A DNA stretch of 64,000 bases, from positions 62,001-126,000 of the forward strand of contig JAQZDA010000003.1 of NCBI GenBank assembly GCA_028751075.1, read 5' to 3'. This DNA is from Euryarchaeota archaeon Ods02 (GTDB lineage: Archaea; Halobacteriota; Halobacteria; Halobacteriales; Halorutilaceae). Under the pieces are notes generated by a model. That model ran no database searches. It was not told the origin of the DNA and worked only from the letters and a program-made list of their open reading frames with translations. The translations under genes were made by a program, and so were the position numbers. Below, piece by piece: positions 1 to 64,000 of the stretch (position 1 is its first letter; the number at the start of each line of letters is the position of its first letter).

Positions 1-811
1 GGCTTCGGTAGACTACCTCACCCTCGAAGAAACCGGATAGCTTCTGCGTCTCCAGTATCTCGTGCGTGCAGACAACCTGTATACGGTTCGCTACCTCTGC
101 GTCCACACGGTCGAACCTCACTGTTCCATCGTCCCCGACGTCACCGTTGTATCTTCGGTCGAGCGTCACTCCCTCGCGTTTCAAGGACAGTAAACCCCGG
201 CGTTCGACGGACACAGGTGTTCCGCCGCAGTCGAGTAGCTCGAGGACATCTCCGTCCCGGATGCTGAGGTCCTCCGCGAGGTCGCGGCCGACGAGCGCGC
301 GGCCTTCGCCGACGTCTCCGTAGTCGACTGGGGCTTCGGAGACCTCGCCGGCGGTTCGGTAGCCGCTGCGTGTCGAACGAAGTATCCAGCGGAACAGCGG
401 CCAGTGGTATCTACGGCCGACCACGAAGTCGGCGAGGGCCTGGATGTCCAGAAGGTCAACGCCGCGGGCGTTGGCTTCGTCGACGCAGTCGTCCGCTGGT
501 CTACGGGTTATCAGTACAGTGTCGTTCACGTTGCCGAACTCCTCCGCAACCCTCGCGGTCTCTCGGGTCTCGACGGTGGTGGCGCGGTCGACGACGCGAA
601 CTACGGAGCGGACGGGTACGGGTGTGTGCTTTGTGGCGACGAGGTCGAGCGCCTTACCCTCCACGCGTTCCACGTTGTCGAAGCCCTCCAGACGCCATAG
701 CTCGGCGACGAGGTTCTCGAGCTGCTCCCCGTCCATCGACTCAAGGTAGCTCTGCGCCAGACCCCTCCAGTCCTGGGTAGAAGGTCGCTCACCGGCTTCA
801 GCTATACCCAT
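1..811 (-). CDS. Mrr-like restriction-endonuclease-fold protein, C-terminus cut by the window edge
   Basis: An open frame runs on the minus strand from an ATG at 811..809 to base 1 without a stop, about 270 residues, so the 3' end lies outside. The first 110 residues resemble the Mrr_cat fold: helix LENLVAELWRLEGFDNVERV, then GKALDLVAT, then a strand, then AEEFGNVNDTVLITRR and a closing helix that names a subdomain (VDLLDIQALADFV). The usual acidic residue survives as D in LDLV. The strand that normally carries Q-x-K reads VVRVVDR, so nuclease activity is doubtful. The remaining 160 residues are beta-rich (VGEGRALVGRDLAEDLSIRDGD) and unassigned. It is divergent from the large helicase-nuclease gene 260 bases away, which suggests a shared defence role. 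That role is inferred. Confidence 0.7.
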   Translation of the reverse strand, partial: MGIAEAGERPSTQDWRGLAQSYLESMDGEQLENLVAELWRLEGFDNVERVEGKALDLVATKHTPVPVRSVVRVVDRATTVETRETARVAEEFGNVNDTVLITRRPADDCVDEANARGVDLLDIQALADFVVGRRYHWPLFRWILRSTRSGYRTAGEVSEAPVDYGDVGEGRALVGRDLAEDLSIRDGDVLELLDCGGTPVSVERRGLLSLKREGVTLDRRYNGDVGDDGTVRFDRVDAEVANRIQVVCTHEILETQKLSGFFEGEVVYRS

Positions 812-1070
812 GGAATCCCTCCATCCAGATAGAGGGCCGATGCCCATGCAGTCGAAGTACCGTGTATATCTTTCATCGAAGTTCGGTACGTGTGCACTCC
901 CTTTGAATCTACGTCAGACGTCCGTGTTGCGTCTGTACGCGGGCGTACTCCATGGATTCTTTCTCCGGGTTCGTTGCCCCGGATAACAGGTACCGGGCCG
1001 TCTGACACGCGCAAGACACAGGTCAGCGTAGATTTATACTCGCATTCAACGTCGTATACAGTAGAAACTG

Positions 1071-4000
1071 ATGGCAGACGTAGAGAAACAGCTCGAGGAA
1101 GCACGGCAGAGCCTTCTCGACATGTCGATGCGGAACAAGCTTCTGAACTTCAAGGAACACAAACGAAGCACCGCACGTGTCGTCGACGAAGTACCCGGGG
1201 AGGTCTACAGACGCCTCGTCGTCGAAGGCCACACCATGTACTTCAAACCCGGGGAAGGCGAGGACGATGATCTCGAGGTACTGGAGCGCGAGGAAGCCGT
1301 AGAGACCACCGAGGAAGGTATCTGGCGCTGTCTACTCTGCACCGACGAAAGGGAGCAGGAGGAAGACGGAGCCGATGCGGACACAGCCTCCGACCAGGTA
1401 GACCAGGAGACCCCGGACCTATCTGGCGACGCCGACATCGATGTAGATGAACTTCAGGATACAGAAGCTGAGGAGGACTCAGCTGAAGAACAGGTAGAAC
1501 CCGTATCCACGCCATCGGCCGCTGTTTACACCGGAGAGGACGCCTTCGTCGACCACCTGGAGACCGAGCACGGCTCGACGCTGGAGGAGCACGACGACAG
1601 CCCCGGCAACCTATGGCAGCTACCCGCCGCTGAAGAAGGCGACCGCGAGAGCTACCGCGACAAGAACCTCAGGACACCGCACACCGAGGAGGATCTCCAG
1701 AAGCGGCTCTACAACGTCTCGAAGAAGGCGGAAGCGTTGATCCAGGACGCGGGTTACAACGCGCTCTACCTCGCCGTCGGCTTCCTCGAATGGACGCATC
1801 CCCGACGTGGTGACGACAGCTACAGAGCACCATTGATCCTGATACCTGTCTCCATCGAACGTGAGAGCGCGCGTAGCGCGTTCAAGATAAAGTGGACGGA
1901 GGACGAAGTCGTAGGCAACCAGTCGCTGGAGCTGAAGCTCCAGGAGTACGGATTCGAACTACCTGTGTTCGAACGCCCCGACGAAGCCGAAGGCATACGC
2001 AGATACCTCGAAGCAGTCGAGGACGCCGCCGAGGACTTCACCGACTGGAGGGTCGAACCCGACATCCACCTGGGGTTCTTCGACTTCACGAAGTTCGTGA
2101 TGTACCAGGACCTCGACCCCGACGGCTGGGAGGAACAGCGACCCGACGAACACCCCGTCGTGCGTTCTCTGCTGGACCCCGAGAGCGAGGTCGATCTCTC
2201 CATAGGCGTCGACGAACCCCGCGACCCAGCGTCGCTCGATCCCTTCGACGTCCATCACGTCAAGGACGCCGACCCCAGTCAGATGTCCGTCGTCGAGGAG
2301 ATACGACGGGGACAGAGCCTCGTAGTCGAGGGACCGCCGGGGACGGGTAAGAGCCAGACCATCGTCAACGTCATCGCCGAGCTCCTGGCCGACGACAGAA
2401 GCGTCCTGTTCGTCAGCGAGAAACTCGCGGCGCTAGAGGTCGTGAAGGACCGGCTCGACGACGTCGGCCTTGGAGACTTCTGCCTCGAGTTACACAGCGA
2501 CACCGCGAGCCGGAGCGAGTTCCTCGACGAGCTGGAGCGGCTCGCCAACCTCGACAGCTACGACGCAGACGTACCCACCGAGGTTTATCGGGAGCTCGAC
2601 AGCCGCCGCAGGGAGCTCGACAGCTACGCCGAAGCGCTCGGCGAACCCGTGGGAGCGGTGGAGAAGACACCGCACGACCTCATAGGAATGAGGGAAGAAG
2701 CTAGCAGGGAGTTCGAGCTACATGGTCGGGAGCTACCGCGGACGCCGATAGAGGACGTGGAGGAGCTCTCCAAACAGGAGTTCGAGGAGATAAAACGCGG
2801 TCTCAACGCCCTGGCTGGCTACCTCGAGGAGTTCCACCCCGTAGCCGCGTCACCGTGGTACGGCTGCCAGCCCGGACGCGTGCTACCCGAGGAACGACGG
2901 GAGCTGGAGAGCCGGCTCGAACACGCCGTCGACGTATACGATAGGTTCGCGGAGTCGCTGGAACGCATGAATGACCGCTACCCCGTCGAACCCGTGGACT
3001 CGATAGCTCAGCTGCAGCCAGCGTCCGAAGCCATAGACGTCCTCGAACAAGACGCCCCCGTCGACGTCGAGCTCGTCGAAGACACCAACTGGGACAGCCG
3101 ACCCGAAGACGTAGACGAAGTCATCGAGCTCGTGGAACGCATACAGGAGCTCGAGACAGGAGACCTAGATCGAAGCAAGCTAGAGGAAGTCGACCGCGAC
3201 CCTGAGGAGCTGCGGCACGAGCTAGCGAAGCTGAAGGGTTCGCTGTCACGGTACCTTCGACCGAGGTGGTACGGACTGAAGAACGACGTCGACGAACTGT
3301 ACAACGACCGCGCTCCGTCGATGGACGAAGCACTGGAGGACCTGGAATCCCTCGTGGAGCTAGAGATAAAGCTCGACAGACTGGAGGAGGTCGACGAACG
3401 CGGCAGAGAGCTTTTCGGCGACCTCTGGAAGGCTGCAGACAGCGATCCCGACGAGCTACGGAGGTTCAGCGAATGGATCGTGCCGTTCCGCCGACACCTC
3501 ATCGACGGCGTCATCGACTCCACGAAGGTGGTGGAGTACCTGGAAGGAGAGGGATGCAGCCACCCACACGAACCCCTTCTCGCCGAGGCGGAGTCCAACG
3601 CGGAGGATTTGCTAAAGGAGCTCGACGACCTCATATCGACCCTGGACGCCGACATAGACCTGGTGTTCGGAGACACCGTCGAGGAAGCCGACGTCGACGT
3701 CGTAGGAAACGTCCTCCGGGGCTGGCGTGACGGCACCACCGACCTCGAACGCTGGGCACGGTACAACGAGGTCAGGGAGGAGCTCCTTGAGACACCGGCG
3801 GCGTCGATAGTGAACCTCGTCGACGAAGGCAAGCTCCCGCCGGAGCTCCTGAAGCCGTGTTTCACGGGGAACCTCTCGGAGGACCTCCTCGACGTCGCAC
3901 TTCGGGAGCGCACGGAGCTCGCGCGGTTCGACGGAGACGTCCACGAACGCACCCGTGAGGAGTTCCGGAAGCTCGACAGGGAGACGCTGGAGCTCACCCG

Positions 4001-6140
4001 CCGACGTGTTATGGAGGAGCTCGTGGAGTCGACTCCGAGGTTGATGGAGGGGGCGTCGAAGTCCAGCGGCGCAGGAGTCTTGATGCACGAGTTCGGCAAA
4101 GAACGCCGACACAAACCCATCCGCGTCCTACTGGAGGACGCCGGCGAACTCGTGCAGCAATTGAAGCCGTGTTTCATGATGAGCCCGCTCAGCGTCGCGA
4201 AGTACCTGGAACCCGGGGAGCTGGAGTTCGACGTAGTGGTGTTCGACGAAGCCAGTCAGGTAAGGCCGGAGGACGCACTCGGCGCACTTCTCCGGGCGGA
4301 GCAGGTGGTGATGCTCGGGGACAGCAAACAGCTTCCGCCGACGGGTTTCTTCGACCAGGTCGTAGACCAGGTCGACCCCGACGACCCCTGGAGCTTCAGC
4401 GTCCAGGACGTCGAAAGCGTCCTCGACCTCTGCCGTGCGGCGCTGCCGACGCGGAGGCTGAAGTGGCATTACCGCAGCCGACACGAGAGCCTGATAGAGG
4501 TGTCCAACAAGGAGTTCTACGACGACGACCTCCTCGTGTATCCATCACCTCTCGCGGACAGCGACGAGCTCGGCCTCGAACACGAGTACCTCCCTGACAC
4601 CTACTACGACCGCGGAGGCAGCAGCGTCAACAGAGGTGAAGCCGAAGCCGTCGCTGAAGCCGCCGTCGAACACTTCAGGGAGAACCCCGACGAAAGCTTA
4701 GGTGTCGGAACCTTCAGCCAGAGCCAGCAGCAGGCGGTCATGGAGGAGGTCGAACGCCTTAGGAAGGAGAACCCCGAGGTCGACGACTACTTCCAGCGTG
4801 ACCGCGACGAGCAGTTCTTCGTGAAGAACCTCGAACGAATCCAGGGCGACGAACGCGACGTCATCTACATCAGCGTCGGCTACGGCTACGACGAAGACGA
4901 TGGCTTCAGCCTGAACTTCGGCCCGCTGAACCAAGACGGCGGCTGGCGCAGGTTGAACGTCCTAATCACCCGCGCGAGGAAACGTTGCCGCGTATACTCG
5001 AACTTCAAGTCCTCCGCCATCGACGCCGAGAACACGGACGCCCGCGGCGTAGAGAGCCTGAAGACCTTCCTCGAGCACGCGGAATCCGGGGGTGAAGCCG
5101 AGGCGCTGGAGACCGCGGACGACCCCGAGTCGACGTTCGTTGAATGCGTGGCAGAGTTTCTCGAGAGCCAGGGATACAAGGTCGACGTCGAGGTGGGTTC
5201 CGCGGACTACCGCGTCGACGTCGGAGTCCGCCATCCCGAGGACTCCGAACGGTACGTTCTCGCGGTGCTCTGCGACGGACCATCTTACCACGGCTCCGAC
5301 GTCGCCCGGGCGCGGGACCGACAGAGGGAAGCCGTGCTGGAGGACCGTGGCTGGAGCATCGAGAGGGTGTGGTCGACGGACTGGTACCGTGACCGCAACC
5401 GCGCTCGTCAGAAGCTGCTGGAGGCCTGTGAACGAGCGGTCAGCGAAGGAGGAGCCGTCGACTCAGCCAAGTGTGCGGAAGAAGAAGTCGGCACAGAGGT
5501 CGACGTGGACGTCGGGCTGAACGGTGACGACGGCGGCGTCGTCTCCGTGGACGAGCTTCAGTCGGGGGAGAACCTCTCCATCATGGATCTCGCGGAACCC
5601 TACCAGAAGGCGCGGGACGTGCCGTTCGTCCTGTTGAGCGAACGCGACACGGAGTCCGCTGTCGAAGCGGTGCAGCAGGTGGTGGAGCAGGAGGCTCCAG
5701 TACACAGGGAGCTTCTGTATCGGAGGCTGGTGGAGAGGTCGGACGTCGACCGGGTGTCCGAGTCGGTGAAGGAGACGGTGGACAAAGCCGTCTTCGTCGC
5801 GGAACAGCGGGGTAAGGTGGAGAGCAGCTACGACTTCGTCTACCCGGACGCTATGGATGAGGTGCCGGTGCGCACCCGTGACGGTGAGGAGGCGGAGATA
5901 GACTGGGTTGCGCCGGAGGAGATTGCGGCTGCTGTCCTGAAGGTCGTGGACGCTGAGTACGGCGTCGAGGAGGACGACCTCGTCCGCCAGGTAGCGGGTT
6001 TGCTCGGGTTCGAACGCACGGGTCGACGTATCGCGATGAAGGTAGGGGACGCCGTCGACAGGCTTCTGGAGTCCGGTGCGATAGAGGAAGGGGAGGACGG
6101 CTGGCTGGAGATATCTAACGCGGCGAAGCCCGAATCCTGA
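1071..6140 (+). CDS. Giant DUF4011-type SF1 helicase fused to a Vsr-like nuclease and DUF3320
   Basis: 1689 residues. The N-terminus (LLDMSMRNKLLNF) matches the DUF4011 helicase family. An acidic segment follows holding a split C2H2-like finger, CLLC near residue 86 and HLETEH near 160. Walker A GPPGTGKS is near residue 421, a long helical region spans about 480-1040, Walker B VVVFDEASQ is near 1055, then GDSKQLPP, and late SF1 motifs QGDERDVIYISVG near 1258 and NVLITRARKR near 1295. Residues about 1355-1450 form a PD-(D/E)xK, Vsr/DUF559-like nuclease (YRVDVGV, LAVLCDG, WSTDWYRD). The position often E before CDG is L here. The C-terminus has a DUF3320-like winged region. Related helicase-nucleases occur in defence islands. 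A TATA-like box (atttatact) lies about 40 bases upstream. Confidence 0.85.
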   Translation: MADVEKQLEEARQSLLDMSMRNKLLNFKEHKRSTARVVDEVPGEVYRRLVVEGHTMYFKPGEGEDDDLEVLEREEAVETTEEGIWRCLLCTDEREQEEDGADADTASDQVDQETPDLSGDADIDVDELQDTEAEEDSAEEQVEPVSTPSAAVYTGEDAFVDHLETEHGSTLEEHDDSPGNLWQLPAAEEGDRESYRDKNLRTPHTEEDLQKRLYNVSKKAEALIQDAGYNALYLAVGFLEWTHPRRGDDSYRAPLILIPVSIERESARSAFKIKWTEDEVVGNQSLELKLQEYGFELPVFERPDEAEGIRRYLEAVEDAAEDFTDWRVEPDIHLGFFDFTKFVMYQDLDPDGWEEQRPDEHPVVRSLLDPESEVDLSIGVDEPRDPASLDPFDVHHVKDADPSQMSVVEEIRRGQSLVVEGPPGTGKSQTIVNVIAELLADDRSVLFVSEKLAALEVVKDRLDDVGLGDFCLELHSDTASRSEFLDELERLANLDSYDADVPTEVYRELDSRRRELDSYAEALGEPVGAVEKTPHDLIGMREEASREFELHGRELPRTPIEDVEELSKQEFEEIKRGLNALAGYLEEFHPVAASPWYGCQPGRVLPEERRELESRLEHAVDVYDRFAESLERMNDRYPVEPVDSIAQLQPASEAIDVLEQDAPVDVELVEDTNWDSRPEDVDEVIELVERIQELETGDLDRSKLEEVDRDPEELRHELAKLKGSLSRYLRPRWYGLKNDVDELYNDRAPSMDEALEDLESLVELEIKLDRLEEVDERGRELFGDLWKAADSDPDELRRFSEWIVPFRRHLIDGVIDSTKVVEYLEGEGCSHPHEPLLAEAESNAEDLLKELDDLISTLDADIDLVFGDTVEEADVDVVGNVLRGWRDGTTDLERWARYNEVREELLETPAASIVNLVDEGKLPPELLKPCFTGNLSEDLLDVALRERTELARFDGDVHERTREEFRKLDRETLELTRRRVMEELVESTPRLMEGASKSSGAGVLMHEFGKERRHKPIRVLLEDAGELVQQLKPCFMMSPLSVAKYLEPGELEFDVVVFDEASQVRPEDALGALLRAEQVVMLGDSKQLPPTGFFDQVVDQVDPDDPWSFSVQDVESVLDLCRAALPTRRLKWHYRSRHESLIEVSNKEFYDDDLLVYPSPLADSDELGLEHEYLPDTYYDRGGSSVNRGEAEAVAEAAVEHFRENPDESLGVGTFSQSQQQAVMEEVERLRKENPEVDDYFQRDRDEQFFVKNLERIQGDERDVIYISVGYGYDEDDGFSLNFGPLNQDGGWRRLNVLITRARKRCRVYSNFKSSAIDAENTDARGVESLKTFLEHAESGGEAEALETADDPESTFVECVAEFLESQGYKVDVEVGSADYRVDVGVRHPEDSERYVLAVLCDGPSYHGSDVARARDRQREAVLEDRGWSIERVWSTDWYRDRNRARQKLLEACERAVSEGGAVDSAKCAEEEVGTEVDVDVGLNGDDGGVVSVDELQSGENLSIMDLAEPYQKARDVPFVLLSERDTESAVEAVQQVVEQEAPVHRELLYRRLVERSDVDRVSESVKETVDKAVFVAEQRGKVESSYDFVYPDAMDEVPVRTRDGEEAEIDWVAPEEIAAAVLKVVDAEYGVEEDDLVRQVAGLLGFERTGRRIAMKVGDAVDRLLESGAIEEGEDGWLEISNAAKPES

Positions 6141-6161
6141 CGCTGGCTTCTCTGGTGACGG

Positions 6162-6713
6162 TTACTCGTCGTGAAGCTCGTCGGCGGTACGGAACTCCAT
6201 CTCCTTTAGCTCCCGCGACCTCCGGCCTTCTTTCTCCGCGATGGCTTCGGGGTCGGGTTCGACGTCGTCGTCGACCCGCGCCCAGCTACCGTGGACCTTC
6301 GCGTGACACCATCGGCAGAGGTAGACGGTTATCTCGTGGGACGGCGACCCCGAACCATGGCTGGAGTCCTCGCTGTAGGAGAGATGGTGTTCCTCCAGAA
6401 GCGGACGGGTGTCGTCGTGCGCCATCCGGCGTTCCTCTAATCCGCATCGAACGCAGTCGTGGTCGTGGTCGCGGCTGCGGAACTGCGGGCAGTCGCTCCA
6501 GCTCCACCGGCCCGTCAGACCTTCTTCCTCCTCGTCACCGGTTACGGGGCAGACGTAGTCGTCGTCTTCGAGAGATAAAGAGAACTCCGGGTCCTGGTCA
6601 CGGTGTTCGACGGCGAACCTGCATCGGTTCTCTTCGGCGAGGTGGTCGCAGCTGTCGACCTCGCTGTAGGGGTCGTCGACGCCTACCGACGTCCCCGTCG
6701 GAGTCTTCTCCAT
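6162..6713 (-). CDS. HNH endonuclease family protein
   Basis: 183 residues. The C-terminal half has the HNH/zinc-ribbon arrangement: CVRC near residue 106, EEHHLSY as the catalytic HH pair, then YLCRWCHAKVHG as the second zinc knuckle and final histidine. These are features of metal-dependent HNH nucleases. The N-terminal 90 residues are very acidic with extra Cys (DSCDHLAEENRC, YVCPVTG), perhaps a second zinc site. The gene is convergent with the helicase-nuclease, whose stop is 21 bases away, and lies next to an enoyl-CoA hydratase gene. HNH proteins of this size in haloarchaea are common and mostly uncharacterised. A part in defence with the left-hand genes is inferred from position only. 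Confidence 0.8.
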   Translation of the reverse strand: MEKTPTGTSVGVDDPYSEVDSCDHLAEENRCRFAVEHRDQDPEFSLSLEDDDYVCPVTGDEEEEGLTGRWSWSDCPQFRSRDHDHDCVRCGLEERRMAHDDTRPLLEEHHLSYSEDSSHGSGSPSHEITVYLCRWCHAKVHGSWARVDDDVEPDPEAIAEKEGRRSRELKEMEFRTADELHDE

Positions 6714-6744
6714 CCTGCTGTCAGTTACCTTCTGCAGCTACCTG

Positions 6745-7539
6745 TTACTTGCCCTCGAACTCCGGAGTGGTGTCCTGTCCGAAATGCATCATCCCCTGGT
6801 TGAAGTCCTCGGTCTCCAGAAGCTGCATGAAGACGCGTTTGTCGTGGTCTAACGCGGTGTCGAGGTCGACGTCCAGCGACATGTTGACGCTCTCCTTCAG
6901 ACCCTGTAGCCCTAACGGTGCCTTCGACGCGATGTCTTCGACGTAGGCTTCTGCTTCGTCCTCGAACTCTTCGTCTCCGTAGACGTGGCTGACGACGCCG
7001 AGGTCAGCGGCGCGTTCGGCGGAGACCTTGTCGGCGGTGTAAGCGAGCTCCTTCGCCGCGGATTCACCTGCGACGCGTGTGACGTAGTGGACGCCGCCGG
7101 CGCCGGGGAGGAGGCCGAGATCTATCTCGGGGAAGCCGAACGTCGCGTCCTCGTGTGCGACGCGGAGGTCGCAGGCGAGCGCGAGCTCGAAGCCGCCGCC
7201 GAGGCAGTATCCGTGTATCTTCGCGACGACGGGTAGCTCGAACTCCCTTACGGCGCGCCAGACCGCGGGTCGAGGGGTGAACGGGCGGTCGGCGTCGGCG
7301 AACGACATCAGGTCGGCTCCGCTGCAGAACGCGTCACCGTTGCCCTCGAGGACGACGGCGGATACGTCGACGCCGTCTGCCTCGCTGTTCTTCTCGCGGA
7401 ACCACTCGAGCGCGCTCTGTACGTCCTCGTCCAGCTGTGGGCTGATGGCGTTGAGCTTGTCCGGTCGATCCAATTGGATGCGTCCGAGCTTGGTGTCTTC
7501 GTCTACGCTGGCTTCGACGGTGTCGTATGACTGCTCCAT
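6745..7539 (-). CDS. Enoyl-CoA hydratase/isomerase family protein
   Basis: 264 residues, normal length for the crotonase family. Visible motifs are RPDKLNAIS, the oxyanion-hole segment AFCSGADLMSF, HGYCLGGGFELALACDLRVA, and the region FGFPEIDLGLLPGAGG carrying the catalytic Glu. Members hydrate or isomerise acyl-CoA esters in the cytoplasm, for example in fatty-acid or amino-acid degradation. The substrate cannot be read from sequence. It starts at the ATG at 7539. The upstream gene, katG, is divergent, so the 240 bases between them hold both promoters. A second crotonase lies at 32.9-33.7 kb beside a BKACE gene, so at least two hydratases are encoded here. Confidence 0.88.
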   Translation of the reverse strand: MEQSYDTVEASVDEDTKLGRIQLDRPDKLNAISPQLDEDVQSALEWFREKNSEADGVDVSAVVLEGNGDAFCSGADLMSFADADRPFTPRPAVWRAVREFELPVVAKIHGYCLGGGFELALACDLRVAHEDATFGFPEIDLGLLPGAGGVHYVTRVAGESAAKELAYTADKVSAERAADLGVVSHVYGDEEFEDEAEAYVEDIASKAPLGLQGLKESVNMSLDVDLDTALDHDKRVFMQLLETEDFNQGMMHFGQDTTPEFEGK

Positions 7540-7644
7540 GGCTTCTTGAGATGTCGACTCCCTAGTTAGTGTTTCTGCGGGACAGATACGGCAGCCTGTT
7601 CTGAATGGGGTGCGAGGTATACAGGATCTGTGTATACTTCCAGA

Positions 7645-9920
<2,276 letters not shown>

Positions 9921-9947
9921 CGGGGTTCAGGGTTCCGTCCTACGTCT

Positions 9948-10646
9948 TCAGTCGTCGTCTTCGGATGTCTGTTGTTCGGCCTGAAGGAAGTAGTCCTCGG
10001 CCTCCTGCCTGACGTGAAGGCCGATATGGAGTTCGTCGTGGCTCTCTATCGGGTTCGGCCAGCCGTCGTCGCCGAGCGAGACGCCGTGTTCGTCGAAGCC
10101 TTCGAAGCCTTCCTCGGGTTCGACTCCGTCGACGGATGCCGACTGAACAGGTAGCTCTATCGTAGCGACGGAGTAGCTCTGGGCTTCGACCTCAACTCCT
10201 TCGAGGAGCGGGATGGTGTCGCCTAGCTCCTTCGCGCCGAGGTCGTGTTCTTCCTTTATCTCGAACTCCGCTTCGTCACCGTCCTCCGTCTCCAGAGTGA
10301 GGGACTGGAACTCCACGACGAGCTCGTCGAAGTCCTCTATGTCGTCGTCCCTTAGCAGTCTCTCCTCCACCTCGACCACGAGGTCCATCGTGAAGCTGTC
10401 GCCTTCGTAGGGCTCAGGTTCATCGTCTCCGTAGTCGGTACCCTTCTGCCCTTCTTCGTCATCGTCTCCAGTTTCATCTCCATCGTCTACTTCGTCTTCG
10501 ATGTCGTCTCCATCTACATCTGTGCAGTCGGTGTCTTCCTATGGTTCTCCTTCGTGCAGGCAGCCTGAAGCTAGCACCAGAGAGCTCTCTGCAATGGCTT
10601 CCATCAGCCTTCGTCTCGTGGTCCCTTGAACGATGTAGAAGTTCAC
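9948..10646 (-). pseudogene. Tat lipoprotein, DUF4382-like, interrupted by an in-frame amber codon
   Basis: Reading the minus strand from a GTG at 10646 gives a twin-arginine signal (TTRRRLMEAIAESS) and lipobox LASGC, then LHEGEP, a TAG at 10541..10539, and an acidic linker EDTDCTDVDGDDIEDE in the same frame. The frame continues through an ATG at 10388 to a beta-rich domain ending at 9948. That domain (LVVEFQSLTL, LGDTIPLLEGVEVEAQSYSVATIEL) resembles DUF4382 lipoproteins. The adjacent paralogue reads GCLHEEDPQEDTD, so the stop replaces a CAG glutamine codon by a single C-to-T change. It may be a recent nonsense mutation, a sequencing error, or translated from 10388 without a signal. The promoter (ggatttaagc) matches that of the paralogue. 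Confidence 0.65.
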
Positions 10647-10762
10647 CGCCAAACGAAGCTTAAATCCAACGATGTAAGAGAGCAAACTAACGAAAATTAA
10701 CTGTTGTAAGAGCCTTCTGCTGCTGTCGAAGGCTTCCGTTGCGGACGAGTGCGGGATTCGGC

Positions 10763-11299
10763 TCAGTCGACCTGTATCTCGAGGTAGTATTCGTCGGATG
10801 TAGCGCTGACGACGTAGGTTCCGTGTTCCTGTACTTCGTGAGTGACGGTGTCTTCGTCTTCTACCTCGGCCTCCTTCGAGTCCCCGGAATCCGGGTGAAT
10901 GATTACCAGGTTGAGATGTTGATCACCTCTGTTCTCGGCCCCGATTCTGATGACGTCGCCGTCGTCTACGTCAACGTCGAAATCCTCCGCCAGCGAGAAC
11001 TCACCGGACACCACCGAATCTTCGTCCTCTCCCCCACCTGGTTCATCTGCCTGCATTTCTCCACCGTCATCGAGTCCATCGTCCCCTGTTTCATCACTAT
11101 CTACGTCGTCGGTGTCTTCCTGCGGGTCTTCCTCGTGGAGACATCCTGCAAACAATACGGAAGATACTCCGGCTGCTGTGACGGAGAACTCGCGGCGAGT
11201 GAACCTTTCACTCGTATCGTACTCAGCTGAACGACGAAAGATAAATCTAACGAGTGTGATGACGACGCATATGAACCGCCGTTCACTTGGATTCCACAT
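10763..11299 (-). CDS. Tat-exported lipoprotein, small beta domain, unknown function
   Basis: It contains a twin-arginine signal FTRREFSVTAAGVSSVLFAGC followed by a long Asp/Glu linker and a C-terminal domain of about 80 residues of alternating strands (VIRIGAENRGDQHLNLVII, GTYVVSATSDEYYLEIQVD), probably a small beta sandwich on the outer membrane face. The first in-frame ATG is at 11299, giving an unusually long n-region. A TATA-like box at 11240-11247 aligns without gaps with that of the neighbouring broken lipoprotein gene. It would start transcripts near 11215, where the in-frame codon is ACG, so the start is uncertain. Signal, linker and promoter are shared with the gene at 9948-10646, which indicates a tandem duplication whose C-terminal domains diverged or were exchanged. 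Confidence 0.6.
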   Translation of the reverse strand: MWNPSERRFICVVITLVRFIFRRSAEYDTSERFTRREFSVTAAGVSSVLFAGCLHEEDPQEDTDDVDSDETGDDGLDDGGEMQADEPGGGEDEDSVVSGEFSLAEDFDVDVDDGDVIRIGAENRGDQHLNLVIIHPDSGDSKEAEVEDEDTVTHEVQEHGTYVVSATSDEYYLEIQVD

Positions 11300-11500
11300 C
11301 CAGCCTCCAGTTACTGCTCTCGGTGTCGACGTAGATTCAGTGGACTTCGCTGGTGGAGTAAACCTGGGTGTCCTCCAGCACCCCGATCCTCCATACATGA
11401 TGTCGAACATACCGTCCTCGGTGTAGAGGTCGGCGAAAACCTGTACCAGGTCCTCGATCTCAAGGGATACCTCCACGGTTTGTTCGTGTTCGAACGGGCC
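11283..11500 (-). pseudogene. Frameshifted gene remnant, unrecognised
   Basis: Minus-strand codons have clear acidic protein character but no intact frame. One frame gives FEHEQTVEVSLEIEDLVQVF followed by ADLYTEDGMFDIMYGG, the next gives VLEDTQVYSTSEVH, a TGA, then IYVDTESSNWRLDVESK and a stop. One frameshift and one nonsense codon would be needed. The upstream ATG candidate of the neighbouring lipoprotein falls inside this stretch. I do not recognise the family. Confidence 0.35.
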
Positions 11501-11863
11501 TTAGACACTGCTAAGCTCTTCGATGTGGAGCCGGCAGGTGTCCGTGGGTCCTCGGCCTCGGAGACTGGGAGGTGCTATGACCCAGTTGGCTTCGGACTCT
11601 ACGTCGAAGCTGTACTCTTCCGGGTCGAGTTGATGTAGGGTTTCAACGCTCCAGTTGTCCTGTGAACTCACCAGGGTTTCGACTGTGGCACCGTCATCTT
11701 GTTCTGTAGCTCTATCGATAGCATGCTCGTGTGCTCGCCTTAGTCCTCCAGATATATATCCGTCACCACCCGACCCCCTGGGAACTCGAATCTTTTTGGT
11801 CGTAGCACCCTCCTCTGTTCTCACTCGACATCCCTTGACCCGACTTCTTACCGTTCTTCCCAT
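11501..11863 (-). CDS. Hypothetical 120-residue protein
   Basis: An open frame from ATG 11863 gives a basic N-terminus (GRTVRSRVKGCRVRTEEG) and an acidic C-terminal half (LHQLDPEEYSFDVESEANWVIAPP). No known domain is recognised. A TATA-like run (gatatatatc) lies inside the frame near 11750, which weakens the long reading. The true product could be shorter or the frame could be part of the decayed region on its 3' side. It is kept because the second half has the amino-acid balance of a real haloarchaeal protein. Confidence 0.35.
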   Translation of the reverse strand: MGRTVRSRVKGCRVRTEEGATTKKIRVPRGSGGDGYISGGLRRAHEHAIDRATEQDDGATVETLVSSQDNWSVETLHQLDPEEYSFDVESEANWVIAPPSLRGRGPTDTCRLHIEELSSV

Positions 11864-12045
11864 CTGTTAGGCGACGGGCGGGGGAGTTCTTCGAGCAGGC
11901 GACTTCCGGTTCGTCTGCATCTTCAGTTCATCCGGTAGCCTTTACCACGAACGTTGACCCACTAGTTATGCCTCCTTCGTCTGACGTTTCTTCTCAACGC
12001 CGCGGTAGGTTTATAGAGCTAGGTCGACCCGGAGAGATTAGATGG

Positions 12046-12546
12046 GTGACTATAGAGACAGATGAAGGTGGAGGGAGGATTGACTTGACTCGGGAACTCA
12101 CGGCTGCGGCGGAGGAGTCGCTGCACTGTACGACCTCTATGGAGTACGAGGAGGTGGTGGACACGGTGATGCTGGAACACGAGCTAGCGGGCTTCGAGAC
12201 TATCGCGGTGAACGAGATAAGCGGTCTCGTCGAGGAGCTACCCAGGGAGCTCTACGACTCCGACGTCGACGTCCAGCGCACGACCCTAGTTATAGTCTGC
12301 CACGCAAGGATAGCGAAGAGGACGCTCGACCTCGACCCTGCTTTGACGAGCTTGCTTCCTTGCGCAACCGCAGTGTACGAGAGCGATGACGACGACAGGG
12401 TGCACGTACACCACAAGTCGATTACCAAGGCGATCCGCGACCTCGGGTTCTGCCCCGATAGAGACGATGAGATAGAGGAACTCGTCGAGGTGACGGGAGA
12501 GCTCATGGAAGACGTCTGGCGGAACCTCGAGGAACAGCTAGAGTGA
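12046..12546 (+). CDS. DUF302-family protein
   Basis: From GTG 12046 this is 166 residues. The C-terminal part fits DUF302: a helix-strand unit, TTLVIVCHARIAKRTLDLDP, then LTSLLPCATAVYESDDDDRV, matching the typical LLPCNVVVYE segment. The function of DUF302 is unknown. Members are small cytoplasmic proteins, sometimes near redox or metal genes. The open frame extends upstream to an ATG at 11968. A TATA-like box (tttatag) at about 12010 sits inside that extension, with GTG 12046 at leaderless distance, so I prefer the shorter form. It has no operon partner, being separated by 391 bases from the next gene. Confidence 0.65.
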   Translation: MTIETDEGGGRIDLTRELTAAAEESLHCTTSMEYEEVVDTVMLEHELAGFETIAVNEISGLVEELPRELYDSDVDVQRTTLVIVCHARIAKRTLDLDPALTSLLPCATAVYESDDDDRVHVHHKSITKAIRDLGFCPDRDDEIEELVEVTGELMEDVWRNLEEQLE

Positions 12547-12937
12547 TGAACGCCGACCTGCGGCTCGGCCACACAAGACCGGCAGAACACACGAGACTGT
12601 CCAGGTAGGTTCACGCCGTCCGTTGGTTAGTGACCTCTTTCGTGTGTATCCTGCGGCTATGTTCTTGCCCAACGGTCACGCCTATCCGGAGCCCGCTCAA
12701 CTACTTGATCGCTCTGGATGCGGGTTAATTTATCCGGATACCGTATCTAACCTTCAACTGCTGAAACGACCGTCATTTCTGGATTATTATGTATCCGGAA
12801 GATGTCTGGTCAGGTGTGGTGTAAGGCGTCAGTTATATGTCTCTGTCGTCGAAGCATGGCTCCGATTCGGCAAAGATAGTTCCTTTCTTAAACATCTTAA
12901 ACGAAAAGTATATCTTGGGGGTTTGCTTCTATCCGTT
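12547..12937. other. Intergenic region, no gene seen
   Basis: This 391-base stretch is more AT-rich in its right half. Frames crossing it lack acidic coding character. The octamer tatccgga recurs at 12683, 12731 and 12792, possibly a regulator site or chance. The right end holds the promoter of the next gene, with agtatatct about 27 bases before ATG 12938. Confidence 0.5.
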
Positions 12938-13492
12938 ATGAGTCTTCCCGAAGCCTCGTCCGAGAGCCCGGCTAGCCCCCTGGTCATGGTCGCGATAGCT
13001 GTGTTCATGCTCGTCGCTGGCGCCGTCCTGGCGGTTAACGCCTACGGAGACTACCAGGCACAGAAGGACATCGTCGAGAACTCGGTAGAAGTAGATGCAG
13101 CCGTCGTAGACAACGACATTCGGGCGCACTCGTCAGGGTCCCCAGATAACATAGAGACCGCAGATGACGATGACGAGACCGAGTGGCGTCTCAGCATCGA
13201 GTTCAGTTACGAGTATCAGGGTCAGCAGTACACGAGCGACAACTTCGATCTGACCGGCGACACGAGCCGTGACTACGACAGCCGATCCGAGGCAGAGAGA
13301 GCCTACAGCAGCTACGTCGGTGACGATGGTGAGACGACGGCGTACGTGAACCCAGACGAACCAGGTGAAGCATACCTCGAGTCGGGCGTCCCTACGGTGA
13401 CGTATCTGACGTTGATCTTCGCTGTGTTCCTGATCATCGCCGCCCCAATCACGGTGGCCTACCAGGGTATGAGAGTAATGAGGGATGATTGA
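12938..13492 (+). CDS. DUF3592-like two-helix membrane protein
   Basis: 184 residues from ATG 12938. One transmembrane helix lies near the N-terminus (LVMVAIAVFMLVAGAVLAVNAY) and one near the C-terminus (VTYLTLIFAVFLIIAAPITVAY). Between them is an extracytoplasmic domain with EWRLSIEFSYEYQGQQYTSDNF and TTAYVNPDEPGEAYLESG, the arrangement of DUF3592 proteins, in which the YxNPxxPxxAxL motif is characteristic. Function is unknown. The start follows a TATA-like agtatatct at leaderless distance. The frame is open further upstream, but that part has no coding character. It is not in an operon. Confidence 0.75.
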   Translation: MSLPEASSESPASPLVMVAIAVFMLVAGAVLAVNAYGDYQAQKDIVENSVEVDAAVVDNDIRAHSSGSPDNIETADDDDETEWRLSIEFSYEYQGQQYTSDNFDLTGDTSRDYDSRSEAERAYSSYVGDDGETTAYVNPDEPGEAYLESGVPTVTYLTLIFAVFLIIAAPITVAYQGMRVMRDD

Positions 13493-13790
13493 GAGCTGGG
13501 AAGTAAGCAGTAGAGCGGTACATCGATAGCCTGGGAACTTTGGGGAGGAGAGACATCTAATCGGTATAGAAACGATGGTTCTCTCAGAAACCTGGTATTC
13601 GAGGAATCTACGGATTTGATCAGTTCATTACTCGGATCTTATCGGTGTTTGACTACTCACTCGTAAACTTGTTCGCAGTTTGCCGCCTCCCCGATTGGAA
13701 ATCAGTCAGTCCGCTCGCTGTCGCTCTTTTCCTTCACTTTTCAAATCGTGTCGGCGTTTCCTTCTCGCTCGCAGTAACTCGCTCGAAGTT
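13493..13790. other. Intergenic region holding the tRNA-Phe tail repeat
   Basis: About 300 bases separate the DUF3592 gene from tRNA-Phe. Apart from the detached tRNA tail at 13677-13696 and the gcgagcg-rich spacer next to the tRNA, nothing is recognised. Neither strand has a coding-like frame. Confidence 0.5.
13677..13696 (-). repeat. Detached copy of the tRNA-Phe 3' end
   Basis: Twenty bases repeat exactly the 3' end of the adjacent tRNA-Phe plus four flanking bases (original at 13787-13806), 110 bases further downstream of the tRNA in its transcription direction. On the tRNA strand the copy is preceded by gatttccaatc, a hairpin with loop tcc. The spacer is rich in gcgagcg. The layout matches repeats at tRNA-Val and tRNA-Arg. 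Confidence 0.85.
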
Positions 13791-13864
13791 TGCCGCCTCC
13801 CCGATTTGAACGGGGGACAACTCGATCTTCAGTCGAGCGCTCTCCCAGTCTGAGCTAAGGCGGC
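13791..13864 (-). tRNA. tRNA-Phe (GAA)
   Basis: The minus strand folds as a standard cloverleaf of 74 bases: acceptor GCCGCCT paired with AGGCGGC, discriminator A, D-arm TAGCTCAGACTGGGAGAGC, anticodon loop with GAA in ACTGAAGAT, and T-arm GGGG/CCCC around GTTCAAAT. CCA is not encoded and no intron is seen. It lies 99 bases from the divergent tRNA-Val. Confidence 0.95.
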
Positions 13865-13963
13865 GCGTGTCTACGAGTTTACGTCTGCGGTGCATAATAC
13901 TTTCGTTGGAACTCGGGGGAAACCCGAAGATACAATACCGGTGACGGCTTCACATCTAACACA

Positions 13964-14037
13964 GGGTTCGTGGTCTAGTTGGTTATGACACCTCCCTTAC
14001 AAGGAGGAGATCCCCAGTTCGAACCTGGGCGAACCCA
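13964..14037 (+). tRNA. tRNA-Val (TAC)
   Basis: A 74-base cloverleaf: acceptor GGGTTCG/CGAACCC with discriminator A, D-arm GGTCTAGTTGGTTATGAC, anticodon stem CTCCC/GGGAG (loop TTACAAG, anticodon TAC), and T-arm CCAG/CTGG with GTTCGAAC. CCA is not encoded and there is no intron. A partial copy of its T-arm/acceptor end lies about 150 bases downstream. Confidence 0.95.
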
Positions 14038-14543
14038 CTGAGCGGGCCGTTCTGCGGGCAAAGTTGTGAGCACAGTTCGGACTAGTGAACGAAGCCGAAG
14101 GCGAAGTGACCGTGTGCGAGGCGGAAGCTGAGCGCAGGGAGCGTAACTTAACGAAGTGACCGAGGTTCGAACCTGGGCGATCTCATCCCATATCCTACCT
14201 CAAGCACAACACCAACTTAACGCAAGACAGTGACAGCCGAAAACCCTACAGACCTCTGTTTTCCAGGACCATCGAACCAGCTCCGCAGGACCACCTCGAC
14301 GTTGTCTCCACCGACGATATATGTGAAAAACGGTGAGATTCAGACTCATACACCGTCAAACCCTCTGTCGTTTCTAACGGGGTCGGAGAGTAGCTGGGTG
14401 TTTCGATAGGCGAACCAGTCCGGCCCGAGGTGGTGGACGGATGTTGTATTCGGGTTTATGTAGTTGAGACTTGGGTCTATAGAACTGGTTGACTGTCAAG
14501 TAATATAGAATCATATAAGTAACACCGTGTTATCCGTTATCAT
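14038..14543. other. Intergenic region with tRNA-Val tail repeat, possible gene remnant and gdh promoter
   Basis: The first 150 bases are the tRNA-Val spacer and tail repeat. On the minus strand 14346-14495 is an open stretch with convincing composition (NYINPNTTSVHHLGPDWFAY, then LSDPVRNDRGFDGV and a stop) but no start codon, so it may be a gene remnant. The last 40 bases hold the gdh promoter, with a TATA-like catataagt at about 14511-14519. Confidence 0.5.
14164..14188 (+). repeat. Detached copy of the tRNA-Val 3' end
   Basis: The 16 bases gttcgaacctgggcga at 14165-14180 repeat the T-arm and acceptor of tRNA-Val (14017-14032), followed by a degenerate tctcatccca. The sequence before it, gcgaagtgacc and gaagtgaccgag, resembles the spacer before the tRNA-Arg tail copy at 48.4 kb, which also has agtgacc-gaggttc. 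Confidence 0.8.
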
Positions 14544-15797
14544 ATGCCAGAAGACAACCCTTACGATACGATGCAGAACCAGCTGGAGGAGACGTTGCAG
14601 TACGCCGACGTAGACGAGGAGATCTTCGAGGTCATCCGCACTCCTGACAGGGTGCTGGAGTTCAGCGTACCCGTGAGGATGGACGACGGCTCAATCGAGG
14701 TATTCGACGGATACCGATGTCAGTTCGACGACGCCCGCGGCCCTTACAAGGGCGGCATAAGGTTCCACCCCGCCGTCAACGAGGACGAAGTGAAGGCGCT
14801 CGCCGGATGGATGACCTGGAAGACCTCCGTCTCCGACGTCCCGTTCGGCGGCGGCAAAGGCGGTGTCTGCTGCCAACCCAAGGAGATGAGCGAGAAGGAG
14901 CTCGAACGCGTAAGCAGGAGGTACGCTAAGGAGGTACGGAGGTTCGTCGGCCCCGAGGACGACGTACCCGCACCCGACGTCAACACCGGCCCGCAGACGA
15001 TGGCGTGGATGACCGACACCTTCTCTATCCTCAAGGACAAGACCGTACCAGGTGCGTTCACCGGCAAACCCCTGAACTTCGGCGGGTCAGAGGGTCGCGT
15101 CGAAGCCACGGGGCGCGGCATCTACTTCGTCGCCCGTGAGGCGGTCGAGTACTTCGACGGAGACATCTCCGACACCACCGTCGCAGTCCAGGGCTTCGGC
15201 AACGTAGGCTCCATCGGAGCGCGGCTGCTCGAGGAAGCCGGCGCAGATGTCGTCGCAGTCAGCGACTCCACTGGCGGACTGTACCACCCCAGCGGCCTCG
15301 ACGTGAAGCAGCTCGAGGAGTTCAAGAAGACAGACAGCTTCGAGAACTACGACAGCCAGGGCGTGGAACACGTCACCAACTACGACGTCCTTACGGAGGA
15401 CGTCGACGTCCTGATCCCCGCGGCGCTCGAGAACGCCATCGACATCGAGGTAGCGCAGGAGACCGATTCCGACCTCATCGTCGAGGGTGCCAACGGACCG
15501 ACGACTACGGAGGCAGACGAACACCTCGTCGAAAGAGGAGTACCTATCATGCCTGCTATACTCGCGAGCGCTGGCGGCGTCATAGTCAGCTACTTCGAAT
15601 GGGTTCAGAACCTCCAGCGGTACCAGTGGACAAAGGACCGCGTGAACGACGAGCTAGAGCGACAGATAGTCGATGCGTTCGAAGATACCATGGGTGCCTG
15701 GGAGGAGATCGAGACGGACTCCGTCCGTACCGCGGCTTACAAGGTCGCGATGGAGCGGGTTGCCGAGACGCACGAGACCCGTGGTCTGTTCGTCTGA
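14544..15797 (+). CDS. gdhA: Glutamate dehydrogenase (NAD(P)+)
   Basis: 417 residues, the hexameric GDH length. It interconverts glutamate with 2-oxoglutarate and ammonium. The substrate-binding segment GPYKGGIRFHP is followed by ALAGWMTWKTSVSDVPFGGGKGGV with the catalytic lysines, then APDVNTGPQTMAWMTD. The Rossmann domain starts VAVQGFGNVGSIGARLLEE. Cofactor preference is not safely readable. The ATG 14544 is preceded by catataagt at leaderless distance. GOGAT lies 1.4 kb downstream on the same strand, so GDH and the GS/GOGAT route are both available for nitrogen assimilation. No operon link is visible. Confidence 0.95.
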   Translation: MPEDNPYDTMQNQLEETLQYADVDEEIFEVIRTPDRVLEFSVPVRMDDGSIEVFDGYRCQFDDARGPYKGGIRFHPAVNEDEVKALAGWMTWKTSVSDVPFGGGKGGVCCQPKEMSEKELERVSRRYAKEVRRFVGPEDDVPAPDVNTGPQTMAWMTDTFSILKDKTVPGAFTGKPLNFGGSEGRVEATGRGIYFVAREAVEYFDGDISDTTVAVQGFGNVGSIGARLLEEAGADVVAVSDSTGGLYHPSGLDVKQLEEFKKTDSFENYDSQGVEHVTNYDVLTEDVDVLIPAALENAIDIEVAQETDSDLIVEGANGPTTTEADEHLVERGVPIMPAILASAGGVIVSYFEWVQNLQRYQWTKDRVNDELERQIVDAFEDTMGAWEEIETDSVRTAAYKVAMERVAETHETRGLFV

Positions 15798-15932
15798 ACT
15801 GCCAACGTAACACCTGGTTCTGTCACAGTTGATCCTTTTGCAAGTAACTTCACCGAGGTGACGGGTTAGTGTTTCTTGAGAGCCGCCGAAGGGTTTATCA
15901 TTATAGAACACCAAGTATGGTGTGTGGTAACA

Positions 15933-16037
15933 ATGGTCAATGGCGCACGCTGCAGCGTGTGTGGGCAGTTCGTCTACGCCCGTCGCATACCTGGCCACGT
16001 AGAACCCGTCAGCTTCGTCTGCAGTGACTGCAGATGA
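15933..16037 (+). CDS. 34-residue zinc-finger microprotein
   Basis: A very short frame, ATG 15933 to TGA 16037, has two zinc knuckles, CSVCG at residues 7-11 and CSDCR at 30-34, around a basic middle (QFVYARRIPGHVEP). This is the plan of CPxCG-related small zinc-finger proteins, which are abundant in haloarchaea and linked in some cases to stress, biofilm or motility phenotypes. A TATA-like box (gggtttatcat) lies about 35 bases upstream, which supports expression as a separate unit between gdh and the CPBP protease gene. The ligand spacing, C-x2-C with 19 residues between the pairs, would bind one zinc. Partner and role are unknown. Confidence 0.7.
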   Translation: MVNGARCSVCGQFVYARRIPGHVEPVSFVCSDCR

Positions 16038-16092
16038 CGGTTTTCAGGGCGATTAAGCAAGAGATAAATGCTCCGACGGACAGAAACACGCG

Positions 16093-16821
16093 ATGGACAA
16101 GCGACGTGTGCTCGCGGTATCGGTCCTCGTCGGAGTCGGAGCATACCTCGTTATAGAAGCTCTCTCCGCGGCCTTCATGCTGGGTTTGATCACCGTCCTG
16201 CCGCAGGAGCTAGCGCTCGTAGTCGGGGCGTCGCTCGCGTACGTAGTGGGCGCTGGCGGCGCCTACTACCTCTTCATAGAGGTCGTCGAACGCCCGCTGA
16301 ACTACGCGAAGCTGTACATTCCCAGCTTCGAGGACGTCATCTGGATGGTCGTCGGCTTGCTCGGTATGTTCGGGGTCCTGGTCGGTGTCTCACTTGTAGC
16401 AGAGTTCATCATCGAGGTAGAGCCCGCGGAACATGGCCTCATCGAACCCGTGCAGGAGGACCCACGTCTCGCGCTCTACATGCTCCCGCTCGTCGCCCTG
16501 GTGGTCGGCCCCGCCGAAGAGCTCGTATACAGGGGGATAGTTCAGGCGCACCTCTCTGAAGCGTACGATGCATGGTTCGCCATCGGACTGTCCAGCCTAA
16601 TCTTCGCAGCCATACACGTCGGAGCGTACTCCGTCCTCGCGGAGTCCGCGTTACAGGTGATGGTACCTCTCACTTTGATATTCGCCATCAGCCTGATCAT
16701 GGGCTGGCTCTACCACCGTCAACAGAACCTGCTCGTCCCCATAGTACTCCACGCCGTGTTCAACGGGTTCCAGATGGTGGTTCTCTACCTCGAAGCAGTC
16801 TACGACCTCAGCGGAATGTAA
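16093..16821 (+). CDS. CPBP-family intramembrane metalloprotease
   Basis: 242 residues with about seven hydrophobic helices. The CPBP/Abi motifs are in order: EELVYRG with E142, E143 and R147, then H175 in FAAIHVGAYS, and H220 and N224 in LHAVFNGF. These residues coordinate the metal in Rce1-like glutamic intramembrane proteases. In archaea the substrates are unknown, and suggested roles include protein maturation and bacteriocin-type immunity. It starts at ATG 16093 after gagataaatg. The 354 bases to glutamate synthase separate it from that gene, so no functional link to nitrogen metabolism is claimed. Confidence 0.88.
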   Translation: MDKRRVLAVSVLVGVGAYLVIEALSAAFMLGLITVLPQELALVVGASLAYVVGAGGAYYLFIEVVERPLNYAKLYIPSFEDVIWMVVGLLGMFGVLVGVSLVAEFIIEVEPAEHGLIEPVQEDPRLALYMLPLVALVVGPAEELVYRGIVQAHLSEAYDAWFAIGLSSLIFAAIHVGAYSVLAESALQVMVPLTLIFAISLIMGWLYHRQQNLLVPIVLHAVFNGFQMVVLYLEAVYDLSGM

Positions 16822-17175
16822 CCGAGGCACCGTGGGGCCCATCAATAGAGACACTTCGACCGCTGTCACTCTGCTAGCTCGACCCACGATAGCGTAGGTC
16901 TCGATACGTAGGTCTCGCGGTGTATCACGAAAGCGTCTACGTCGTCATCGTCCACCCTGCCATAGCCATCAAACCACTCCCTGGATGATAGACCCTTACA
17001 TACACTTGGTTCAACAGGGAAACAGTTGACGGTAAAGATAATTTGGAAGCTAGATAATTACATACTCACGTGATAACAAGCCTTATGTGTTTACGTCCCC
17101 CCAGGTCGTGTGAATGGTTACCACAGACCACGGGCTTAGATACAAGAACCCACAGGAATGCGGCAGGGATAGACG
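16822..17175. other. Intergenic region upstream of gltB, with a coding-like fragment
   Basis: On the minus strand about 16866-17040 is open and has acidic protein character (REWFDGYGRVDDDD, then AFVIHRETYVSRPT and LSWVELAE before TGA at 16868..16866) but no ATG. It may be a short gene with an alternative start or a remnant. The remaining bases precede gltB. Its TATA element is not clear, with ttagataca about 43 bases before the ATG the best candidate. Confidence 0.35.
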
Positions 17176-20100
17176 ATGAAAGCAGGAGTACAGCAGAAGT
17201 CCAACTGCGGCGTCGGCGTCCTCATGAACCTCGACGGAGAGAAGACACACGAGCTAGTCGAGGACGCACTAACCGCGCTCGAGAACCTCGACCACCGAGG
17301 CGCACGCGGCGCCGAAGAGAACACCGGAGACGGTGCAGGGATACTCGTCCAGAAACCACACAGATTCCTCAGCCAGGAGATAGGGGAGCTGGGAGAGTTC
17401 GACAGCTACGGAGTGGGGCAGATCTTCCTCCCGAAGGAGGACACCGAGGAGGTACAGGAGGTCGTCGAGGAAGCCGCGGAGTCGGAGGAGTTCGACGTAG
17501 TCGCCTGGCGGGACGTACCCACCGACAACAGCGAGCTCGGCGAGACAGCGTTGAACAGCGAACCCGAGGTCAAGCAGATCTTCGTAGAATCCCGCAGCGA
17601 ACTCGAAGCCGAGGAGCTCGACACAGCGCTCTACGTTCTCCGACGCGTCATCACCAACACCGTCGACGAAGCCGACGTGGACCCCGACGACAGGTTCTAC
17701 GTCTGCAGCCTCGACCGCCGGAAGCTCGTCTACAAGGGATTGCTAACCAACAGCCAGGTAAGGGAGTACTACCCCGACCTCAGGGACCCCGAGCTTGAGA
17801 CCTCGCTCGCCCTCGTCCACAGCAGGTTCAGCACGAACACCCTGGGTTCCTGGGAGCTAGCGCATCCCTTCAGGAACATCATACACAACGGCGAGATCAA
17901 CACCCTCCGTGGAAACCTCAACTGGATGTTCGCACGCGAACCCAACCTCGAATCGGACGTCCTCGGAGGCGACCTCGAGAAGGTGAAACCCGTAACCAGA
18001 GAGGATCAGAGCGACACAGCCGTCGTCGACAACGTCCTCGAACTACTGGTGGAAAGCGGACGCAGCCTCCCTCACGCCCTCCGGATGCTCGTACCCGAAG
18101 CCTGGAACAAAGACGAGTCCATGGATTCCCTCCGCCGTGACTGGTACGACTACCACAGCAGCATCGTTGAACCCTGGGACGGCCCCGCACTCGTCGCGTT
18201 CACCGACGGCTACAGCGTCGGCGCAGTCCTCGACCGCAACGGCCTCCGACCCTGCAGATACTGTGTCACCGAGGACGACCGCCTGATAATGGCGAGCGAG
18301 ACCGGCGTGCTCGAGACACCCGCCAGCGAGGTACGTGAGAAAGGCCGCCTCCAACCTGGACAGATGTTCCTCGCCAGCGTCGAAGAAGGACGCATCGTAC
18401 CCGACGAAGAGGTGTTCGAAGAGCTCGAAGACGACCGATACGGCAGATGGCTGGAGGAACACCGCGTCGAGATAGAGGAACTCGCGGAACACTCGCCCGA
18501 TGTACCAAGCGACGTCCGCGACGACATAAGTCGGTACCACCGTGCGTTCGGCTACACCGAAGACCACATCGAGGACATGCTGAAACCCATGAGCGTGCAG
18601 GGCAAGGACCCCGTCGGCAGCATGGGAGACGACGCACCCTTAGCTGTCATGAGCAGCCGAAACAAGACCCTGTACAGCTACTTCAAACAGCTGTTCGCAC
18701 AGGTAAGCAACCCACCCATCGACCACATCCGCGAGGACCTCGTCACCTCCATGGAGAGCCTCGTCGGCCGCCAAAGGAACATGTTGGAGGAGACACCCGA
18801 CCACGCTCGGCAGCTGAAGCTAGAGTCACCCGTCCTGAGCGACGAAGAACTACATGCCATCACCGATCTCGACCGCGACGGCCTCAGCTCCACGACCCTC
18901 GACATAACCTACCCAAGAGACAGCAAATCCCTGGAGGAAGCCGTCGAAGACCTCCGCGAAGAGGCAGTTGAGGCGCAGAAGAACGGTAACGAGGTCATAG
19001 TCCTGAGCGACCGAGGAACCGACGAAGAAAGAGTTGCCATCCCGTCGTTGCTCGCAGTCAGCGGCGTACACCACCACCTCATCCGAGAGGGAACGCGGGA
19101 GCAGGTAGGACTCGTCGTCGAGACAGGTCAACCCTGCCTAGTACATCACTACTGCACCCTGATAGGGTACGGCGCAGACGCTGTCAACCCCTACCTCGCG
19201 TTCGAGACCATCGCACAGATGGGGTACGATGGCGAGCTCGAGCTCACGGAGGACTGGCGAAGCGGACGCACCGAGGCATCCGCCGCCGAAGCGGTGGAAC
19301 GGTACATCCACGCAGTAGAGGAAGGCATCCAGAAGGTGATGTCGAAGATGGGTATCTCTACCCTCGAGAGCTACAAGGGTGCCCAGATATTCGAAGCCGT
19401 GGGTCTTGACGGCGACTTCGTGGAGGAGTACTTCTACGGCACCACCAGCCGAACCGGCGGCATAGACTTACACCACCTCGAGGACGACGTCCTCGAACGC
19501 CATGACTTCGGCTTCCGTCAGGACGAGGAGGAGCTCGACGTCGGCGGAGAGCTCAACTGGAAACGCGGCGGCGAGGACCACGCCTGGAACTCGCATACAG
19601 TAAGGAAGCTCCAGGGGGCGGTCCGTGAAGGCGACTACGAGCAGTACAAGCAGTTCAGCCGTCTCGTCGACCACGAGAACGCCGAGATGACGACGTTACG
19701 AGGGATGCTGGAGTTCGACAGCCCCCGAGACCCCGTACCCCTTGAAGAGGTCGAACCCGTCGAAGACATCGTCCAGCGGTTCTTCACGGGTTCGATGTCT
19801 TTCGGCTCGTTGAGTGAGGAAGCCCACGAGACGCTTGCGAAGGCGATGAACCAGCTCGGGGCGAAGAGCGGGAGCGGGGAAGGAGGTGAACCAGTCGAAA
19901 GGTTCGATACCGAGCGCCGGAGCAAGATCAAACAGGTCGCCAGCGGAAGGTTCGGCGTCACCGCGAGCTACCTCGAGGACGCAGAGGACCTCGAGATCAA
20001 GATGGCGCAGGGCAGCAAACCAGGGGAAGGCGGCCACCTGCCGGGACACAAGGTCGACGAGACCATCGCCGACACCCGACACACCACCCCGGGAGTCGCG

Positions 20101-21699
20101 TTGATATCGCCGCCGCCGCAGCACGACATATACAGCATCGAGGACCTCGGACAGCTGATCCACGACCTCAAATGCGGGAACCCCGACGCCGACGTCCACG
20201 TCAAGCTCGTCGCCGAAGACGGAGTCGGCATAATAGCCGCCGGCGTATCCAAGGCGAAAGCCGACAGCGTACTCATCAGCGGCCACAGCGGAGGCACAGG
20301 CGCATCCCCGCGGACATCGATCAAAAGCGCGGGACTGCCTTGGGAGCTCGGCGTCAGCGAAGCCCACCGCGTACTCGTCGAGAACAAGCTCCGAAGCCGC
20401 ATCACGGTGCGCGTCGACGGCGGCATGCGCACCGGACGCGACGTCGTCGTCGGCGCATTGTTAGGCGCGGAGAAGTACGGCTTCGGAACCAGCGCCCTCG
20501 TCGCCGAAGGCTGCGTCATGGTGCGCGAATGCCACACCAACAAGTGCCCGACAGGTATCGCAACTCAGGACGAGGAACGCCGTGAGCTGTTCCGCGGCGA
20601 GGTCGAACACGTCGTCAACTACATGCGGTTCATGGCGCGAGAGACCCGAGAGCTGATGGCGGAGCTGGGTTTCCGGACTGTCGACGAGATGGTCGGCGAG
20701 ATGGACGTCCTCCGACAGCGGGACGACGTCGAACACCCGAAAGCAGAGGAACTGAATCTGACGGGGATGCTGGAGAAACCAAGGGACAGAGACGACCCCA
20801 TCAAGACCCGGGAGCAGAACCACCGCTTGGACGACAAGATCGACTACACCTTCATCGATGAAGCAGAACCCGCCCTCGAAGAAGGCGAGGACGTCGAGAT
20901 ATCCGGCCGTATCCGTAACCGCGACCGCACCACGGGTGCCATGCTGTCGAACGCAGTCGCCGAACGTTACGGCGAAGAAGGCCTCTCCGACGACACCATA
21001 GAGATACAGCTAGAGGGTTCGGCGGGCCAGAGCTTCGGAGCCTGGGCGGTGAACGGACTCACCCTACATCTCACGGGTGACGCCAACGACTACGTCGGCA
21101 AAGGACTCAGCGGCGGCAAGATCGTGGTGGAGACACCGGAGGGCGCAGCGTTCGACGAGAGCGAGAACGTCGTCATCGGTAACGTCGCCCTGTACGGTGC
21201 GACGGACGGGGAAGCCTACTTCAACGGCGTCGCTGGCGAACGGTTCGCCGTCCGCAACAGCGGCGTCAAGACCGTCGTCGAAGGTGTCGGCGACCACGGA
21301 TGCGAGTACATGACCGGGGGAGTCGCCGTCGTCCTCGGCGACACCGGCCGTAACTTCGCAGCAGGGATGAGCGGAGGCGAAGCCTTCGTCCTCGACGAAA
21401 ACGGGGAGTTCGAACGCAAGCTCAACGAGGGCATGGTGCACGTGGAGGAGATGAGCGACCGCGACCGCCGACTGGTGCGAAGGATGGTGGAGAACCACCT
21501 CGAGTACACCGGCAGCGACCGCGCACGAGAGGTGCTCGACAGATGGGACAGCTTCGTGGACTCGTTCGTCAAGGTGATGCCGGACGCCTACGCCGAGGTC
21601 GTGGAGGAGAACCTCGAGGAAGGCCGGGACATCCGAGCGAGCCCGCCGCCAGCGGCGGAGGAGACGGCGGCGGACGGCGGCGTGGACCGCGAGAGCTGA
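17176..21699 (+). CDS. gltB: Glutamate synthase, large subunit (GOGAT)
   Basis: 1507 residues with the full GltB domain order. After a 10-residue propeptide comes the class II amidotransferase nucleophile Cys11 in SNCGVGVLMN. A central linking domain follows (about 430-780), then an FMN-binding TIM barrel from SMSFGSLSEEAHETLAKAMN to VRVDGGMRTGRDV. The 3Fe-4S cluster motif is C-x5-C-x4-C in CVMVRECHTNKCPTG near residue 1113. The C-terminus is the GxGxG beta-helix domain (GSAGQSFGAW, GKGLSGGKIVV). It makes two glutamates from glutamine and 2-oxoglutarate. No small subunit gene follows, so the electron donor is probably ferredoxin, which is inferred. The convergent neighbour is the CcdA gene. 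Confidence 0.95.
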   Translation: MKAGVQQKSNCGVGVLMNLDGEKTHELVEDALTALENLDHRGARGAEENTGDGAGILVQKPHRFLSQEIGELGEFDSYGVGQIFLPKEDTEEVQEVVEEAAESEEFDVVAWRDVPTDNSELGETALNSEPEVKQIFVESRSELEAEELDTALYVLRRVITNTVDEADVDPDDRFYVCSLDRRKLVYKGLLTNSQVREYYPDLRDPELETSLALVHSRFSTNTLGSWELAHPFRNIIHNGEINTLRGNLNWMFAREPNLESDVLGGDLEKVKPVTREDQSDTAVVDNVLELLVESGRSLPHALRMLVPEAWNKDESMDSLRRDWYDYHSSIVEPWDGPALVAFTDGYSVGAVLDRNGLRPCRYCVTEDDRLIMASETGVLETPASEVREKGRLQPGQMFLASVEEGRIVPDEEVFEELEDDRYGRWLEEHRVEIEELAEHSPDVPSDVRDDISRYHRAFGYTEDHIEDMLKPMSVQGKDPVGSMGDDAPLAVMSSRNKTLYSYFKQLFAQVSNPPIDHIREDLVTSMESLVGRQRNMLEETPDHARQLKLESPVLSDEELHAITDLDRDGLSSTTLDITYPRDSKSLEEAVEDLREEAVEAQKNGNEVIVLSDRGTDEERVAIPSLLAVSGVHHHLIREGTREQVGLVVETGQPCLVHHYCTLIGYGADAVNPYLAFETIAQMGYDGELELTEDWRSGRTEASAAEAVERYIHAVEEGIQKVMSKMGISTLESYKGAQIFEAVGLDGDFVEEYFYGTTSRTGGIDLHHLEDDVLERHDFGFRQDEEELDVGGELNWKRGGEDHAWNSHTVRKLQGAVREGDYEQYKQFSRLVDHENAEMTTLRGMLEFDSPRDPVPLEEVEPVEDIVQRFFTGSMSFGSLSEEAHETLAKAMNQLGAKSGSGEGGEPVERFDTERRSKIKQVASGRFGVTASYLEDAEDLEIKMAQGSKPGEGGHLPGHKVDETIADTRHTTPGVALISPPPQHDIYSIEDLGQLIHDLKCGNPDADVHVKLVAEDGVGIIAAGVSKAKADSVLISGHSGGTGASPRTSIKSAGLPWELGVSEAHRVLVENKLRSRITVRVDGGMRTGRDVVVGALLGAEKYGFGTSALVAEGCVMVRECHTNKCPTGIATQDEERRELFRGEVEHVVNYMRFMARETRELMAELGFRTVDEMVGEMDVLRQRDDVEHPKAEELNLTGMLEKPRDRDDPIKTREQNHRLDDKIDYTFIDEAEPALEEGEDVEISGRIRNRDRTTGAMLSNAVAERYGEEGLSDDTIEIQLEGSAGQSFGAWAVNGLTLHLTGDANDYVGKGLSGGKIVVETPEGAAFDESENVVIGNVALYGATDGEAYFNGVAGERFAVRNSGVKTVVEGVGDHGCEYMTGGVAVVLGDTGRNFAAGMSGGEAFVLDENGEFERKLNEGMVHVEEMSDRDRRLVRRMVENHLEYTGSDRAREVLDRWDSFVDSFVKVMPDAYAEVVEENLEEGRDIRASPPPAAEETAADGGVDRES

Positions 21700-21733
21700 C
21701 AGCGCCGAAGCTTCTCTCTGTCTACGATCCCGT

Positions 21734-22396
21734 CTACAAAGGGGCGACGTAAACCAGCTGGATGACTCCACCTGCGATTAACAGAACGCCCGCCAGCTTC
21801 ACAGCAAGGTCTTGGTAACCCTTTACCCGTTCGAAGCCGACTCCGTGGCCGACGGCGGTGGCGACAGTGACGCCTAACATCAACACCGCGAACACCGCTG
21901 CGTAGACCCCTAAGACGACGGTGGCTCCCGCGGTTCCGTACGTAGTCGACTGCAGCACTACGCCGAGGAACACCGGCGCCACGCATCCGGCTGCCGCGGC
22001 GGCGTAGACCGCGCCGAATGCGAAGAAACCCGTTACGCTGGAGCGTCTGCGGGGAAGCGAGACGCTGTAACCGACGTTGATGCCCGCGAGCACCACGACG
22101 CCGAGCAGGATCAGCAGCCCTCCTACGAGGTACTCCATCGTCTGGAGGTAGGGTTCGATGCTGTGCGCTATCTGGAACGCGGCGGCGGAGAGCAACGCGA
22201 ACGCGAGGAAGACGCCGACAGCGGCGGATGCACCCCGTAGTACGGCGCCGCCGAGAGGTGCCGTCTCCTCTTCGACGGACGCGAGGTAGAAGCCGACGTA
22301 GCTGGGCAGGAGGGCGTAGCTGCATGAGCTGAAGAACGTCGCGACGCCTGCGCCGACCGCGAGGGCGACGCCGCCGGCTAACGCCGCCTCCGTCAT
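21734..22396 (-). CDS. ccdA: CcdA/DsbD-type membrane thiol transporter
   Basis: 220 residues with six hydrophobic helices and two conserved cysteines in the CcdA pattern: C25 in ATFFSSCSYALLPSYVGFYLA at the start of helix 1 and C138 in AAAAGCVAPVFLG at helix 4. CcdA passes reducing equivalents from cytoplasmic thioredoxin to extracytoplasmic thioredoxin-like proteins. The TlpA-like gene abuts it on the 5' side (stop and start meet at 22396/22397) and a SCO gene precedes that. The three form an operon for thiol reduction outside the membrane, most likely for copper insertion into a haem-copper oxidase or for cytochrome c maturation. Confidence 0.88.
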   Translation of the reverse strand: MTEAALAGGVALAVGAGVATFFSSCSYALLPSYVGFYLASVEEETAPLGGAVLRGASAAVGVFLAFALLSAAAFQIAHSIEPYLQTMEYLVGGLLILLGVVVLAGINVGYSVSLPRRRSSVTGFFAFGAVYAAAAAGCVAPVFLGVVLQSTTYGTAGATVVLGVYAAVFAVLMLGVTVATAVGHGVGFERVKGYQDLAVKLAGVLLIAGGVIQLVYVAPL

Positions 22397-22915
22397 CTAC
22401 CTTCCTCCGTACGTCCTGATCACCTGCTCTATCTCGTCCGCGGAGTGGTAGCCGGTGTCGCGCCAGGTTATCTCACCCTCCGCCGAGACGACGTAGGAGG
22501 TGGGGATGCCGGCGACGTCGAAGACGCGAGATGCCTCGTAGTCTGCGTCGTGCGCTATCTGCCACGTGCCTCCCGTGAGACTCCACCAGTCCCTGACCTC
22601 TTCCTCCGACACCGTCTGACCGATGGGTTCGTAGGTGACGCTGACGAACTGGACGTCTTCGACGCGTTCACGCGCCTCCGCTATCTCCGGCATCATGCTC
22701 TCGCAGGTGCTGCACCACGTCGCGAAGAACTCCACGAACGACGGCCTACCTCTATCGGGCACCTGCACCTCGTCACCCGTGCTACCCGGGGCTTCGACGC
22801 CCTGCAAGGTGATGGGGTCCACTCGCTCAGGTGACGGCCTGAGGAGGCTGTACGCTCCACCTGCCGCGAGAGCCCCGAGGCCTGCAACGCCGGCCAGTAG
22901 TTCCCTGCGTTCCAC
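22397..22915 (-). CDS. TlpA/ResA-like membrane-anchored thioredoxin
   Basis: 172 residues. The N-terminus MERRELLAGVAGLGALAAGGAY is a twin-arginine-like signal or anchor. The thioredoxin fold follows with redox pair C68-x-x-C71 in FATWCSTCESMMPEI and the cis-Pro segment AGIPTSYVV. It should act on the outer face of the membrane as a thiol-disulfide reductase fed by the adjacent CcdA. It sits between sco (6 bases upstream) and ccdA. TlpA proteins are known to reduce SCO and the CuA site of cytochrome oxidase, which fits this gene order. Confidence 0.88.
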   Translation of the reverse strand: MERRELLAGVAGLGALAAGGAYSLLRPSPERVDPITLQGVEAPGSTGDEVQVPDRGRPSFVEFFATWCSTCESMMPEIAEARERVEDVQFVSVTYEPIGQTVSEEEVRDWWSLTGGTWQIAHDADYEASRVFDVAGIPTSYVVSAEGEITWRDTGYHSADEIEQVIRTYGGR

Positions 22916-22921
22916 GGTGTC

Positions 22922-23746
22922 TCACTCCCTGTAATGTTCCACGACCTGAGTCACGTCGTCTACGACCTGAGGCGCCGTGGGTGGGTTTGGCGTGTACGCT
23001 CGCTCGACCACGCCGTCCCTGTTGGCGAACAACGTCAGGTCGGTGTGCATGAACTCCTGGCCATCGTGGTTACCTGATTCACCGCCTCCCTGACCGTGTC
23101 CTCCGTGGGTTCCGTCTCCATCGTCTTCTTTTTCGTGGCCGTCTTCTTGTTCGTGACTCGGTTTGTGGTCTTCCTCGTGGTCTCCGTCGGCGTGATCTTC
23201 AATACGGCTCTCCTCGAACAAACCGCCGAAGCCGTCTTCCACGACCTCCTCAGCGTGTTCAGGGCTCTCCGGCCGGAGGAACCGGAAGTTATCTTCCCCG
23301 AGGTCTACACCCATCGTGTCGGCGTACCCCTGGAGCACCTCCGGGGTGTCGTGTTCGGGGTCGATGGTGACTGCCAGTAACATCACGTCGTCGCTCCAGC
23401 CGTCTTCCGCGGCCGCCGACTGCACCTGAACGAGGTTGCTGACCAGGGTTGGACACGTCGCTTGACATCGGGTGAAGAAGAACGTCGCGAGTACGTGCCG
23501 GCTTCCCTCGTAGTCCGCTGGAGACACCGTCTCGTCAGAGAAAGCGTCTGGCACTTCGACGTCAGGCATCGGCTCACCGTAGACCGGATGTGGTAGCTCT
23601 GCGCCCTGAAGTAGCTCCCATTCCTCCGGTGGACCGAGGACGACGCCTTCGGGTCGGCTTTCGAAGACGTCGAGACATCCCGTCAGGGCTGACGTAGAAC
23701 CCGCGGCAGCCAGACCCAGTACGCTGCGACGGCTTAGTCCATCCAT
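22922..23746 (-). CDS. SCO1/SenC-family copper chaperone lipoprotein with His/Asp-rich insert
   Basis: 274 residues. The signal is twin-arginine with lipobox (LSRRSVLGLAAAG and LTGC, acylated Cys24). The copper-site cysteines are C94 and C98 in FFFTRCQATCPTL, and the third ligand is H234 in FMHTDLTLF. Between them, at residues 182-230, is a low-complexity insert rich in His, Asp, Glu and Gly (DHADGDHEEDHKPS), which may hold extra metal. SCO proteins deliver copper to CuA of cytochrome c oxidase. It is first in the sco-tlpA-ccdA operon. Confidence 0.92.
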   Translation of the reverse strand: MDGLSRRSVLGLAAAGSTSALTGCLDVFESRPEGVVLGPPEEWELLQGAELPHPVYGEPMPDVEVPDAFSDETVSPADYEGSRHVLATFFFTRCQATCPTLVSNLVQVQSAAAEDGWSDDVMLLAVTIDPEHDTPEVLQGYADTMGVDLGEDNFRFLRPESPEHAEEVVEDGFGGLFEESRIEDHADGDHEEDHKPSHEQEDGHEKEDDGDGTHGGHGQGGGESGNHDGQEFMHTDLTLFANRDGVVERAYTPNPPTAPQVVDDVTQVVEHYRE

Positions 23747-23828
23747 GGGTACTGTTTGGAGTTCTGAGTTGAAAAGCAGCTAGATTCGTTTTCGGGTATA
23801 GAGAAGAAGCTCTACCGCCGAAATCCGC

Positions 23829-24383
23829 TCAATGTAACGTGCCTTCGCGGACGTCGTAGTCGTGCGCGAACAGTGCGTAGCCGACGTCGACGACGCGGTA
23901 ACCCGATTCCTCCGCTATCTCACGGATGGGCTCGATCATAGTGCAGTAGTCGTCGGCGTCGAACGACTCCTTCCGGCCTTCGAGGTAGCCGTATCTCTCG
24001 AGCGACGCCCAGACACGGGTGTCGACGACGGCGTGACGTTCCGGGTCCAGGGCGGCTGTGACGCAGCTCGCGGTCGGTGCCTTGAACCCCTTCAACGCGG
24101 AGATCAACGCTATCTTGCTGAAGTCGTCGTCGACCGCTAAGACGTTCGCCGTCACCTGTCTGCATCTTTCCTCCGGGTTGTCCTGGACGTGGTGTGCGCT
24201 CCTGGTGGAGCTTTCGTACGCTATCTCGTACAGCTGCTCCCGACCCAGGTAACCCTGTTCCCTGTACCTTTCTCCGTAATCCTCGAGCTTCTCCGGCAGC
24301 ACCCCCTGTGTTTCGCTGTAGACGTCGAGGTACTCGCTGACTTCGTCGCCGTCCATAGCGTCCCTGTAATCGGCGTCGTTCAA
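23829..24383 (-). CDS. HhH-GPD glycosylase-fold-like protein, unknown function
   Basis: 184 residues, all-helical in appearance. The core ISALKGFKAPTASCVTAALDP followed by HAVVDTRVWASLERYGYL recalls the helix-hairpin-helix and following Asp of endonuclease III/OGG-like DNA glycosylases (LxGxGxxxAxxxL, then VxDxRxWxxL). No [4Fe-4S] cysteine cluster is present at the C-terminus. The N-terminal 70 residues are acidic and unassigned. It could be a minimal base-excision repair protein or a non-enzymatic relative. The gene stands alone between sco and arginase, both on the same strand, with no shared promoter evident. Similarity is judged by eye. Confidence 0.5.
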   Translation of the reverse strand: MNDADYRDAMDGDEVSEYLDVYSETQGVLPEKLEDYGERYREQGYLGREQLYEIAYESSTRSAHHVQDNPEERCRQVTANVLAVDDDFSKIALISALKGFKAPTASCVTAALDPERHAVVDTRVWASLERYGYLEGRKESFDADDYCTMIEPIREIAEESGYRVVDVGYALFAHDYDVREGTLH

Positions 24384-24413
24384 ACTGCCTTCGGTTCACG
24401 TGCTCCTCGGATG

Positions 24414-25280
24414 TTACAGCGTTCGTCTGCCGAGCAAGCTAGCCACTAGCTCTACCGCTAGCTCCGCGGTCCGGTTGCTGACGTCGAGTATCGGGTTGAC
24501 CTCGACGATGTCTAAGCCTGTTACGCGGCAGCTGTGTCGTGCGACGGCCTCCATCGCTAGATGTGCTTCACGGTATCCGACTCCCCCCCGAACAGGTGTA
24601 CCCACACCTGGTGCTTCGTCCGGGTCGAGCCAGTCGAGGTCGAGGCTGACGTGTACGCCATCGGTGTCGACTCCAGCGACCTCCAACGCCTCCTCCACCA
24701 CTTCTCCCACCCCTCGTCGGTCGACGTCGCTCATCGTGTAGACGGTCACGTCGCTGTCAAGTACGTTATCTCGTTCCTCCTCGTCGAGACTGCGAACCCC
24801 GACCACAGCTACGTCCTCCTGTCGAACGCAGTCGAACTCTCCACCGGAGAACTCGCCGTACCCCGTCACCGCGGCGAGAGGCATACCGTGGACGTTACCC
24901 GAAGGTGAGGACTCCGTGGTGTTGTAGTCACCGTGGGCGTCGAACCATACTACACCCAGACGACGGTCCTCCGCTAGAGCGGGTACCGAGCCCATCGAAA
25001 GAGAGTGATCGCCACCGAGCACGACGTGGACCGGGTCGCCGTCGGCTGCCTCCATCTCACTGCGCAGCCTTCTACTGACCTCGTGGACCTCGTCGTCGCT
25101 GTCGACGCATCCGACGACAGGTGTGTCTACGTTCCCTCTGTCTTTGACATCGTACCCCATCTCCTCGATCTCTTCGACCAAGCCGGCGTAACGAATCGCA
25201 GATGAACCCATGTCGACGCCTCGCCGACAGGTTCCGTAGTCGGTTGGTACGCCGATAACCTCGACATTCCGTGACTCCAT
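24414..25280 (-). CDS. Arginase/agmatinase-family ureohydrolase
   Basis: 288 residues from ATG 25280. The binuclear manganese site is complete: GGDHSLSMGS, WFDAHGDYNT and SLDLDWLDPDEAPG. The segment SPSGNVHGMPLAAVTGYG is the arginase rather than agmatinase pattern, so hydrolysis of arginine to ornithine and urea is the best guess. The frame extends to a TTG at 25301. A TATA-like ttaatac centred near 25309 places ATG 25280 at leaderless distance. argG at 58 kb shows that arginine is also made. No ornithine aminotransferase or urease gene is nearby. Confidence 0.87.
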   Translation of the reverse strand: MESRNVEVIGVPTDYGTCRRGVDMGSSAIRYAGLVEEIEEMGYDVKDRGNVDTPVVGCVDSDDEVHEVSRRLRSEMEAADGDPVHVVLGGDHSLSMGSVPALAEDRRLGVVWFDAHGDYNTTESSPSGNVHGMPLAAVTGYGEFSGGEFDCVRQEDVAVVGVRSLDEEERDNVLDSDVTVYTMSDVDRRGVGEVVEEALEVAGVDTDGVHVSLDLDWLDPDEAPGVGTPVRGGVGYREAHLAMEAVARHSCRVTGLDIVEVNPILDVSNRTAELAVELVASLLGRRTL

Positions 25281-25361
25281 GACGACCTCTACAGATTGCA
25301 CCGTATTAAATTCAGCACCAGTGAGTCGTCAGTATACCGCCGACCTGTTCCGCTACATCGG

Positions 25362-26336
25362 TCATTCGTGACCACTGACCTCTACGGGTTCGTATGGTTC
25401 CTCCAGGTACTCGACGTCACTGTCCGATAGCGACACCTCCGTCGCCTCCACCGCTTCCTCCAGATGCTCGATGCTGGTAACGCCGACTATGGGTGCGTCT
25501 ACGACGTCCTTCGACAGAATCCAGGCGAGCGCGACCTGAGCCATCGACAGGCCTTCGTCCTCCGCTACCTCGTGCACGCGTTCGTTTACCTCTGGGCCGC
25601 CGCCTTCCCTGTAGGGGTGGTCGTAGAGGTGTTCCTCGGTGTCACCGCGCTCCGTCGACCTCACGTCTTCGTCGGGTCGGGTGAGGTAGCCGCGGGCGAG
25701 TGGGCTCCAGGGTATCACCGCTACATCTTCACGTGCACACAGCGGCAGCATCTCCCTCTCTTCCTCGCGGTAGACGAGGTTGTAGTGGTTCTGCATAGAG
25801 ACGAACCGCTCCAGCCCAAGGCGGTCGCTGGTATGGAGGGCCTCGGCGAACTGGTGAGTGTACATCGACGACGCGCCGACGTACCGTGTGTTGCCTCGGC
25901 GGACCTGGTCGTCGAGAGCGCGGAGAGTCGTCTCTATCGGTGTATCGTAGTCCCAGCGGTGTATCTGCAAGAGGTCGATGGTGTCGACGTCGAGCCGGTC
26001 GAGCGACATCTCCACCTCCTGTTCGATCGCTTTCCGCGACAGGCCACCGCGGTTGGGTGCGTCGTCCTCCATGTCGAAGTAGCACTTCGTAGCGACGACG
26101 CTCTCTTCGCGGTGTCCCTGGATGGCTTCTCCGAGGATGCGTTCGCTTTCGCCGCGGCTGTAGACGTTCGCGGTGTCGAAGAAGTTCACACCGAGGTCGA
26201 CAGCGCGTTCAAGTATCGGTAATGCTTCCTCCTTCTCCAGCAGCCAGGGCCGCCAGTCCCTGCTGCCGAAGCTCATGCAGCCGAGGCATATCTCCGACAC
26301 CTCCATCCCTGTGTCGCCTAACGTGGTGTACTCCAT
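25362..26336 (-). CDS. Aldo/keto reductase (AKR, YajO/Tas-like)
   Basis: 324 residues. The N-terminal MEYTTLGDTGMEVSEICLGCMSFG, the segment NFFDTANVYSRGESERILGEA with the catalytic Tyr, and IDLLQIHRWDYDTP with its following His are standard AKR motifs. NADPH-binding positions appear late in the chain (VIPWSPLARGYLTRP, PIVGVTSIEHLEEAV). The substrate is unknown; relatives of this length reduce aldehydes and ketones. It stands alone. A second AKR of a different subgroup is at 54.0-54.9 kb. Confidence 0.9.
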   Translation of the reverse strand: MEYTTLGDTGMEVSEICLGCMSFGSRDWRPWLLEKEEALPILERAVDLGVNFFDTANVYSRGESERILGEAIQGHREESVVATKCYFDMEDDAPNRGGLSRKAIEQEVEMSLDRLDVDTIDLLQIHRWDYDTPIETTLRALDDQVRRGNTRYVGASSMYTHQFAEALHTSDRLGLERFVSMQNHYNLVYREEEREMLPLCAREDVAVIPWSPLARGYLTRPDEDVRSTERGDTEEHLYDHPYREGGGPEVNERVHEVAEDEGLSMAQVALAWILSKDVVDAPIVGVTSIEHLEEAVEATEVSLSDSDVEYLEEPYEPVEVSGHE

Positions 26337-26461
26337 ACTGGGTTCTGTGGATGCCCCCGTATATACTCAATGGGGTGCGATGGCTTTAGCTCCTGAGAGC
26401 CCTGTACCTCTCGCAAACCAACCGACGAAACTCTTTTCATCCACTACGGTATGTCTGATGC

Positions 26462-26824
26462 ATGAAGCGGCGTAGCTTTCTGGTTTCGTCGGTGGCGCTA
26501 CCGATAGCGGGTTGTATAGAAGGTGCCGACGACATCGTCGTCGAAGACAGGTTCGAGGAGGGGGAGGTGTCGGAAGGGTTCCCGTTGTTCGAAGGTGACG
26601 AACTCACTGTCGAGGCCGAAGCCGGAGACGAAGGGGCGACGTTCGGACTCGAGCTAACTCACGCGGGAATGCAAGAGGACCCGGAGGTCGAATCCTGGAG
26701 TCTAGAAGCGGGGGAGGAGGTAGAGGCCGAGGTGAGGATACGGAGTTCGGACAGCTTTCAGATCGCCGTTTCGCAGGGCACTGTTGACCTGACCGTGCGT
26801 CATACCGGTGTCTCGGGGGTCTGA
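26462..26824 (+). CDS. Small Tat lipoprotein, unknown function
   Basis: 120 residues starting MKRRSFLVSSVALPIAGC: a twin-arginine motif followed by lipobox IAGC with Cys18 as the acylation site. The mature part is acidic and beta-rich (DELTVEAEAGDEGATFGLEL, SFQIAVSQGTVDLTVRHTG), consistent with a small membrane-attached beta sandwich. No family is recognised. It follows a TATA-like element (actcttttcat) about 30 bases upstream. The short tandem repeat downstream lies in its 3' flank. Confidence 0.75.
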   Translation: MKRRSFLVSSVALPIAGCIEGADDIVVEDRFEEGEVSEGFPLFEGDELTVEAEAGDEGATFGLELTHAGMQEDPEVESWSLEAGEEVEAEVRIRSSDSFQIAVSQGTVDLTVRHTGVSGV

Positions 26825-26847
26825 TTCCGAAACCTTGTTGACCTCGA

Positions 26848-26901
26848 GCATCGTCTTGAGGTCCAGCATCGTCTTGAGGTCCAGCATCGTCTTGAGGTCC
26901 A
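26848..26901 (-). repeat. Three perfect copies of an 18-base tandem repeat
   Basis: The unit gcatcgtcttgaggtcca occurs three times without mismatch at 26848, 26866 and 26884, preceded by a partial copy. The period is a multiple of three and on the minus strand would read D-L-K-T-M-L repeatedly from an ATG at 26902, but that frame loses coding character after the repeats. It is probably a replication-slippage repeat between a lipoprotein gene and the carboxylase gene. Confidence 0.85.
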
Positions 26902-26991
26902 TTTCTTCACCTACCGTTTAACCCTTGAATCTTCGCTGCTGCCAGGAGATAAACCGGTAGTATGATGTTTTCCCTCGGGCTTTGTCCTCCT

Positions 26992-28698
26992 ATGAAGATA
27001 CAGATAGATGAAGCTGAAGACGAGGAGATGGCGCGTGCCATCGTCGCAGCGGTCAGCCAGCATCTCGGGAAACCCGTGGAGATGGTCGCCGACGACGGAT
27101 CCACCGTCGCGTCGGCGGGAGAGAAGGACGACTGGGACGACGAAGGCACCGTCGTCACCGAACGCGAGGAAGTCATACGAGAGGACATCGAAGATATACT
27201 GAAAGGCAGGAAGGAGGACAAGCAGGAGAAGCTCGCGGAGCTAGACAAGCTGTTCGTACGTGAACGCCTCGACCTCCTGTTCGACGAGATAGAGTACGAG
27301 GACGGGACCTTCGCGTCGTATAGCGAGGACGACGAGCTACCGGCGGACGGAGTCATCACCGGTGTCGCGAAGATAGACGGCAGGAAGGTCTGTTTCACCG
27401 CTAACGACTACACGGTGAAAGCCGGCACCCTCGGCCCCAACGGAGCGGAGAAGATAATCCGGATCCAGGAGAAAGCCATGAGGCTCGGCGTCCCGCTAAT
27501 CCGCCTCATCGACAGCGCGGGAGCGCGTCTGGATCAGGAGTCCCGGGAGCCTGGAGACACCCACGCCGACCGGTACACCGGCGGCAAGATGTTCTACAAC
27601 CAGTGCCGGATGAGCGGGAAGATACCGCAGATAGGCGTGCTCTACGGCCCCGACATCGCCGGCAGCGCGTACACCCCGGTGTTCTGCGACTACCTCATTA
27701 TGGTCGAGGAGATGGGTTCCATGGCCATCGCCAGCGCCCGCATCGTCGAGGCGATGATCGGCGAAAGCGTGGACATGCAGGAGCTCGGCGGCGCAGACGT
27801 CCACAGCAAACACAGCGGAAGCTGCGACATAGTCGTCGAGGACGAGGAGGAAGCCGTCGAGAAGACCAGACAGATCCTTAACTACCTGCCACAGAACTTC
27901 GGCGAGAACCCTCGCCGCGTGGAGCCCCGTCAACCCGAGCTCAACCCCAAGGGCCTCGACGCCGTCATCCCCGAGAAGAGCCAGAAAGACTACGACGTCA
28001 ACAACGTGATATCCCGTCTCATCGACCGCGGCAGCTGGCAGGAGCTGAAGCCGGAGTACGGACAGGAGATAGTCACGGGTCTGGGACGCATCGCCGGCCG
28101 CCCCGTCGGAGTCGTCGCGAACCAGCCGAACGTCAACGGCGGAGCCATCTTCCCCGAAGCCGCCGACAAAGCAAGCGGCTTCGTCTGGACCTGCGACGCC
28201 TACAACATCCCACTGCTCTACCTCTGCGACACCCCGGGCTTCATGGTCGGCACCCGCGTCGAGCAGCAGGGTGTGCTCCGTAAAGGCCGTAAGTTCATCT
28301 ACGCAACCTCCAACGCCCAGGTTCCTAAGATCAGCGTGTTGACGAGGAAGGCATACGGCGCAGGTATCTACGCGATGGCGGGTCCGTCGTTCGGCCCCGA
28401 CTACGTCCTCGGCCTACCGTCGACGGAGATAGCGGTGATGGGACCCGAAGCCGCCGTGCACGCGCTGTTCGGTGACAAGCTCAAGGAGATGGAGGGCGAT
28501 GCACTGGAGAGCACGAAGGAGATGTTCAAGCAGGAGTACGACAAGTACATCGACATCAAGAAGCAGGCGAGCCAGATGGAGATAGACGAGCTCGTCCCCG
28601 CCGGCGACCTCCGTGAACAGCTCGAGCGACGGTTCGACGCGCTGGATACGAAGGAACGACACGACATCGACCGACATCACGGCACCGTGATGTTCTGA
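26992..28698 (+). CDS. pccB: Acyl-CoA (propionyl/acetyl) carboxylase carboxyltransferase, beta subunit with extra N-terminal domain
   Basis: 568 residues from ATG 26992. The carboxyltransferase domain covers about residue 90 to the end: FVRERLDLLFDE, RLIDSAGARLDQ with the oxyanion-hole glycines, and in the second half GRPVGVVANQP, CDTPGFMVGTRVEQQG and AYGAGIYAMAG. The first 45 residues, IDEAEDEEMARAIVAAVSQH then GKPVEMVADDGS, form a separate alpha/beta unit reminiscent of the small PccX/epsilon subunit encoded separately in other haloarchaea. This likeness is inferred. The enzyme would carboxylate acetyl- or propionyl-CoA with a biotin subunit encoded elsewhere. An ATG at 26962 in frame is possible, but its ten extra residues are non-acidic. 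Confidence 0.88.
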   Translation: MKIQIDEAEDEEMARAIVAAVSQHLGKPVEMVADDGSTVASAGEKDDWDDEGTVVTEREEVIREDIEDILKGRKEDKQEKLAELDKLFVRERLDLLFDEIEYEDGTFASYSEDDELPADGVITGVAKIDGRKVCFTANDYTVKAGTLGPNGAEKIIRIQEKAMRLGVPLIRLIDSAGARLDQESREPGDTHADRYTGGKMFYNQCRMSGKIPQIGVLYGPDIAGSAYTPVFCDYLIMVEEMGSMAIASARIVEAMIGESVDMQELGGADVHSKHSGSCDIVVEDEEEAVEKTRQILNYLPQNFGENPRRVEPRQPELNPKGLDAVIPEKSQKDYDVNNVISRLIDRGSWQELKPEYGQEIVTGLGRIAGRPVGVVANQPNVNGGAIFPEAADKASGFVWTCDAYNIPLLYLCDTPGFMVGTRVEQQGVLRKGRKFIYATSNAQVPKISVLTRKAYGAGIYAMAGPSFGPDYVLGLPSTEIAVMGPEAAVHALFGDKLKEMEGDALESTKEMFKQEYDKYIDIKKQASQMEIDELVPAGDLREQLERRFDALDTKERHDIDRHHGTVMF

Positions 28699-28814
28699 CC
28701 CCGGACCCTCTGTTACCCGTTCTGGTTCTTAGCTGAGTCTAAAGTCGAATCAACTTCATACAGCCTATCCAGTTAGGTAGAGGGGTTTTTGCTCCCGAAA
28801 GCCGAAGATGAAGC

Positions 28815-29597
28815 GTGAAGGTCTCCTCACGTCAGAGGACTGCATCGGGTCAGAGGGCTGCGTCACCGGTCATCGGCGTCGTCCTGCTGGTGGCGGCAGC
28901 GGTTCTGCTGGCCGCCGTAGTCGCCGCTTTCGTGCTGGAAGAAGGTGATCCCGGGGACGCCGTCGCCGCGGGAGTCACCGTGGACGACCGCGGTGACGAG
29001 GTGGTTATACAGCACGTCGACCCCGGAGACAGCGAACACGTAGATCTATCTAGCGACGTCGAAGACAGCTACGACACCACATTGAGGGACGCTTGGTGAC
29101 CGCGTGGTCGTGGACTTCCAGGCGGACGAGATAAGGTTCGACACGGATGGAGGGGGGTTCCGGTGGCAGCGTGGTGTCCGAGGAGGCGTCCATCGGTGAC
29201 TCCGACCCCGAATTCTGCGACGGCAGCGAGCAAGAGGACGAGGAAGAGCAGAAGGACGAACACAGTGACTATGACGGCGACGCCTACACCTACGACTACA
29301 GCTACGGTAACTACGACTACAGCTACAGTTACACCTGGACGGGTGAAGAGGACCCAGATCCGAGTCCGAGTCCCTCTCCCCCCGAGCGGTGAGGACTACT
29401 GTCCACCGACCGACGACATCGACCCCGACCCCAACCCGGGTCCGGATCCGGACCCCGATGAAGGCGCTTACTTCGACGGTGATAGCCATGAAGGCGAGGT
29501 TGTAGAGATAGCGGACGCTGAATCCGTGGATATATCCGCGGTCGCGGTCGACGAAGACGAGGAGAACCTGCTGTTGACGAGGACGGTTGAGTCCTGA
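28815..29597 (+). pseudogene. Type IV pilin-like gene with three frame changes
   Basis: The GTG at 28815 begins a haloarchaeal pilin N-terminus: QRAASPVIGVVLLVAAAVLL with the conserved SPVIGVVL before a hydrophobic helix. The frame ends at a TGA (29097), but coding character continues in the next frame (GTLGDRVVVDFQADEIRFDT), shifts again at a run of six G near 29150 into an acidic then Tyr-rich stretch (DAYTYDYSYGNYDYSYSYTW), and shifts a third time at a run of six C near 29385 into GEDYCPPTDDIDPDPNPG, ending with VDISAVAVDEDEENLLLTRT. Two shifts lie at homopolymers, so sequencing error, slippage-based phase variation and decay all remain possible. Product: secreted pilus or adhesion subunit. 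Confidence 0.6.
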
Positions 29598-29711
29598 AGT
29601 TTCTGTGAAGCCAAGAAGGTCGAGTTGTGAAGTTGACCTGAGCGAGGAAGGTCGAGTCGTCGTGAACTAGCCCTGTACGATGACGCTGGGTCCGTAACCC
29701 CTTTTGCTCTG

Positions 29712-30707
29712 TCAGCCGCGTTTCGACAGCTCCTCGACCAAGCTCTCGGGCGTCTCCCTCGCGACGTTCACCAGCGCGGACTCGAGCTTCTCCTCGACGT
29801 CGTCGTCGTGGCTGCACAACACTGCCGATATCTTAGAGACATCCTCTCGGAGCGCTCCTGGATCCTTCTCCGACACTCGTTCGAGCACGCCCGCTGCCAT
29901 CAGGGCACCCTCGCCTTCGCCCTCTAGCTCCTCGAACAACGGATCGTAGGACGTGGATTCGACCGAGTGGACTCCCGCCTGCTCCACGGCTTCCTGGTGT
30001 CCTTCACCCTGTGCGTACAACGTCATTACGATCTCGCGGTAGAATCTCAAGCTTGATCCCTCTGCGACTTGCTGTGTGGTTTCCTGTGTTCTCTCGTCGA
30101 CTTCGGTGCTTCCGGATTCGTCTTCGGGTTCGTCGGAGGTTCCATCTTCTGCTTGGATCTCTTCGGTTCCTGTCTCTTCCTGCTGCGTCTCGGACTCCTC
30201 GTCCTGGTCGACATCCTTGCTTTCCGACTTTGCCTCACCCTCAGCTTCCTCCTTCTTCTGAGGGGTCGCTTCCTGGTCTGCTCCGCTACCTCGCTCGGAC
30301 TTTATCCGTTCCACGGACCAGTTCGCCACTTCCTCGAGGTCCTCATCCCTGTCAGCGACCTGCTCCAGAAGTTCGATGTGTCTTTCACCTCCGACGAGTC
30401 CGAGCGCGAACGCCGCGTTCTTACGGACGTAGTAGTTGTCGTCCTCGACGAACTCCTCGAGCTTCTCGCTGTGTTTACCGACCTTCTCCGGCCATCTTTT
30501 AGCCGCCTGCACGATCGACTCCGACGTGGATCTTCGTTCCTCGCCCTCCGCATGCTGCATCTCCTTGAACAGCTCGGTGATCTCCGCCAACGCCTCCTCC
30601 TCGTGATGCGTGACCTCGGTCTCCTCGAGACGTTGCTTCATCTCTTTAGCGCTCACATCGTCTCCCGCAAGCTTCTGAGACAGATCGTCCATCCCTCCTT
30701 CTGTCAT
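29712..30707 (-). CDS. Acidic HEAT-repeat protein
   Basis: 331 residues. The N-terminal 130 residues form helical repeats of HEAT type (YYVRKNAAFALGLVGGERHI, LLEQVADRDEDLEEVANWSV), as in PBS-lyase-like HEAT proteins. A 90-residue low-complexity linker of E, D, Q, T and S follows. A second helical region (LFEELEGEGEGALMAAGVLE, SKISAVLCSHDDDVEEKLES, ALVNVARETPESLVEEL) closes it. Such proteins are protein-interaction scaffolds. No enzymatic motif is present. The ATG at 30707 follows a TATA-like ctttattacg about 28 bases upstream. It stands alone between the broken pilin gene and an SDR gene. Confidence 0.75.
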   Translation of the reverse strand: MTEGGMDDLSQKLAGDDVSAKEMKQRLEETEVTHHEEEALAEITELFKEMQHAEGEERRSTSESIVQAAKRWPEKVGKHSEKLEEFVEDDNYYVRKNAAFALGLVGGERHIELLEQVADRDEDLEEVANWSVERIKSERGSGADQEATPQKKEEAEGEAKSESKDVDQDEESETQQEETGTEEIQAEDGTSDEPEDESGSTEVDERTQETTQQVAEGSSLRFYREIVMTLYAQGEGHQEAVEQAGVHSVESTSYDPLFEELEGEGEGALMAAGVLERVSEKDPGALREDVSKISAVLCSHDDDVEEKLESALVNVARETPESLVEELSKRG

Positions 30708-30783
30708 GATACAGGTAGAAACGAATCCGTTCGTAATAAAGCCCCCTGAGGATTAGCCGGTCGAGCAGCGGTTAAGCCTGGCT

Positions 30784-31587
30784 TTACAGCGGCGAGGGAG
30801 CTAGCAGCTGGCCGCCGTCGACGGTGTAGTACGCGCCGGTGACGTACTCCGCAGCCGGTGACGCGAGATACAGGACGGGTGGAACGCAGTCCTCGGGTTC
30901 ACCGAGTCGGTCGGCGGCGAGGTAGTCGACGACCTGGTCGGCGTAAGCCTCCGGCAGTATCTCGTCGATGGCTTCCGTGAGTATGACGCCTGGCGCGACT
31001 GTGTTACACCGGATGTCGTGGTCACCCCATTCGGCGGCGAGAGTCTGCATGAGGTTGTGGACTCCGGCTTTGCCGGCGCCGCTGTGGCTGTGATACGGGG
31101 CTCCTTCGACGCTGTTGGCGGCGCCCATCGAGATGATGTTGCCGCCGTCGTTCTCTATCATGTGTTCGCCGACGCTGAAGCTGCAGTAAGCAGTGCCATC
31201 GAGTATGGTGCCGACGACGCTGCGCCAGCCGTTCGCGCTGAGGTCGGTTGCGGGGCATAGGAAGTTCGCGCCGTGGTTGTTCACGAGTATGTCGATGCCG
31301 CCGAGCTCGTCGACCACCGTCTCCGTCATCTCGTCGACCCTGTCTCTCTCACGTACGTCGACGGTGGTGGCGCAGGCGTCAACGCCACGGTTCTCTATCT
31401 CCTCGGCAACGGGTTCGAGGTGGTCCATGTCACGGCTGGCGATGGCGACGTCTGCGCCGAGGTCTGCGAAAGCCAGCGAAAGATGTCTGCCGATGCCGGT
31501 TCCTCCGCCGGTGACGAGCACTCGCTCGCCTTCGAAGAGATTGGGGGCGAAAAGCTCGGTTGCGTCGGGTGTTTCGTCGAAAGCCAT
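30784..31587 (-). CDS. SDR oxidoreductase of the 2,4-dienoyl-CoA reductase type
   Basis: 267 residues from ATG 31587. The Rossmann motif VLVTGGGTGIGRHLSLAFAD and NNHGANF are present. At the usual YxxxK site the sequence is SGAGK, so the catalytic Tyr is Ser. That replacement, together with GKAGVHNLMQTLAAEWGDHDIRCN, is characteristic of 2,4-dienoyl-CoA reductases, which reduce unsaturated acyl-CoA with NADPH. The C-terminus (YVTGAYYTVDGGQLL) is typical of SDRs. The frame is open to 31641, but the upstream residues lack acidic character. It fits with the acyl-CoA genes to its right. Confidence 0.82.
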   Translation of the reverse strand: MAFDETPDATELFAPNLFEGERVLVTGGGTGIGRHLSLAFADLGADVAIASRDMDHLEPVAEEIENRGVDACATTVDVRERDRVDEMTETVVDELGGIDILVNNHGANFLCPATDLSANGWRSVVGTILDGTAYCSFSVGEHMIENDGGNIISMGAANSVEGAPYHSHSGAGKAGVHNLMQTLAAEWGDHDIRCNTVAPGVILTEAIDEILPEAYADQVVDYLAADRLGEPEDCVPPVLYLASPAAEYVTGAYYTVDGGQLLAPSPL

Positions 31588-31637
31588 AGCTGAGTTCTTG
31601 CAGGTAGATGCAAAGTATCTATCGGAGGCACCGGTGG

Positions 31638-31910
31638 TCAACCGTGTCTTTCGTCGAAGTGCCGGCGCGTCTGAATGTACCCGTCCTCAAGCTCCACGAC
31701 CTCGACGAGGCTGATGTACTCATTGACTGCACGCGTCACCTGACCGCGGTCTCTACCTGCTTCTACCGCGACCTCGACCGCGAGCTCCTCCCTGACGCGG
31801 GAGTCCTCCCGTACGGTGCATAGCACGTCGATTATCTCCCGGACATCCATCTCTTCTTCCACGTGCTCAACTAGCTCACGGGCTTCCTGCTCGAGTTCGT
31901 CAGAGGTCAA
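31638..31910 (-). CDS. Small acidic helical protein, unknown
   Basis: 90 residues, almost entirely predicted helix, with 30% Asp plus Glu. The order VREIIDVLCTVREDSRVREEL, then VEAGRDRGQVTRAVNEYISLVEVV, and finally ELEDGYIQTRRHFDERHG is compatible with a small winged-helix or tetrahelical regulator: helices followed by a two-strand wing. No family is recognised. It is separated by 37 bases from the BKACE gene and by 50 from the SDR gene on the same strand, so it may belong to that transcription unit. Confidence 0.55.
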   Translation of the reverse strand: MTSDELEQEARELVEHVEEEMDVREIIDVLCTVREDSRVREELAVEVAVEAGRDRGQVTRAVNEYISLVEVVELEDGYIQTRRHFDERHG

Positions 31911-31947
31911 CTTGGATATCCTCGGTGTAAGTAAGACGTGTACTGCG

Positions 31948-32871
31948 TTAGTAGTTCGGTTCGAAATCCATTATCTCCGCGGCTTCCTCCGGCGTCGCAG
32001 GCTCGCGGTCGACATCACGCGCCATCCGGGCGGCTTTCTCCACGAGCTCGGCGTTGTTGCTTTTCTCTCCATCCTGGATGTAGTAGTTGTCTTCTACGCC
32101 GACCCGGACGTTTCCGCCCATGGCGAGGGCGGCGCTGACGAGCGGCCACTGGTTGGGGAAGCCGATGCCGATGAGCTGCCAGTTGGCGTCGTCCGGCAGC
32201 TGCCTGACCTGGTTCATGAGGTTGTTCACCGTAGGTGGGATTCCGCCGACGATGCCCATGATGATGCTGAAGTGGATGGGATGGTCGAGGATGTCCTGTT
32301 TGAGCAGCGGTCGGATGCTTCCGATGTGTCCGGTGTCGAAGCACTCTAGCTCGGGTTTCACGTCGGCTTCGTTCATCGCCTCCACCATCTCCTCTATCTC
32401 CTCGAGGGGGTTCTCGAACACCATGTTGTAGGCGTAGTCCTCTTGGCTGTCGCTCCATCGGGCGTAGTTCATCGAACCCATGTTGAGCGCGCCGATGTCC
32501 GGCTGAACCTCCTGTATGTAGTCGATACGGCTCTCCAGCGGTTCGTGTAGCGCGCCCGTCGAGAAGTTGATGAGGATGTCCGTGTGGTCGCGGACTTCGT
32601 CGTATATCTCCTGGTACTTCTGGGTGTCGTAGGTCGGCGAGCCGTTGTCGGTGCGTGCGTGGATGTGCGCCACCGAGGCACCGGCTTCACGGGCTTCCTG
32701 CGCCTGCTCAGCTATCTCCTGCGGGGTGTAGGGGACGCTGGGGCAGCGGCTCCGGAGAGTCATCGCGCCGGTCATCGCCACCGATATGATGGCTTTGTCG
32801 GGGTCGTTTCCTCGGATGGTGCGCTGGGTCTTCACACCCATGTGGGTGTCTAGGTCTCTGTCGTCTGTCAT
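31948..32871 (-). CDS. kce: Beta-keto acid cleavage enzyme (BKACE, DUF849 family)
   Basis: 307 residues. Motifs of the BKACE/Kce family are clear: KAIISVAMTGAMT at the N-terminus, ASVAHIHARTDNGSPTYD with the metal-binding H-x-H pair, ILINFSTGAL, ELECFDTGHIG, and GGNVRVGVEDNYYIQDGEKS carrying the Glu ligand. These zinc enzymes condense a beta-keto acid with acetyl-CoA, giving acetoacetate and a new acyl-CoA. 3-Keto-5-aminohexanoate in lysine fermentation is one known substrate. The adjoining crotonase gene starts 4 bases upstream, so the two are co-transcribed and the product is probably processed by it. The actual substrate is unknown. Confidence 0.9.
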   Translation of the reverse strand: MTDDRDLDTHMGVKTQRTIRGNDPDKAIISVAMTGAMTLRSRCPSVPYTPQEIAEQAQEAREAGASVAHIHARTDNGSPTYDTQKYQEIYDEVRDHTDILINFSTGALHEPLESRIDYIQEVQPDIGALNMGSMNYARWSDSQEDYAYNMVFENPLEEIEEMVEAMNEADVKPELECFDTGHIGSIRPLLKQDILDHPIHFSIIMGIVGGIPPTVNNLMNQVRQLPDDANWQLIGIGFPNQWPLVSAALAMGGNVRVGVEDNYYIQDGEKSNNAELVEKAARMARDVDREPATPEEAAEIMDFEPNY

Positions 32872-32875
32872 CGAA

Positions 32876-33688
32876 TCACCTTAGTTTCCATTCGGGGTCC
32901 TGCTGCATCATACGTGCTTCCATTCCGTCGTGGGTGTCGTCGCTCATGGCGAGCAAGGCGAACATCTCCTTCAGGTAGTCGAGCTGTTCGTCGAACGACA
33001 TGTCCTCGTGGCTGTAGTAAGCTTCCTTACCCATCGAGATCATCGTCGGACTGCTGTTGACGAGGGTGTCTACGAGCTCCGACAGCTCGGATTCGAAGTC
33101 GTCGGCGGGGTAGGTCTTCGACAGCAAGCCGATGTCCTCGGCTTCCTCGGCGTCGACTTTGTCGCCGGTGAACATCAGGTACATGCCTTTCTTCTGGTTC
33201 ACGGTGCGGAGTATAGGCGCCATCACCTGCATGGGGAACAAGCCGCTTTCCTTCTCCGGTGTGCCGAACTCGGCGTCGTCGGCTGCGACGAGTATGTCGC
33301 TGGCGCTCGCGACGCCCATGCCGCCGGCGAGGCAGTAGCCTTCGACTGCGACGACGGTTAGGACGTCGGCGTCTCTCATCGCAGCCATGACCTCGCTGAT
33401 GCTGCTGAGGTACTCTCTGTACTCCTGCGGCGAGGCGTTGATTAACCGGCTCATCTCGCTGAGGTCTCCGCCGCTGCAGAACTTGCCGTCGCTGCCGCGG
33501 AGGAGGTAGACGCGGGCGTCCGAGTCGTCGGCGAACTCCAGCGAGTTCTTGAGGCCGTCCATCACGTTCTCGTTCATCGAGTTACCCTTGTCGGGTCTGT
33601 CGATGGTGGCGTGTACGACGGCTCCGTCGTCGCTGACCTCGACGTTGAAGTCCTCGTTCGACACCTGTTCTGCGTCGAGTTCCGTCAT
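32876..33688 (-). CDS. Enoyl-CoA hydratase/isomerase family protein
   Basis: 270 residues. The crotonase pattern is present: RPDKGNSMNENVMDGL, the oxyanion segment GKFCSGGDLSEMSRL, VEGYCLAGGMGVASASDI, and FGTPEKESGLFPMQVM. The last differs from the common PEIxLGLxPG, with the Glu kept in TPEKESG, so isomerase or thioester hydrolysis chemistry is possible. It is the first gene of a pair with BKACE. A TATA-like box tttttatac on the minus strand near 33713 lies about 28 bases before the ATG, which supports leaderless transcription of the pair. Beta-oxidation-like degradation of an unknown acid is the likely pathway. Confidence 0.88.
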   Translation of the reverse strand: MTELDAEQVSNEDFNVEVSDDGAVVHATIDRPDKGNSMNENVMDGLKNSLEFADDSDARVYLLRGSDGKFCSGGDLSEMSRLINASPQEYREYLSSISEVMAAMRDADVLTVVAVEGYCLAGGMGVASASDILVAADDAEFGTPEKESGLFPMQVMAPILRTVNQKKGMYLMFTGDKVDAEEAEDIGLLSKTYPADDFESELSELVDTLVNSSPTMISMGKEAYYSHEDMSFDEQLDYLKEMFALLAMSDDTHDGMEARMMQQDPEWKLR

Positions 33689-33780
33689 ACCCTTAACCTG
33701 CCGGCTTCGGAGTATAAAAAATTCTATTTAACGAAGCCGGACTGGTTCGGCGTAACAAGAGCTAACGGTGAACGGTTGGT

Positions 33781-34686
33781 TCAGACGGTCTCTATCTCCG
33801 TCAGCTCGTCGATGTCCGGCAGCTCCTCATCAGCGCTGGTTATCTGCTGCATACGCTCCTGATGCTTCCGCGTCGCGTACTCCGTCAGCTCCGCCCTGCT
33901 GATGCCGGGTTCGTCCTCACGGGTGCTCTCAACGACGATGCCCTGCGTCAACGGCATCAGGTCGTTCACGGTGTCGTCGAGCACGGAGATGTCGACATCG
34001 TCCTCGACCACGTGGTGTTTGATGCGGTGCATGCCGTAGCCGACGTGTCTTCCTTCGTCGCTCCGTATCTGACTGAAGCCCTCCACTAGGCCCGGCAGGT
34101 GGGGGTAGTCGTCTATCTCGGGGCCGAAGTTGTTGTGTAAGCCGTAGTAGCCGGTCTGCGCGAGTATGCCTTCGATGACGAGGTGGTAGTGTGCGTGTGC
34201 GCGGACGCGGTTCTCCGGCGTGTCCTCCTCGAGCAACTGCTCCATCGCAGCCTGGTTTCGATCGAAGAGCTCGTAGTAGTCGTCCATGTAGTGTCGGGGT
34301 GCGTACGGCGTCGACCGCTCGTAACCCAGGGCGTCCTCGACGGGGTTGACGACCTCCCGCCAGTACCTGTCGAAGAACTCCGTGTGCTTCGCCTCCTCGT
34401 AGATCTGCGTCGAGATGAACATCTCGTCTTCGAGGTCCTCTAAGACTATCTGCAGCGGTGCGAGGTCCTCGGTGACGCTTTTCTCGCCGGCGCCGAACAA
34501 CGCCAACCCCTGTCGGAAGTAGTCGAAGTCGTCTTCACCTTGTTCGAAGTCGAACTCCGCCAGACGTTTGCGGTCGACGTCCAGGTCGATTTCCTCGGGG
34601 TTCCAGTGTCTGTCGACGGCGTTACGGTAGTACCTGAAGGGCTTCAGCTCCCTGCGTACGTTGTATCCGGAGTCCTCTGTGCTCAT
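33781..34686 (-). CDS. R2-like ligand-binding oxidase (R2lox), ferritin-like di-metal protein
   Basis: 301 residues, helical, of the ribonucleotide-reductase R2 superfamily. The metal ligands can be placed as E68, E98-x-x-H101 in IYEEAKH, E172 in YHLVIEG, and E211-x-x-H214 in RSDEGRH. V71 and Y167 match the valine and tyrosine that form the ether cross-link in R2lox proteins: V lies three residues after the first Glu, and Y five before the fourth ligand. This favours R2lox with a Mn/Fe site over a true R2. Such proteins bind a long-chain fatty acid and probably oxidise a hydrophobic substrate. Acyl-CoA genes upstream are consistent with that. No NrdA gene is nearby. Confidence 0.85.
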   Translation of the reverse strand: MSTEDSGYNVRRELKPFRYYRNAVDRHWNPEEIDLDVDRKRLAEFDFEQGEDDFDYFRQGLALFGAGEKSVTEDLAPLQIVLEDLEDEMFISTQIYEEAKHTEFFDRYWREVVNPVEDALGYERSTPYAPRHYMDDYYELFDRNQAAMEQLLEEDTPENRVRAHAHYHLVIEGILAQTGYYGLHNNFGPEIDDYPHLPGLVEGFSQIRSDEGRHVGYGMHRIKHHVVEDDVDISVLDDTVNDLMPLTQGIVVESTREDEPGISRAELTEYATRKHQERMQQITSADEELPDIDELTEIETV

Positions 34687-34758
34687 AAATCGGGTTCGGT
34701 GGTGCGTGGACTAAAACGTGCTGCCGAACCAGGGAACGAGGACGGAGCAACAGAGGTT

Positions 34759-35385
34759 TCAGACGAACTTGACGCCTAGGTCCTTCAGCCCGTTCGCGAT
34801 GCCGACGTTAATCAACAGCGGGGTGACGGATTCCACCTGTCGTGCGACCTCGAAGCCGCCGCCGTCGAGCGCCCGCATACCCGTGGACTCCACGAGCTCG
34901 TTCGCGGCTTCCTTCGCCTCGTCGTCGCCGTAGACCACTATGTCGACGTCTAAGTCGCGGTCGAGGTTCTGTAGCTTTCCGGCGGCGACGTTGTGGAACG
35001 CTCCCGCGACGGAGGCGTCGACGGCGCTCCGTATCTCGTGGGACGCCGACTCTCCCTCGGGGTCGAAGACGAAACCTTCGTCGCCGCGCCGCATAGCCAC
35101 CACAGGGGACACCAGGACTCCGTCTATCCAGTCCCCGAGCTCTTCCGCGGTGTCGACGGCGTGGGCGTACGGCACCGCGAGAACCGCGGCGTCGCCGTAC
35201 CCCGCGGCTTCCTTGTTCGAACCTCCGCCGACCTCTACGTCGAGCTGCTCGCTGTACTTCTCCGCCGCCTCCATCCCGCGTTCCCTGTCTCTGCTGCCGA
35301 CATAGACGTCGTGGCCGCCGTCAGCGAGCCGGAGGGCGAGGCCGCCGCCGAAGTCCCCTGTTCCACCGATAACACCTACCTTCAT
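34759..35385 (-). CDS. npdG: NADPH-dependent F420 reductase family protein
   Basis: 208 residues from ATG 35385. The glycine-rich loop MKVGVIGGTGDFGGGLALRL is followed by VYVGSRDRERG, whose S-R-D-R suits NADP 2'-phosphate binding. YGDAAVLAVPYAHAVD and GAFHNVAAGKLQNL are family features of F420-dependent NADP reductase (Fno/NpdG), which transfers hydride between reduced F420 and NADP. The frame is open upstream to 35445, but the leader overlaps the cupin gene and lacks acidic character. The two genes lie tail-to-head on the same strand with 40 bases between them. The luciferase-like protein at 46 kb may be an F420 user. Confidence 0.85.
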   Translation of the reverse strand: MKVGVIGGTGDFGGGLALRLADGGHDVYVGSRDRERGMEAAEKYSEQLDVEVGGGSNKEAAGYGDAAVLAVPYAHAVDTAEELGDWIDGVLVSPVVAMRRGDEGFVFDPEGESASHEIRSAVDASVAGAFHNVAAGKLQNLDRDLDVDIVVYGDDEAKEAANELVESTGMRALDGGGFEVARQVESVTPLLINVGIANGLKDLGVKFV

Positions 35386-35425
35386 GTTCGACCTGTGTCC
35401 GTCGCTGGCGTTAACCGTTGTGGCT

Positions 35426-35740
35426 TCACGCTGCACCCGCGACAACTACGACGCCGTCTTCCAGGAACTCCAGTCTACGTGTCTCCGATGCGTCGACGCG
35501 GACGGCGTCACCTTCTTCGAGGGCGAGCACCTCGTCTTCGACCTCTAGCTCGGCCTCGCCTTCGACGACGAGGTAGACCTCCTCCTGGCCGTCGGAGCTA
35601 TGGTCGTGTCTCTTGCCGCGCCAGCCTTCGTCTGCGTCGACCACCGTCAATCCCAGGTTCTCGCAGTTCAACGGACTGCGGAGCCAGTGCATCGCTTCAC
35701 CGACGGCGTCGACGTCTCTGTAGTTGACCTTCTCCGGCAT
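35426..35740 (-). CDS. Cupin-domain protein
   Basis: 104 residues, a single cupin barrel. The first metal motif is HDHSSDGQEEVYLVVEGEAEL (H-x-H, then E), and the second is the short VRVDASETRRLEF, where the usual histidine is R, so the metal site may be incomplete. Small cupins of this type bind sugars or act as sensors or isomerases. The start ATG 35740 precedes MPEKVNYRDVDAVGE. The sirtuin gene is divergent 74 bases away and the F420-type reductase follows on the same strand. Function cannot be assigned further. Confidence 0.85.
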   Translation of the reverse strand: MPEKVNYRDVDAVGEAMHWLRSPLNCENLGLTVVDADEGWRGKRHDHSSDGQEEVYLVVEGEAELEVEDEVLALEEGDAVRVDASETRRLEFLEDGVVVVAGAA

Positions 35741-35814
35741 ATCCCATCGAAAGAGCTCCAGGAGGTTAGCTCCACGGGTGTGGTTCTAATAGCTCGGGAA
35801 CGGTAGACACGTAC

Positions 35815-36576
35815 ATGTCCGTGGACGACGTCGAGGCGCTCGCCAGCGACCTCCGCGCCGCCGACTCCGCCGCTGCGTTGTCGGGCGCCGGCGTCAGCAC
35901 CGCCTCCGGCCTACCGGACTTCCGTGGAGGGGACGGCCTCTGGAGGAGGTTCGACCCCGGTGACTTCCACGTCCAGAGGTTCAGGGACGAACCCCGGGAG
36001 GTCTGGCAGACGTTGCTGGAGCTGTACGACGAAGCGCTGTCGATGGATCCCGAACCGAACGCCGCTCACGACGCGCTCGCGGTGCTCGAGGAAGACGGAT
36101 ACCTGGACGCCGTGGTGACGCAGAACGTCGACGGCCTCCATCAGGAGTCGGGCTCGGAGGACGTCGTCGAGTTACACGGCAACATGCGTGAAGCGGTCTG
36201 CCGGACATGTGGCAGGACGGAGCCTCTGGAGGCGGTGAGGGACAGGTTCCGCGACGACTCCGAACAGCGGAAGGCTACAGCATGTGTCGCCTGCGGCAGG
36301 GGGCTGAAGCCCGGCGGCGTCCTGTTCGGTGAACCACTGCCGGAAGACGCCTACCGGAGAGCCCGTGAACTCGCGGAGGACAGCGACGTCTTCATCGCCT
36401 TGGGTTCCTCCCTCACTGTGGAACCCGCAGCCGGCCTCGCCGGACTGGCCGCTGATACCGGTGCATCCGTCGCCGTGGTCAACCACGATTCCACGCCTTA
36501 CGACGACGAAGCGGAGTACGTCCTTCGTCGAGACGTCACCGAGGTGCTTCCCGCTGTCGCCGAAGAGCTACCGTAG
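35815..36576 (+). CDS. cobB: Sir2-family NAD-dependent protein deacylase
   Basis: 253 residues. The NAD-binding motif is GAGVSTASGLPDFRGGDGLW, followed by TQNVDGLHQ and the catalytic H121 in VELHGNM. Zinc is held by C129, C132, C157 and C160 (CRTC, CVAC). The C-terminal FIALGSSLTVEPAAG and AVVNHD complete the Rossmann fold. It removes acyl groups from lysines using NAD. Archaeal targets include Alba, histone-like proteins and acyl-CoA synthetases. No AMP-binding ligase lies beside it. The gene is upstream of tRNA-Glu and transcribed alone. Confidence 0.93.
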   Translation: MSVDDVEALASDLRAADSAAALSGAGVSTASGLPDFRGGDGLWRRFDPGDFHVQRFRDEPREVWQTLLELYDEALSMDPEPNAAHDALAVLEEDGYLDAVVTQNVDGLHQESGSEDVVELHGNMREAVCRTCGRTEPLEAVRDRFRDDSEQRKATACVACGRGLKPGGVLFGEPLPEDAYRRARELAEDSDVFIALGSSLTVEPAAGLAGLAADTGASVAVVNHDSTPYDDEAEYVLRRDVTEVLPAVAEELP

Positions 36577-36643
36577 GCTATCTCCTCCGGTGTCGCAGGC
36601 GAAACGCAACCCTTAAGCGGATTTCTCCACCATGATTGAGTAC

Positions 36644-36718
36644 GCTCCGTTGGTGTAGTCCGGCCAATCATTTCGGCCTTTCGAGCCGATGACCGGGGTT
36701 CAAATCCCCGACGGAGCA
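36644..36718 (+). tRNA. tRNA-Glu (TTC)
   Basis: A 75-base cloverleaf: acceptor GCTCCGT/ACGGAGC with discriminator A, D-arm GGTGTAGTCCGGCCAATCA, anticodon stem TCGGC/GCCGA around CTTTCGA (anticodon TTC at 36680-36682), and T-arm CCGGG/CCCGA with GTTCAAAT. CCA is not encoded. Unlike the other three tRNAs here, no copy of its 3' end is found downstream. Confidence 0.95.
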
Positions 36719-36904
36719 CTGAAGAGTATACGAACTTTCTGTTACCGGTTCAACGAAGATGTCCCTCGGGTCGTAGTTTGGTCAGTAGAGCTTGCGACTG
36801 CTTCGAAAGTCGACGCTGAGCTACCAGAGAGGCCTTTTATCTATACGGTGTTCTCCTACAACCGGGGGAAGGGCTTTGTCGGATGGGTTCTAAACGAAAC
36901 TTGC

Positions 36905-37642
36905 ATGGATGGTAAGGTCTGTCTGGTAACGGGGTCTTCCCGTGGAATCGGACGTGGAGTGGTTGAGGAGCTCGGTAGACGTGGCGCGGACGTGGTCGTG
37001 AACTACAACACGAGCGAGGAGGAGGCGATGGAGGTGGTCGACGAGATAGAGGAGATGGATGGTTCAGCAATCGCCGTACAGGCTGACGTCTCTGACTGGG
37101 ATGACGTCTCCCGTATGGGGGAACGTGTACGGCGTGAGTACGGGTCGGTTGACGTCGTGGTGAACAACGCTGGGGTGACTGTGGACACGAAGATCGTGGA
37201 CATGTCGAAGGAGGACTGGGACAGGGTCGTCGATGTCAACCTCACGGGTGCGTTCTACGTGACGAAGGAGTTCTTCGAGGATGTTGCGGAGGCGGAGGAA
37301 GGACGTGTCATCAACGTGTCGAGCGTGGTGGGTCAGCGGGGGAACTATGGTCAGGCGAACTACGCCTCCAGCAAGAGCGGGTTGTTCGGCTTCACCCGGA
37401 GTCTTGCTCTGGAGCTGGCGCCGTCTAACTCGACGGCGAACTGCATAGCGCCAGGGTTCACCCGCACCGACATGCTGGAGAAGGTCCGCGACGACATACA
37501 GGAGAAGATCAAGGAAGGCATCCCCCTCGATCGTTTCGCGGAGGTGGAGGACATCGTCGGTGTCGTGGCTTTCGTCGCCGGCGACCACTCCTCGTACATG
37601 ACGGGTCAGGTCCTCGGCGTCAACGGTGGAATGCACTGGTAA
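36905..37642 (+). CDS. phaB: Acetoacetyl-CoA reductase / FabG-like SDR (PhaB)
   Basis: 245 residues from ATG 36905. It shows the full SDR set: VCLVTGSSRGIGRGVVEELG, NNAGVTVDT, catalytic Ser in INVSSVVGQRG, and Y-x-x-x-K in NYASSKSGLFGF, with IAPGFTRTDM. FabG/PhaB proteins reduce 3-ketoacyl-CoA to the R-3-hydroxyacyl-CoA used by PHA synthase. Its stop faces the phaC stop 28 bases away, placing it in the PHA locus. The open frame begins upstream within tRNA-Glu, but that part has no coding character. A TATA-like ttttatctat lies near 36836, so a leader of about 45 bases is likely. Confidence 0.9.
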   Translation: MDGKVCLVTGSSRGIGRGVVEELGRRGADVVVNYNTSEEEAMEVVDEIEEMDGSAIAVQADVSDWDDVSRMGERVRREYGSVDVVVNNAGVTVDTKIVDMSKEDWDRVVDVNLTGAFYVTKEFFEDVAEAEEGRVINVSSVVGQRGNYGQANYASSKSGLFGFTRSLALELAPSNSTANCIAPGFTRTDMLEKVRDDIQEKIKEGIPLDRFAEVEDIVGVVAFVAGDHSSYMTGQVLGVNGGMHW

Positions 37643-37670
37643 AGAAGATAGAAAACGGGGTTGTGGGCTA

Positions 37671-39011
37671 CTATATCTTCTGCAGCCAGTTGCGGGCGCG
37701 GCTCTCTGAGACGTCGGCGTACTCCGCGATTTCGCTAGCTTTGCAGCAACCCATGTCCTCGATGGTCGCTATCCCCGCCTGATTCAGTCGTTCAGTGTAC
37801 GTGGGGCCGATGCCGTCGACGTCCGAGACCGGAGTAGTGTGTGATGGTTTTCCGGTGGCTCTTGTCTCCGGCCGGGGTTCCACGGTGTCTCCCGCGCGTT
37901 CCTCGAACCAGTCGGCGACATCTGGCCATAGGTTCTCCTGGGAGTCTCGGGAGACGGAGAGTCCGATGTGGCCGGTGGGGTGTTCGATGACCTCGGTGTC
38001 GGTGCTTGCGACGACTTCGTTGAAGGGGACGCTGCATTCCGGCGGCATAAGGTGGTCGTACTCCGCGACTATCTGGAGGATCGGGACGTCGATCTCTTCG
38101 ATGTCTACGGGTCGGCCGGCTATCTCGAGCTGGTTGCGGTGGAGCTGGTTCTTCTGGTAGATGCGTTCGACGAACTCTGCGAAGACGCGGCCGGCGACGT
38201 CGGGTCCGTCGTTCAGCCATTTCTCCATACGTCCGAAGTTACGTACGTGGTCGGGGTCGTCGAGCCTGTCGAACAGCCGCACGTACTTGGAGAACGTGTT
38301 CTCCACGGGTTCCATGAGGTCGAAGCCGGCGTCGAGGAACTCCTCTGGAGCGTTGTCGAAGGCTTCGTGTACGAGCCAGGGGTCGAAGTAGTCTCCGTCA
38401 CCCCATAGCTCCAGTGTGCCTCCGTCGCCGTCGAAGGAGAGTCCTGACGCCATCAGGGCGAGGTTGTGGACCTTGTCGGGGTTGCGTGCGGTGTACATCG
38501 CGCTCATGGTTCCGCCCATGCAGTATCCGAGGATGCTTATGCTGTCTTCGTCTGACCTCTCTCTGACGACGTCGACGCAGTTTGCTATGTATCTGTCTAC
38601 GTAGTCTCTGAGGCCGAGCTGTGCGTCCAATCGGCTGGGTTCCCCCCAGTCTATCATGTAGACGTCGAAACCCTGTCTCAACAAAGTCCTTATCACGCTT
38701 CTATCGGGCTGCAGGTCGAGGATGTAGGGTTTGTTGATGAGCGCGTAGACGACGAGTATGGGTTTCTCGTGCTGCTGCTCCGTCAGCGGTTCGTAGTGCA
38801 GGAGATCTAGCTTGTTCTCGCTGTAGACTACGTCTGACGGCGTCTGACCTACTTCGAGCGAGGTCATCCTGCCTGCGTCGAGCTCGTCGACTGCCTGCGG
38901 TAGCGCGATCGCGTTCTGTAGGGTGTCGAAGAACGCGTCGACTGTGGAGTTCTGGAAGTTCTTCTGCCAGTCGACTGCGTCTTCGGCTGCCTGGGGGACG
39001 TCCTGTGGCAT
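37671..39011 (-). CDS. phaC: Class III PHA synthase PhaC with C-terminal helix-hairpin-helix domain
   Basis: 446 residues from the ATG at 39011; a GTG one codon upstream is also possible. The alpha/beta hydrolase core carries the PHA-synthase triad (numbered from the GTG) C165 in the lipase-like box GYCMGG, D320 in VAEYDHLMPP and H349 in PTGHIGLSVS. It polymerises R-3-hydroxyacyl-CoA on granules together with PhaE. Residues about 396-447 (VSDVDGIGPTYTERLNQAGI, TIEDMGCCKASEIAEYADVS) form a helix-hairpin-helix unit of the kind found after restriction or repair proteins, joined by a Pro/Thr-rich linker. This addition is unusual. The start overlaps the phaE stop (TGATG), a sign of translational coupling in phaR-phaP-phaE-phaC. 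Confidence 0.94.
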   Translation of the reverse strand: MPQDVPQAAEDAVDWQKNFQNSTVDAFFDTLQNAIALPQAVDELDAGRMTSLEVGQTPSDVVYSENKLDLLHYEPLTEQQHEKPILVVYALINKPYILDLQPDRSVIRTLLRQGFDVYMIDWGEPSRLDAQLGLRDYVDRYIANCVDVVRERSDEDSISILGYCMGGTMSAMYTARNPDKVHNLALMASGLSFDGDGGTLELWGDGDYFDPWLVHEAFDNAPEEFLDAGFDLMEPVENTFSKYVRLFDRLDDPDHVRNFGRMEKWLNDGPDVAGRVFAEFVERIYQKNQLHRNQLEIAGRPVDIEEIDVPILQIVAEYDHLMPPECSVPFNEVVASTDTEVIEHPTGHIGLSVSRDSQENLWPDVADWFEERAGDTVEPRPETRATGKPSHTTPVSDVDGIGPTYTERLNQAGIATIEDMGCCKASEIAEYADVSESRARNWLQKI

Positions 39012-39532
39012 CACTCCACCTCTTCTATCAACCTGTCTATCTTGGACTCTACCTCGTGTATCCGGCGCTCGACCTCTACGAGGCGTTCACCTACCTCGGT
39101 TACGTCGGCGGAGGTGGCGAACCCCATCTCGGCGATGGCGTCGTCTGCGGCGTCGTCCATCTGTTTCTTCATCTCCATCGCCTGCTTCATCGTGTCCCCT
39201 GTGGCTGCTGCGAACGCGGACGTCGTCATGACGTCCTTCAGCGCTTGGTTGGCGGCGTTGAGCCAGATGTCTCTAACTTCTTCGGCTTCGAACTCACCGG
39301 ACTCGATGGTGTTGGCGGTGCCTTCAGCTACGTCGTTGTAGGCTTCCATCCAGGTCTCCGCTGCTTTGGTGTAGCCTTCGAAGGCGTCTTCGTAGTTTTC
39401 TTCGTCTGCCTGGCTGTCGAAGGCGTCGAACCAGGCTTCCGTCATGGCGGCGCCGAGCTCGGCGTTGCGTTCGAACGCTTCCGTCGCTATCTCCGCGGCC
39501 TCCTCCATCTGGTCTCCGGCGTCGCCCGTCAT
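39011..39532 (-). CDS. phaE: PHA synthase subunit PhaE
   Basis: 173 residues, entirely helical and acidic. Position directly before phaC, the W/F-bearing helices (AMTEAWFDAFDSQAD, AAETWMEAYNDVAE), the segment EVRDIWLNAANQALKDVMTT and the C-terminal coiled coil VGERLVEVERRIHEVESKID match haloarchaeal PhaE, the small non-catalytic partner of class III PHA synthase. PhaE activates PhaC and helps place it on the granule surface. It is coupled to phaC by stop/start overlap and lies 3 bases after phaP. Identification rests mainly on context and overall pattern, because PhaE sequences diverge widely. Confidence 0.85.
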   Translation of the reverse strand: MTGDAGDQMEEAAEIATEAFERNAELGAAMTEAWFDAFDSQADEENYEDAFEGYTKAAETWMEAYNDVAEGTANTIESGEFEAEEVRDIWLNAANQALKDVMTTSAFAAATGDTMKQAMEMKKQMDDAADDAIAEMGFATSADVTEVGERLVEVERRIHEVESKIDRLIEEVE

Positions 39533-39535
39533 CCT

Positions 39536-40012
39536 CTACTCCGTGGTCTGTTCTTCGACCTGTTCCGCGGTCTCCACGGTTCTTTCCTCTACGTTCTGCT
39601 GGACTTCGAGGGTGGATTCGACGGCGTTGCGGAAGTTATCTATCACGCTCTGCGTTAGTTCGTCGTAGCTCTCGCTGGCGGACTGTAGCTCTTCTTCGAA
39701 GGTGCTCCATGTGTCGGCGTGTAGCTCTTCGACCTGTCCGAAGGCCTGTTCGAAGGCTTCCCGTGCTTCGCTGACGCTGGCGTCCCACTCGTCCATGGAG
39801 TCCTCGAGGGTGTCGAAGTAGGTCTCCGCGGCTTCCTTGTTTATCTCCGCTACCTGTTCACCTACTTGTTCTCCGTCCTGTATCGCATCCGTCAGGCTTT
39901 CGACTGCGTTTTTCTGTATCTCTATGCTCTGCTCTATCATCTCCTGGCCCTGCTCCATCATCTCTCGCTGTGTTTCGAACGTCTTCTCGAGCGTGTCTGT
40001 TAGCTGTGTCAT
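39536..40012 (-). CDS. phaP: Phasin PhaP
   Basis: 158 residues, one long amphipathic helical protein rich in E and Q (TQREMMEQGQEMIEQSIEIQ, EAREAFEQAFGQVEELHADT). It has no enzymatic motif and no membrane segment. Its position between the AbrB-type gene and phaE matches haloarchaeal phasins, which coat PHA granules and control their number and size. The start ATG 40012 is 6 bases from the end of the preceding regulator gene, so the two are co-transcribed, as for phaRP in Haloferax mediterranei. Confidence 0.85.
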   Translation of the reverse strand: MTQLTDTLEKTFETQREMMEQGQEMIEQSIEIQKNAVESLTDAIQDGEQVGEQVAEINKEAAETYFDTLEDSMDEWDASVSEAREAFEQAFGQVEELHADTWSTFEEELQSASESYDELTQSVIDNFRNAVESTLEVQQNVEERTVETAEQVEEQTTE

Positions 40013-40018
40013 CTTGTG

Positions 40019-40312
40019 TCACTCTCCGTTCTCGCTGTCGTCGTCCTTGTCGACGGGTAGGATGAAAGCCTGGACCACGTCGCCTTCGTCTATGTCGAGG
40101 GTGTCGCGTTCTGCTTCGGGTAGGCTGATGCGTCCGCCGCTTTGTACGCGGGCTTTGAACGCCGCCATACCCGTGAGGGCGTCTGGCGCCCCGAGTCCGG
40201 CGAACGCGTTCATCGCCTTCATCTGTTTCTCGACCGCGTCCTGTCCAACCTGCATCTGCTTTGCGAACGCGGACGCGGGCCAGGCTGCTTCGTCTCCGTC
40301 GTCTTCGGACAT
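40019..40312 (-). CDS. phaR: PHA regulator PhaR (AbrB/SpoVT domain)
   Basis: 97 residues. An N-terminal helical part (ASAFAKQMQVGQDAVEKQMK), which could contact granules or phasin, precedes a swapped-hairpin AbrB domain at about 50-90 (VQSGGRISLPEAERDTLDID, EGDVVQAFIL). In Haloferax mediterranei a protein of this plan, PhaR, represses phaRP and also binds granules. Gene order and size here agree. It is first in the phaR-phaP-phaE-phaC operon. A TATA-like actatttacc near 40345 lies at leaderless distance from ATG 40312. The divergent phaJ promoter is within 180 bases. Confidence 0.82.
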   Translation of the reverse strand: MSEDDGDEAAWPASAFAKQMQVGQDAVEKQMKAMNAFAGLGAPDALTGMAAFKARVQSGGRISLPEAERDTLDIDEGDVVQAFILPVDKDDDSENGE

Positions 40313-40357
40313 CAGAGTACTGTTCGCGCCATGGAGGTAAATAGTTTACTTTGAATG

Positions 40358-40368
40358 CCATCTGATGG
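40358..40368 (+). promoter_or_regulatory. Palindrome upstream of the phaR TATA box
   Basis: ccatctgatgg is a perfect 5-base inverted repeat around a central t, placed just upstream of the phaR TATA element, in the phaR-phaJ divergent region. It is a candidate operator for PhaR autoregulation or for a common PHA regulator. Only position and symmetry support this. Confidence 0.3.
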
Positions 40369-40491
40369 TATCGACTGGTAGAGGGATTCTACTGCCCGAG
40401 ACTGTCGAAAACCACCGCTAACGGTGCATCAGCAGCCCTGCTCTGGTTCCACGGTAATCTTAAGACACCGGGGTGCGTATAATGCTCTATC

Positions 40492-41124
40492 GTGACGGAT
40501 ACAGAACACCATGACGGTGGAGACGAGTCCGACGGCGAGGTGTGGGCTAGAACGTTCACCCCTGATTTCTTCGATCCCGCTTTCAACAGCGTGGTGCGCG
40601 CGAACAGGGCGGCGCTGACCTCCTTCGGACTCAGACCACCTGAGCTAGAAACTGGTTCAGACGTGTCCGGTGTTCCGGAGGAGGTAACCGAGGACTGGAG
40701 CGTCAGCCGAGACCTTGAGGAACCCGGTTACGTAGAGGTGGGTGACGTCATCGAGTTCTCGAAGGTTCTCACCGACGAAGACGTCCACCGTTTCGCCGTA
40801 GCCAGCGGTGACACCAACCCACTCCATCTCGACCCCAAAGCAGCCGAGGAGACACGTTTCGACGAACGCATCGTCCACGGAACCCTGGTCTCCGGACTCA
40901 TCAGCGCAGCTCTCGCCCGGCTTCCAGGAACGGTGATTTACGTCTCGCAGGACACACGTTTCCTCGGACCCGTGAAGCTCGACGATCGAGTTACCGCAGT
41001 CTGCGAGATAGTTGAGAAGGTAGACGACGACATGTACAGGCTTTCCACGGACATCCGGAAGGAAGACGGTGAGACGGTGGTCGAGGGGGAAGCGGTGGTT
41101 CTTATAGATGACGCAGAAGGCTGA
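40492..41124 (+). CDS. phaJ: MaoC-like R-specific enoyl-CoA hydratase (PhaJ)
   Basis: 210 residues from GTG 40492. The C-terminal 130 residues are the hot-dog hydratase-2 domain: FAVASGDTNPLHLDPKAAEE holds the catalytic Asp and His, followed by RIVHGTLVSGLISAALAR. The N-terminal 75 residues (EVWARTFTPDFFDPAFNSVV) are an acidic helical extension resembling the PHA-associated proteins encoded next door, possibly for granule contact. It converts enoyl-CoA from beta-oxidation to R-3-hydroxyacyl-CoA, a second monomer supply for PhaC. It is divergent from phaR. A TATA-like tcttaagac about 32 bases upstream fits leaderless transcription. Confidence 0.87.
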   Translation: MTDTEHHDGGDESDGEVWARTFTPDFFDPAFNSVVRANRAALTSFGLRPPELETGSDVSGVPEEVTEDWSVSRDLEEPGYVEVGDVIEFSKVLTDEDVHRFAVASGDTNPLHLDPKAAEETRFDERIVHGTLVSGLISAALARLPGTVIYVSQDTRFLGPVKLDDRVTAVCEIVEKVDDDMYRLSTDIRKEDGETVVEGEAVVLIDDAEG

Positions 41125-41166
41125 ATACGAGCCGGTTCATCGCCTCCATTCATCGGATTCTGCTTC

Positions 41167-41634
41167 CTAGTCCCTGAACCCAGGTGGTGGTTCGGCGAAC
41201 CTGAGTCCCGAGACTTCCTGGAGCTCTATCTCGTGGAACAGTAGCTCTCCAGTGGAGCCGCCCTCCTCGAACACCTCTAGCTCCCAGGAACCCTGCATAG
41301 CCTCCGCGGCCGTTTCGCGGTCTTCCTCCTCCAGCCGGCGGATCGGGCCTTCGGCGTAAACGCTTCGCCAGACGAACACTGAGTCGGCGTCGTAGACGAG
41401 GAAGCTCGCTCTTGAGCCTCCGTCGACTAGAGAGTGTTTCCGGCTCTCTTCCCCCACGTAAAACGAGAAGTAGAGTGTGCCCCCTCGGTCGTATCCGTAG
41501 GCCATGGGAACGAGGTATGGACTTCTCTCGCTGGACAATCCTAATACTCCGATCTCGTGGCTTTGGAGGAATTCCTCAATCTCTTCGTCCGTCATCCGTT
41601 CCAGCCCGTGTCTCTGTAGACCCTCTACAGTCAC
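41167..41634 (-). CDS. Pyridoxamine 5'-phosphate oxidase-fold flavin-binding protein
   Basis: 155 residues from GTG 41634. The split-barrel pattern is clear: MTDEEIEEFLQSHEIGVLGL, then YLVPMAYGYDRGGTLYFSFY, and ASFLVYDADSVFVWRSVYAEG, followed by two C-terminal strands. This is the haloarchaeal PNPOx-like group that binds FMN, F420 or haem. Pyridoxine biosynthesis is unlikely for a single short domain. The frame is open to 41694, but the TATA-like gataatggg near 41662 falls within that extension and puts GTG 41634 at leaderless distance. Confidence 0.8.
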   Translation of the reverse strand: MTVEGLQRHGLERMTDEEIEEFLQSHEIGVLGLSSERSPYLVPMAYGYDRGGTLYFSFYVGEESRKHSLVDGGSRASFLVYDADSVFVWRSVYAEGPIRRLEEEDRETAAEAMQGSWELEVFEEGGSTGELLFHEIELQEVSGLRFAEPPPGFRD

Positions 41635-41709
41635 GATCGATCCCGCCGCGATGGACCCATTATCTTGTGGATTTTGGCGTCTAGACGAAGGCAAGGTGTT
41701 GCTACGGTG

Positions 41710-42189
41710 CTATCTCGGCGTGCCAACCTCTACCTCTCTATTTCCCCCTTTTAGGGATGTCTCCAGTGTTCTGACGCCGTCCTGTATATCTTGGGCTTCG
41801 TCTTCCTCTCTACAGGGGTAGATGATGTCTTCGGTGTCCTGTGATGTTATCTTCAGGTAGGCGGTGGGAGAGGTTAGGATGCTCTGGCATCCACCGGTGA
41901 AGCTACAGTTCTCTTCACGGACGCGGAAGTAAGGGTTCAGGTTGGCGTCGCTCCTGGAGTATTCCCTGAAGTCCTCGACGATTTCGGCGTCGACGTGCGT
42001 TCCCTCGAGATCGGCGCGTGGTGGATGACAGGTAACGCGGAAATCCAGGTCCGGCGAGGTTTCCTCGAGTTCCCTTAACCTGTCCACAGACTCCGTAAAT
42101 TGTTTCTCCGGTCTGTCGCTCCGTATGGACAGCTTGACGGAGACCTGACGATCTGACGTTGACAACCCCCTTTTCTGTTTCTTTTCCAT
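41710..42189 (-). CDS. Hypothetical protein with four cysteines
   Basis: 159 residues from ATG 42189, beginning with a basic stretch (MEKKQKRG) and then an alpha/beta pattern (VSVKLSIRSDRPEKQFTESV, PDLDFRVTCHPPRADLEGTH). Cysteines occur at TCHPP, EENCSFTGGCQSI and YPCREE and could bind zinc or be redox-active. The segment AYLKITSQDTEDIIYPCREE resembles a beta-strand closing a ferredoxin-like fold. No family is recognised. It stands alone, 76 bases from the PNPOx-like gene, with ctaatattag-type TATA sequence upstream near 42220. Confidence 0.6.
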   Translation of the reverse strand: MEKKQKRGLSTSDRQVSVKLSIRSDRPEKQFTESVDRLRELEETSPDLDFRVTCHPPRADLEGTHVDAEIVEDFREYSRSDANLNPYFRVREENCSFTGGCQSILTSPTAYLKITSQDTEDIIYPCREEDEAQDIQDGVRTLETSLKGGNREVEVGTPR

Positions 42190-42301
42190 CTAGCTACCTC
42201 CGATTCACTGTTGGGAGTCTAATATTAGAGCGACAGGTGATAAATCCTCCGTCGGTTGCCTTCAGTTGGGAGAACCAGCGAACGTGGGCGACTAACCAGA
42301 A

Positions 42302-43633
42302 CTAGTCCATCTCGTCGAGAACGTCGTCGACCCGGTCCATGATGTCGTCTATCTTCTCCTCCTCTTCGTCTTCATCTCCGGAGGTGCTACCTTCTTTCTC
42401 CGTCCTTTCAACACCATCACCGGGTTCCTTACCGGAGCCTATCTGCTCCGCCATCGCGAACATCTCCTCTACCTCTATCTCCTCTCCACCAATCTCGAGC
42501 TTGCTGCCGACGGACTGTCCGCTCGAAACCTCCTTGGCCTCGAGACCTTCCTTGACCTCGTCGGGCTCCCACTCAGTGGTCTCGTCCGGAGTGATCTCCT
42601 CGAGGTCGTAGAGCGTCTGGTACTCGAGGGAGTGGAATGTTGCGTCACCGACGGAGTCCTCTATCTCATCCTCGTCGTAGAGGTAGCGTCCGTCGCCGTA
42701 GAAGCAGAACAGCTCTCCGTTCCGGAACATCAGAACCTCGTCGTGGTCGTGTACGGCGTAGCCTGTGAATGTCTGTCTTTTCGCGAGTTCCAAGACCTCT
42801 TCCGTGGTCACGTCGGCGCGTCGGGTGTCCGGCCGCCGCGTCGATACTACTACGGGGACGTTGCCGTGAGAGTCCTCGAGCACGGTCGGTAGCTTGACCC
42901 CGTCAAGGGACTCCGCGGCCTTCCGCATATCCAAGCCGATGTCCTTCCGCAGGGGTTCGTGGTCAACGTCGACCACGTCAGCGAGCACCCCGATCAGTGC
43001 TTCGTGTATCTCCTCCGAGGTGCGGCTGATTACTATCTCACGGGTAACGACTGCGTATCCCGCGAACACCGCCGCTGTCGTCGTGTATACGACGAACGCC
43101 AGCGCTCCGAAGGTCGCAGAATCCGCGAACCCACCCCATCCTGTCGCGTGTAAGATACTGTAGACGAGGATGAGCTCCGCGACGACGAAACCGACTACGT
43201 CTATGTTGAGGGGGTCGACGTCCGCGTCCCTGAGTCCGTCAGAGGTGTTCCTTCCGCGGAAGGCATATTCGTATGCGACGGCGACGAGCACGAGCACCCC
43301 GGCCCCGAAGAAGTGGAACCATTCGAACTCTATGCCCTGATATGCGATACCTCCGTATCCCAGAGCCACGATTACGAAGAAAACACCGACTATGTCTATC
43401 CTGTTCCTGGGGTCCAGGTGTCTGTCGACGACCACACCCAGTAACAACGCCGCCGCCAGCACGGCGCCCGCGGCGAGTGGGTCCACGAGATCAGGGTACT
43501 CCGACCACACGAACAACCCAACTGGGAAAGCAAGCAGAAGAACCGTACCCTTCACCTGAAGTACGTCGAAAAGCCGCCTGAAGTACGTCTTCTCTACCTT
43601 CTCTCCGGCCGCGACGACAGTCCCATCGCTCAT
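42302..43633 (-). CDS. Multi-spanning membrane protein with C-terminal cytoplasmic region, unknown
   Basis: 443 residues from ATG 43633. About six transmembrane helices lie in the first 200 residues (VLLLAFPVGLFVWSEY, AAGAVLAAALLLGVVV, IVGVFFVIVALGYGGIAY, FGAGVLVLVAVAYEYAF, VGFVVAELILVYSIL, AFVVYTTTAAVFAGYAVV). The remaining 240 residues are soluble: a mixed domain (LPTVLEDSHGNVPVVVST, YAVHDHDEVLMFRNGELFCF) and a very acidic tail ending in the coiled DDIMDRVDDVLDEM. No transporter motif is recognised. The promoter is a perfect 14-base palindrome aagatatatatctt at 43655-43668, about 28 bases before the ATG, so the start is well supported. Possibly a sensor or envelope protein. Confidence 0.7.
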   Translation of the reverse strand: MSDGTVVAAGEKVEKTYFRRLFDVLQVKGTVLLLAFPVGLFVWSEYPDLVDPLAAGAVLAAALLLGVVVDRHLDPRNRIDIVGVFFVIVALGYGGIAYQGIEFEWFHFFGAGVLVLVAVAYEYAFRGRNTSDGLRDADVDPLNIDVVGFVVAELILVYSILHATGWGGFADSATFGALAFVVYTTTAAVFAGYAVVTREIVISRTSEEIHEALIGVLADVVDVDHEPLRKDIGLDMRKAAESLDGVKLPTVLEDSHGNVPVVVSTRRPDTRRADVTTEEVLELAKRQTFTGYAVHDHDEVLMFRNGELFCFYGDGRYLYDEDEIEDSVGDATFHSLEYQTLYDLEEITPDETTEWEPDEVKEGLEAKEVSSGQSVGSKLEIGGEEIEVEEMFAMAEQIGSGKEPGDGVERTEKEGSTSGDEDEEEEKIDDIMDRVDDVLDEMD

Positions 43634-43763
43634 TGAAGCCAAAAAAGGAAGCTAAAGATATATATCTTCGTGATTTTGTGAGGTAGTGGGAGACAGTGCA
43701 TCAGGTGGATCCATCCTTCCTTCCTTTGAAGGCTATTCCCGGACTTCAGAAGAACTTCTGGGT

Positions 43764-44747
43764 TCAGCCGTGGAAGCCTGCGGCGACCAGTAGAGGAAAC
43801 ACGAGAGTTGCTTCCGCCTGCACGAGAGCGGTGTTGTCGCCGCCGTCATCGGCTTTGATCTTACCCCAGCTGACGGCTTCCTCCGGCGGCGCACCCGACA
43901 ACGAGCCATCGCCCTCCATACCCGTGGAGATGTAGACGGCGTAGTCGGCTCCCCCCCGGAACAGGTTCGTCATTATAGCGTGGTGCTTCGGAACGCCGGC
44001 GCCGACGCAGACGATACCCGTCTCCTCCGCGAGCAAGCCCTCGTCGATGAGCTCCGCGTAGTCCCCCGAGACCTCTATCCCAACGTCACCGACGTCCCGC
44101 TTCTGCTTGTAGTAGTAGAGGAAGTTACCTATCTCGGCGTCCATGAACGCAGGACAGTATACCGGTACGTCGTACTCCGCCGCGGTCCCCAGCACGCTGT
44201 CCTCGTCGTCCAGCGACTCCCCTAGCTCCCGCGTGAACTCCCTCGGAGTTCTCAGGCCTTCATCTGCGAAGAAGTCGTCGAAGAAGCTGTAGAGGTACTC
44301 CTCCAGCCAGACGTACCGGTCGCTGGGAACGTAGATGTTACCCAGTCTGTTGATGCCGTTCTCCCTCAGAGCGGCTTCGTCAGCGTCCCAGCTGCCTATC
44401 TTGAAGGGTTTCTCCGACTTGATGGCGTCCTCGGCTACAGCCCCCGACGTCGTTATCACTACGTCAACGAATCCCTCACGCACCAGGTGCGCCACCGTCT
44501 CACGAAGCCCCGACGACACGATGTTCGACGTCATAGTGAGGTAGACGTCGGCGTCCGCCTCCAGCATACGCTGGACGACGTCACAGGCTTCAGCTAGCTC
44601 CGTCGCCTGGAAACCCGTGGAACCGTACGCGTCCATGAGGTCATCGAAGCTGAACTCCCCGCGGAAGTCGTAGCCACGTACCTCCCGACCTCCGGGTTCG
44701 TCCTCGCTTCCGGGAACCACGTGGTCCCTCGTACCGTCTGGATCCAT
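43764..44747 (-). CDS. dys: Deoxyhypusine synthase
   Basis: 327 residues. Motifs of the family are STGFQATELAEACDVVQRML, VYLTMTSNIVSSGLRETV, VVITTSGAVAEDAIK, YVPSDRYVWLEEYLYSFFDD, CPAFMDAEIGNFLYYYKQK, and near the C-terminus EEAVSWGKIKADDG with the active-site lysine. The enzyme transfers the aminobutyl group of spermidine, or in haloarchaea probably of agmatine followed by a ureohydrolase step, to a lysine of aIF5A. An arginase-family gene at 24.4 kb is in the window but distant, so a link is only possible. The upstream neighbour, a P450, is divergent. Confidence 0.95.
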   Translation of the reverse strand: MDPDGTRDHVVPGSEDEPGGREVRGYDFRGEFSFDDLMDAYGSTGFQATELAEACDVVQRMLEADADVYLTMTSNIVSSGLRETVAHLVREGFVDVVITTSGAVAEDAIKSEKPFKIGSWDADEAALRENGINRLGNIYVPSDRYVWLEEYLYSFFDDFFADEGLRTPREFTRELGESLDDEDSVLGTAAEYDVPVYCPAFMDAEIGNFLYYYKQKRDVGDVGIEVSGDYAELIDEGLLAEETGIVCVGAGVPKHHAIMTNLFRGGADYAVYISTGMEGDGSLSGAPPEEAVSWGKIKADDGGDNTALVQAEATLVFPLLVAAGFHG

Positions 44748-44885
44748 AGCCAGACTCGGGTATAAGACGCATTCAACCCTGCGGTTCCACCGTGCAACCG
44801 GAAACCCCGTCTAAGCCGACTTCGTTATAACCCGTCGTGTAAACGAGCCGTCAGGGGTATACCCCTGGAGAACCCCTTTCGAGGT

Positions 44886-46091
44886 ATGTCTACAGAGGAG
44901 GGGGACGAGGAGGTAGACGCCGACGAAGTAGAGTTCCCCGACAGGTTCCACACCCGGGAGTTCGCTCTCGACCCCTATACCTGGTACAGGGAGAACCTCC
45001 GGAGAGACAGGGTATCCTACGACGAAAGAGGGGGGTACTGGAACGTCTTCGGTTACGACGCAGCCGTCGAGGTGCTGACCGACCCCGACAGGTACTCCAG
45101 CCGTGCACTAGGCGAAGGTGGTGTCCTGTTCGAGCACACGATGCTTTCGATGGATCCACCCGAACACACCGAAAGACGGGGTACGGTCGCGGAGTATTTC
45201 CACCCTCAGGAGGTCGATGAACACAAAGCTACAGTCGAACGCCGCGTCGACGAGCTCCTCGACGAAGCACTGGAGGACGGAGAGTTCGACGCCGTCGCCG
45301 ACCTGGCGTACAAGCTCCCGATAATGACCATCTGCGACATCCTAGGTGTCCCCCGCGACGAATGGAGGAGGTTCAAACAGCTGAGCGACACCGCTGTAGC
45401 GGGGCCGATCTCCACCGGCGGGGACGTCGAAGCCCTAGAGGAAACACGACAGCAGACGGTGCTGGAGTCCGGACGGGCATTACACGAACAGCTAATGCGC
45501 AAGCGAGAGGAGCCAGAAGACGACTTGATCTCCAACGTCCTCGAGAAGGACCACGGCCTCAGCGAGTACGAGCTACTGCGGATGCTGGGACTGTTGATGG
45601 CCGCGGGCAACGTCACAACCACAAACCTGATCGGCAACGCCGTCTGGACGCTGCTGGAGCACCCCGACGAGCTCGAAAAGCTCCGAGATAACCCGGAAAG
45701 GACGGGTGATGTCGTCGAAGAGGTGCTGAGATACAGGTCACCCGTACAGTTCACAGGTAGGCTCACCACGGAGGAGACCACTCTTGCAGGCGAGAACGTA
45801 GACCCCGACGAACACGTGATCGTATGGCTGGCGGCAGCCAACCGCGACCCGGAGATCTTCGACGAACCAGACGAGTTCGAGCCCGGTCGAGAGCCCAACA
45901 ACCACATCGCCTTCGGCCGCGGACCACACACCTGCCTCGGTGCCTCGCTCGCACGGATGGAAGCAGAGGTCGCAGTCCGTAGACTGGTCGAACAGACGGA
46001 GAGCTGGTCGAAGGTCGACGAACCCCTGCAGCCGTTCGAGAGCACGTTCCTCTACGGTGTGCAGAACCTTCCGATGGAGGTCGAATTATGA
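44886..46091 (+). CDS. Cytochrome P450
   Basis: 401 residues, the size of soluble bacterial-type P450s. The I-helix oxygen-binding segment reads LLMAAGNVTTTNLIGNAVW, in which the common A-G-x-D/E-T has N-V-T-T. The K-helix is EEVLRYRSPVQ, and the haem loop is FGRGPHTCLGASLARME with the thiolate ligand Cys350. It would hydroxylate a small hydrophobic substrate using an external ferredoxin and reductase, neither of which is encoded alongside. A luciferase-like oxidoreductase gene follows 61 bases downstream on the same strand and may share its transcript. Confidence 0.93.
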   Translation: MSTEEGDEEVDADEVEFPDRFHTREFALDPYTWYRENLRRDRVSYDERGGYWNVFGYDAAVEVLTDPDRYSSRALGEGGVLFEHTMLSMDPPEHTERRGTVAEYFHPQEVDEHKATVERRVDELLDEALEDGEFDAVADLAYKLPIMTICDILGVPRDEWRRFKQLSDTAVAGPISTGGDVEALEETRQQTVLESGRALHEQLMRKREEPEDDLISNVLEKDHGLSEYELLRMLGLLMAAGNVTTTNLIGNAVWTLLEHPDELEKLRDNPERTGDVVEEVLRYRSPVQFTGRLTTEETTLAGENVDPDEHVIVWLAAANRDPEIFDEPDEFEPGREPNNHIAFGRGPHTCLGASLARMEAEVAVRRLVEQTESWSKVDEPLQPFESTFLYGVQNLPMEVEL

Positions 46092-46152
46092 GAGGTAGGA
46101 TAGCAAGTCGAAGCACAGGAAGTAGAACCAGAGAAGACCGAGAGGTAGATGT

Positions 46153-47361
46153 ATGAAGTTCGGACTGTTCTACGAACAACAGCTGCCGAGGCCATGGACC
46201 GAAGACAGCGAACACCGGGTGTATCAGGAAGCCCTGAGGGAGATAGAGCTCGCGGACGACGTAGGAGTCGACTACGCCTGGGCTGTCGAACACCACTTCC
46301 TCGAGGAGTACAGCCACTGCAGCGCGCCCGAGGTCTTCCTCGCCGCCGCAGCCGCACGCACCGAGGACATCAGGCTAGGGCACGGCGTGAGACTGACGCC
46401 GCATCCCTACAACCCGACGCCGAGGCTCGCGGAACAGGTCGCCACCCTCGACCTCGTCAGCGACGGTCGAGTCGAGTACGGCGCAGGCGAAAGCGGCTCC
46501 ACCGTCGAGCTCGACGGCTTCGACGTACCCGTGGAGGAGAAGTACGAGATGTGGCTGGAGGGCTTCAGGGAGAGCGTCCGGATGATGACCTCCGAACCCT
46601 ACCCTGGCTGCGACGGCGACTACCTCGAGATGCCGGCGCGTAACGTCGTCCCGAAACCCCTGCAGAACCCGCATCCACCGCTGTGGATGGCGTGCAGCAG
46701 CAGGGAGATGATACAGGAGGCCGCCCGCCACGGAGTCGGCGCCCTCTGTTTCGCGTTCCGCACACCCGAGGAAGCCGGGGAATGGGTGGACAGCTACCTC
46801 GAGACCTTCAAAGAGGAATGCGTGCCCGTCGGCGAAAGCGTGAACCCGCGGATAGCGATGGCGACGGGTTTCAGCTGCCACAGCGACCACGACACCGCCG
46901 TCGAACGCGCGAAGGGGTTCGACTTCTTCCGGTGGGCGCTCGCGTACTACTACGTCTTCGGCAGCCACGCACCAGGGTTCGACAGCCTCTGGAAGCAGTA
47001 CCAGGAAGGCCCCGACGAGCTACCGAACGTCGCCGCCACCGCCATCGGAACTCCGGAGGAGCTGCTGGAGACCTGCCACGAGTACGAGGACGTCGGCGTC
47101 GACCAGCTCTTGCTCGTCGGTCAGGGCGGAGACGTCGAACACAGCCACGTCTGCAGCTCTATCGAGCTGTTCGCAGACGAGGTGATGCCGGAGCTACACG
47201 AAGGCGAGGAGGAACGCAGGAGACAGCGGATGCAGGATCTACAGCCGTACATAGAGGAGGCGTTCGAACGCAGGGAACAGCAGGAGGACCGGGCGGACCT
47301 CGAAGAAAGCGACGTCGAGGACGTCGAACCCTACGACAGAGACTACAGCAAGTACCTCTGA
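46153..47361 (+). CDS. Luciferase-like (LLM) flavin/F420-dependent oxidoreductase
   Basis: 402 residues. The TIM-barrel signature of the bacterial-luciferase superfamily is present: MKFGLFYEQQLPRPW, DYAWAVEHHFLEEYSHCSAP, IRLGHGVRLTPHPYNPTPRL, LDLVSDGRVEYGAGES, and late VGVDQLLLVGQGGD. Members use FMNH2 or reduced F420; the preference is not readable here. The C-terminal 60 residues are a highly charged tail (RRRQRMQDLQPYIEEAFERR). It follows the P450 gene on the same strand after 61 bases, so a joint monooxygenase pathway is possible. The NpdG-like enzyme at 35 kb could supply reduced F420. Confidence 0.9.
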   Translation: MKFGLFYEQQLPRPWTEDSEHRVYQEALREIELADDVGVDYAWAVEHHFLEEYSHCSAPEVFLAAAAARTEDIRLGHGVRLTPHPYNPTPRLAEQVATLDLVSDGRVEYGAGESGSTVELDGFDVPVEEKYEMWLEGFRESVRMMTSEPYPGCDGDYLEMPARNVVPKPLQNPHPPLWMACSSREMIQEAARHGVGALCFAFRTPEEAGEWVDSYLETFKEECVPVGESVNPRIAMATGFSCHSDHDTAVERAKGFDFFRWALAYYYVFGSHAPGFDSLWKQYQEGPDELPNVAATAIGTPEELLETCHEYEDVGVDQLLLVGQGGDVEHSHVCSSIELFADEVMPELHEGEEERRRQRMQDLQPYIEEAFERREQQEDRADLEESDVEDVEPYDRDYSKYL

Positions 47362-47404
47362 AGCAGCAACCCGAACTCGTTCATATGTCGTCGGAGTCCC
47401 CGGG

Positions 47405-47944
47405 TTAGTCCTCCGTATCCTGTACCTCGTCTTCCCTATCGTCGCCTACCTCGTCATCTATCTCGTCTCCTCCGTCTTCGTCTACACCGTCCCCGTCTCC
47501 GTCGTCCTCCTGTCTCGCCCTCCACTCCTCCTCCGTCCAGGCGGTGTCCTCTATATACTCCACGTACTCCTCCTGCGTTATCTCTCCGGCGTTGAGGTCT
47601 CTAGCCCACTCTGCGAGTATGTAGAACAGGTAGTTCGTGTCTTCGTCGACTATGAACACCTCCCCCGATACCATGTCCTCGTCCCAGTCGAAGGCCTCGA
47701 CGATTTCAGCGTATGCCCCGCCGATGACGGAGTAACTAGTGGCCAGGGTCTCCCTCGAGGTGAACTCCATCCAGAGCCCATCTTCATCTACCTCGTAGTG
47801 ATCTACGTCGATGTCCGCGGAATCCTCCACCGCTTCAGCGATTCTCGTGGCCTCCACATCAGAGCCAAGACACCCGGTGGCCGCGCCTGTACCAGCGACA
47901 GCCACGACAGAGCCAGCGATCTGTACGAAACTCCTGCGTCTCAT
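47405..47944 (-). CDS. Tat lipoprotein, unknown function
   Basis: 179 residues from ATG 47944. It begins MRRRSFVQIAGSVVAVAG with lipobox ATGC, so it is exported by the Tat system and lipid-anchored. The mature part (EDGLWMEFTSRETLATSYSV, GGAYAEIVEAFDWDEDMVSG) looks like a small alpha/beta domain, followed by a helix AEWARDLNAGEITQEEYVEY and a 40-residue Asp/Glu/Gly tail. No family is recognised. The start is supported by a TATA-like gattttatct about 28 bases upstream. It is convergent with the luciferase-like gene. Confidence 0.75.
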   Translation of the reverse strand: MRRRSFVQIAGSVVAVAGTGAATGCLGSDVEATRIAEAVEDSADIDVDHYEVDEDGLWMEFTSRETLATSYSVIGGAYAEIVEAFDWDEDMVSGEVFIVDEDTNYLFYILAEWARDLNAGEITQEEYVEYIEDTAWTEEEWRARQEDDGDGDGVDEDGGDEIDDEVGDDREDEVQDTED

Positions 47945-48089
47945 ACCCAGCGGTAGGCCGCCAGAGAAGATAAAATCAAGGTATAGCAAAAGAGACGTAA
48001 GCCAACGAGACGACCCACGCGAATCCGAATACCGAGATCCCCCCCTCCCTCAGTCGCTCACAAACCTCGCTGCATACGCGCCGCTCACT

Positions 48090-48444
48090 GTTTACGCGCC
48101 GAGTAATCGTGAATCAGGGATTCACGGACTCGACGGTTCGCTCACATACGTTCGCTCACGCGCCGAGTCGAGTCAATCGGAGATTGACAAACACGGCGGT
48201 CACTCGCTCGTAAAACTCGCTCGTTCGCGCCGAGCAATCGTGAATCATAGATTCACGGACTCGACGGTTCGCTCACATACGTTCGCTCACGCGCCGAGCA
48301 GGGCAAATCGGAGATTTGCGTACTCGGCGCTTCGTTCCGCTATCGCTCCACTACGCGCCGAGCAGGATTTGAACCTCGGTCACTCGCTACGCTCGTTCAC
48401 TGGTTCAAACCTGTAGTCGCTCACTCGCTCAAAAATCTCTCGTT
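48090..48444 (-). repeat. Array of tRNA-Arg 3'-end units, minihelix-like
   Basis: Read in the direction of tRNA-Arg transcription, the acceptor tail ctcggcgc recurs after the tRNA at plus-strand positions 48355, 48291, 48227, 48160 and 48096, spacing 91, 64, 64, 67 and 64 bases. Each unit has a gagcgaac-type spacer, then a hairpin, then the tail. Hairpin stems differ but stay paired: gcaaatc/gatttgc, gtgaatc/gattcac (twice), gtcaatc/gattgac, with 3-base loops. In 48290-48330 the unit also has gcgccgag to pair with ctcggcgc, closing an 8-bp outer stem. In the three farther units 5-6 pairs remain possible. The first unit has a longer copy (ggttcaaatcctgctcggcgcg split over the T-arm). Not CRISPR: the units share both repeat and spacer sequence. 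Confidence 0.85.
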
Positions 48445-48519
48445 CGCGCCGAGCAGGATTTGAACCCGCGGCTTGGTGGTTCGAAGCCACCCGCTCTCTC
48501 CAGACTGAGCTATCGGCGC
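48445..48519 (-). tRNA. tRNA-Arg (TCG)
   Basis: A 75-base minus-strand cloverleaf: acceptor GCGCCGA/TCGGCGC with discriminator G, D-arm TAGCTCAGTCTGGAGAGAGC, anticodon stem GGTGG/CCACC with loop CTTCGAA (anticodon TCG), and T-arm GCGGG/CCTGC around TTCAAAT. CCA is not encoded and no intron is present. It is followed by the array of its own 3'-end copies. Confidence 0.95.
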
Positions 48520-48565
48520 TCAACTATCCGTAGAACGAAAGACAGGATAAGCGCTTCGTCTCCCG

Positions 48566-48994
48566 TCAGTCGACCATTCCCTCGAGCTCGTCCAGTAGCT
48601 CCTCCTCCGCCTGCGCTTCACCGTGGACGATGTCCGGCATATGATACGTTACATCCGTCGTCGTCACGATACCCACCAGCGCTCCACCGTACATCACCGG
48701 GAGCTTCTTGATACCGTGCTCCTTCATCAGGTCGACGGCGTTCTCGACGGACTCGAACCCGTCCACCGTAATCAGGTCCGAGGACATCACCTCCGACGCC
48801 GTCAGCTCCTCGGAGTCCCCGCCATCCGCCAACACCCCGATCAAGTCCGTCTCCGTGATAATTCCAACCGGGGTGTCCATCTCCACCACCACGGAGCCCG
48901 CGTTCGTCTCCCTTAGCTTCCTCGCGACGTCAGCCACCGACGCGTCAGGGTCGATGGTGACGACCGGCTTCGTCATTATCTGACTCACATGCAT
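48566..48994 (-). CDS. Two-CBS-domain protein
   Basis: 142 residues from ATG 48994. The two CBS motifs are VSQIMTKPVVTIDPDASVAD through VGIITETDLIGVLA and VMSSDLITVDGFESVENAVD through VGIVTTTDVTYHM. Such pairs bind adenosine nucleotides and serve as energy sensors. The acidic C-terminal helix (AEEELLDELEGMVD) may mediate contacts. The start is 73 bases from the divergent aldolase start, so the two share a compact divergent promoter. That hints at joint control with gluconeogenesis, an inference from layout only. Confidence 0.9.
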   Translation of the reverse strand: MHVSQIMTKPVVTIDPDASVADVARKLRETNAGSVVVEMDTPVGIITETDLIGVLADGGDSEELTASEVMSSDLITVDGFESVENAVDLMKEHGIKKLPVMYGGALVGIVTTTDVTYHMPDIVHGEAQAEEELLDELEGMVD

Positions 48995-49067
48995 GGTAAG
49001 GGTTACCACACCCAGTGGTATTACCTTTTCGTGTGATTTTATAGTCCATCGAACCAACGAACCATCG

Positions 49068-49850
49068 ATGAAGGACATCGACGACAGCCCCATAACACGC
49101 GACGGAAACAGCGTGATACTCGCCTACGACCACGGCCTCGAACACGGACCAGTCGACTTCGAAGACGTCCCCGAGAGCAAGGACCCCGCGCACGTCTTCG
49201 ACGTTGCAACACACGACGCCGTCACATCCATCGCCGTCCAGAAAGGCATAGCTGAAGGCTACTACCCCAGCTACGAAGACGACGTCAACCTCCTCGTCAA
49301 GCTCAACGGAACCAGCAACCTCTGGAGCACGGAACCCTACAGCCCACTCAACTGCAGCGTCGAATACGCAGCCGAGATCGGCGCAGACGCCGTCGGATAC
49401 ACGATGTACGCTGGCAGCAACCGCGAGGACCACATGGCGGAGACCTTCCGCGAGATACAGGAGGAAGCCCGCAGGTACGGCCTCCCCGTCGTCATGTGGG
49501 CGTACCCCCGCGGCCAACCCATCAAGAACGACAAAAGCACGAGTATAATCAGCTACGCCGCACGCATCGGCCTCGAACTAGGCGCCGACATCGCGAAGGT
49601 CAAGTACGCAGGCAGCCGCGGCGCGATGCAGGAGGTCATCTCTAACACCGGAGAGATGAACGTCGTGATGAGCGGCGGAAGCAAGAAGAGCGACGAAGCC
49701 TTCCTCGCCGACGTCCACGACACCATGGAAGCAGGCGGCGACGGCCTCGCAGTCGGACGCAACGTCTTCCAGCGCGAAGACCCCGAAGGTATACTCGACG
49801 GAATCGAGAAGGTTGTCTTCGACGGAGACTCCCCCACGGAAGCAGTATGA
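49068..49850 (+). CDS. fba: Fructose-1,6-bisphosphate aldolase, archaeal class I (DhnA family)
   Basis: 260 residues from ATG 49068. The TIM barrel shows ILAYDHGLEHGPVDF, VNLLVKLNGTSNLW, PVVMWAYPRG, the Schiff-base lysine in IAKVKYAGS, and phosphate binding in MSGGSKKSDE and GGDGLAVGRNVFQ. It splits or joins fructose-1,6-bisphosphate. DhnA relatives also include ADTH synthase for aromatic amino acids, but the neighbour is fructose-1,6-bisphosphatase, which overlaps its stop codon (ATGA), so a gluconeogenic aldolase is preferred. The TATA-like attttatag about 28 bases upstream fixes the start. Confidence 0.92.
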   Translation: MKDIDDSPITRDGNSVILAYDHGLEHGPVDFEDVPESKDPAHVFDVATHDAVTSIAVQKGIAEGYYPSYEDDVNLLVKLNGTSNLWSTEPYSPLNCSVEYAAEIGADAVGYTMYAGSNREDHMAETFREIQEEARRYGLPVVMWAYPRGQPIKNDKSTSIISYAARIGLELGADIAKVKYAGSRGAMQEVISNTGEMNVVMSGGSKKSDEAFLADVHDTMEAGGDGLAVGRNVFQREDPEGILDGIEKVVFDGDSPTEAV

Positions 49851-50677
49851 CCGCGGACAGGGTGCTGGAAGAGTTCGAGGAAGCCGCAAGAGAGATACGC
49901 GGGGTCGTCGACAGCCAGCCAGCCGACGCAGAAGGACGCAACCCCAGCGGCGAGACCCAGAAAGCCGCCGACGTACACGCCGACGACCTACTGCTCGACA
50001 GACTCGGCAGCCTCGACAGCGTTGGCGAGTACGCTAGCGAGGAACGCGAGACAGCCGTCGACACCGGCGACGGAGACCTCGCCGTCACCCTCGACCCCCT
50101 CGACGGAAGCAGCAACCTTGACACCAACAACATCGTCGGCTCGATACTCGGCGTCTACAGCGAGCCACTACCCGCCTCCGGAGAACAACTGGAAGCCGCC
50201 GCCTACGTCGTCTACGGCCCCCGGACGACCGTCGTGAAGACAGAGGGAGACAGGGTGACGGAGAAGACTCTGGAGACCGGTGGCTCCCGTGACGTCAAGC
50301 TTCCGGAGCCCTACGTCTACGGCTTCGGCGGCCGTCGACCCGACTGGACGGAGGAGTTCAGGGAGTTCGCAGGCGACGTCGAGGAGGAGCTGAAGCTACG
50401 GTACGGCGGCGCCATGGTCGGCGACGTCAACCAGGTGCTCCACAAGGGCGGGGTCTTCAGCTACCCAGCGCTCGAAAGCCGGCCCGACGGCAAGCTCCGG
50501 CTCCAGTTCGAAGGAATGCCCATGGCCTACGTGCTGAAGCAGGCCGGCGGCGCGTCCACCGACGGAGGACGGAGCCTGCTTGACGTAGAGGTGGATGAGC
50601 TACATCAGAGGACTCCGGTCTACCTCGGGAACCAGGAGCTCGTCGAAAAAGCGGAATCCACCGTAGAACGACGGTAG
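49847..50677 (+). CDS. fbp: Fructose-1,6-bisphosphatase, class I
   Basis: 276 residues. Key motifs are EYASEERET (metal-binding Glu), TLDPLDGSSNLDTNN with the D-P-L-D-G-S-S active-site signature, and the substrate segment YGGAMVGDVNQVLHKGGVFSYPA with LRLQFEGMPMAYVLKQAGG. It hydrolyses fructose-1,6-bisphosphate to fructose-6-phosphate in gluconeogenesis. The start overlaps the aldolase stop by four bases, so the pair is translationally coupled. The order aldolase-phosphatase in one unit explains their shared control. Confidence 0.94.
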   Translation: MTADRVLEEFEEAAREIRGVVDSQPADAEGRNPSGETQKAADVHADDLLLDRLGSLDSVGEYASEERETAVDTGDGDLAVTLDPLDGSSNLDTNNIVGSILGVYSEPLPASGEQLEAAAYVVYGPRTTVVKTEGDRVTEKTLETGGSRDVKLPEPYVYGFGGRRPDWTEEFREFAGDVEEELKLRYGGAMVGDVNQVLHKGGVFSYPALESRPDGKLRLQFEGMPMAYVLKQAGGASTDGGRSLLDVEVDELHQRTPVYLGNQELVEKAESTVERR

Positions 50678-50754
50678 CCGCCCGTGAACGTACATCTATC
50701 CTCTAGAGAACCAGGCACCGTAACCGATAACCACGTGGTCCGTCAACTAAGAAC

Positions 50755-51189
50755 ATGGACGATATCGCGGAAGGACACCCCGTATTGCTGTTCGACGGCG
50801 TCTGCAACCTCTGCAACAGCTACATAGAATGGGTGATCCGCCGCGACCCCGGCGGCGAGTTCAAGTTCGCGCCCCTGCAGAGCGAGGTAGCGCAGGAGGT
50901 CGTCGACCGCGGCGACCGCGACATCGACACCAACGACCTCGACGGCTTCGTGCTCGTGGAACCCGACGGCTCCACCTACACGAAGTCCACCGCCGTCCTC
51001 CGCAGCCTCGCCCGACTCGACACACCCCTACGTCACCTGAAGTACAGCCTGTACGTACCCCGCGTGCTCCGCGACATCGTCTACGCCGTCGTCGCCAAGA
51101 GCCGGTACCGCGTCTTCGGCAAACGCAGCAGCTGTATGGCTCCGACGCCCGACGTAGAAGACAGGTTCCTCGTCGACCCAGGGAGCTGA
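50755..51189 (+). CDS. DCC1-like thiol-disulfide oxidoreductase (DUF393)
   Basis: 144 residues. The defining D-x-x-C-x-x-C is VLLFDGVCNLCNSYIEWVIR, followed by the thioredoxin-like FKFAPLQSE and a long C-terminal helical part (TAVLRSLARLDTPLRHLKYS). The final FGKRSSCMAPTPD carries another cysteine. DCC proteins are thiol-disulfide oxidoreductases of uncertain substrate. It is convergent with an LMF1-like gene only 9 bases away. The two families often neighbour each other or LMF-type membrane proteins, which suggests a common role in folding or maturing exported proteins. Confidence 0.88.
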   Translation: MDDIAEGHPVLLFDGVCNLCNSYIEWVIRRDPGGEFKFAPLQSEVAQEVVDRGDRDIDTNDLDGFVLVEPDGSTYTKSTAVLRSLARLDTPLRHLKYSLYVPRVLRDIVYAVVAKSRYRVFGKRSSCMAPTPDVEDRFLVDPGS

Positions 51190-51198
51190 CTCAGCAGA

Positions 51199-52722
51199 TC
51201 AACCGCCTTCCACCAAGTCATCTAGCTCCTCCACCGTCTCCGTCCACCCCATACTGCGTAGCTGCCTCCTCAAGCCGGGGTCGTCCGCGGACACGGGACC
51301 GTAGTAGATGCAGTCGCGTTCCCGCCGCCACCAGTCACCGCTCTCCCTTCGTTCCTCCGGAGTCGTGTACCTGTATCTGTACCGTACTGCGCGGACGAAA
51401 CGCGGCGGCTCCTCCTCGAACGGAACCTCGCGGAACAACCCCTCGATGGCTTCGTCGCCCGCCAGCAGCTTCGCCGTCATGTGGACGAACCACGGGCAGC
51501 GTTGCGGCGAAGCTGTCATCGCGGCGAACCACATCTGCCAGTCCAACCGGTGGTGGTAGGGCGCCACCTGCGGCGGCCTCCGGCCGACGTCCGTCGGCTT
51601 CCCGTAGAAGAGATACGGCCGCCAGTCCGCGTCCTCCACCGGCATGTCGTCCCGGGTGGCCTCCACGACTACCTCGTACCTGGTCTTCGTGATGGAGCCG
51701 AACGCCCCGTACGTGTTCACGAGGTTGAAGGGGTCGAAGGATGCGTTCATCCGCTGACGCGGCGAAAGCATGTTGCGGACGGGGTAGAAGCTGAGCACCG
51801 CTACCAGGGCGAGCAGTCCGTAGGTCGCAATGGTGAACTCCGTGGGCGCAGGCTCCGGCTGCAGGATGGAGAGGGGTAACGCAGCCTCCAACACGGCGTC
51901 TTCGAACAAGCTGAACGCCTGCACCATCGTGAGGAAGTTCAGCCAGCTGAAGTTCCCCGAGAGCATCAGCCACGCCATGAACCCCACGGTGACTGCGCCG
52001 GCAGCCGCGGCCGCAACCTTCGGAGCGAAGTACAGGACCGGTATAAATAGCTCGACGAAGTGGTTGGTGGCGACGCCGAAGCGGTGGAACCACCTGGGTG
52101 CGTGGTGGACGTACCAGCTAACGGGGTTCGGCATCGGCTGAGTCTCGTAGTGGTAGTCGAGGCAGGTGAGGTCGCGCCAGCAGCTGTCGCCGCGTAGCTT
52201 GATCAACCCCGCGCCGAACATGTTCCGGAACAGGAGCCAGCGGAACAGCCAGATCGTTACCGCCGGCGCCGCCATCGACGGCGGCCCGAGGAAGACGCAG
52301 AGGAAACCGGTCTCCGTGAGCATGCTCTCCCAGCCGTAGCCGTAGAAAGTCTGACCCGCGTTCGCGAACGAGAGATACAGAGTCCACAGCGTCAGCCAGA
52401 GAGCGACGTGCACCGCTATCGCCGTCCAGCCGTCGAAGAAGCCGGGGAGTCCGAGAAACGCCGCCAGACTACCTAGGACGCCGGCGAACGCGGCAACCGC
52501 TATCCAGCGGTCGCCTCTGACGTAGTAGAACAGACTGGGTCGTTCGCGGAACTTCCAGCGACTGCGGTAGCTGTCGAGCGGCATCAGGCCGTGTTCACCG
52601 GCGAGAGGCCGATACTGACGTAGGGCGTTGAGGAACGCGAGGAGGTAGACGAAGGCGACGCCGCGGAGCAGAAGCCACCGCGCTACCTCGTAGCCGCCGG
52701 GGCTCCATAGCTCCAGAACCAT
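51199..52722 (-). CDS. Lipase maturation factor (LMF1) family membrane protein
   Basis: 507 residues. Family features are GYEVARWLLLRGVAFVYLLA at the N-terminus, FLCVFLGPP, LFRNMFGAGLIKLRGDSCWR with DLTCLDYHYETQPMPNPVSW, and HHAPRWFHRFGVATNHFVEL. The C-terminal soluble domain has APYHHRLDWQMWFAAM. There are about eight transmembrane helices. In animals LMF1 matures lipases in the ER. The prokaryotic role is unknown, although the conserved cysteines in the RGDSCWRDLTCLDYHYET loop suggest thiol chemistry. The convergent DCC1-like oxidoreductase supports that idea. Confidence 0.92.
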   Translation of the reverse strand: MVLELWSPGGYEVARWLLLRGVAFVYLLAFLNALRQYRPLAGEHGLMPLDSYRSRWKFRERPSLFYYVRGDRWIAVAAFAGVLGSLAAFLGLPGFFDGWTAIAVHVALWLTLWTLYLSFANAGQTFYGYGWESMLTETGFLCVFLGPPSMAAPAVTIWLFRWLLFRNMFGAGLIKLRGDSCWRDLTCLDYHYETQPMPNPVSWYVHHAPRWFHRFGVATNHFVELFIPVLYFAPKVAAAAAGAVTVGFMAWLMLSGNFSWLNFLTMVQAFSLFEDAVLEAALPLSILQPEPAPTEFTIATYGLLALVAVLSFYPVRNMLSPRQRMNASFDPFNLVNTYGAFGSITKTRYEVVVEATRDDMPVEDADWRPYLFYGKPTDVGRRPPQVAPYHHRLDWQMWFAAMTASPQRCPWFVHMTAKLLAGDEAIEGLFREVPFEEEPPRFVRAVRYRYRYTTPEERRESGDWWRRERDCIYYGPVSADDPGLRRQLRSMGWTETVEELDDLVEGG

Positions 52723-52784
52723 CGATGAACTGGCTAACGAAGCCGCCGGTGAAGGAAGTTACGACGATACAGGCTTCTGCCGTT

Positions 52785-53933
52785 CTACTGCTCTACCTTC
52801 TGCCGTTCCTCGATGGGAACGTACTCGACGCCGTGGCGGCCTGTGTAGTTGGCGCGCGGCCGCACCAGCCGGTTGTCGCTCTTCTGCTCCTGTATCTGCG
52901 CGGTCCAGCCGGCGCTGCGTCCGAACGCGAACATCGGGACGAAGAAGTCTATGGGGACGCCTAAGCTGTAGTAGACGCTGCCGCTGTAGAGGTCGACGTT
53001 CGGGCTGATGCCTTTCTCGCTGAGGTTCTTCTCCTCCTCGAGGTAGCTGACGACGTCCTCGATCAAGCCGTACCAGGGGGCGTCGGTGGCTTCGCTGATG
53101 CGTTCGCTCATATCCTTCAGAACCGTCGCCCGTGGATCCATCTCGCTGTACACGCGGTGGCCGAACCCGGGGACTCGTTCACCGCGTTCGAGCTTGTTCG
53201 CGAGGTAGGTTTCGACGTCCTGGTCGCCGTCCCTGATCTCCAAGAGCATCTCCATGACGTCCTGGTTCGCACCGCCGTGCAACGGACCCTTCAACGCGCC
53301 GACTGCACCGCTGACGGCGCTGTAGACGTTGCTCTCCGTCGACGAGATCACGCGGGAGGTGAACGTCGACGCGTTCAATCCATGGTCGGCGTGCAGCAGC
53401 AAGACGGTGTCGAGGACGTCGGCCTCCTCTTCCCTGGGTTCGTCGCCGGAGGTCATGTACAGGAAGTTCTCCGCGGAAGACAGGTCTTCCCGGGGTTCCA
53501 CGGGTTCGTCGCCCTGACGGCTGCGCTGAAGCGCCGCCAGTATCGTCGGGGTCTTCGCGAGCACAGACAAAGCGGCTTCACGGTCGCTGTCACCGGAGTC
53601 ACCGTAGATGGGTACCGCGGAAAGCGCGGTGCGGAGGACGTCCATGGGGACGGCGTCGTCGTGTGCGTGGACGACTATTTCCTCGACGCCGCGCGACAGA
53701 CCTCGTCGTTCGGCGAGCTCTTTCTCGAACTCGTCGAGGTCGTCCTGTGTCGGTAGCTTACCGTTCCACAGGAGGTAGGCTGTCTCCTCGTAGCTCGAGT
53801 GTTCCGCGAGGTCGAGGACGTCGACGCCGCGGTACAGTAGCTCGGGTGCGGCTCCGTCGATGTAGCTGATCTCGCTGTCGGCGACAACGACGTTCTCCAG
53901 TCCGATCCGCCGTACTTCCTCGGGTTCGGTCAT
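52785..53933 (-). CDS. gltA: Citrate synthase
   Basis: 382 residues from the ATG at 53933, with a GTG one codon earlier. Catalytic residues are visible: His in GPLHGGANQDVMEML, His in VPGFGHRVYSEMDPR, and Asp in ISPNVDLYSGSVYYSLGVP. ELLYRGVDVLDLAEHSSYEE is the conserved N-terminal part. It condenses acetyl-CoA and oxaloacetate. Length and motifs are those of archaeal type citrate/2-methylcitrate synthase; 2-methylcitrate activity cannot be excluded. It is transcribed alone, divergent from an aldo/keto reductase 112 bases away. Confidence 0.95.
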   Translation of the reverse strand: MTEPEEVRRIGLENVVVADSEISYIDGAAPELLYRGVDVLDLAEHSSYEETAYLLWNGKLPTQDDLDEFEKELAERRGLSRGVEEIVVHAHDDAVPMDVLRTALSAVPIYGDSGDSDREAALSVLAKTPTILAALQRSRQGDEPVEPREDLSSAENFLYMTSGDEPREEEADVLDTVLLLHADHGLNASTFTSRVISSTESNVYSAVSGAVGALKGPLHGGANQDVMEMLLEIRDGDQDVETYLANKLERGERVPGFGHRVYSEMDPRATVLKDMSERISEATDAPWYGLIEDVVSYLEEEKNLSEKGISPNVDLYSGSVYYSLGVPIDFFVPMFAFGRSAGWTAQIQEQKSDNRLVRPRANYTGRHGVEYVPIEERQKVEQ

Positions 53934-54045
53934 CACGTCAGATGACGTGGAGAGAGGTTAACTTTCTTGTGAAACTATCGAGAGCCCGACCGGCCTAACT
54001 GCTTCGGCCTGGATTCTACGTAAGATTCCACTTTACAACAACTGT

Positions 54046-54858
54046 ATGTCCGAGACAGAGATACCGGAGATAGGTCTGGGTACCTGGCAGAACACGTACT
54101 CCGAGGAATGCGTGGAGTCCGTGGAGGAAGCGTTGAACATGGGGTACAGGCACGTGGACACCGCGCAGGCGTACGACAACGAGGACCTCGTCGGGGAAGG
54201 CATCCGACGCGCGGACGTCGACCGCGACGACGTCTACCTCGCGACCAAGGTATGGATCGACAACCTCGGAGCGGGTGACGTCGTCGAAAGCCTGAACAGG
54301 AGCCTCGACAGACTCGGCACGGAGTACGTCGACCTCGTATACGTCCACTGGCCTGCGGGGGAGTACAGCCCGGAGGACACGCTTCAGGCGTTCGACGAAG
54401 CCGTGGAGCTCGGGCTCACGGACGACGTCGGCGTCAGCAACTTCCCGCCGTGGCGCGTCGACGAAGCCAGGGAGATACTGGAGAACCCCGTGAAGGCGAA
54501 CCAGGTGGAGATGCATCCGCTTCTCCAGCAGGACGAGATGCTGGGCTTCCTCAGGGAACGCGGCATCGACCTCGTCGCTTACTCTCCGTTAGCCCGTGAC
54601 GACGTAGAGACGGTGTCCGCGCTCTCGGAGATAGCGAGGAAACACGGGGTGTCGGAGTACCAGGTGGCTCTTTCGTGGCTGAAGGAGAAGGAAGGCGTGA
54701 AACCTATTCCGAAGGCGTCTAGCATACGACACCTGCGTGAGAACCTACGCGCTATGGAGCTGGAGCTCGAGGACGACGACCTCAGGAAGATAGAGTCCAT
54801 TCCGCGGGAACAGCGGCTGGTCGACCCGGATTTCTCCGCGGAGTGGGGAGTCGTTTGA
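54046..54858 (+). CDS. Aldo/keto reductase (2,5-diketogluconate reductase-like)
   Basis: 270 residues, the compact AKR form. Visible motifs are EIGLGTWQNTY, MGYRHVDTAQAYDNEDLVGEG with the catalytic Asp and Tyr, TKVWIDN with the Lys, LVYVHWP with the His, VGVSNF, and the nucleotide-binding IPKASSIRHLRENL. It reduces small aldehydes or ketones with NADPH, and the physiological substrate is unknown. It is a separate transcription unit between citrate synthase and a hydrolase. It is not closely related to the longer AKR at 25.4-26.3 kb. Confidence 0.9.
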   Translation: MSETEIPEIGLGTWQNTYSEECVESVEEALNMGYRHVDTAQAYDNEDLVGEGIRRADVDRDDVYLATKVWIDNLGAGDVVESLNRSLDRLGTEYVDLVYVHWPAGEYSPEDTLQAFDEAVELGLTDDVGVSNFPPWRVDEAREILENPVKANQVEMHPLLQQDEMLGFLRERGIDLVAYSPLARDDVETVSALSEIARKHGVSEYQVALSWLKEKEGVKPIPKASSIRHLRENLRAMELELEDDDLRKIESIPREQRLVDPDFSAEWGVV

Positions 54859-54900
54859 ACGACGAGTATAGAGCAACAGCTCCAGACAGTCTTCTGTAGG

Positions 54901-55839
54901 CTACGACGCGGACGAAAGGTCTTCGACGACTCTGTCGATGCAGCCGCGTCCGGGGACGTAGAAGGAGAAGTGATCGGGGACGTCTTCCACGTGGTGTTCC
55001 CTCAGGTTGTCGGGGGTGTTCCCGTTGCAGCCGCTTCCCCCCAGCGAAGCCTGCAAGGTCATCAATCGGTAGTACTGGTTCAACGTGCGGTCGCCTTCCG
55101 TCCGGTAGCTGTGTAGCTCGTCCACGGAGGTCCGTATAGCTCCTCCGTATCTTCCGTCGAACGACACCGAGCGCCCGGGTACAGTGGCTCCCATGACTGC
55201 GACGGTGTCTACGACGTCGTGTCTGCTGAGCTCCCTGAGATGTTCTAACCCGGAGAGCACGAGACGGGCTCCTATGGAGTTAGAGACCAGGTTGAACCTG
55301 GTGTCGGGGTTGCGTTCGCTGTAGTCGCTGGCGAACTCAGCTAGCTTGACTCCGTTCCTGTCAGCTATCTCACGGGTGGTCTTCCACTGTGTCGGCGGCT
55401 GGCTGGCGTCCCACGTGAACGCAAAGACGGGGTGGCTGTAGTCGTTCCGCCTCATGCTGTGTTCGAACATCGAGGCGCGGCCGACGGCGTCGCGCTCCGA
55501 CGCCATCCAGCCGTGGACGAACACCGTTACCTCCTCGGGTGGGTCGTCGTCGAACCCCCGTGGTTCATCCACGACGTCGTACTCCTCTTCCGGACGGTTC
55601 CTCTTCAACATGTGTTCGTCGGCACCCAGTAGCTCTACCACGGGGTTGTCCGGTGAGACAGGGGTGGACGCCAGGTCGGTGGCTCTGTAGTGTCCTCTCG
55701 TCGTCACACGCGGATACTCCACCGGGGTTTCGTCGTGCAGGAACTCCTCGAGACCGAGGTTGAAGATGCAGAGGGCGACAGGTTCCTTCAACGGCGCGAC
55801 GGAGTCCGCTGCGTCCAGTATACGTGTCCCGGATACCAT
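54901..55839 (-). CDS. Alpha/beta hydrolase-fold protein
   Basis: 312 residues. The oxyanion segment is VTVFVHGWMASERDAVGRAS, and the nucleophile elbow is NLVSNSIGARLVLSGL, where G-x-S-x-G is replaced by S-N-S-I-G, as in DUF900-type serine hydrolases. A Trp-rich segment FAFTWDASQPPTQWKTTREI lies between. The C-terminal HHVEDVPDHFSFYVPGRGC may contain the catalytic His. The first 90 residues are acidic and unassigned. Three cysteines near the end (SGCNGN, GRGCIDR) may form a disulfide. Esterase or lipase activity is likely. No genetic partner is evident. Confidence 0.75.
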   Translation of the reverse strand: MVSGTRILDAADSVAPLKEPVALCIFNLGLEEFLHDETPVEYPRVTTRGHYRATDLASTPVSPDNPVVELLGADEHMLKRNRPEEEYDVVDEPRGFDDDPPEEVTVFVHGWMASERDAVGRASMFEHSMRRNDYSHPVFAFTWDASQPPTQWKTTREIADRNGVKLAEFASDYSERNPDTRFNLVSNSIGARLVLSGLEHLRELSRHDVVDTVAVMGATVPGRSVSFDGRYGGAIRTSVDELHSYRTEGDRTLNQYYRLMTLQASLGGSGCNGNTPDNLREHHVEDVPDHFSFYVPGRGCIDRVVEDLSSAS

Positions 55840-55955
55840 GGGATACAGGATAGTGTACCACGAGAGATAGTGATGCGCTCTAGATACCTAGAGCCGGGCT
55901 CCGGAGAGGCCGATGACTTCTCGGTGTAGTCCGTACAGGAAGCGGGAGAGTGGAG

Positions 55956-56600
55956 TCAGTCGAACCGCTCTACCTTTGGTTCGTCGTCCGTGTCATCCTG
56001 GGTTTCTACGGCGTCGACGGCGTCGAGCGCACGGTCGACGAACTCCGAGAACCCGTAGACGAAGACCTGTCCACCCACCTCTTCGACTGCAGCGTCCACT
56101 GCGGACACCAGGTCGTCGTCGGGTGAGAGAATCTCCAGATGACACCCCTCGGCTTCTACGTCCTCCAGTCGACTTCGGTGTGCGGGTTCGTCGTCCTCGT
56201 AGACCACTGCTGCTTCACCTTCCCGGTCGACGGCTCTCTCCGCGATAGCTAACGCGGGACCCACCCCCGGTCCTCCCGAGAGCACGGTGACGGCGTCCTC
56301 GTCCTCGAGGTAGCTTCGGCCGTATGGTCCGTCGACCTCGACGACGTCACCTGGTTCGAGCTCCTGGAGCCTGGGGCTTAGCTCGCCCTCGGGGTCTATC
56401 TCGACGGTGAACTCTAATTCGTCGTCGGGGTACGGGGAGGAGATAGTGTAGTGTCTTACGACGCGGGCTCCGTCGACGTCAAGCGCGACCTGGACGAACT
56501 GTCCCGGTCGTGCGTCTGGGAACGGTGACTCGACGGTGAGGGCGAAGTTGTCCCCGCCGACGTCTTCGTTCCGGAGGACCTCTGCTTCCACGGCTTCCAT
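55956..56600 (-). CDS. Ferredoxin-NADP reductase-like FAD oxidoreductase
   Basis: 214 residues. The FAD domain has PGQFVQVALDV and the signature RHYTISSP, followed by GDVVEVDGPYG. The NAD(P) half starts VTVLSGGPGVGPALAIAERA and ends with GGQVFVYGFSEFVDRAL. It is shorter than typical FNR and has a small acidic tail. Likely roles are electron transfer between NAD(P)H and a ferredoxin or P450 system. A P450 gene occurs 10 kb away but not in linkage. The gene is alone on its strand here. Confidence 0.88.
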   Translation of the reverse strand: MEAVEAEVLRNEDVGGDNFALTVESPFPDARPGQFVQVALDVDGARVVRHYTISSPYPDDELEFTVEIDPEGELSPRLQELEPGDVVEVDGPYGRSYLEDEDAVTVLSGGPGVGPALAIAERAVDREGEAAVVYEDDEPAHRSRLEDVEAEGCHLEILSPDDDLVSAVDAAVEEVGGQVFVYGFSEFVDRALDAVDAVETQDDTDDEPKVERFD

Positions 56601-56721
56601 GGCTCGGGTTGCCGGTCACCGGTGAAATGAGCTTCCCTTTCCACTCAATTGCGCTTTCTTCGCGGATGTGCATACGTACGTCTGACTTAGGTTTTTATGG
56701 AATCCAGCCGAAGGAACGCGT

Positions 56722-56874
56722 ATGAAGCCGACCTACGTCAACGTCGATCTACCTGCGGACGTCGTGGAGGAGCTTGACGAGACCGCGGAGGAGGAGGACA
56801 TGACGCGGAGCAGCGTGACCTCGGAGATGCTTGCGGAGTGGCTGGAGAACCAGGGGTACGAAAACTATATCTGA
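56722..56874 (+). CDS. 50-residue ribbon-helix-helix protein
   Basis: A short gene from ATG 56722 to TGA 56874. The sequence begins with a strand (KPTYVNVDLPADVVEELDE), then a turn (EEEDMTRSSVTSEMLAEW) and a second helix (LENQGYENY), the plan of a MetJ/Arc/CopG DNA-binding domain, with the strand residues Y5, N7 and D9 facing DNA. RHH proteins of this size are dimeric repressors or antitoxins. No toxin gene follows; the next gene, 21 bases downstream, is an RNA-binding-domain protein. It could be an orphan regulator. A TATA-like ggtttttatgg lies about 28 bases upstream of the ATG. Confidence 0.7.
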   Translation: MKPTYVNVDLPADVVEELDETAEEEDMTRSSVTSEMLAEWLENQGYENYI

Positions 56875-56895
56875 CGCCGTCGGAACCCCTCTACC

Positions 56896-57309
56896 GTGGA
56901 GTTCCACTACGTAGACCTCAGGTGCTTCTGCTACGCCACGGAGGACTTCGACCGCGTAGAGCAAGCGCTGGAGCTCTATCTGCCGGAGGAAGCCGAGGTA
57001 GAGGTGGATACCTCCGAAGGCCATCACGGCGACGAGATACAGGTGCTGTCGACGCGTGTCGACAACGCCGACGACGTCAGGTACGTCTTCGACCGCGTCC
57101 TCGACGCCGGAGTCGAAGAAGTACACGACGAGGTGGAGCAGAGGCTGGACGACGACTGCAAGTTCCACCTCCGTCTGGACAAGCAGGCGGCTTTCGACGA
57201 ACGGTCGAAGCTCGGTCGCGGCATACAGCTGAGCGCGAAGGTGGAGGCGTATCCCGCGAAACGGGAGAACGCTCTCGAAGCCGTGGAACGCAGCCTGTTC
57301 GACGGCTAG
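56896..57309 (+). CDS. COG1325-type RNA-binding-domain protein
   Basis: 137 residues from GTG 56896. The sequence follows archaeal COG1325 (predicted exosome-associated) proteins: VDLRCFCYATEDFDRVEQAL, then EGHHGDEIQVLSTRVDNADD, and FHLRLDKQAAFDERSKLGRG with the KQAAF-type segment. These proteins are thought to bind RNA through a ferredoxin-like fold and are encoded near ribosome or RNA-processing genes in other archaea. It follows the RHH gene by 21 bases on the same strand and may be co-transcribed. The convergent gene is the ACT protein. Confidence 0.8.
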   Translation: MEFHYVDLRCFCYATEDFDRVEQALELYLPEEAEVEVDTSEGHHGDEIQVLSTRVDNADDVRYVFDRVLDAGVEEVHDEVEQRLDDDCKFHLRLDKQAAFDERSKLGRGIQLSAKVEAYPAKRENALEAVERSLFDG

Positions 57310-57339
57310 AGGTTAGACTGTGACGCGTGCCGACCGCGG

Positions 57340-57975
57340 TCATCTGCTGGATTCCGCGGCTGCGATGACGTCCTCGATTGTCTCGAGGGCGTCGACTGCG
57401 GCGCGTTTCTCGACGACGATGATGGTCTCGGTGTAGCAGCTGGTGATGTCGACGATGTTTATCTCCTCGCCGGTAAACCGGGACACGAGGTGTGCGAGCA
57501 CTCCGGGGACCTCGACGATGTCGTCGGGGCTCTCCACGGTGATGCAGGTGAGGTCGGTGTTCTCCTCGACGACGCCGGAGACACCGTCGCGTACCTCGTC
57601 GGCGCGGGTGTCGTCGACGACGATGGTGGTGTAGCTCCGGCCGCGGACCATATGGAAGAACCCGGAGCCGGAGTCGACGTCCTCGACCTCCTCCGCGGTT
57701 ATGCTGACGACGTTACCCCGCAGGGAGACGCGGCTGTCGGCGAGGACCTCGCGGACGCGGTCGAGCTCGTCGGTGCCTTCCTCCTGCAGCTGTTCACCGT
57801 ACCGACGTACCGCGGTGGTGACGGCTTCGATGTCGACCTCCCGTCCTATCTCATCCTCGACCTCGGGTTTGATGCGTCGGGCGAGCGCGCGGTAGTTGAC
57901 TACGTCCTCCCGCATAGCCTCGACCATGTAGGGGTACCTTGACGTGATCTCGCGGCAGCGTTCAGCCAGAGACAT
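57340..57975 (-). CDS. ACT-domain regulatory protein
   Basis: 211 residues from ATG 57975. The first 80 residues are helical (YRALARRIKPEVEDEIGREV, IEAVTTAVRRYGEQLQEEG), and the last 120 carry two ACT-like units (FFHMVRGRSYTTIVVDDTRA, DLTCITVESPDDIVEVPGVL with AHLVSRFTGEEINIVDI). ACT pairs bind amino acids and tune enzymes or transcription. It is divergent from argG with about 120 bases between the starts, so a role in arginine or amino-acid-responsive control is plausible, though not shown. Confidence 0.82.
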   Translation of the reverse strand: MSLAERCREITSRYPYMVEAMREDVVNYRALARRIKPEVEDEIGREVDIEAVTTAVRRYGEQLQEEGTDELDRVREVLADSRVSLRGNVVSITAEEVEDVDSGSGFFHMVRGRSYTTIVVDDTRADEVRDGVSGVVEENTDLTCITVESPDDIVEVPGVLAHLVSRFTGEEINIVDITSCYTETIIVVEKRAAVDALETIEDVIAAAESSR

Positions 57976-58094
57976 ACGGATGAAGATGGATGAAGGTGGC
58001 ATAAATATGCCGCATAACGCGGGCTAAACGGCGTAAATACTCCACCGCTGGTACAAAGACAACACTTTTGGCTGTCGCCCTCCAGACTACAGGT

Positions 58095-59282
58095 ATGACG
58101 AAGAAGGTAGTGCTCGCGTTCTCGGGAGGCCTCGACACAAGCGTATGCGTACCGATGCTGCAGGAGGAGTACGGCTACGACGAGGTGATCCCCGTCGTAG
58201 TAGACGTCGGACAGCCGGAGGACGACATGCAGGAGGCGTACGACCGCGCAGAAGAGCTAGAGCTCGATCTCAGGGTAGTCGACGCATCCGAGGAGTTCGT
58301 CGAGGAGATGATCTACCCATCCATACAGGCGAACGGCAGCTACGAAGGCTACCCCATGGGCACCAGCATGGCCCGCCCCGTCATCGCCCGACACTGCCTC
58401 CGCATCGCCGAGGAAGAGGGCGCGGAAGGCCTCGCCCACGGCTGCACGGGGAAGGGCAACGACCAGCTCCGGTTCGAAGCCGTCTGGCGGCGGAGCGACC
58501 TCGAGATAATCGCCCCCATGCGCGAACACAACCTGACTCGCGAATGGGAGCTCGAGTACTGCAGGGAACACGACATCGACGTCGAAGCCACGGAGGAGGA
58601 GCCCTGGAGCATCGACAGCAACGTCTGGAGCCGCTCCGTCGAGGGCGGCGAGCTAGAGGACCCCGCTACGGAGCCCCCGGAGGAGGTGTTCGAGTGGACG
58701 ACGTCGCCCGACGACGCACCCGACGGCGGACAGACCGTGGAGATCGAGTTCGAGGAAGGCGAACCCGTCGCCGTCGACGGCGAAGAGCTCGCACCCGTGG
58801 AGCTAGTGAAGCACGTCAACGACGTCGCCGGCAGCCACGGCGTCGGCAGGAACGACATGATGGAGGACCGCGTGCTCGGCTTGAAGGTCCGCGAGGTCTA
58901 CGAACACCCCGCCGCCACCACCCTGCTGAAGGCGCACCGCGACCTCGAGAGCCTCGTCTTCACCCGCCGACAGCTCAAGCACAAGCAGGGGATAGAGACG
59001 GAGTGGAGCGACCTCGCGTACGCCGGCCTCGTCGACGAACCCCTGTTCCACGACCTGCAGGCGTACGTCGACAGCAGCCAGGAGCAGGTCACCGGCTCCG
59101 TCAGGGTGAAGCTCCACAAGGGCAGCGTCCGCGTCGTCGGCCGCGAGAGCCCCCACGCGCTTTACGAGGGCGGCATGGTGTCGTTCGACGAAGGAAGCGT
59201 CACCGACTCGATCGACCAGACCGACGCCGTCGGCTTCAGCAAGTACCACGGGATACAGGGCAGGATGCGGGACTGGTACTGA
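58095..59282 (+). CDS. argG: Argininosuccinate synthase
   Basis: 395 residues from ATG 58095. The PP-loop ATP site is VVLAFSGGLDTSVCVPMLQ. Citrulline and aspartate sites follow in YPMGTSMARPVIARH and AHGCTGKGNDQLRFE, with IDSNVWSRSVEGGELEDP. It condenses citrulline with aspartate for arginine synthesis. The frame opens nine codons earlier at 58068, but the region is non-acidic and 58095 gives the usual start MTKKVVLAFSGG. The 3' end is duplicated 600 bases downstream, enclosing a toxin-antitoxin pair. The partner argH is not in the window. Confidence 0.96.
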   Translation: MTKKVVLAFSGGLDTSVCVPMLQEEYGYDEVIPVVVDVGQPEDDMQEAYDRAEELELDLRVVDASEEFVEEMIYPSIQANGSYEGYPMGTSMARPVIARHCLRIAEEEGAEGLAHGCTGKGNDQLRFEAVWRRSDLEIIAPMREHNLTREWELEYCREHDIDVEATEEEPWSIDSNVWSRSVEGGELEDPATEPPEEVFEWTTSPDDAPDGGQTVEIEFEEGEPVAVDGEELAPVELVKHVNDVAGSHGVGRNDMMEDRVLGLKVREVYEHPAATTLLKAHRDLESLVFTRRQLKHKQGIETEWSDLAYAGLVDEPLFHDLQAYVDSSQEQVTGSVRVKLHKGSVRVVGRESPHALYEGGMVSFDEGSVTDSIDQTDAVGFSKYHGIQGRMRDWY

Positions 59283-59326
59283 GATAGTGGGGAGTAGCTG
59301 ACGCCGACACACTGCCTGACAGAGCT

Positions 59327-59614
59327 CTAGTAACCGTATCGTTCGTGTGCGTCGTCGATGTCCAGTATCTCGGTAACCCGGACCTCGTCTCTATCCTCGT
59401 AGACGTCGTAGAAAGCAGTGTACCTCCGTGAGATATGCATCCTGTAACGTTCTTCTCCGTCTATCACGAGCTTCTCCTTGTCTCCCTTACCTCTCCCGGG
59501 GTAAGGATGGTCGGATAGCTTCCGCAGGTTGTCCCTTACTATGCGTTCGCTCTTGTCGTCCAGATTCCGGAGGAACTCGTCGGCGTCGGGATGCAGCAAG
59601 ACGTCGTAGCTCAT
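59327..59614 (-). CDS. RelE/ParE-family toxin
   Basis: 95 residues. The RelE fold is apparent: MSYDVLLHPDADEFLRNLDD, helix SERIVRDNLRKLSDHPYPGR, then strands KEKLVIDGEERYRMHISRRY and TAFYDVYEDRDEVRVTEILD, ending DDAHERYGY. Basic and tyrosine residues in the last strands fit an mRNA interferase of the archaeal RelE group. Its start overlaps the antitoxin stop by four bases, a classic antitoxin-first toxin-antitoxin operon. The pair lies between argG and the duplicated argG end. Confidence 0.9.
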   Translation of the reverse strand: MSYDVLLHPDADEFLRNLDDKSERIVRDNLRKLSDHPYPGRGKGDKEKLVIDGEERYRMHISRRYTAFYDVYEDRDEVRVTEILDIDDAHERYGY

Positions 59615-59811
59615 CCATCTAACGGCACGAGGTCGTCGGAGTCCATCTCCTCGGTCTCACGCATGCGTTCCGCGAGCTCCTCCCTGTTCCTCATCCGTCG
59701 TTCACGGATTAGCTCCGTAATCACGTCGTCGTACGACTCCCCGACGTCCTTCATCTCGTGGAGCCTCTCCCGGGTCTCCTCGGACACCCTGATGGTCTTG
59801 TCCACCGACAT
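59611..59811 (-). CDS. Antitoxin, VapB/RHH-like
   Basis: 66 residues. The N-terminal MSVDKTIRVSEETRERLHEM is a ribbon then helix, followed by KDVGESYDDVITELIRERRM as the second helix, the plan of a ribbon-helix-helix repressor. The C-terminal helix (NREELAERMRETEEMDSDDL) would wrap the RelE-type toxin encoded next. It should repress its own operon. A perfect 14-base palindrome overlaps its start codon. Antitoxin and toxin overlap by ATGA. Confidence 0.88.
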   Translation of the reverse strand: MSVDKTIRVSEETRERLHEMKDVGESYDDVITELIRERRMRNREELAERMRETEEMDSDDLVPLDG

Positions 59812-59821
59812 GTATACATGT
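59808..59821 (-). promoter_or_regulatory. Palindromic operator over the antitoxin start
   Basis: acatgtatacatgt is a perfect 14-base palindrome that includes the antitoxin ATG. tgtatgcat on its outer side partly repeats the half-site. It is the expected position for autoregulation by an RHH antitoxin. The tatac core may also act as the promoter. Confidence 0.55.
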
Positions 59822-59880
59822 ATGCATTGTAGGCGGACGCATAAAACGGTTACGTGGGCTTAGGCCATTACTCCATCGTG

Positions 59881-59943
59881 CAGACCGGAGCCGGCTTCAG
59901 CAAGTACCACGGGATACAGAGCCGGAAGTGCGACTGGTACTGA
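59881..59943 (+). repeat. Duplicated 3' end of argG
   Basis: 63 bases repeat the last 66 bases of argG (59217-59282), including its stop codon. The copy still reads GFSKYHGIQ and CDWY before TGA. There is one 3-base gap and a few substitutions, and a 27-base run around the central KYHG codons is unchanged. The two copies flank 600 bases that hold only the RelE-type toxin-antitoxin pair. This is the footprint expected when an element inserts at a gene end and restores it, or of a past gene-end duplication. Confidence 0.85.
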
Positions 59944-59992
59944 CGCTTCTCCCGCAAATGCGGCTCGGCCGGTGTTCAGGCGTGAGCACGAT

Positions 59993-60015
59993 GTTATGGG
60001 AAGTGTGCCCATAAC
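59993..60015 (+). promoter_or_regulatory. Palindromic operator of the DUF6516 toxin-antitoxin operon
   Basis: gttatggg and cccataac form a perfect 8-base inverted repeat with a 7-base centre, immediately before a TATA-like gttaagtacc. ATG 60053 follows about 30 bases later. Probably bound by the winged-helix antitoxin encoded second in this operon. Confidence 0.5.
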
Positions 60016-60052
60016 TGTTAAGTACCAGAATGAGAAACATATCAAGAGGGGC

Positions 60053-60364
60053 ATGACCTGGCAGAAGAGCTGTTCCGAAGAACCGAAGAGTTCGACGACG
60101 GCTCGTTACAGGGTCGTCGCATACTCAGTCGAACCAGACGAACACTACACGGAAGGCGTCAAATACTCGTTCCAGTACTGCGACCAGGAAGACGAGAACG
60201 CCCTTCGGTACGACAACAGCCGACATTCTACCGACATACCGAAACACCACAGACACGTTGGAAGACTCGAGGAGATCGAACCGGTCGAATACTCGGGAGA
60301 CATCGCAGCTCACCTCGAACTGTTCCATACAGAGGTACACAGACTCAGGAAGGAGGGAGCGTGA
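60053..60364 (+). CDS. DUF6516-family toxin-like protein
   Basis: 103 residues from ATG 60053. The pattern ARYRVVAYSVEPDEHYTEGV, then LRYDNSRHSTDIPKHHRHVG, is that of DUF6516 proteins, in which an R-x-D-N and a His-containing P-K-H-H-x-H-V-G segment are conserved. In many archaea such genes precede an HVO_A0114-like winged-helix gene and are predicted toxins, perhaps nucleases. The frame is open upstream to 59972, but the operator and TATA box lie inside that part. The next gene starts directly after the stop. Confidence 0.78.
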   Translation: MTWQKSCSEEPKSSTTARYRVVAYSVEPDEHYTEGVKYSFQYCDQEDENALRYDNSRHSTDIPKHHRHVGRLEEIEPVEYSGDIAAHLELFHTEVHRLRKEGA

Positions 60365-60790
60365 ATGACTGACTACGAACACGACGATGAAGGCGAAGTA
60401 CCTGAAGGCGTCGACTTCGTGATAACCTCCATGCCACACGACCAGTTCGAACGAGAGACGAGACGACGGCTCCAGGAAGCCGTAGATGACGACGAACCAC
60501 AGGACCACGTTCACAACTTCGAGGACCCGAAGAAGGTACAGAAGCTATTCGCACCGAGCAGATTGGACCTGCTCGTCGCGCTACTGGAGGACGACTACGA
60601 AAGCATCAACAGACTCGCACAGGCGGTAGACCGGGACTACAAGGACGTCTACGAGGACCTCCAACTCCTGTCCGACTACGGACTCGTAAGGTTCGACGAC
60701 ACGTCCCCTGGTCGCTCTAAAAAACCATACGTACCATACGAGAACGTACGTGTCGAGGTCGAAGTCGGTCGAACGAAACCAGACGCCTGA
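60365..60790 (+). CDS. HVO_A0114-like winged-helix antitoxin
   Basis: 141 residues. The C-terminal half is the wHTH: FAPSRLDLLVALLEDDYESI, RLAQAVDRDYKDVYEDLQLL with the recognition helix, and SDYGLVRFDD, GRSKKPYVPYENVRVEVEVG as the wing. This is the HVO_A0114 family partner of DUF6516. The N-terminal 60 residues are an acidic arm (DDEGEVPEGVDFVITSMPHD) that could neutralise the toxin. It starts with the base after the toxin stop. A decayed copy of its C-terminus lies directly downstream. Confidence 0.8.
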   Translation: MTDYEHDDEGEVPEGVDFVITSMPHDQFERETRRRLQEAVDDDEPQDHVHNFEDPKKVQKLFAPSRLDLLVALLEDDYESINRLAQAVDRDYKDVYEDLQLLSDYGLVRFDDTSPGRSKKPYVPYENVRVEVEVGRTKPDA

Positions 60791-60828
60791 CCCTGTACAT
60801 ATATCCGCATAGGAACGAGGGGATTGAA

Positions 60829-60974
60829 AGGACGTGCACGGCGACGTCTAACAGCTCGCGGAGTACGGCATAGTCCGGTTCGACGACAGCACACCCGGAC
60901 GACGTAAGAAACCACACGTACCCTACGACAGCGTCAGGGTCGAGGTCGAGGTAGGGGAAGCCGCGGAGGGTTAG
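60829..60974 (+). pseudogene. Remnant of a second HVO_A0114-like antitoxin
   Basis: The frame reads KDVHGDV, a TAA, then QLAEYGIVRFDDSTPGRRKK and PHVPYDSVRVEVEVG before TAG, closely matching the C-terminal wing of the adjacent intact antitoxin (QLLSDYGLVRFDD, SKKPYVPYENVRVEVEVG). The N-terminal half is missing and the frame contains one stop, so it is a dead fragment. It suggests that a paralogous toxin-antitoxin pair once stood here and that most of it was lost. Confidence 0.75.
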
Positions 60975-61004
60975 TCCAGAATACTGCAACGTTCGTTCTC
61001 GAAA

Positions 61005-61667
61005 CTAACGCCCTCTATCCAGTCTATCCGCCAGCGAATCCGGCAGCCCCTCCTCACGTCTGATGTTCTCCTGTACTCTCTCAATCGGGTACTCCACCCT
61101 ACGTAGCTCGACATCCAAGCTGTCGACGTCGACGACGGCGTATCCTGCGCGTGGGTCGCCGTCCCGGGGCTGCCCCACGCTGCCGGGGTTCACGACGACG
61201 CCTTCCAAGAACTCCTCCATCCCCTGGACGTGCGTGTGTCCGAGCACGAGAGAGTCGACGTCGTCCGGCAGGAGGTCGCCGGTGAACTCCTCGGGGTAGG
61301 TGTACCGGTCGGGTGCGCCGGGTGCGCCGTGTGCGAGGTGGACGCCGTCGACGGGTTCGTCTTCCACCGGCAGGTCGGCGACGTACCTGTAGCTGTCGTC
61401 CCGGAGGGCTTCCTGCGTCCAGTCGACGGCTTGGCCGGCGACCGAGTGGAAGCCGAACTCCGTGTCGCCGGTGACGGCGCGGTCGTGGTTACCCGAGATA
61501 GAGGTGACGTCCTCCTGCTGGAAGGTGTCGACGACGGCGTTCGGGTAGGGGTTGTATCCGACGACGTCGCCGGCGTGGACGACGGCGTCGACCGCGGGCA
61601 TGTCCGCGAGCACGGCGTTCAACGCTGGCGCGTTCGCGTGGACGTCGCTGATCAAGCCGACCTTCAT
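61005..61667 (-). CDS. YfcE-like metallophosphoesterase
   Basis: 220 residues from ATG 61667. The calcineurin-like motifs are MKVGLISDVHANAPALNAVL (D-x-H), VVHAGDVVGYNPYP (G-D-x-x-x), ISGNHDRAV (G-N-H-D), and LVLGHTHVQ (G-H-x-H). Small archaeal proteins of this group hydrolyse phosphodiesters or phosphomonoesters of unknown physiological identity. The start follows a TATA-like gttatatacc at about 61691-61700. The frame is open to 61787, but the extra residues have no acidic character. The upstream gene is purO on the same strand. Confidence 0.9.
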   Translation of the reverse strand: MKVGLISDVHANAPALNAVLADMPAVDAVVHAGDVVGYNPYPNAVVDTFQQEDVTSISGNHDRAVTGDTEFGFHSVAGQAVDWTQEALRDDSYRYVADLPVEDEPVDGVHLAHGAPGAPDRYTYPEEFTGDLLPDDVDSLVLGHTHVQGMEEFLEGVVVNPGSVGQPRDGDPRAGYAVVDVDSLDVELRRVEYPIERVQENIRREEGLPDSLADRLDRGR

Positions 61668-61697
61668 CTGAACCCGTCTAAGGTCTCCAGGGTATAT

Positions 61698-61743
61698 AAC
61701 CTTCAGCCGTTGTAGAACGAAACCTTCAGCCGTTGTAGAACGA
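61698..61743 (-). repeat. 23-base perfect tandem duplication at the purO 3' end
   Basis: Bases 61698-61720 are repeated exactly at 61721-61743. The unit includes the last coding bases and stop codon of purO, and it abuts the TATA box of the phosphoesterase gene. Replication slippage is the simplest explanation. It is notable because gene-end duplications also occur at argG and at tRNA 3' ends in this window. Confidence 0.9.
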
Positions 61744-62283
61744 GGTCTCGCCGTCGTACACCGCGCAGGCTGCGACGGGGTGTTCATAGTCGAGGTCGTA
61801 GGCTTTCTCCGCTGCCTCCTCCGCCGACTTCGCGGTGAAGTCGAACGCCCGCGGCCGATCCTCCTCGTACGTCGCCACCAGCGTCGGCTCCTCCACGGCT
61901 TCCACGTGGAGTCCGTCGCGGCGCACCGTCGCCACGTAGCTCTCGCCTTCGCTGTCGACGTAGCCCGCGATACGTGGGGTGTCGTAGTCGTCCTTCTCGA
62001 AGTCCATCGCCAGGAGCGCGAGCGCGAGCGCGTCCCGCGCCGGATACCCTAGCTCTATCTTCTCCGCCACCGGGTCGACGTGGCTTCCGTTGCCGATGAC
62101 GTGTCCGCTGCCGGCGCTGCGGAGGCAGCTGTAGCTCACGTAGGGGTTATCGTAGCTGTCCTCCGGCACCACGGCGAAAGAGCCGTCGTCGTGTTCGCGG
62201 ATGACGCGGTCGGGATACGACCGGCTGCTGACTCGGTAGACCCCGTACTCCGGCGCTATCACGAGGAACCTTCCCAGGTACAT
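61726..62283 (-). CDS. purO: Archaeal IMP cyclohydrolase PurO
   Basis: 185 residues. The family opening [20 protein letters not shown] with [14 protein letters not shown], then [20 protein letters not shown] and [20 protein letters not shown], is diagnostic. PurO replaces the cyclohydrolase half of PurH in archaea and closes the purine ring to IMP. The start is the ATG at 62283. The stop lies in the 23-base duplication. gyrA ends 49 bases upstream on the same strand and the phosphoesterase gene follows, but other purine genes are not in the window. Confidence 0.93.
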
Positions 62284-62331
62284 GGAAGCAAGGAGAAGGG
62301 CGAGTGGATTACTTCTTTCGAACCCGCATCG

Positions 62332-64000
62332 TCAGTTCTCCGACTCTTCAGCGTCAGCGTCCGTCTCGAGAGATGCGTCGGGGTCGAAGGGTTCGACGCT
62401 CGCCACCCGGTCGCCGTCCTCTAGCTTCATCACGACGACGCCCATCGTGTTCCTGCCCTGCAGGCTGACCTCGTCGACGTGGGTGCGCATTATCTGCCCC
62501 TGCTCCGTCATCAAGATGACGTCCTGTCCCTCGCTGACTGCGTTCACGCTGACTGCGCCGCCGTTCCGGCTGTCGGTCTTGATGTCGATGTTGCCGTACC
62601 CGTAACGGGATTGTTTGCTGTACTCGTCGAGCGAGGTGCGTTTGCCGTAGCCGTTCTCCGTCACCGTCAGCAGGGAGGATTCGTCGTCGGCGTAGTCGAA
62701 GCCCGCGACCTCGTCGCCGTCCCGGAGCTTTACGCCGCCGACGCCCTGCGTGTACCTGCCGGTCACCGACACCTCGTCCTCGTCGAAACGGATGGCGTTA
62801 CCGTCACGGGTGCCGATCACGAGCTCGGTTTCTCCATCGGTGACTACGACGTCGACGAGCTCATCTCCTTCACGGAGCTTGATGGCGTTGATGCCCGTCG
62901 ACAGGATGTTGTCGAACTCCTCCGCATGCGTACGGTTCACCATACCCTGCTTCGTCACCATGACCACGCATTCGTCGTCCGTGAAGTCGTCGGTGTTGAC
63001 GACGGCCGTCACCTCTTCGCCGTCGTCGAGGTCGAGTATGTTGACGACGCTTCGGCCGCGCGCCGTACGACCCATCTCCGGCAGCTCGTAGGTCTTGACG
63101 CGGTGGACGCGGCCGTGGTTGGTGAAGCAGAGGACGTAGTCGTGAGTCGACGCCTGGAACACCTGCGAGACCGCGTCGCCTTCCTTGAGGTCGCAGCCGA
63201 TGATACCTTTCCCGCCCCGACGTTGCGCGTCGAACTCCTCCAGGGGCATCCGTTTGGCGTAGCCGTCACGCGTCAACACCACTATCTCGCGGCGTCTGGG
63301 GATGAGGTCCTCGTCCGTGACCTCGTCCCCTGCTTCCTCGACACGGGTGCGTCGTTCGTCGTCGTACCCCTCCTTGATCTCCAGCAGCTCGTCCTTTATC
63401 ACCTGCATGAGCTCGCTCTCGCTCGCGAGTATCTCGTTCAGGCGTTCGATGGTGTCCTGAAGGTCGGTGTACTCGCTCTCTATCTCCTCGGTCTCCAATG
63501 ACGTCAGGCTGCCGAGCTGCATTCGGACGACGTGGTCGCTCTGCTCCTCCGTGAACCCGTACTCCGCCTCCAGCGCCTCCCGTGCGGCGTCGCGGTCCTC
63601 GCTGTCCTGTATGAGCTCGACTACGTCCTCCGCGTTCTCCACGGCGACGAGCCGGCCTTCGAGCACGTGGGCGCGGTCCTCCGCCTCCTCCAGCCGGTGT
63701 TCGGTGCGTCGGGTGACGACCTCCTTCCGATGGGCGACGTACTCCTCTATCATCTCCTTGAGGTCGAGAACCCGGGGTTCCCCGTCGACTAAGGCGAGGT
63801 TGATGACGCTGAACGTCTTCTCCAGACGTGTGTGTTCGTAGAGCTGGTTCTCCACTACCTCCGGCACCGCGTCCCGCCGTAGCTCGACGACGACGCGGAT
63901 TCCGTCGCGGTCGCTCTCGTCACGTATGTCGCGTATGCCTTCGATTGTGCCGTCGTTGACGGAGTCCGCCATCTTCTCGATCAACTTGGATTTGTCGACC
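62332..64000 (-). CDS. gyrA: DNA gyrase subunit A, C-terminal two-thirds (5' end outside the window)
   Basis: The frame enters at base 64000 without a start ([20 protein letters not shown]) and ends at 62332, about 556 residues. It comprises the end of the breakage-reunion domain, the coiled-coil ([40 protein letters not shown]) and the six-bladed DNA-wrapping beta-pinwheel. [10 protein letters not shown] is the GyrA box that distinguishes gyrase from topoisomerase IV. The blades end with DNA-facing repeats such as [12 protein letters not shown] and [12 protein letters not shown]. It introduces negative supercoils with GyrB. Haloarchaea carry gyrBA acquired from bacteria. The last residues are acidic and variable ([16 protein letters not shown]). 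Confidence 0.95.

Follow-up and report, generated by a model that had tools for sequence, protein, structure and literature searches.

Hairpin-forming units ending in copies of the adjacent tRNA 3′ end are arrayed behind haloarchaeal tRNA genes

Introduction

The closest described counterparts of the arrays reported here are the repeats of the Escherichia coli tyrT/tyrV locus (RtT, Rfam RF00391). Their 178-bp unit contains an antisense arm, GGGGAAGGAT, together with a hairpin, and its terminal segment copies the tRNA tail, AATCCTTCCCCCACCACCA, exactly. Downstream of tyrV in E. coli K-12 there are units with GGGGAAGGAT inside and AATCCTTCCCCCACCACCA at the end. One unit also lies between tyrT and tyrV (L364), where strain SK1144 shows the precise empty site (L363). 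RtT units are present in 4671 of 5426 E. coli genomes, at 1-9 places each.

Other known systems share single traits with these arrays. Integron attC/CALIN elements consist of an outer arm pair, an unpaired spacer, an inner variable arm pair and a variable apex, and are arranged in polar arrays. Proviruses and plasmids that integrate into tRNA genes by means of tyrosine integrases show a direct repeat from the T-loop to the tRNA 3′ end, with the tRNA restored. SMR-A of Haloquadratum walsbyi is a non-coding, strain-specific sequence of ~110 bp with inverted repeats that is inserted in palindromes, and its mobilisation was termed 'enigmatic' by its authors (PMC3119063).

Here we report units behind haloarchaeal tRNA genes that share the design of RtT, starting from a ladder of tail copies at one tRNA-Arg. 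No description of the haloarchaeal arrays was found in the literature, in which subscription journals were thinly covered.

Results and Discussion

The window, i.e. the whole stretch of 64,000 nt that was analysed, is contig C32:62001-126000 of a genome of 2.27 Mb in 56 contigs (G000), which falls with the haloarchaea when grouped by order. The nonamer CTCGGCGCG, representing the acceptor 3′ strand and discriminator of tRNA-Arg(TCG), occurs on the same strand at 48445, 48354, 48290, 48226, 48159 and 48095, with spacings of 91, 64, 64, 67 and 64 nt. Elsewhere in the 64 kb only one further copy exists. These positions bear out the sequence-only reading, which had described five tail copies behind the tRNA at these intervals. 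The features of the ladder and the other units of the window are as follows.

48445-48519, minus strand: tRNA-Arg(TCG); its nt 53-73 (GTTCAAATCCTGCTCGGCGCG, 48445-48465) form segment S, which is repeated downstream
48431-48435, minus strand: T5 run directly 3′ of tRNA-Arg(TCG), within loop A of unit 1; a possible transcription stop
48354-48444, minus strand: unit 1, T-loop type; loop A at 48412-48444, antisense T-loop S′ (GGTTTGAACC) at 48402-48411, hairpin B at 48376-48401, S copy of nt 52-73 at 48354-48375
48290-48353, minus strand: unit 2, minihelix type; hairpin GCGCCGAG-TAC-GCAAATC-TCC-GATTTGC-CCTG-CTCGGCGCG at 48290-48330
48226-48289, minus strand: unit 3, minihelix type; hairpin at 48226-48266
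48159-48225, minus strand: unit 4, minihelix type; hairpin at 48159-48198
48095-48158, minus strand: unit 5, minihelix type, near copy of unit 3; hairpin at 48095-48135
13681-13790, minus strand: unit behind tRNA-Phe(GAA) (13791-13864, minus strand) with antisense T-loop; tail copy at 13681-13701 with 2 mismatches
14039-14186, plus strand: unit behind tRNA-Val(TAC) (13964-14038, plus strand); tail copy at 14166-14186 with 2 mismatches, antisense arm degenerate

Units 2-5 have the shape of an acceptor stem plus one arm of 7-8 bp with a 3-nt loop. Their stems are GCAAATC/GATTTGC, GTGAATC/GATTCAC (twice) and GTCAATC/GATTGAC, and all four units fold better than every shuffled sequence, with z-scores of -4.6 to -6.7 (RNA) and -3.4 to -5.7 (DNA). 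The compensated stems with 3-nt loops that had been noted for the four far units are thus all present, as is the pairing of the tail with an upstream strand. The minihelix shape holds for units 2-5, and unit 1 is of a different type. There, the whole segment from the T-loop to the 3′ end (nt 52-73) is copied and an antisense T-loop is carried, so that this unit is not a minihelix; its folding (z -0.87) is no better than that of shuffles. Units 3 and 5 lie in a 104-nt repeat, 88% alike at an offset of 131, and block duplication therefore contributed to the array as well.

Comparison of haloarchaeal loci revealed two unit types. T-loop units contain a tail copy of nt 53-73, an antisense T-loop and a B hairpin, and minihelix units a tail copy of approximately nt 65-73. 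Tail S is followed by loop A, then by antisense S′, hairpin B and a second tail S. The tail copies have sharp edges: between the tRNA and its first copy (144 of 222 tRNAs, the selection of which was partly guided by the motif), identity rises from 0.36 at nt 51 to 0.77 at nt 52 and 0.97 at nt 53, and falls from 0.92 at nt 73, the discriminator, to 0.56 at nt 74. S′ is complementary to nt 53-62 of its own tRNA (0.68-1.0 between nt 52 and 62) and this complementarity fades past nt 63. It follows its own tRNA also in detail, as an A at nt 57 is accompanied by an A in the arm in 135 of 146 cases and a G by a G in 52 of 53. Spacer A measures ~42 or 72 nt and tends to self-pair, and hairpin B mostly spans 28-60 nt. 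Genes were not found within the units, the lengths of which leave no room for them. At the contig C39 of the source genome (L061, 1-150), behind an apparent tRNA-Cys truncated at the contig start, nearly the entire tail is covered by the antisense arm (AAGCCAAGGCCGGTTCGAACC).

Folding is conserved in both types. Among 28 B hairpins of the commonest class (class I), a set partly selected by sequence start, 98.3% of the cells are paired, nine pairs are changed on both sides and covariation amounts to 0.324, compared to 0.110 in shuffled and at most 0.115 in slid controls. For nine minihelix units from four genomes, 95.2% pairing, four pairs changed on both sides and a covariation of 0.286 versus 0.107 were obtained. 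This strong covariation agrees with the earlier view of the compensated stems as selected or regenerated hairpins and, together with the cross-genome comparison, excludes that the stems are not conserved in relatives. Due to the choice of the set and possible hairpin-templated correction of the arms, covariation indicates that the hairpin matters or is regenerated, and not that it acts as RNA.

Many B modules show haloarchaeal motifs such as GAGCGNAGCGAG, i.e. hairpins in which a GNA triloop caps tandem G-A mismatches. Where B apices have two Watson-Crick pairs over tandem GA, the triloop is GNA in 68 of 93 cases; it is a very stable loop in DNA. B modules that are 85-100% alike occur behind tRNAs with different tails, so that loop modules are common to several tRNAs. 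At G006:C1:418734-418800, a B-like module is apparently inverted relative to the nearest tRNA. In two contigs of the source genome (L018 at the end of C36, L062 at the start of C8) the sequence stops within a tandemly expanded B-like module with a unit of ~50 bp (GAACGAAGCGCAGCGAAGTGACC...), and such arrays may consequently break assemblies.

The ladder is not peculiar to the tRNA-Arg locus, since own-tail copies were found behind other tRNAs. Three tRNAs of the window (Arg, Phe, Val) have them. Behind tRNA-Glu(TTC) (~36770-36840 of the window) no tail copy was seen, and a stretch there resembles the antisense of a tRNA 5′ half (GCTGAGCTACCAGAG). With a threshold of at most 4 mismatches in 21, which was our choice, copies occur behind ~22 of 38 tRNAs of the source genome, which was covered by the sequence surrounding its tRNAs, behind 20 of 44 in a complete relative (G014; mostly 0 mismatches in 21 nt) and behind 16 of the 30 tRNAs fetched from G039. 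In these three well-sampled genomes of haloarchaea, roughly one tRNA in two is thus followed by units. Genome rates were taken only from these whole-genome counts, the sets of 182 and 222 tRNAs having been partly gathered by motif. Within the former, own-tail matches with a score of at least 16 were obtained downstream of 118 of the 182 tRNAs, compared to none downstream of another tRNA and 5 upstream. A simpler count of short tail copies gave 8 of 322 tRNAs versus 0.2 expected. Carriers of units include Haloferax species.

Of 59 haloarchaeal genomes, 39 contain the motif of antisense T-loop, 30-60 nt and sense T-loop. Its reversal, used as control pattern, was absent from each genome listed, with 0 versus 26 forward matches in the source genome. 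In a scan of 85,000 species, the loci of which were sorted by hand into haloarchaeal and other on the basis of record titles, 62 of the 66 haloarchaeal matches listed follow a tRNA at a distance of up to 300 nt, and the remaining 4 are found at the edges of the fetched stretches. Of the 54 non-haloarchaeal matches listed, 3 lie that close behind a tRNA. The reversed pattern, the controls with own and other tRNAs and the taxonomic split of the scan rule out chance or low complexity as the origin. The same order of parts was observed behind a Lachnospiraceae tRNA-Ala (two units, both exact) and behind two Woesearchaeota tRNAs (L111, L126, L188).

A model of the minihelix (R1) gave strong matches in the 59 genomes only at tRNA-Arg(tcg) of the source genome and of G001, G003 and G013. 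Its four weak matches (E 3e-4 to 2e-3), at which no tRNA was found, resemble chance hits. Occurrence of the array at random sites away from tRNAs, which the sequence-only reading had also considered, is excluded by the scan for the T-loop type and, given these four tRNA-less matches, largely for the minihelix type. Viral contigs of IMG/VR yielded no recognisable haloarchaeal-type unit with a filter on loop content and G+C. This search gives no support for carriage by viruses, a weak negative since few haloviruses are included there.

The comparison with RtT suggested earlier holds. As in the E. coli locus, the 3′ end of the adjacent tRNA is copied exactly to the encoded mature end, an antisense arm is present (in the minihelix units too) and an empty site exists (G014/G039). 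The two differ in that RtT was seen here at the tyrosine tRNA locus, with a copy starting at nt 58 instead of 53, that the loop sequences are unrelated, and that no minihelix type was seen in E. coli. RF00391 found no match in the window at its gathering score nor, with E values of up to 1 allowed, in the haloarchaeal loci tested, whereas E. coli K-12 gives four. Judged by sequence, the haloarchaeal units are not RtT and follow the same design.

Nested arms, a variable apex and polar arrays are shared in shape with integron attC/CALIN, from which the haloarchaeal units differ by being anchored on a tRNA and by lengths that leave no room for cargo genes. The attC R box (GTTRRRY/RYYYAAC) was not encountered; the core GATTTGAAC/GTTCAAATC corresponds to GTTCRAATC/GATTYGAAC. 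Similar to tRNA-integrating proviruses and plasmids, a direct repeat from the T-loop to the 3′ end flanks the insert. However, the units measure only ~60-150 bp and are found behind many tRNAs within a single genome, and the inserts of ~100 bp do not encode an integrase. SMR-A is set apart by its description: it targets IS605-type/PATE palindromes and not tRNAs, and is described as lacking target duplications (PMC3119063).

Within one genus, G014 and G039 differ by whole units with precise empty sites, and the offset is located on the tRNA-proximal side; they were compared without an outgroup, so that gain and loss are not separable. At tRNA-Glu(ctc), the sequence after the unit of G014 equals the sequence directly after the tRNA of G039 (97% over 60 nt). 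A like register shift, with the extra unit adjoining the tRNA, was observed for Phe, Val(gac), Lys(ttt), Ser(tga) and Gly(gcc), and at other loci the first loop is in common and B is exchanged. Of 58 arrays with at least two units, 31 show greater divergence in the last copy than in the first, and 5 show the opposite (p=1.3e-5). The relatives of the window array at tRNA-Arg(tcg) all carry units, and in the five genomes compared the series differ: T,M,M,M,M; T; M,M; M,M; and M,T (T, T-loop; M, minihelix). Ordinary tandem duplication alone is ruled out by the differing modules in successive units and by the precise presence/absence. The latter, being tRNA-proximal, fits the 'serial attachment scars' that had been among the first suggestions for this locus.

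We consider it probable that displaced tRNA 3′ ends make up the ladder, which would result from repeated insertion of a small structured element at the 3′ end of the tRNA. A small non-coding, hairpin-forming element would insert into or right behind the 3′ part of the tRNA gene. By carrying or duplicating the tail it would leave the tRNA intact, and the former 3′ end would move downstream to become the terminus of the new unit. Repeated insertion at the same tRNA would then lead to an array with the newest unit adjoining the tRNA, i.e. to growth from the tRNA end, and block duplication as well as loss via recombination between tail copies could reshape it. For the insertion itself we infer a putative site-specific recombinase acting on the folded hairpin or the T-loop, a task that a tyrosine recombinase could perform; the main alternative would be a replicative template switch. 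The tail copy ends at the encoded mature end, which is nt 73 without CCA in haloarchaea and A76 with CCA in E. coli, as expected if an inserted element must supply a working tail. The own-tRNA S′ is not explained by simple donor-to-target insertion without later correction or templated synthesis. Template switching accounts more directly for the tRNA-specific antisense arm, but not for the sharing of modules between tRNAs. Only tentatively, an integron-like process may be envisaged, in which tRNA genes form the platform and a putative host or mobile tyrosine recombinase would recognise folded single strands with the T-loop as outer arms and insert interchangeable hairpin modules at the tRNA, giving a chronological array of displaced 3′ ends; E. 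coli RtT would then be a stray case.

Instead of such insertions, selected RNA elements could be involved whose transcripts, made behind the tRNA, would function as RNA, be it as small RNA ladder, in trailer control or as decoy for RNase P/Z, the CCA enzyme or a synthetase, as proposed for the E. coli rtT RNA. The strong covariation is in line with this, as are the acceptor stem plus arm with the right discriminator in minihelix units and the match of the E. coli relatives to the annotated RtT RNA family. Additionally, the B modules inspected by eye in the listed sequences run in a single direction relative to the tRNA. We nevertheless regard RNA function as unlikely, given the rapid presence/absence inside one genus, the approximately half of the tRNAs that have no units, and the GNA triloops and arm correction that fit DNA hairpins too. 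Further, 44 of 143 first units have TTTT ahead of S′, compared to 8 predicted from shuffled sequences; if acting as a terminator, such a run would often end transcription upstream of the hairpin, and many units may sit behind a stop.

The order S-A-S′-B-S would also result from two template switches, and slippage or template switching at the palindromic T arm might produce S′ and S as a mutational by-product, with hairpin-templated correction keeping the arms complementary and neither enzyme nor function involved. While the tRNA specificity of both S and S′, the block duplications and the occurrence of the same design in unrelated taxa accord with such an origin, it is rendered quite improbable by near-identical B modules at tRNAs with different tails, by the stop of the tail copies at the encoded mature 3′ end and by the strong haloarchaeal excess. 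Maintenance of the arrays as integrase decoys, the extra tail copies being alternative attachment sites for tRNA-targeting proviruses and plasmids, is very unlikely, because it leaves S′, A and B unexplained, even though the copies run from the T-loop to the 3′ end, a usual archaeal attachment region (PMC8371274).

Conclusion

The haloarchaeal units apparently constitute a class of small mobile repeat that is widespread and had not been described. An oddity studied at one E. coli tRNA locus has a genome-wide counterpart in haloarchaea, where the two-part hairpin design is conserved, modules are exchangeable and turnover is polar. Tail copies beside tRNAs need not mark provirus borders. If the arrays grow outward from the tRNA, they would constitute short records of insertion history at tRNA genes, through which archaeal viruses and plasmids mainly enter. 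Haloarchaeal units, e.g. those of Haloferax, offer testable systems for a putative recombination activity.
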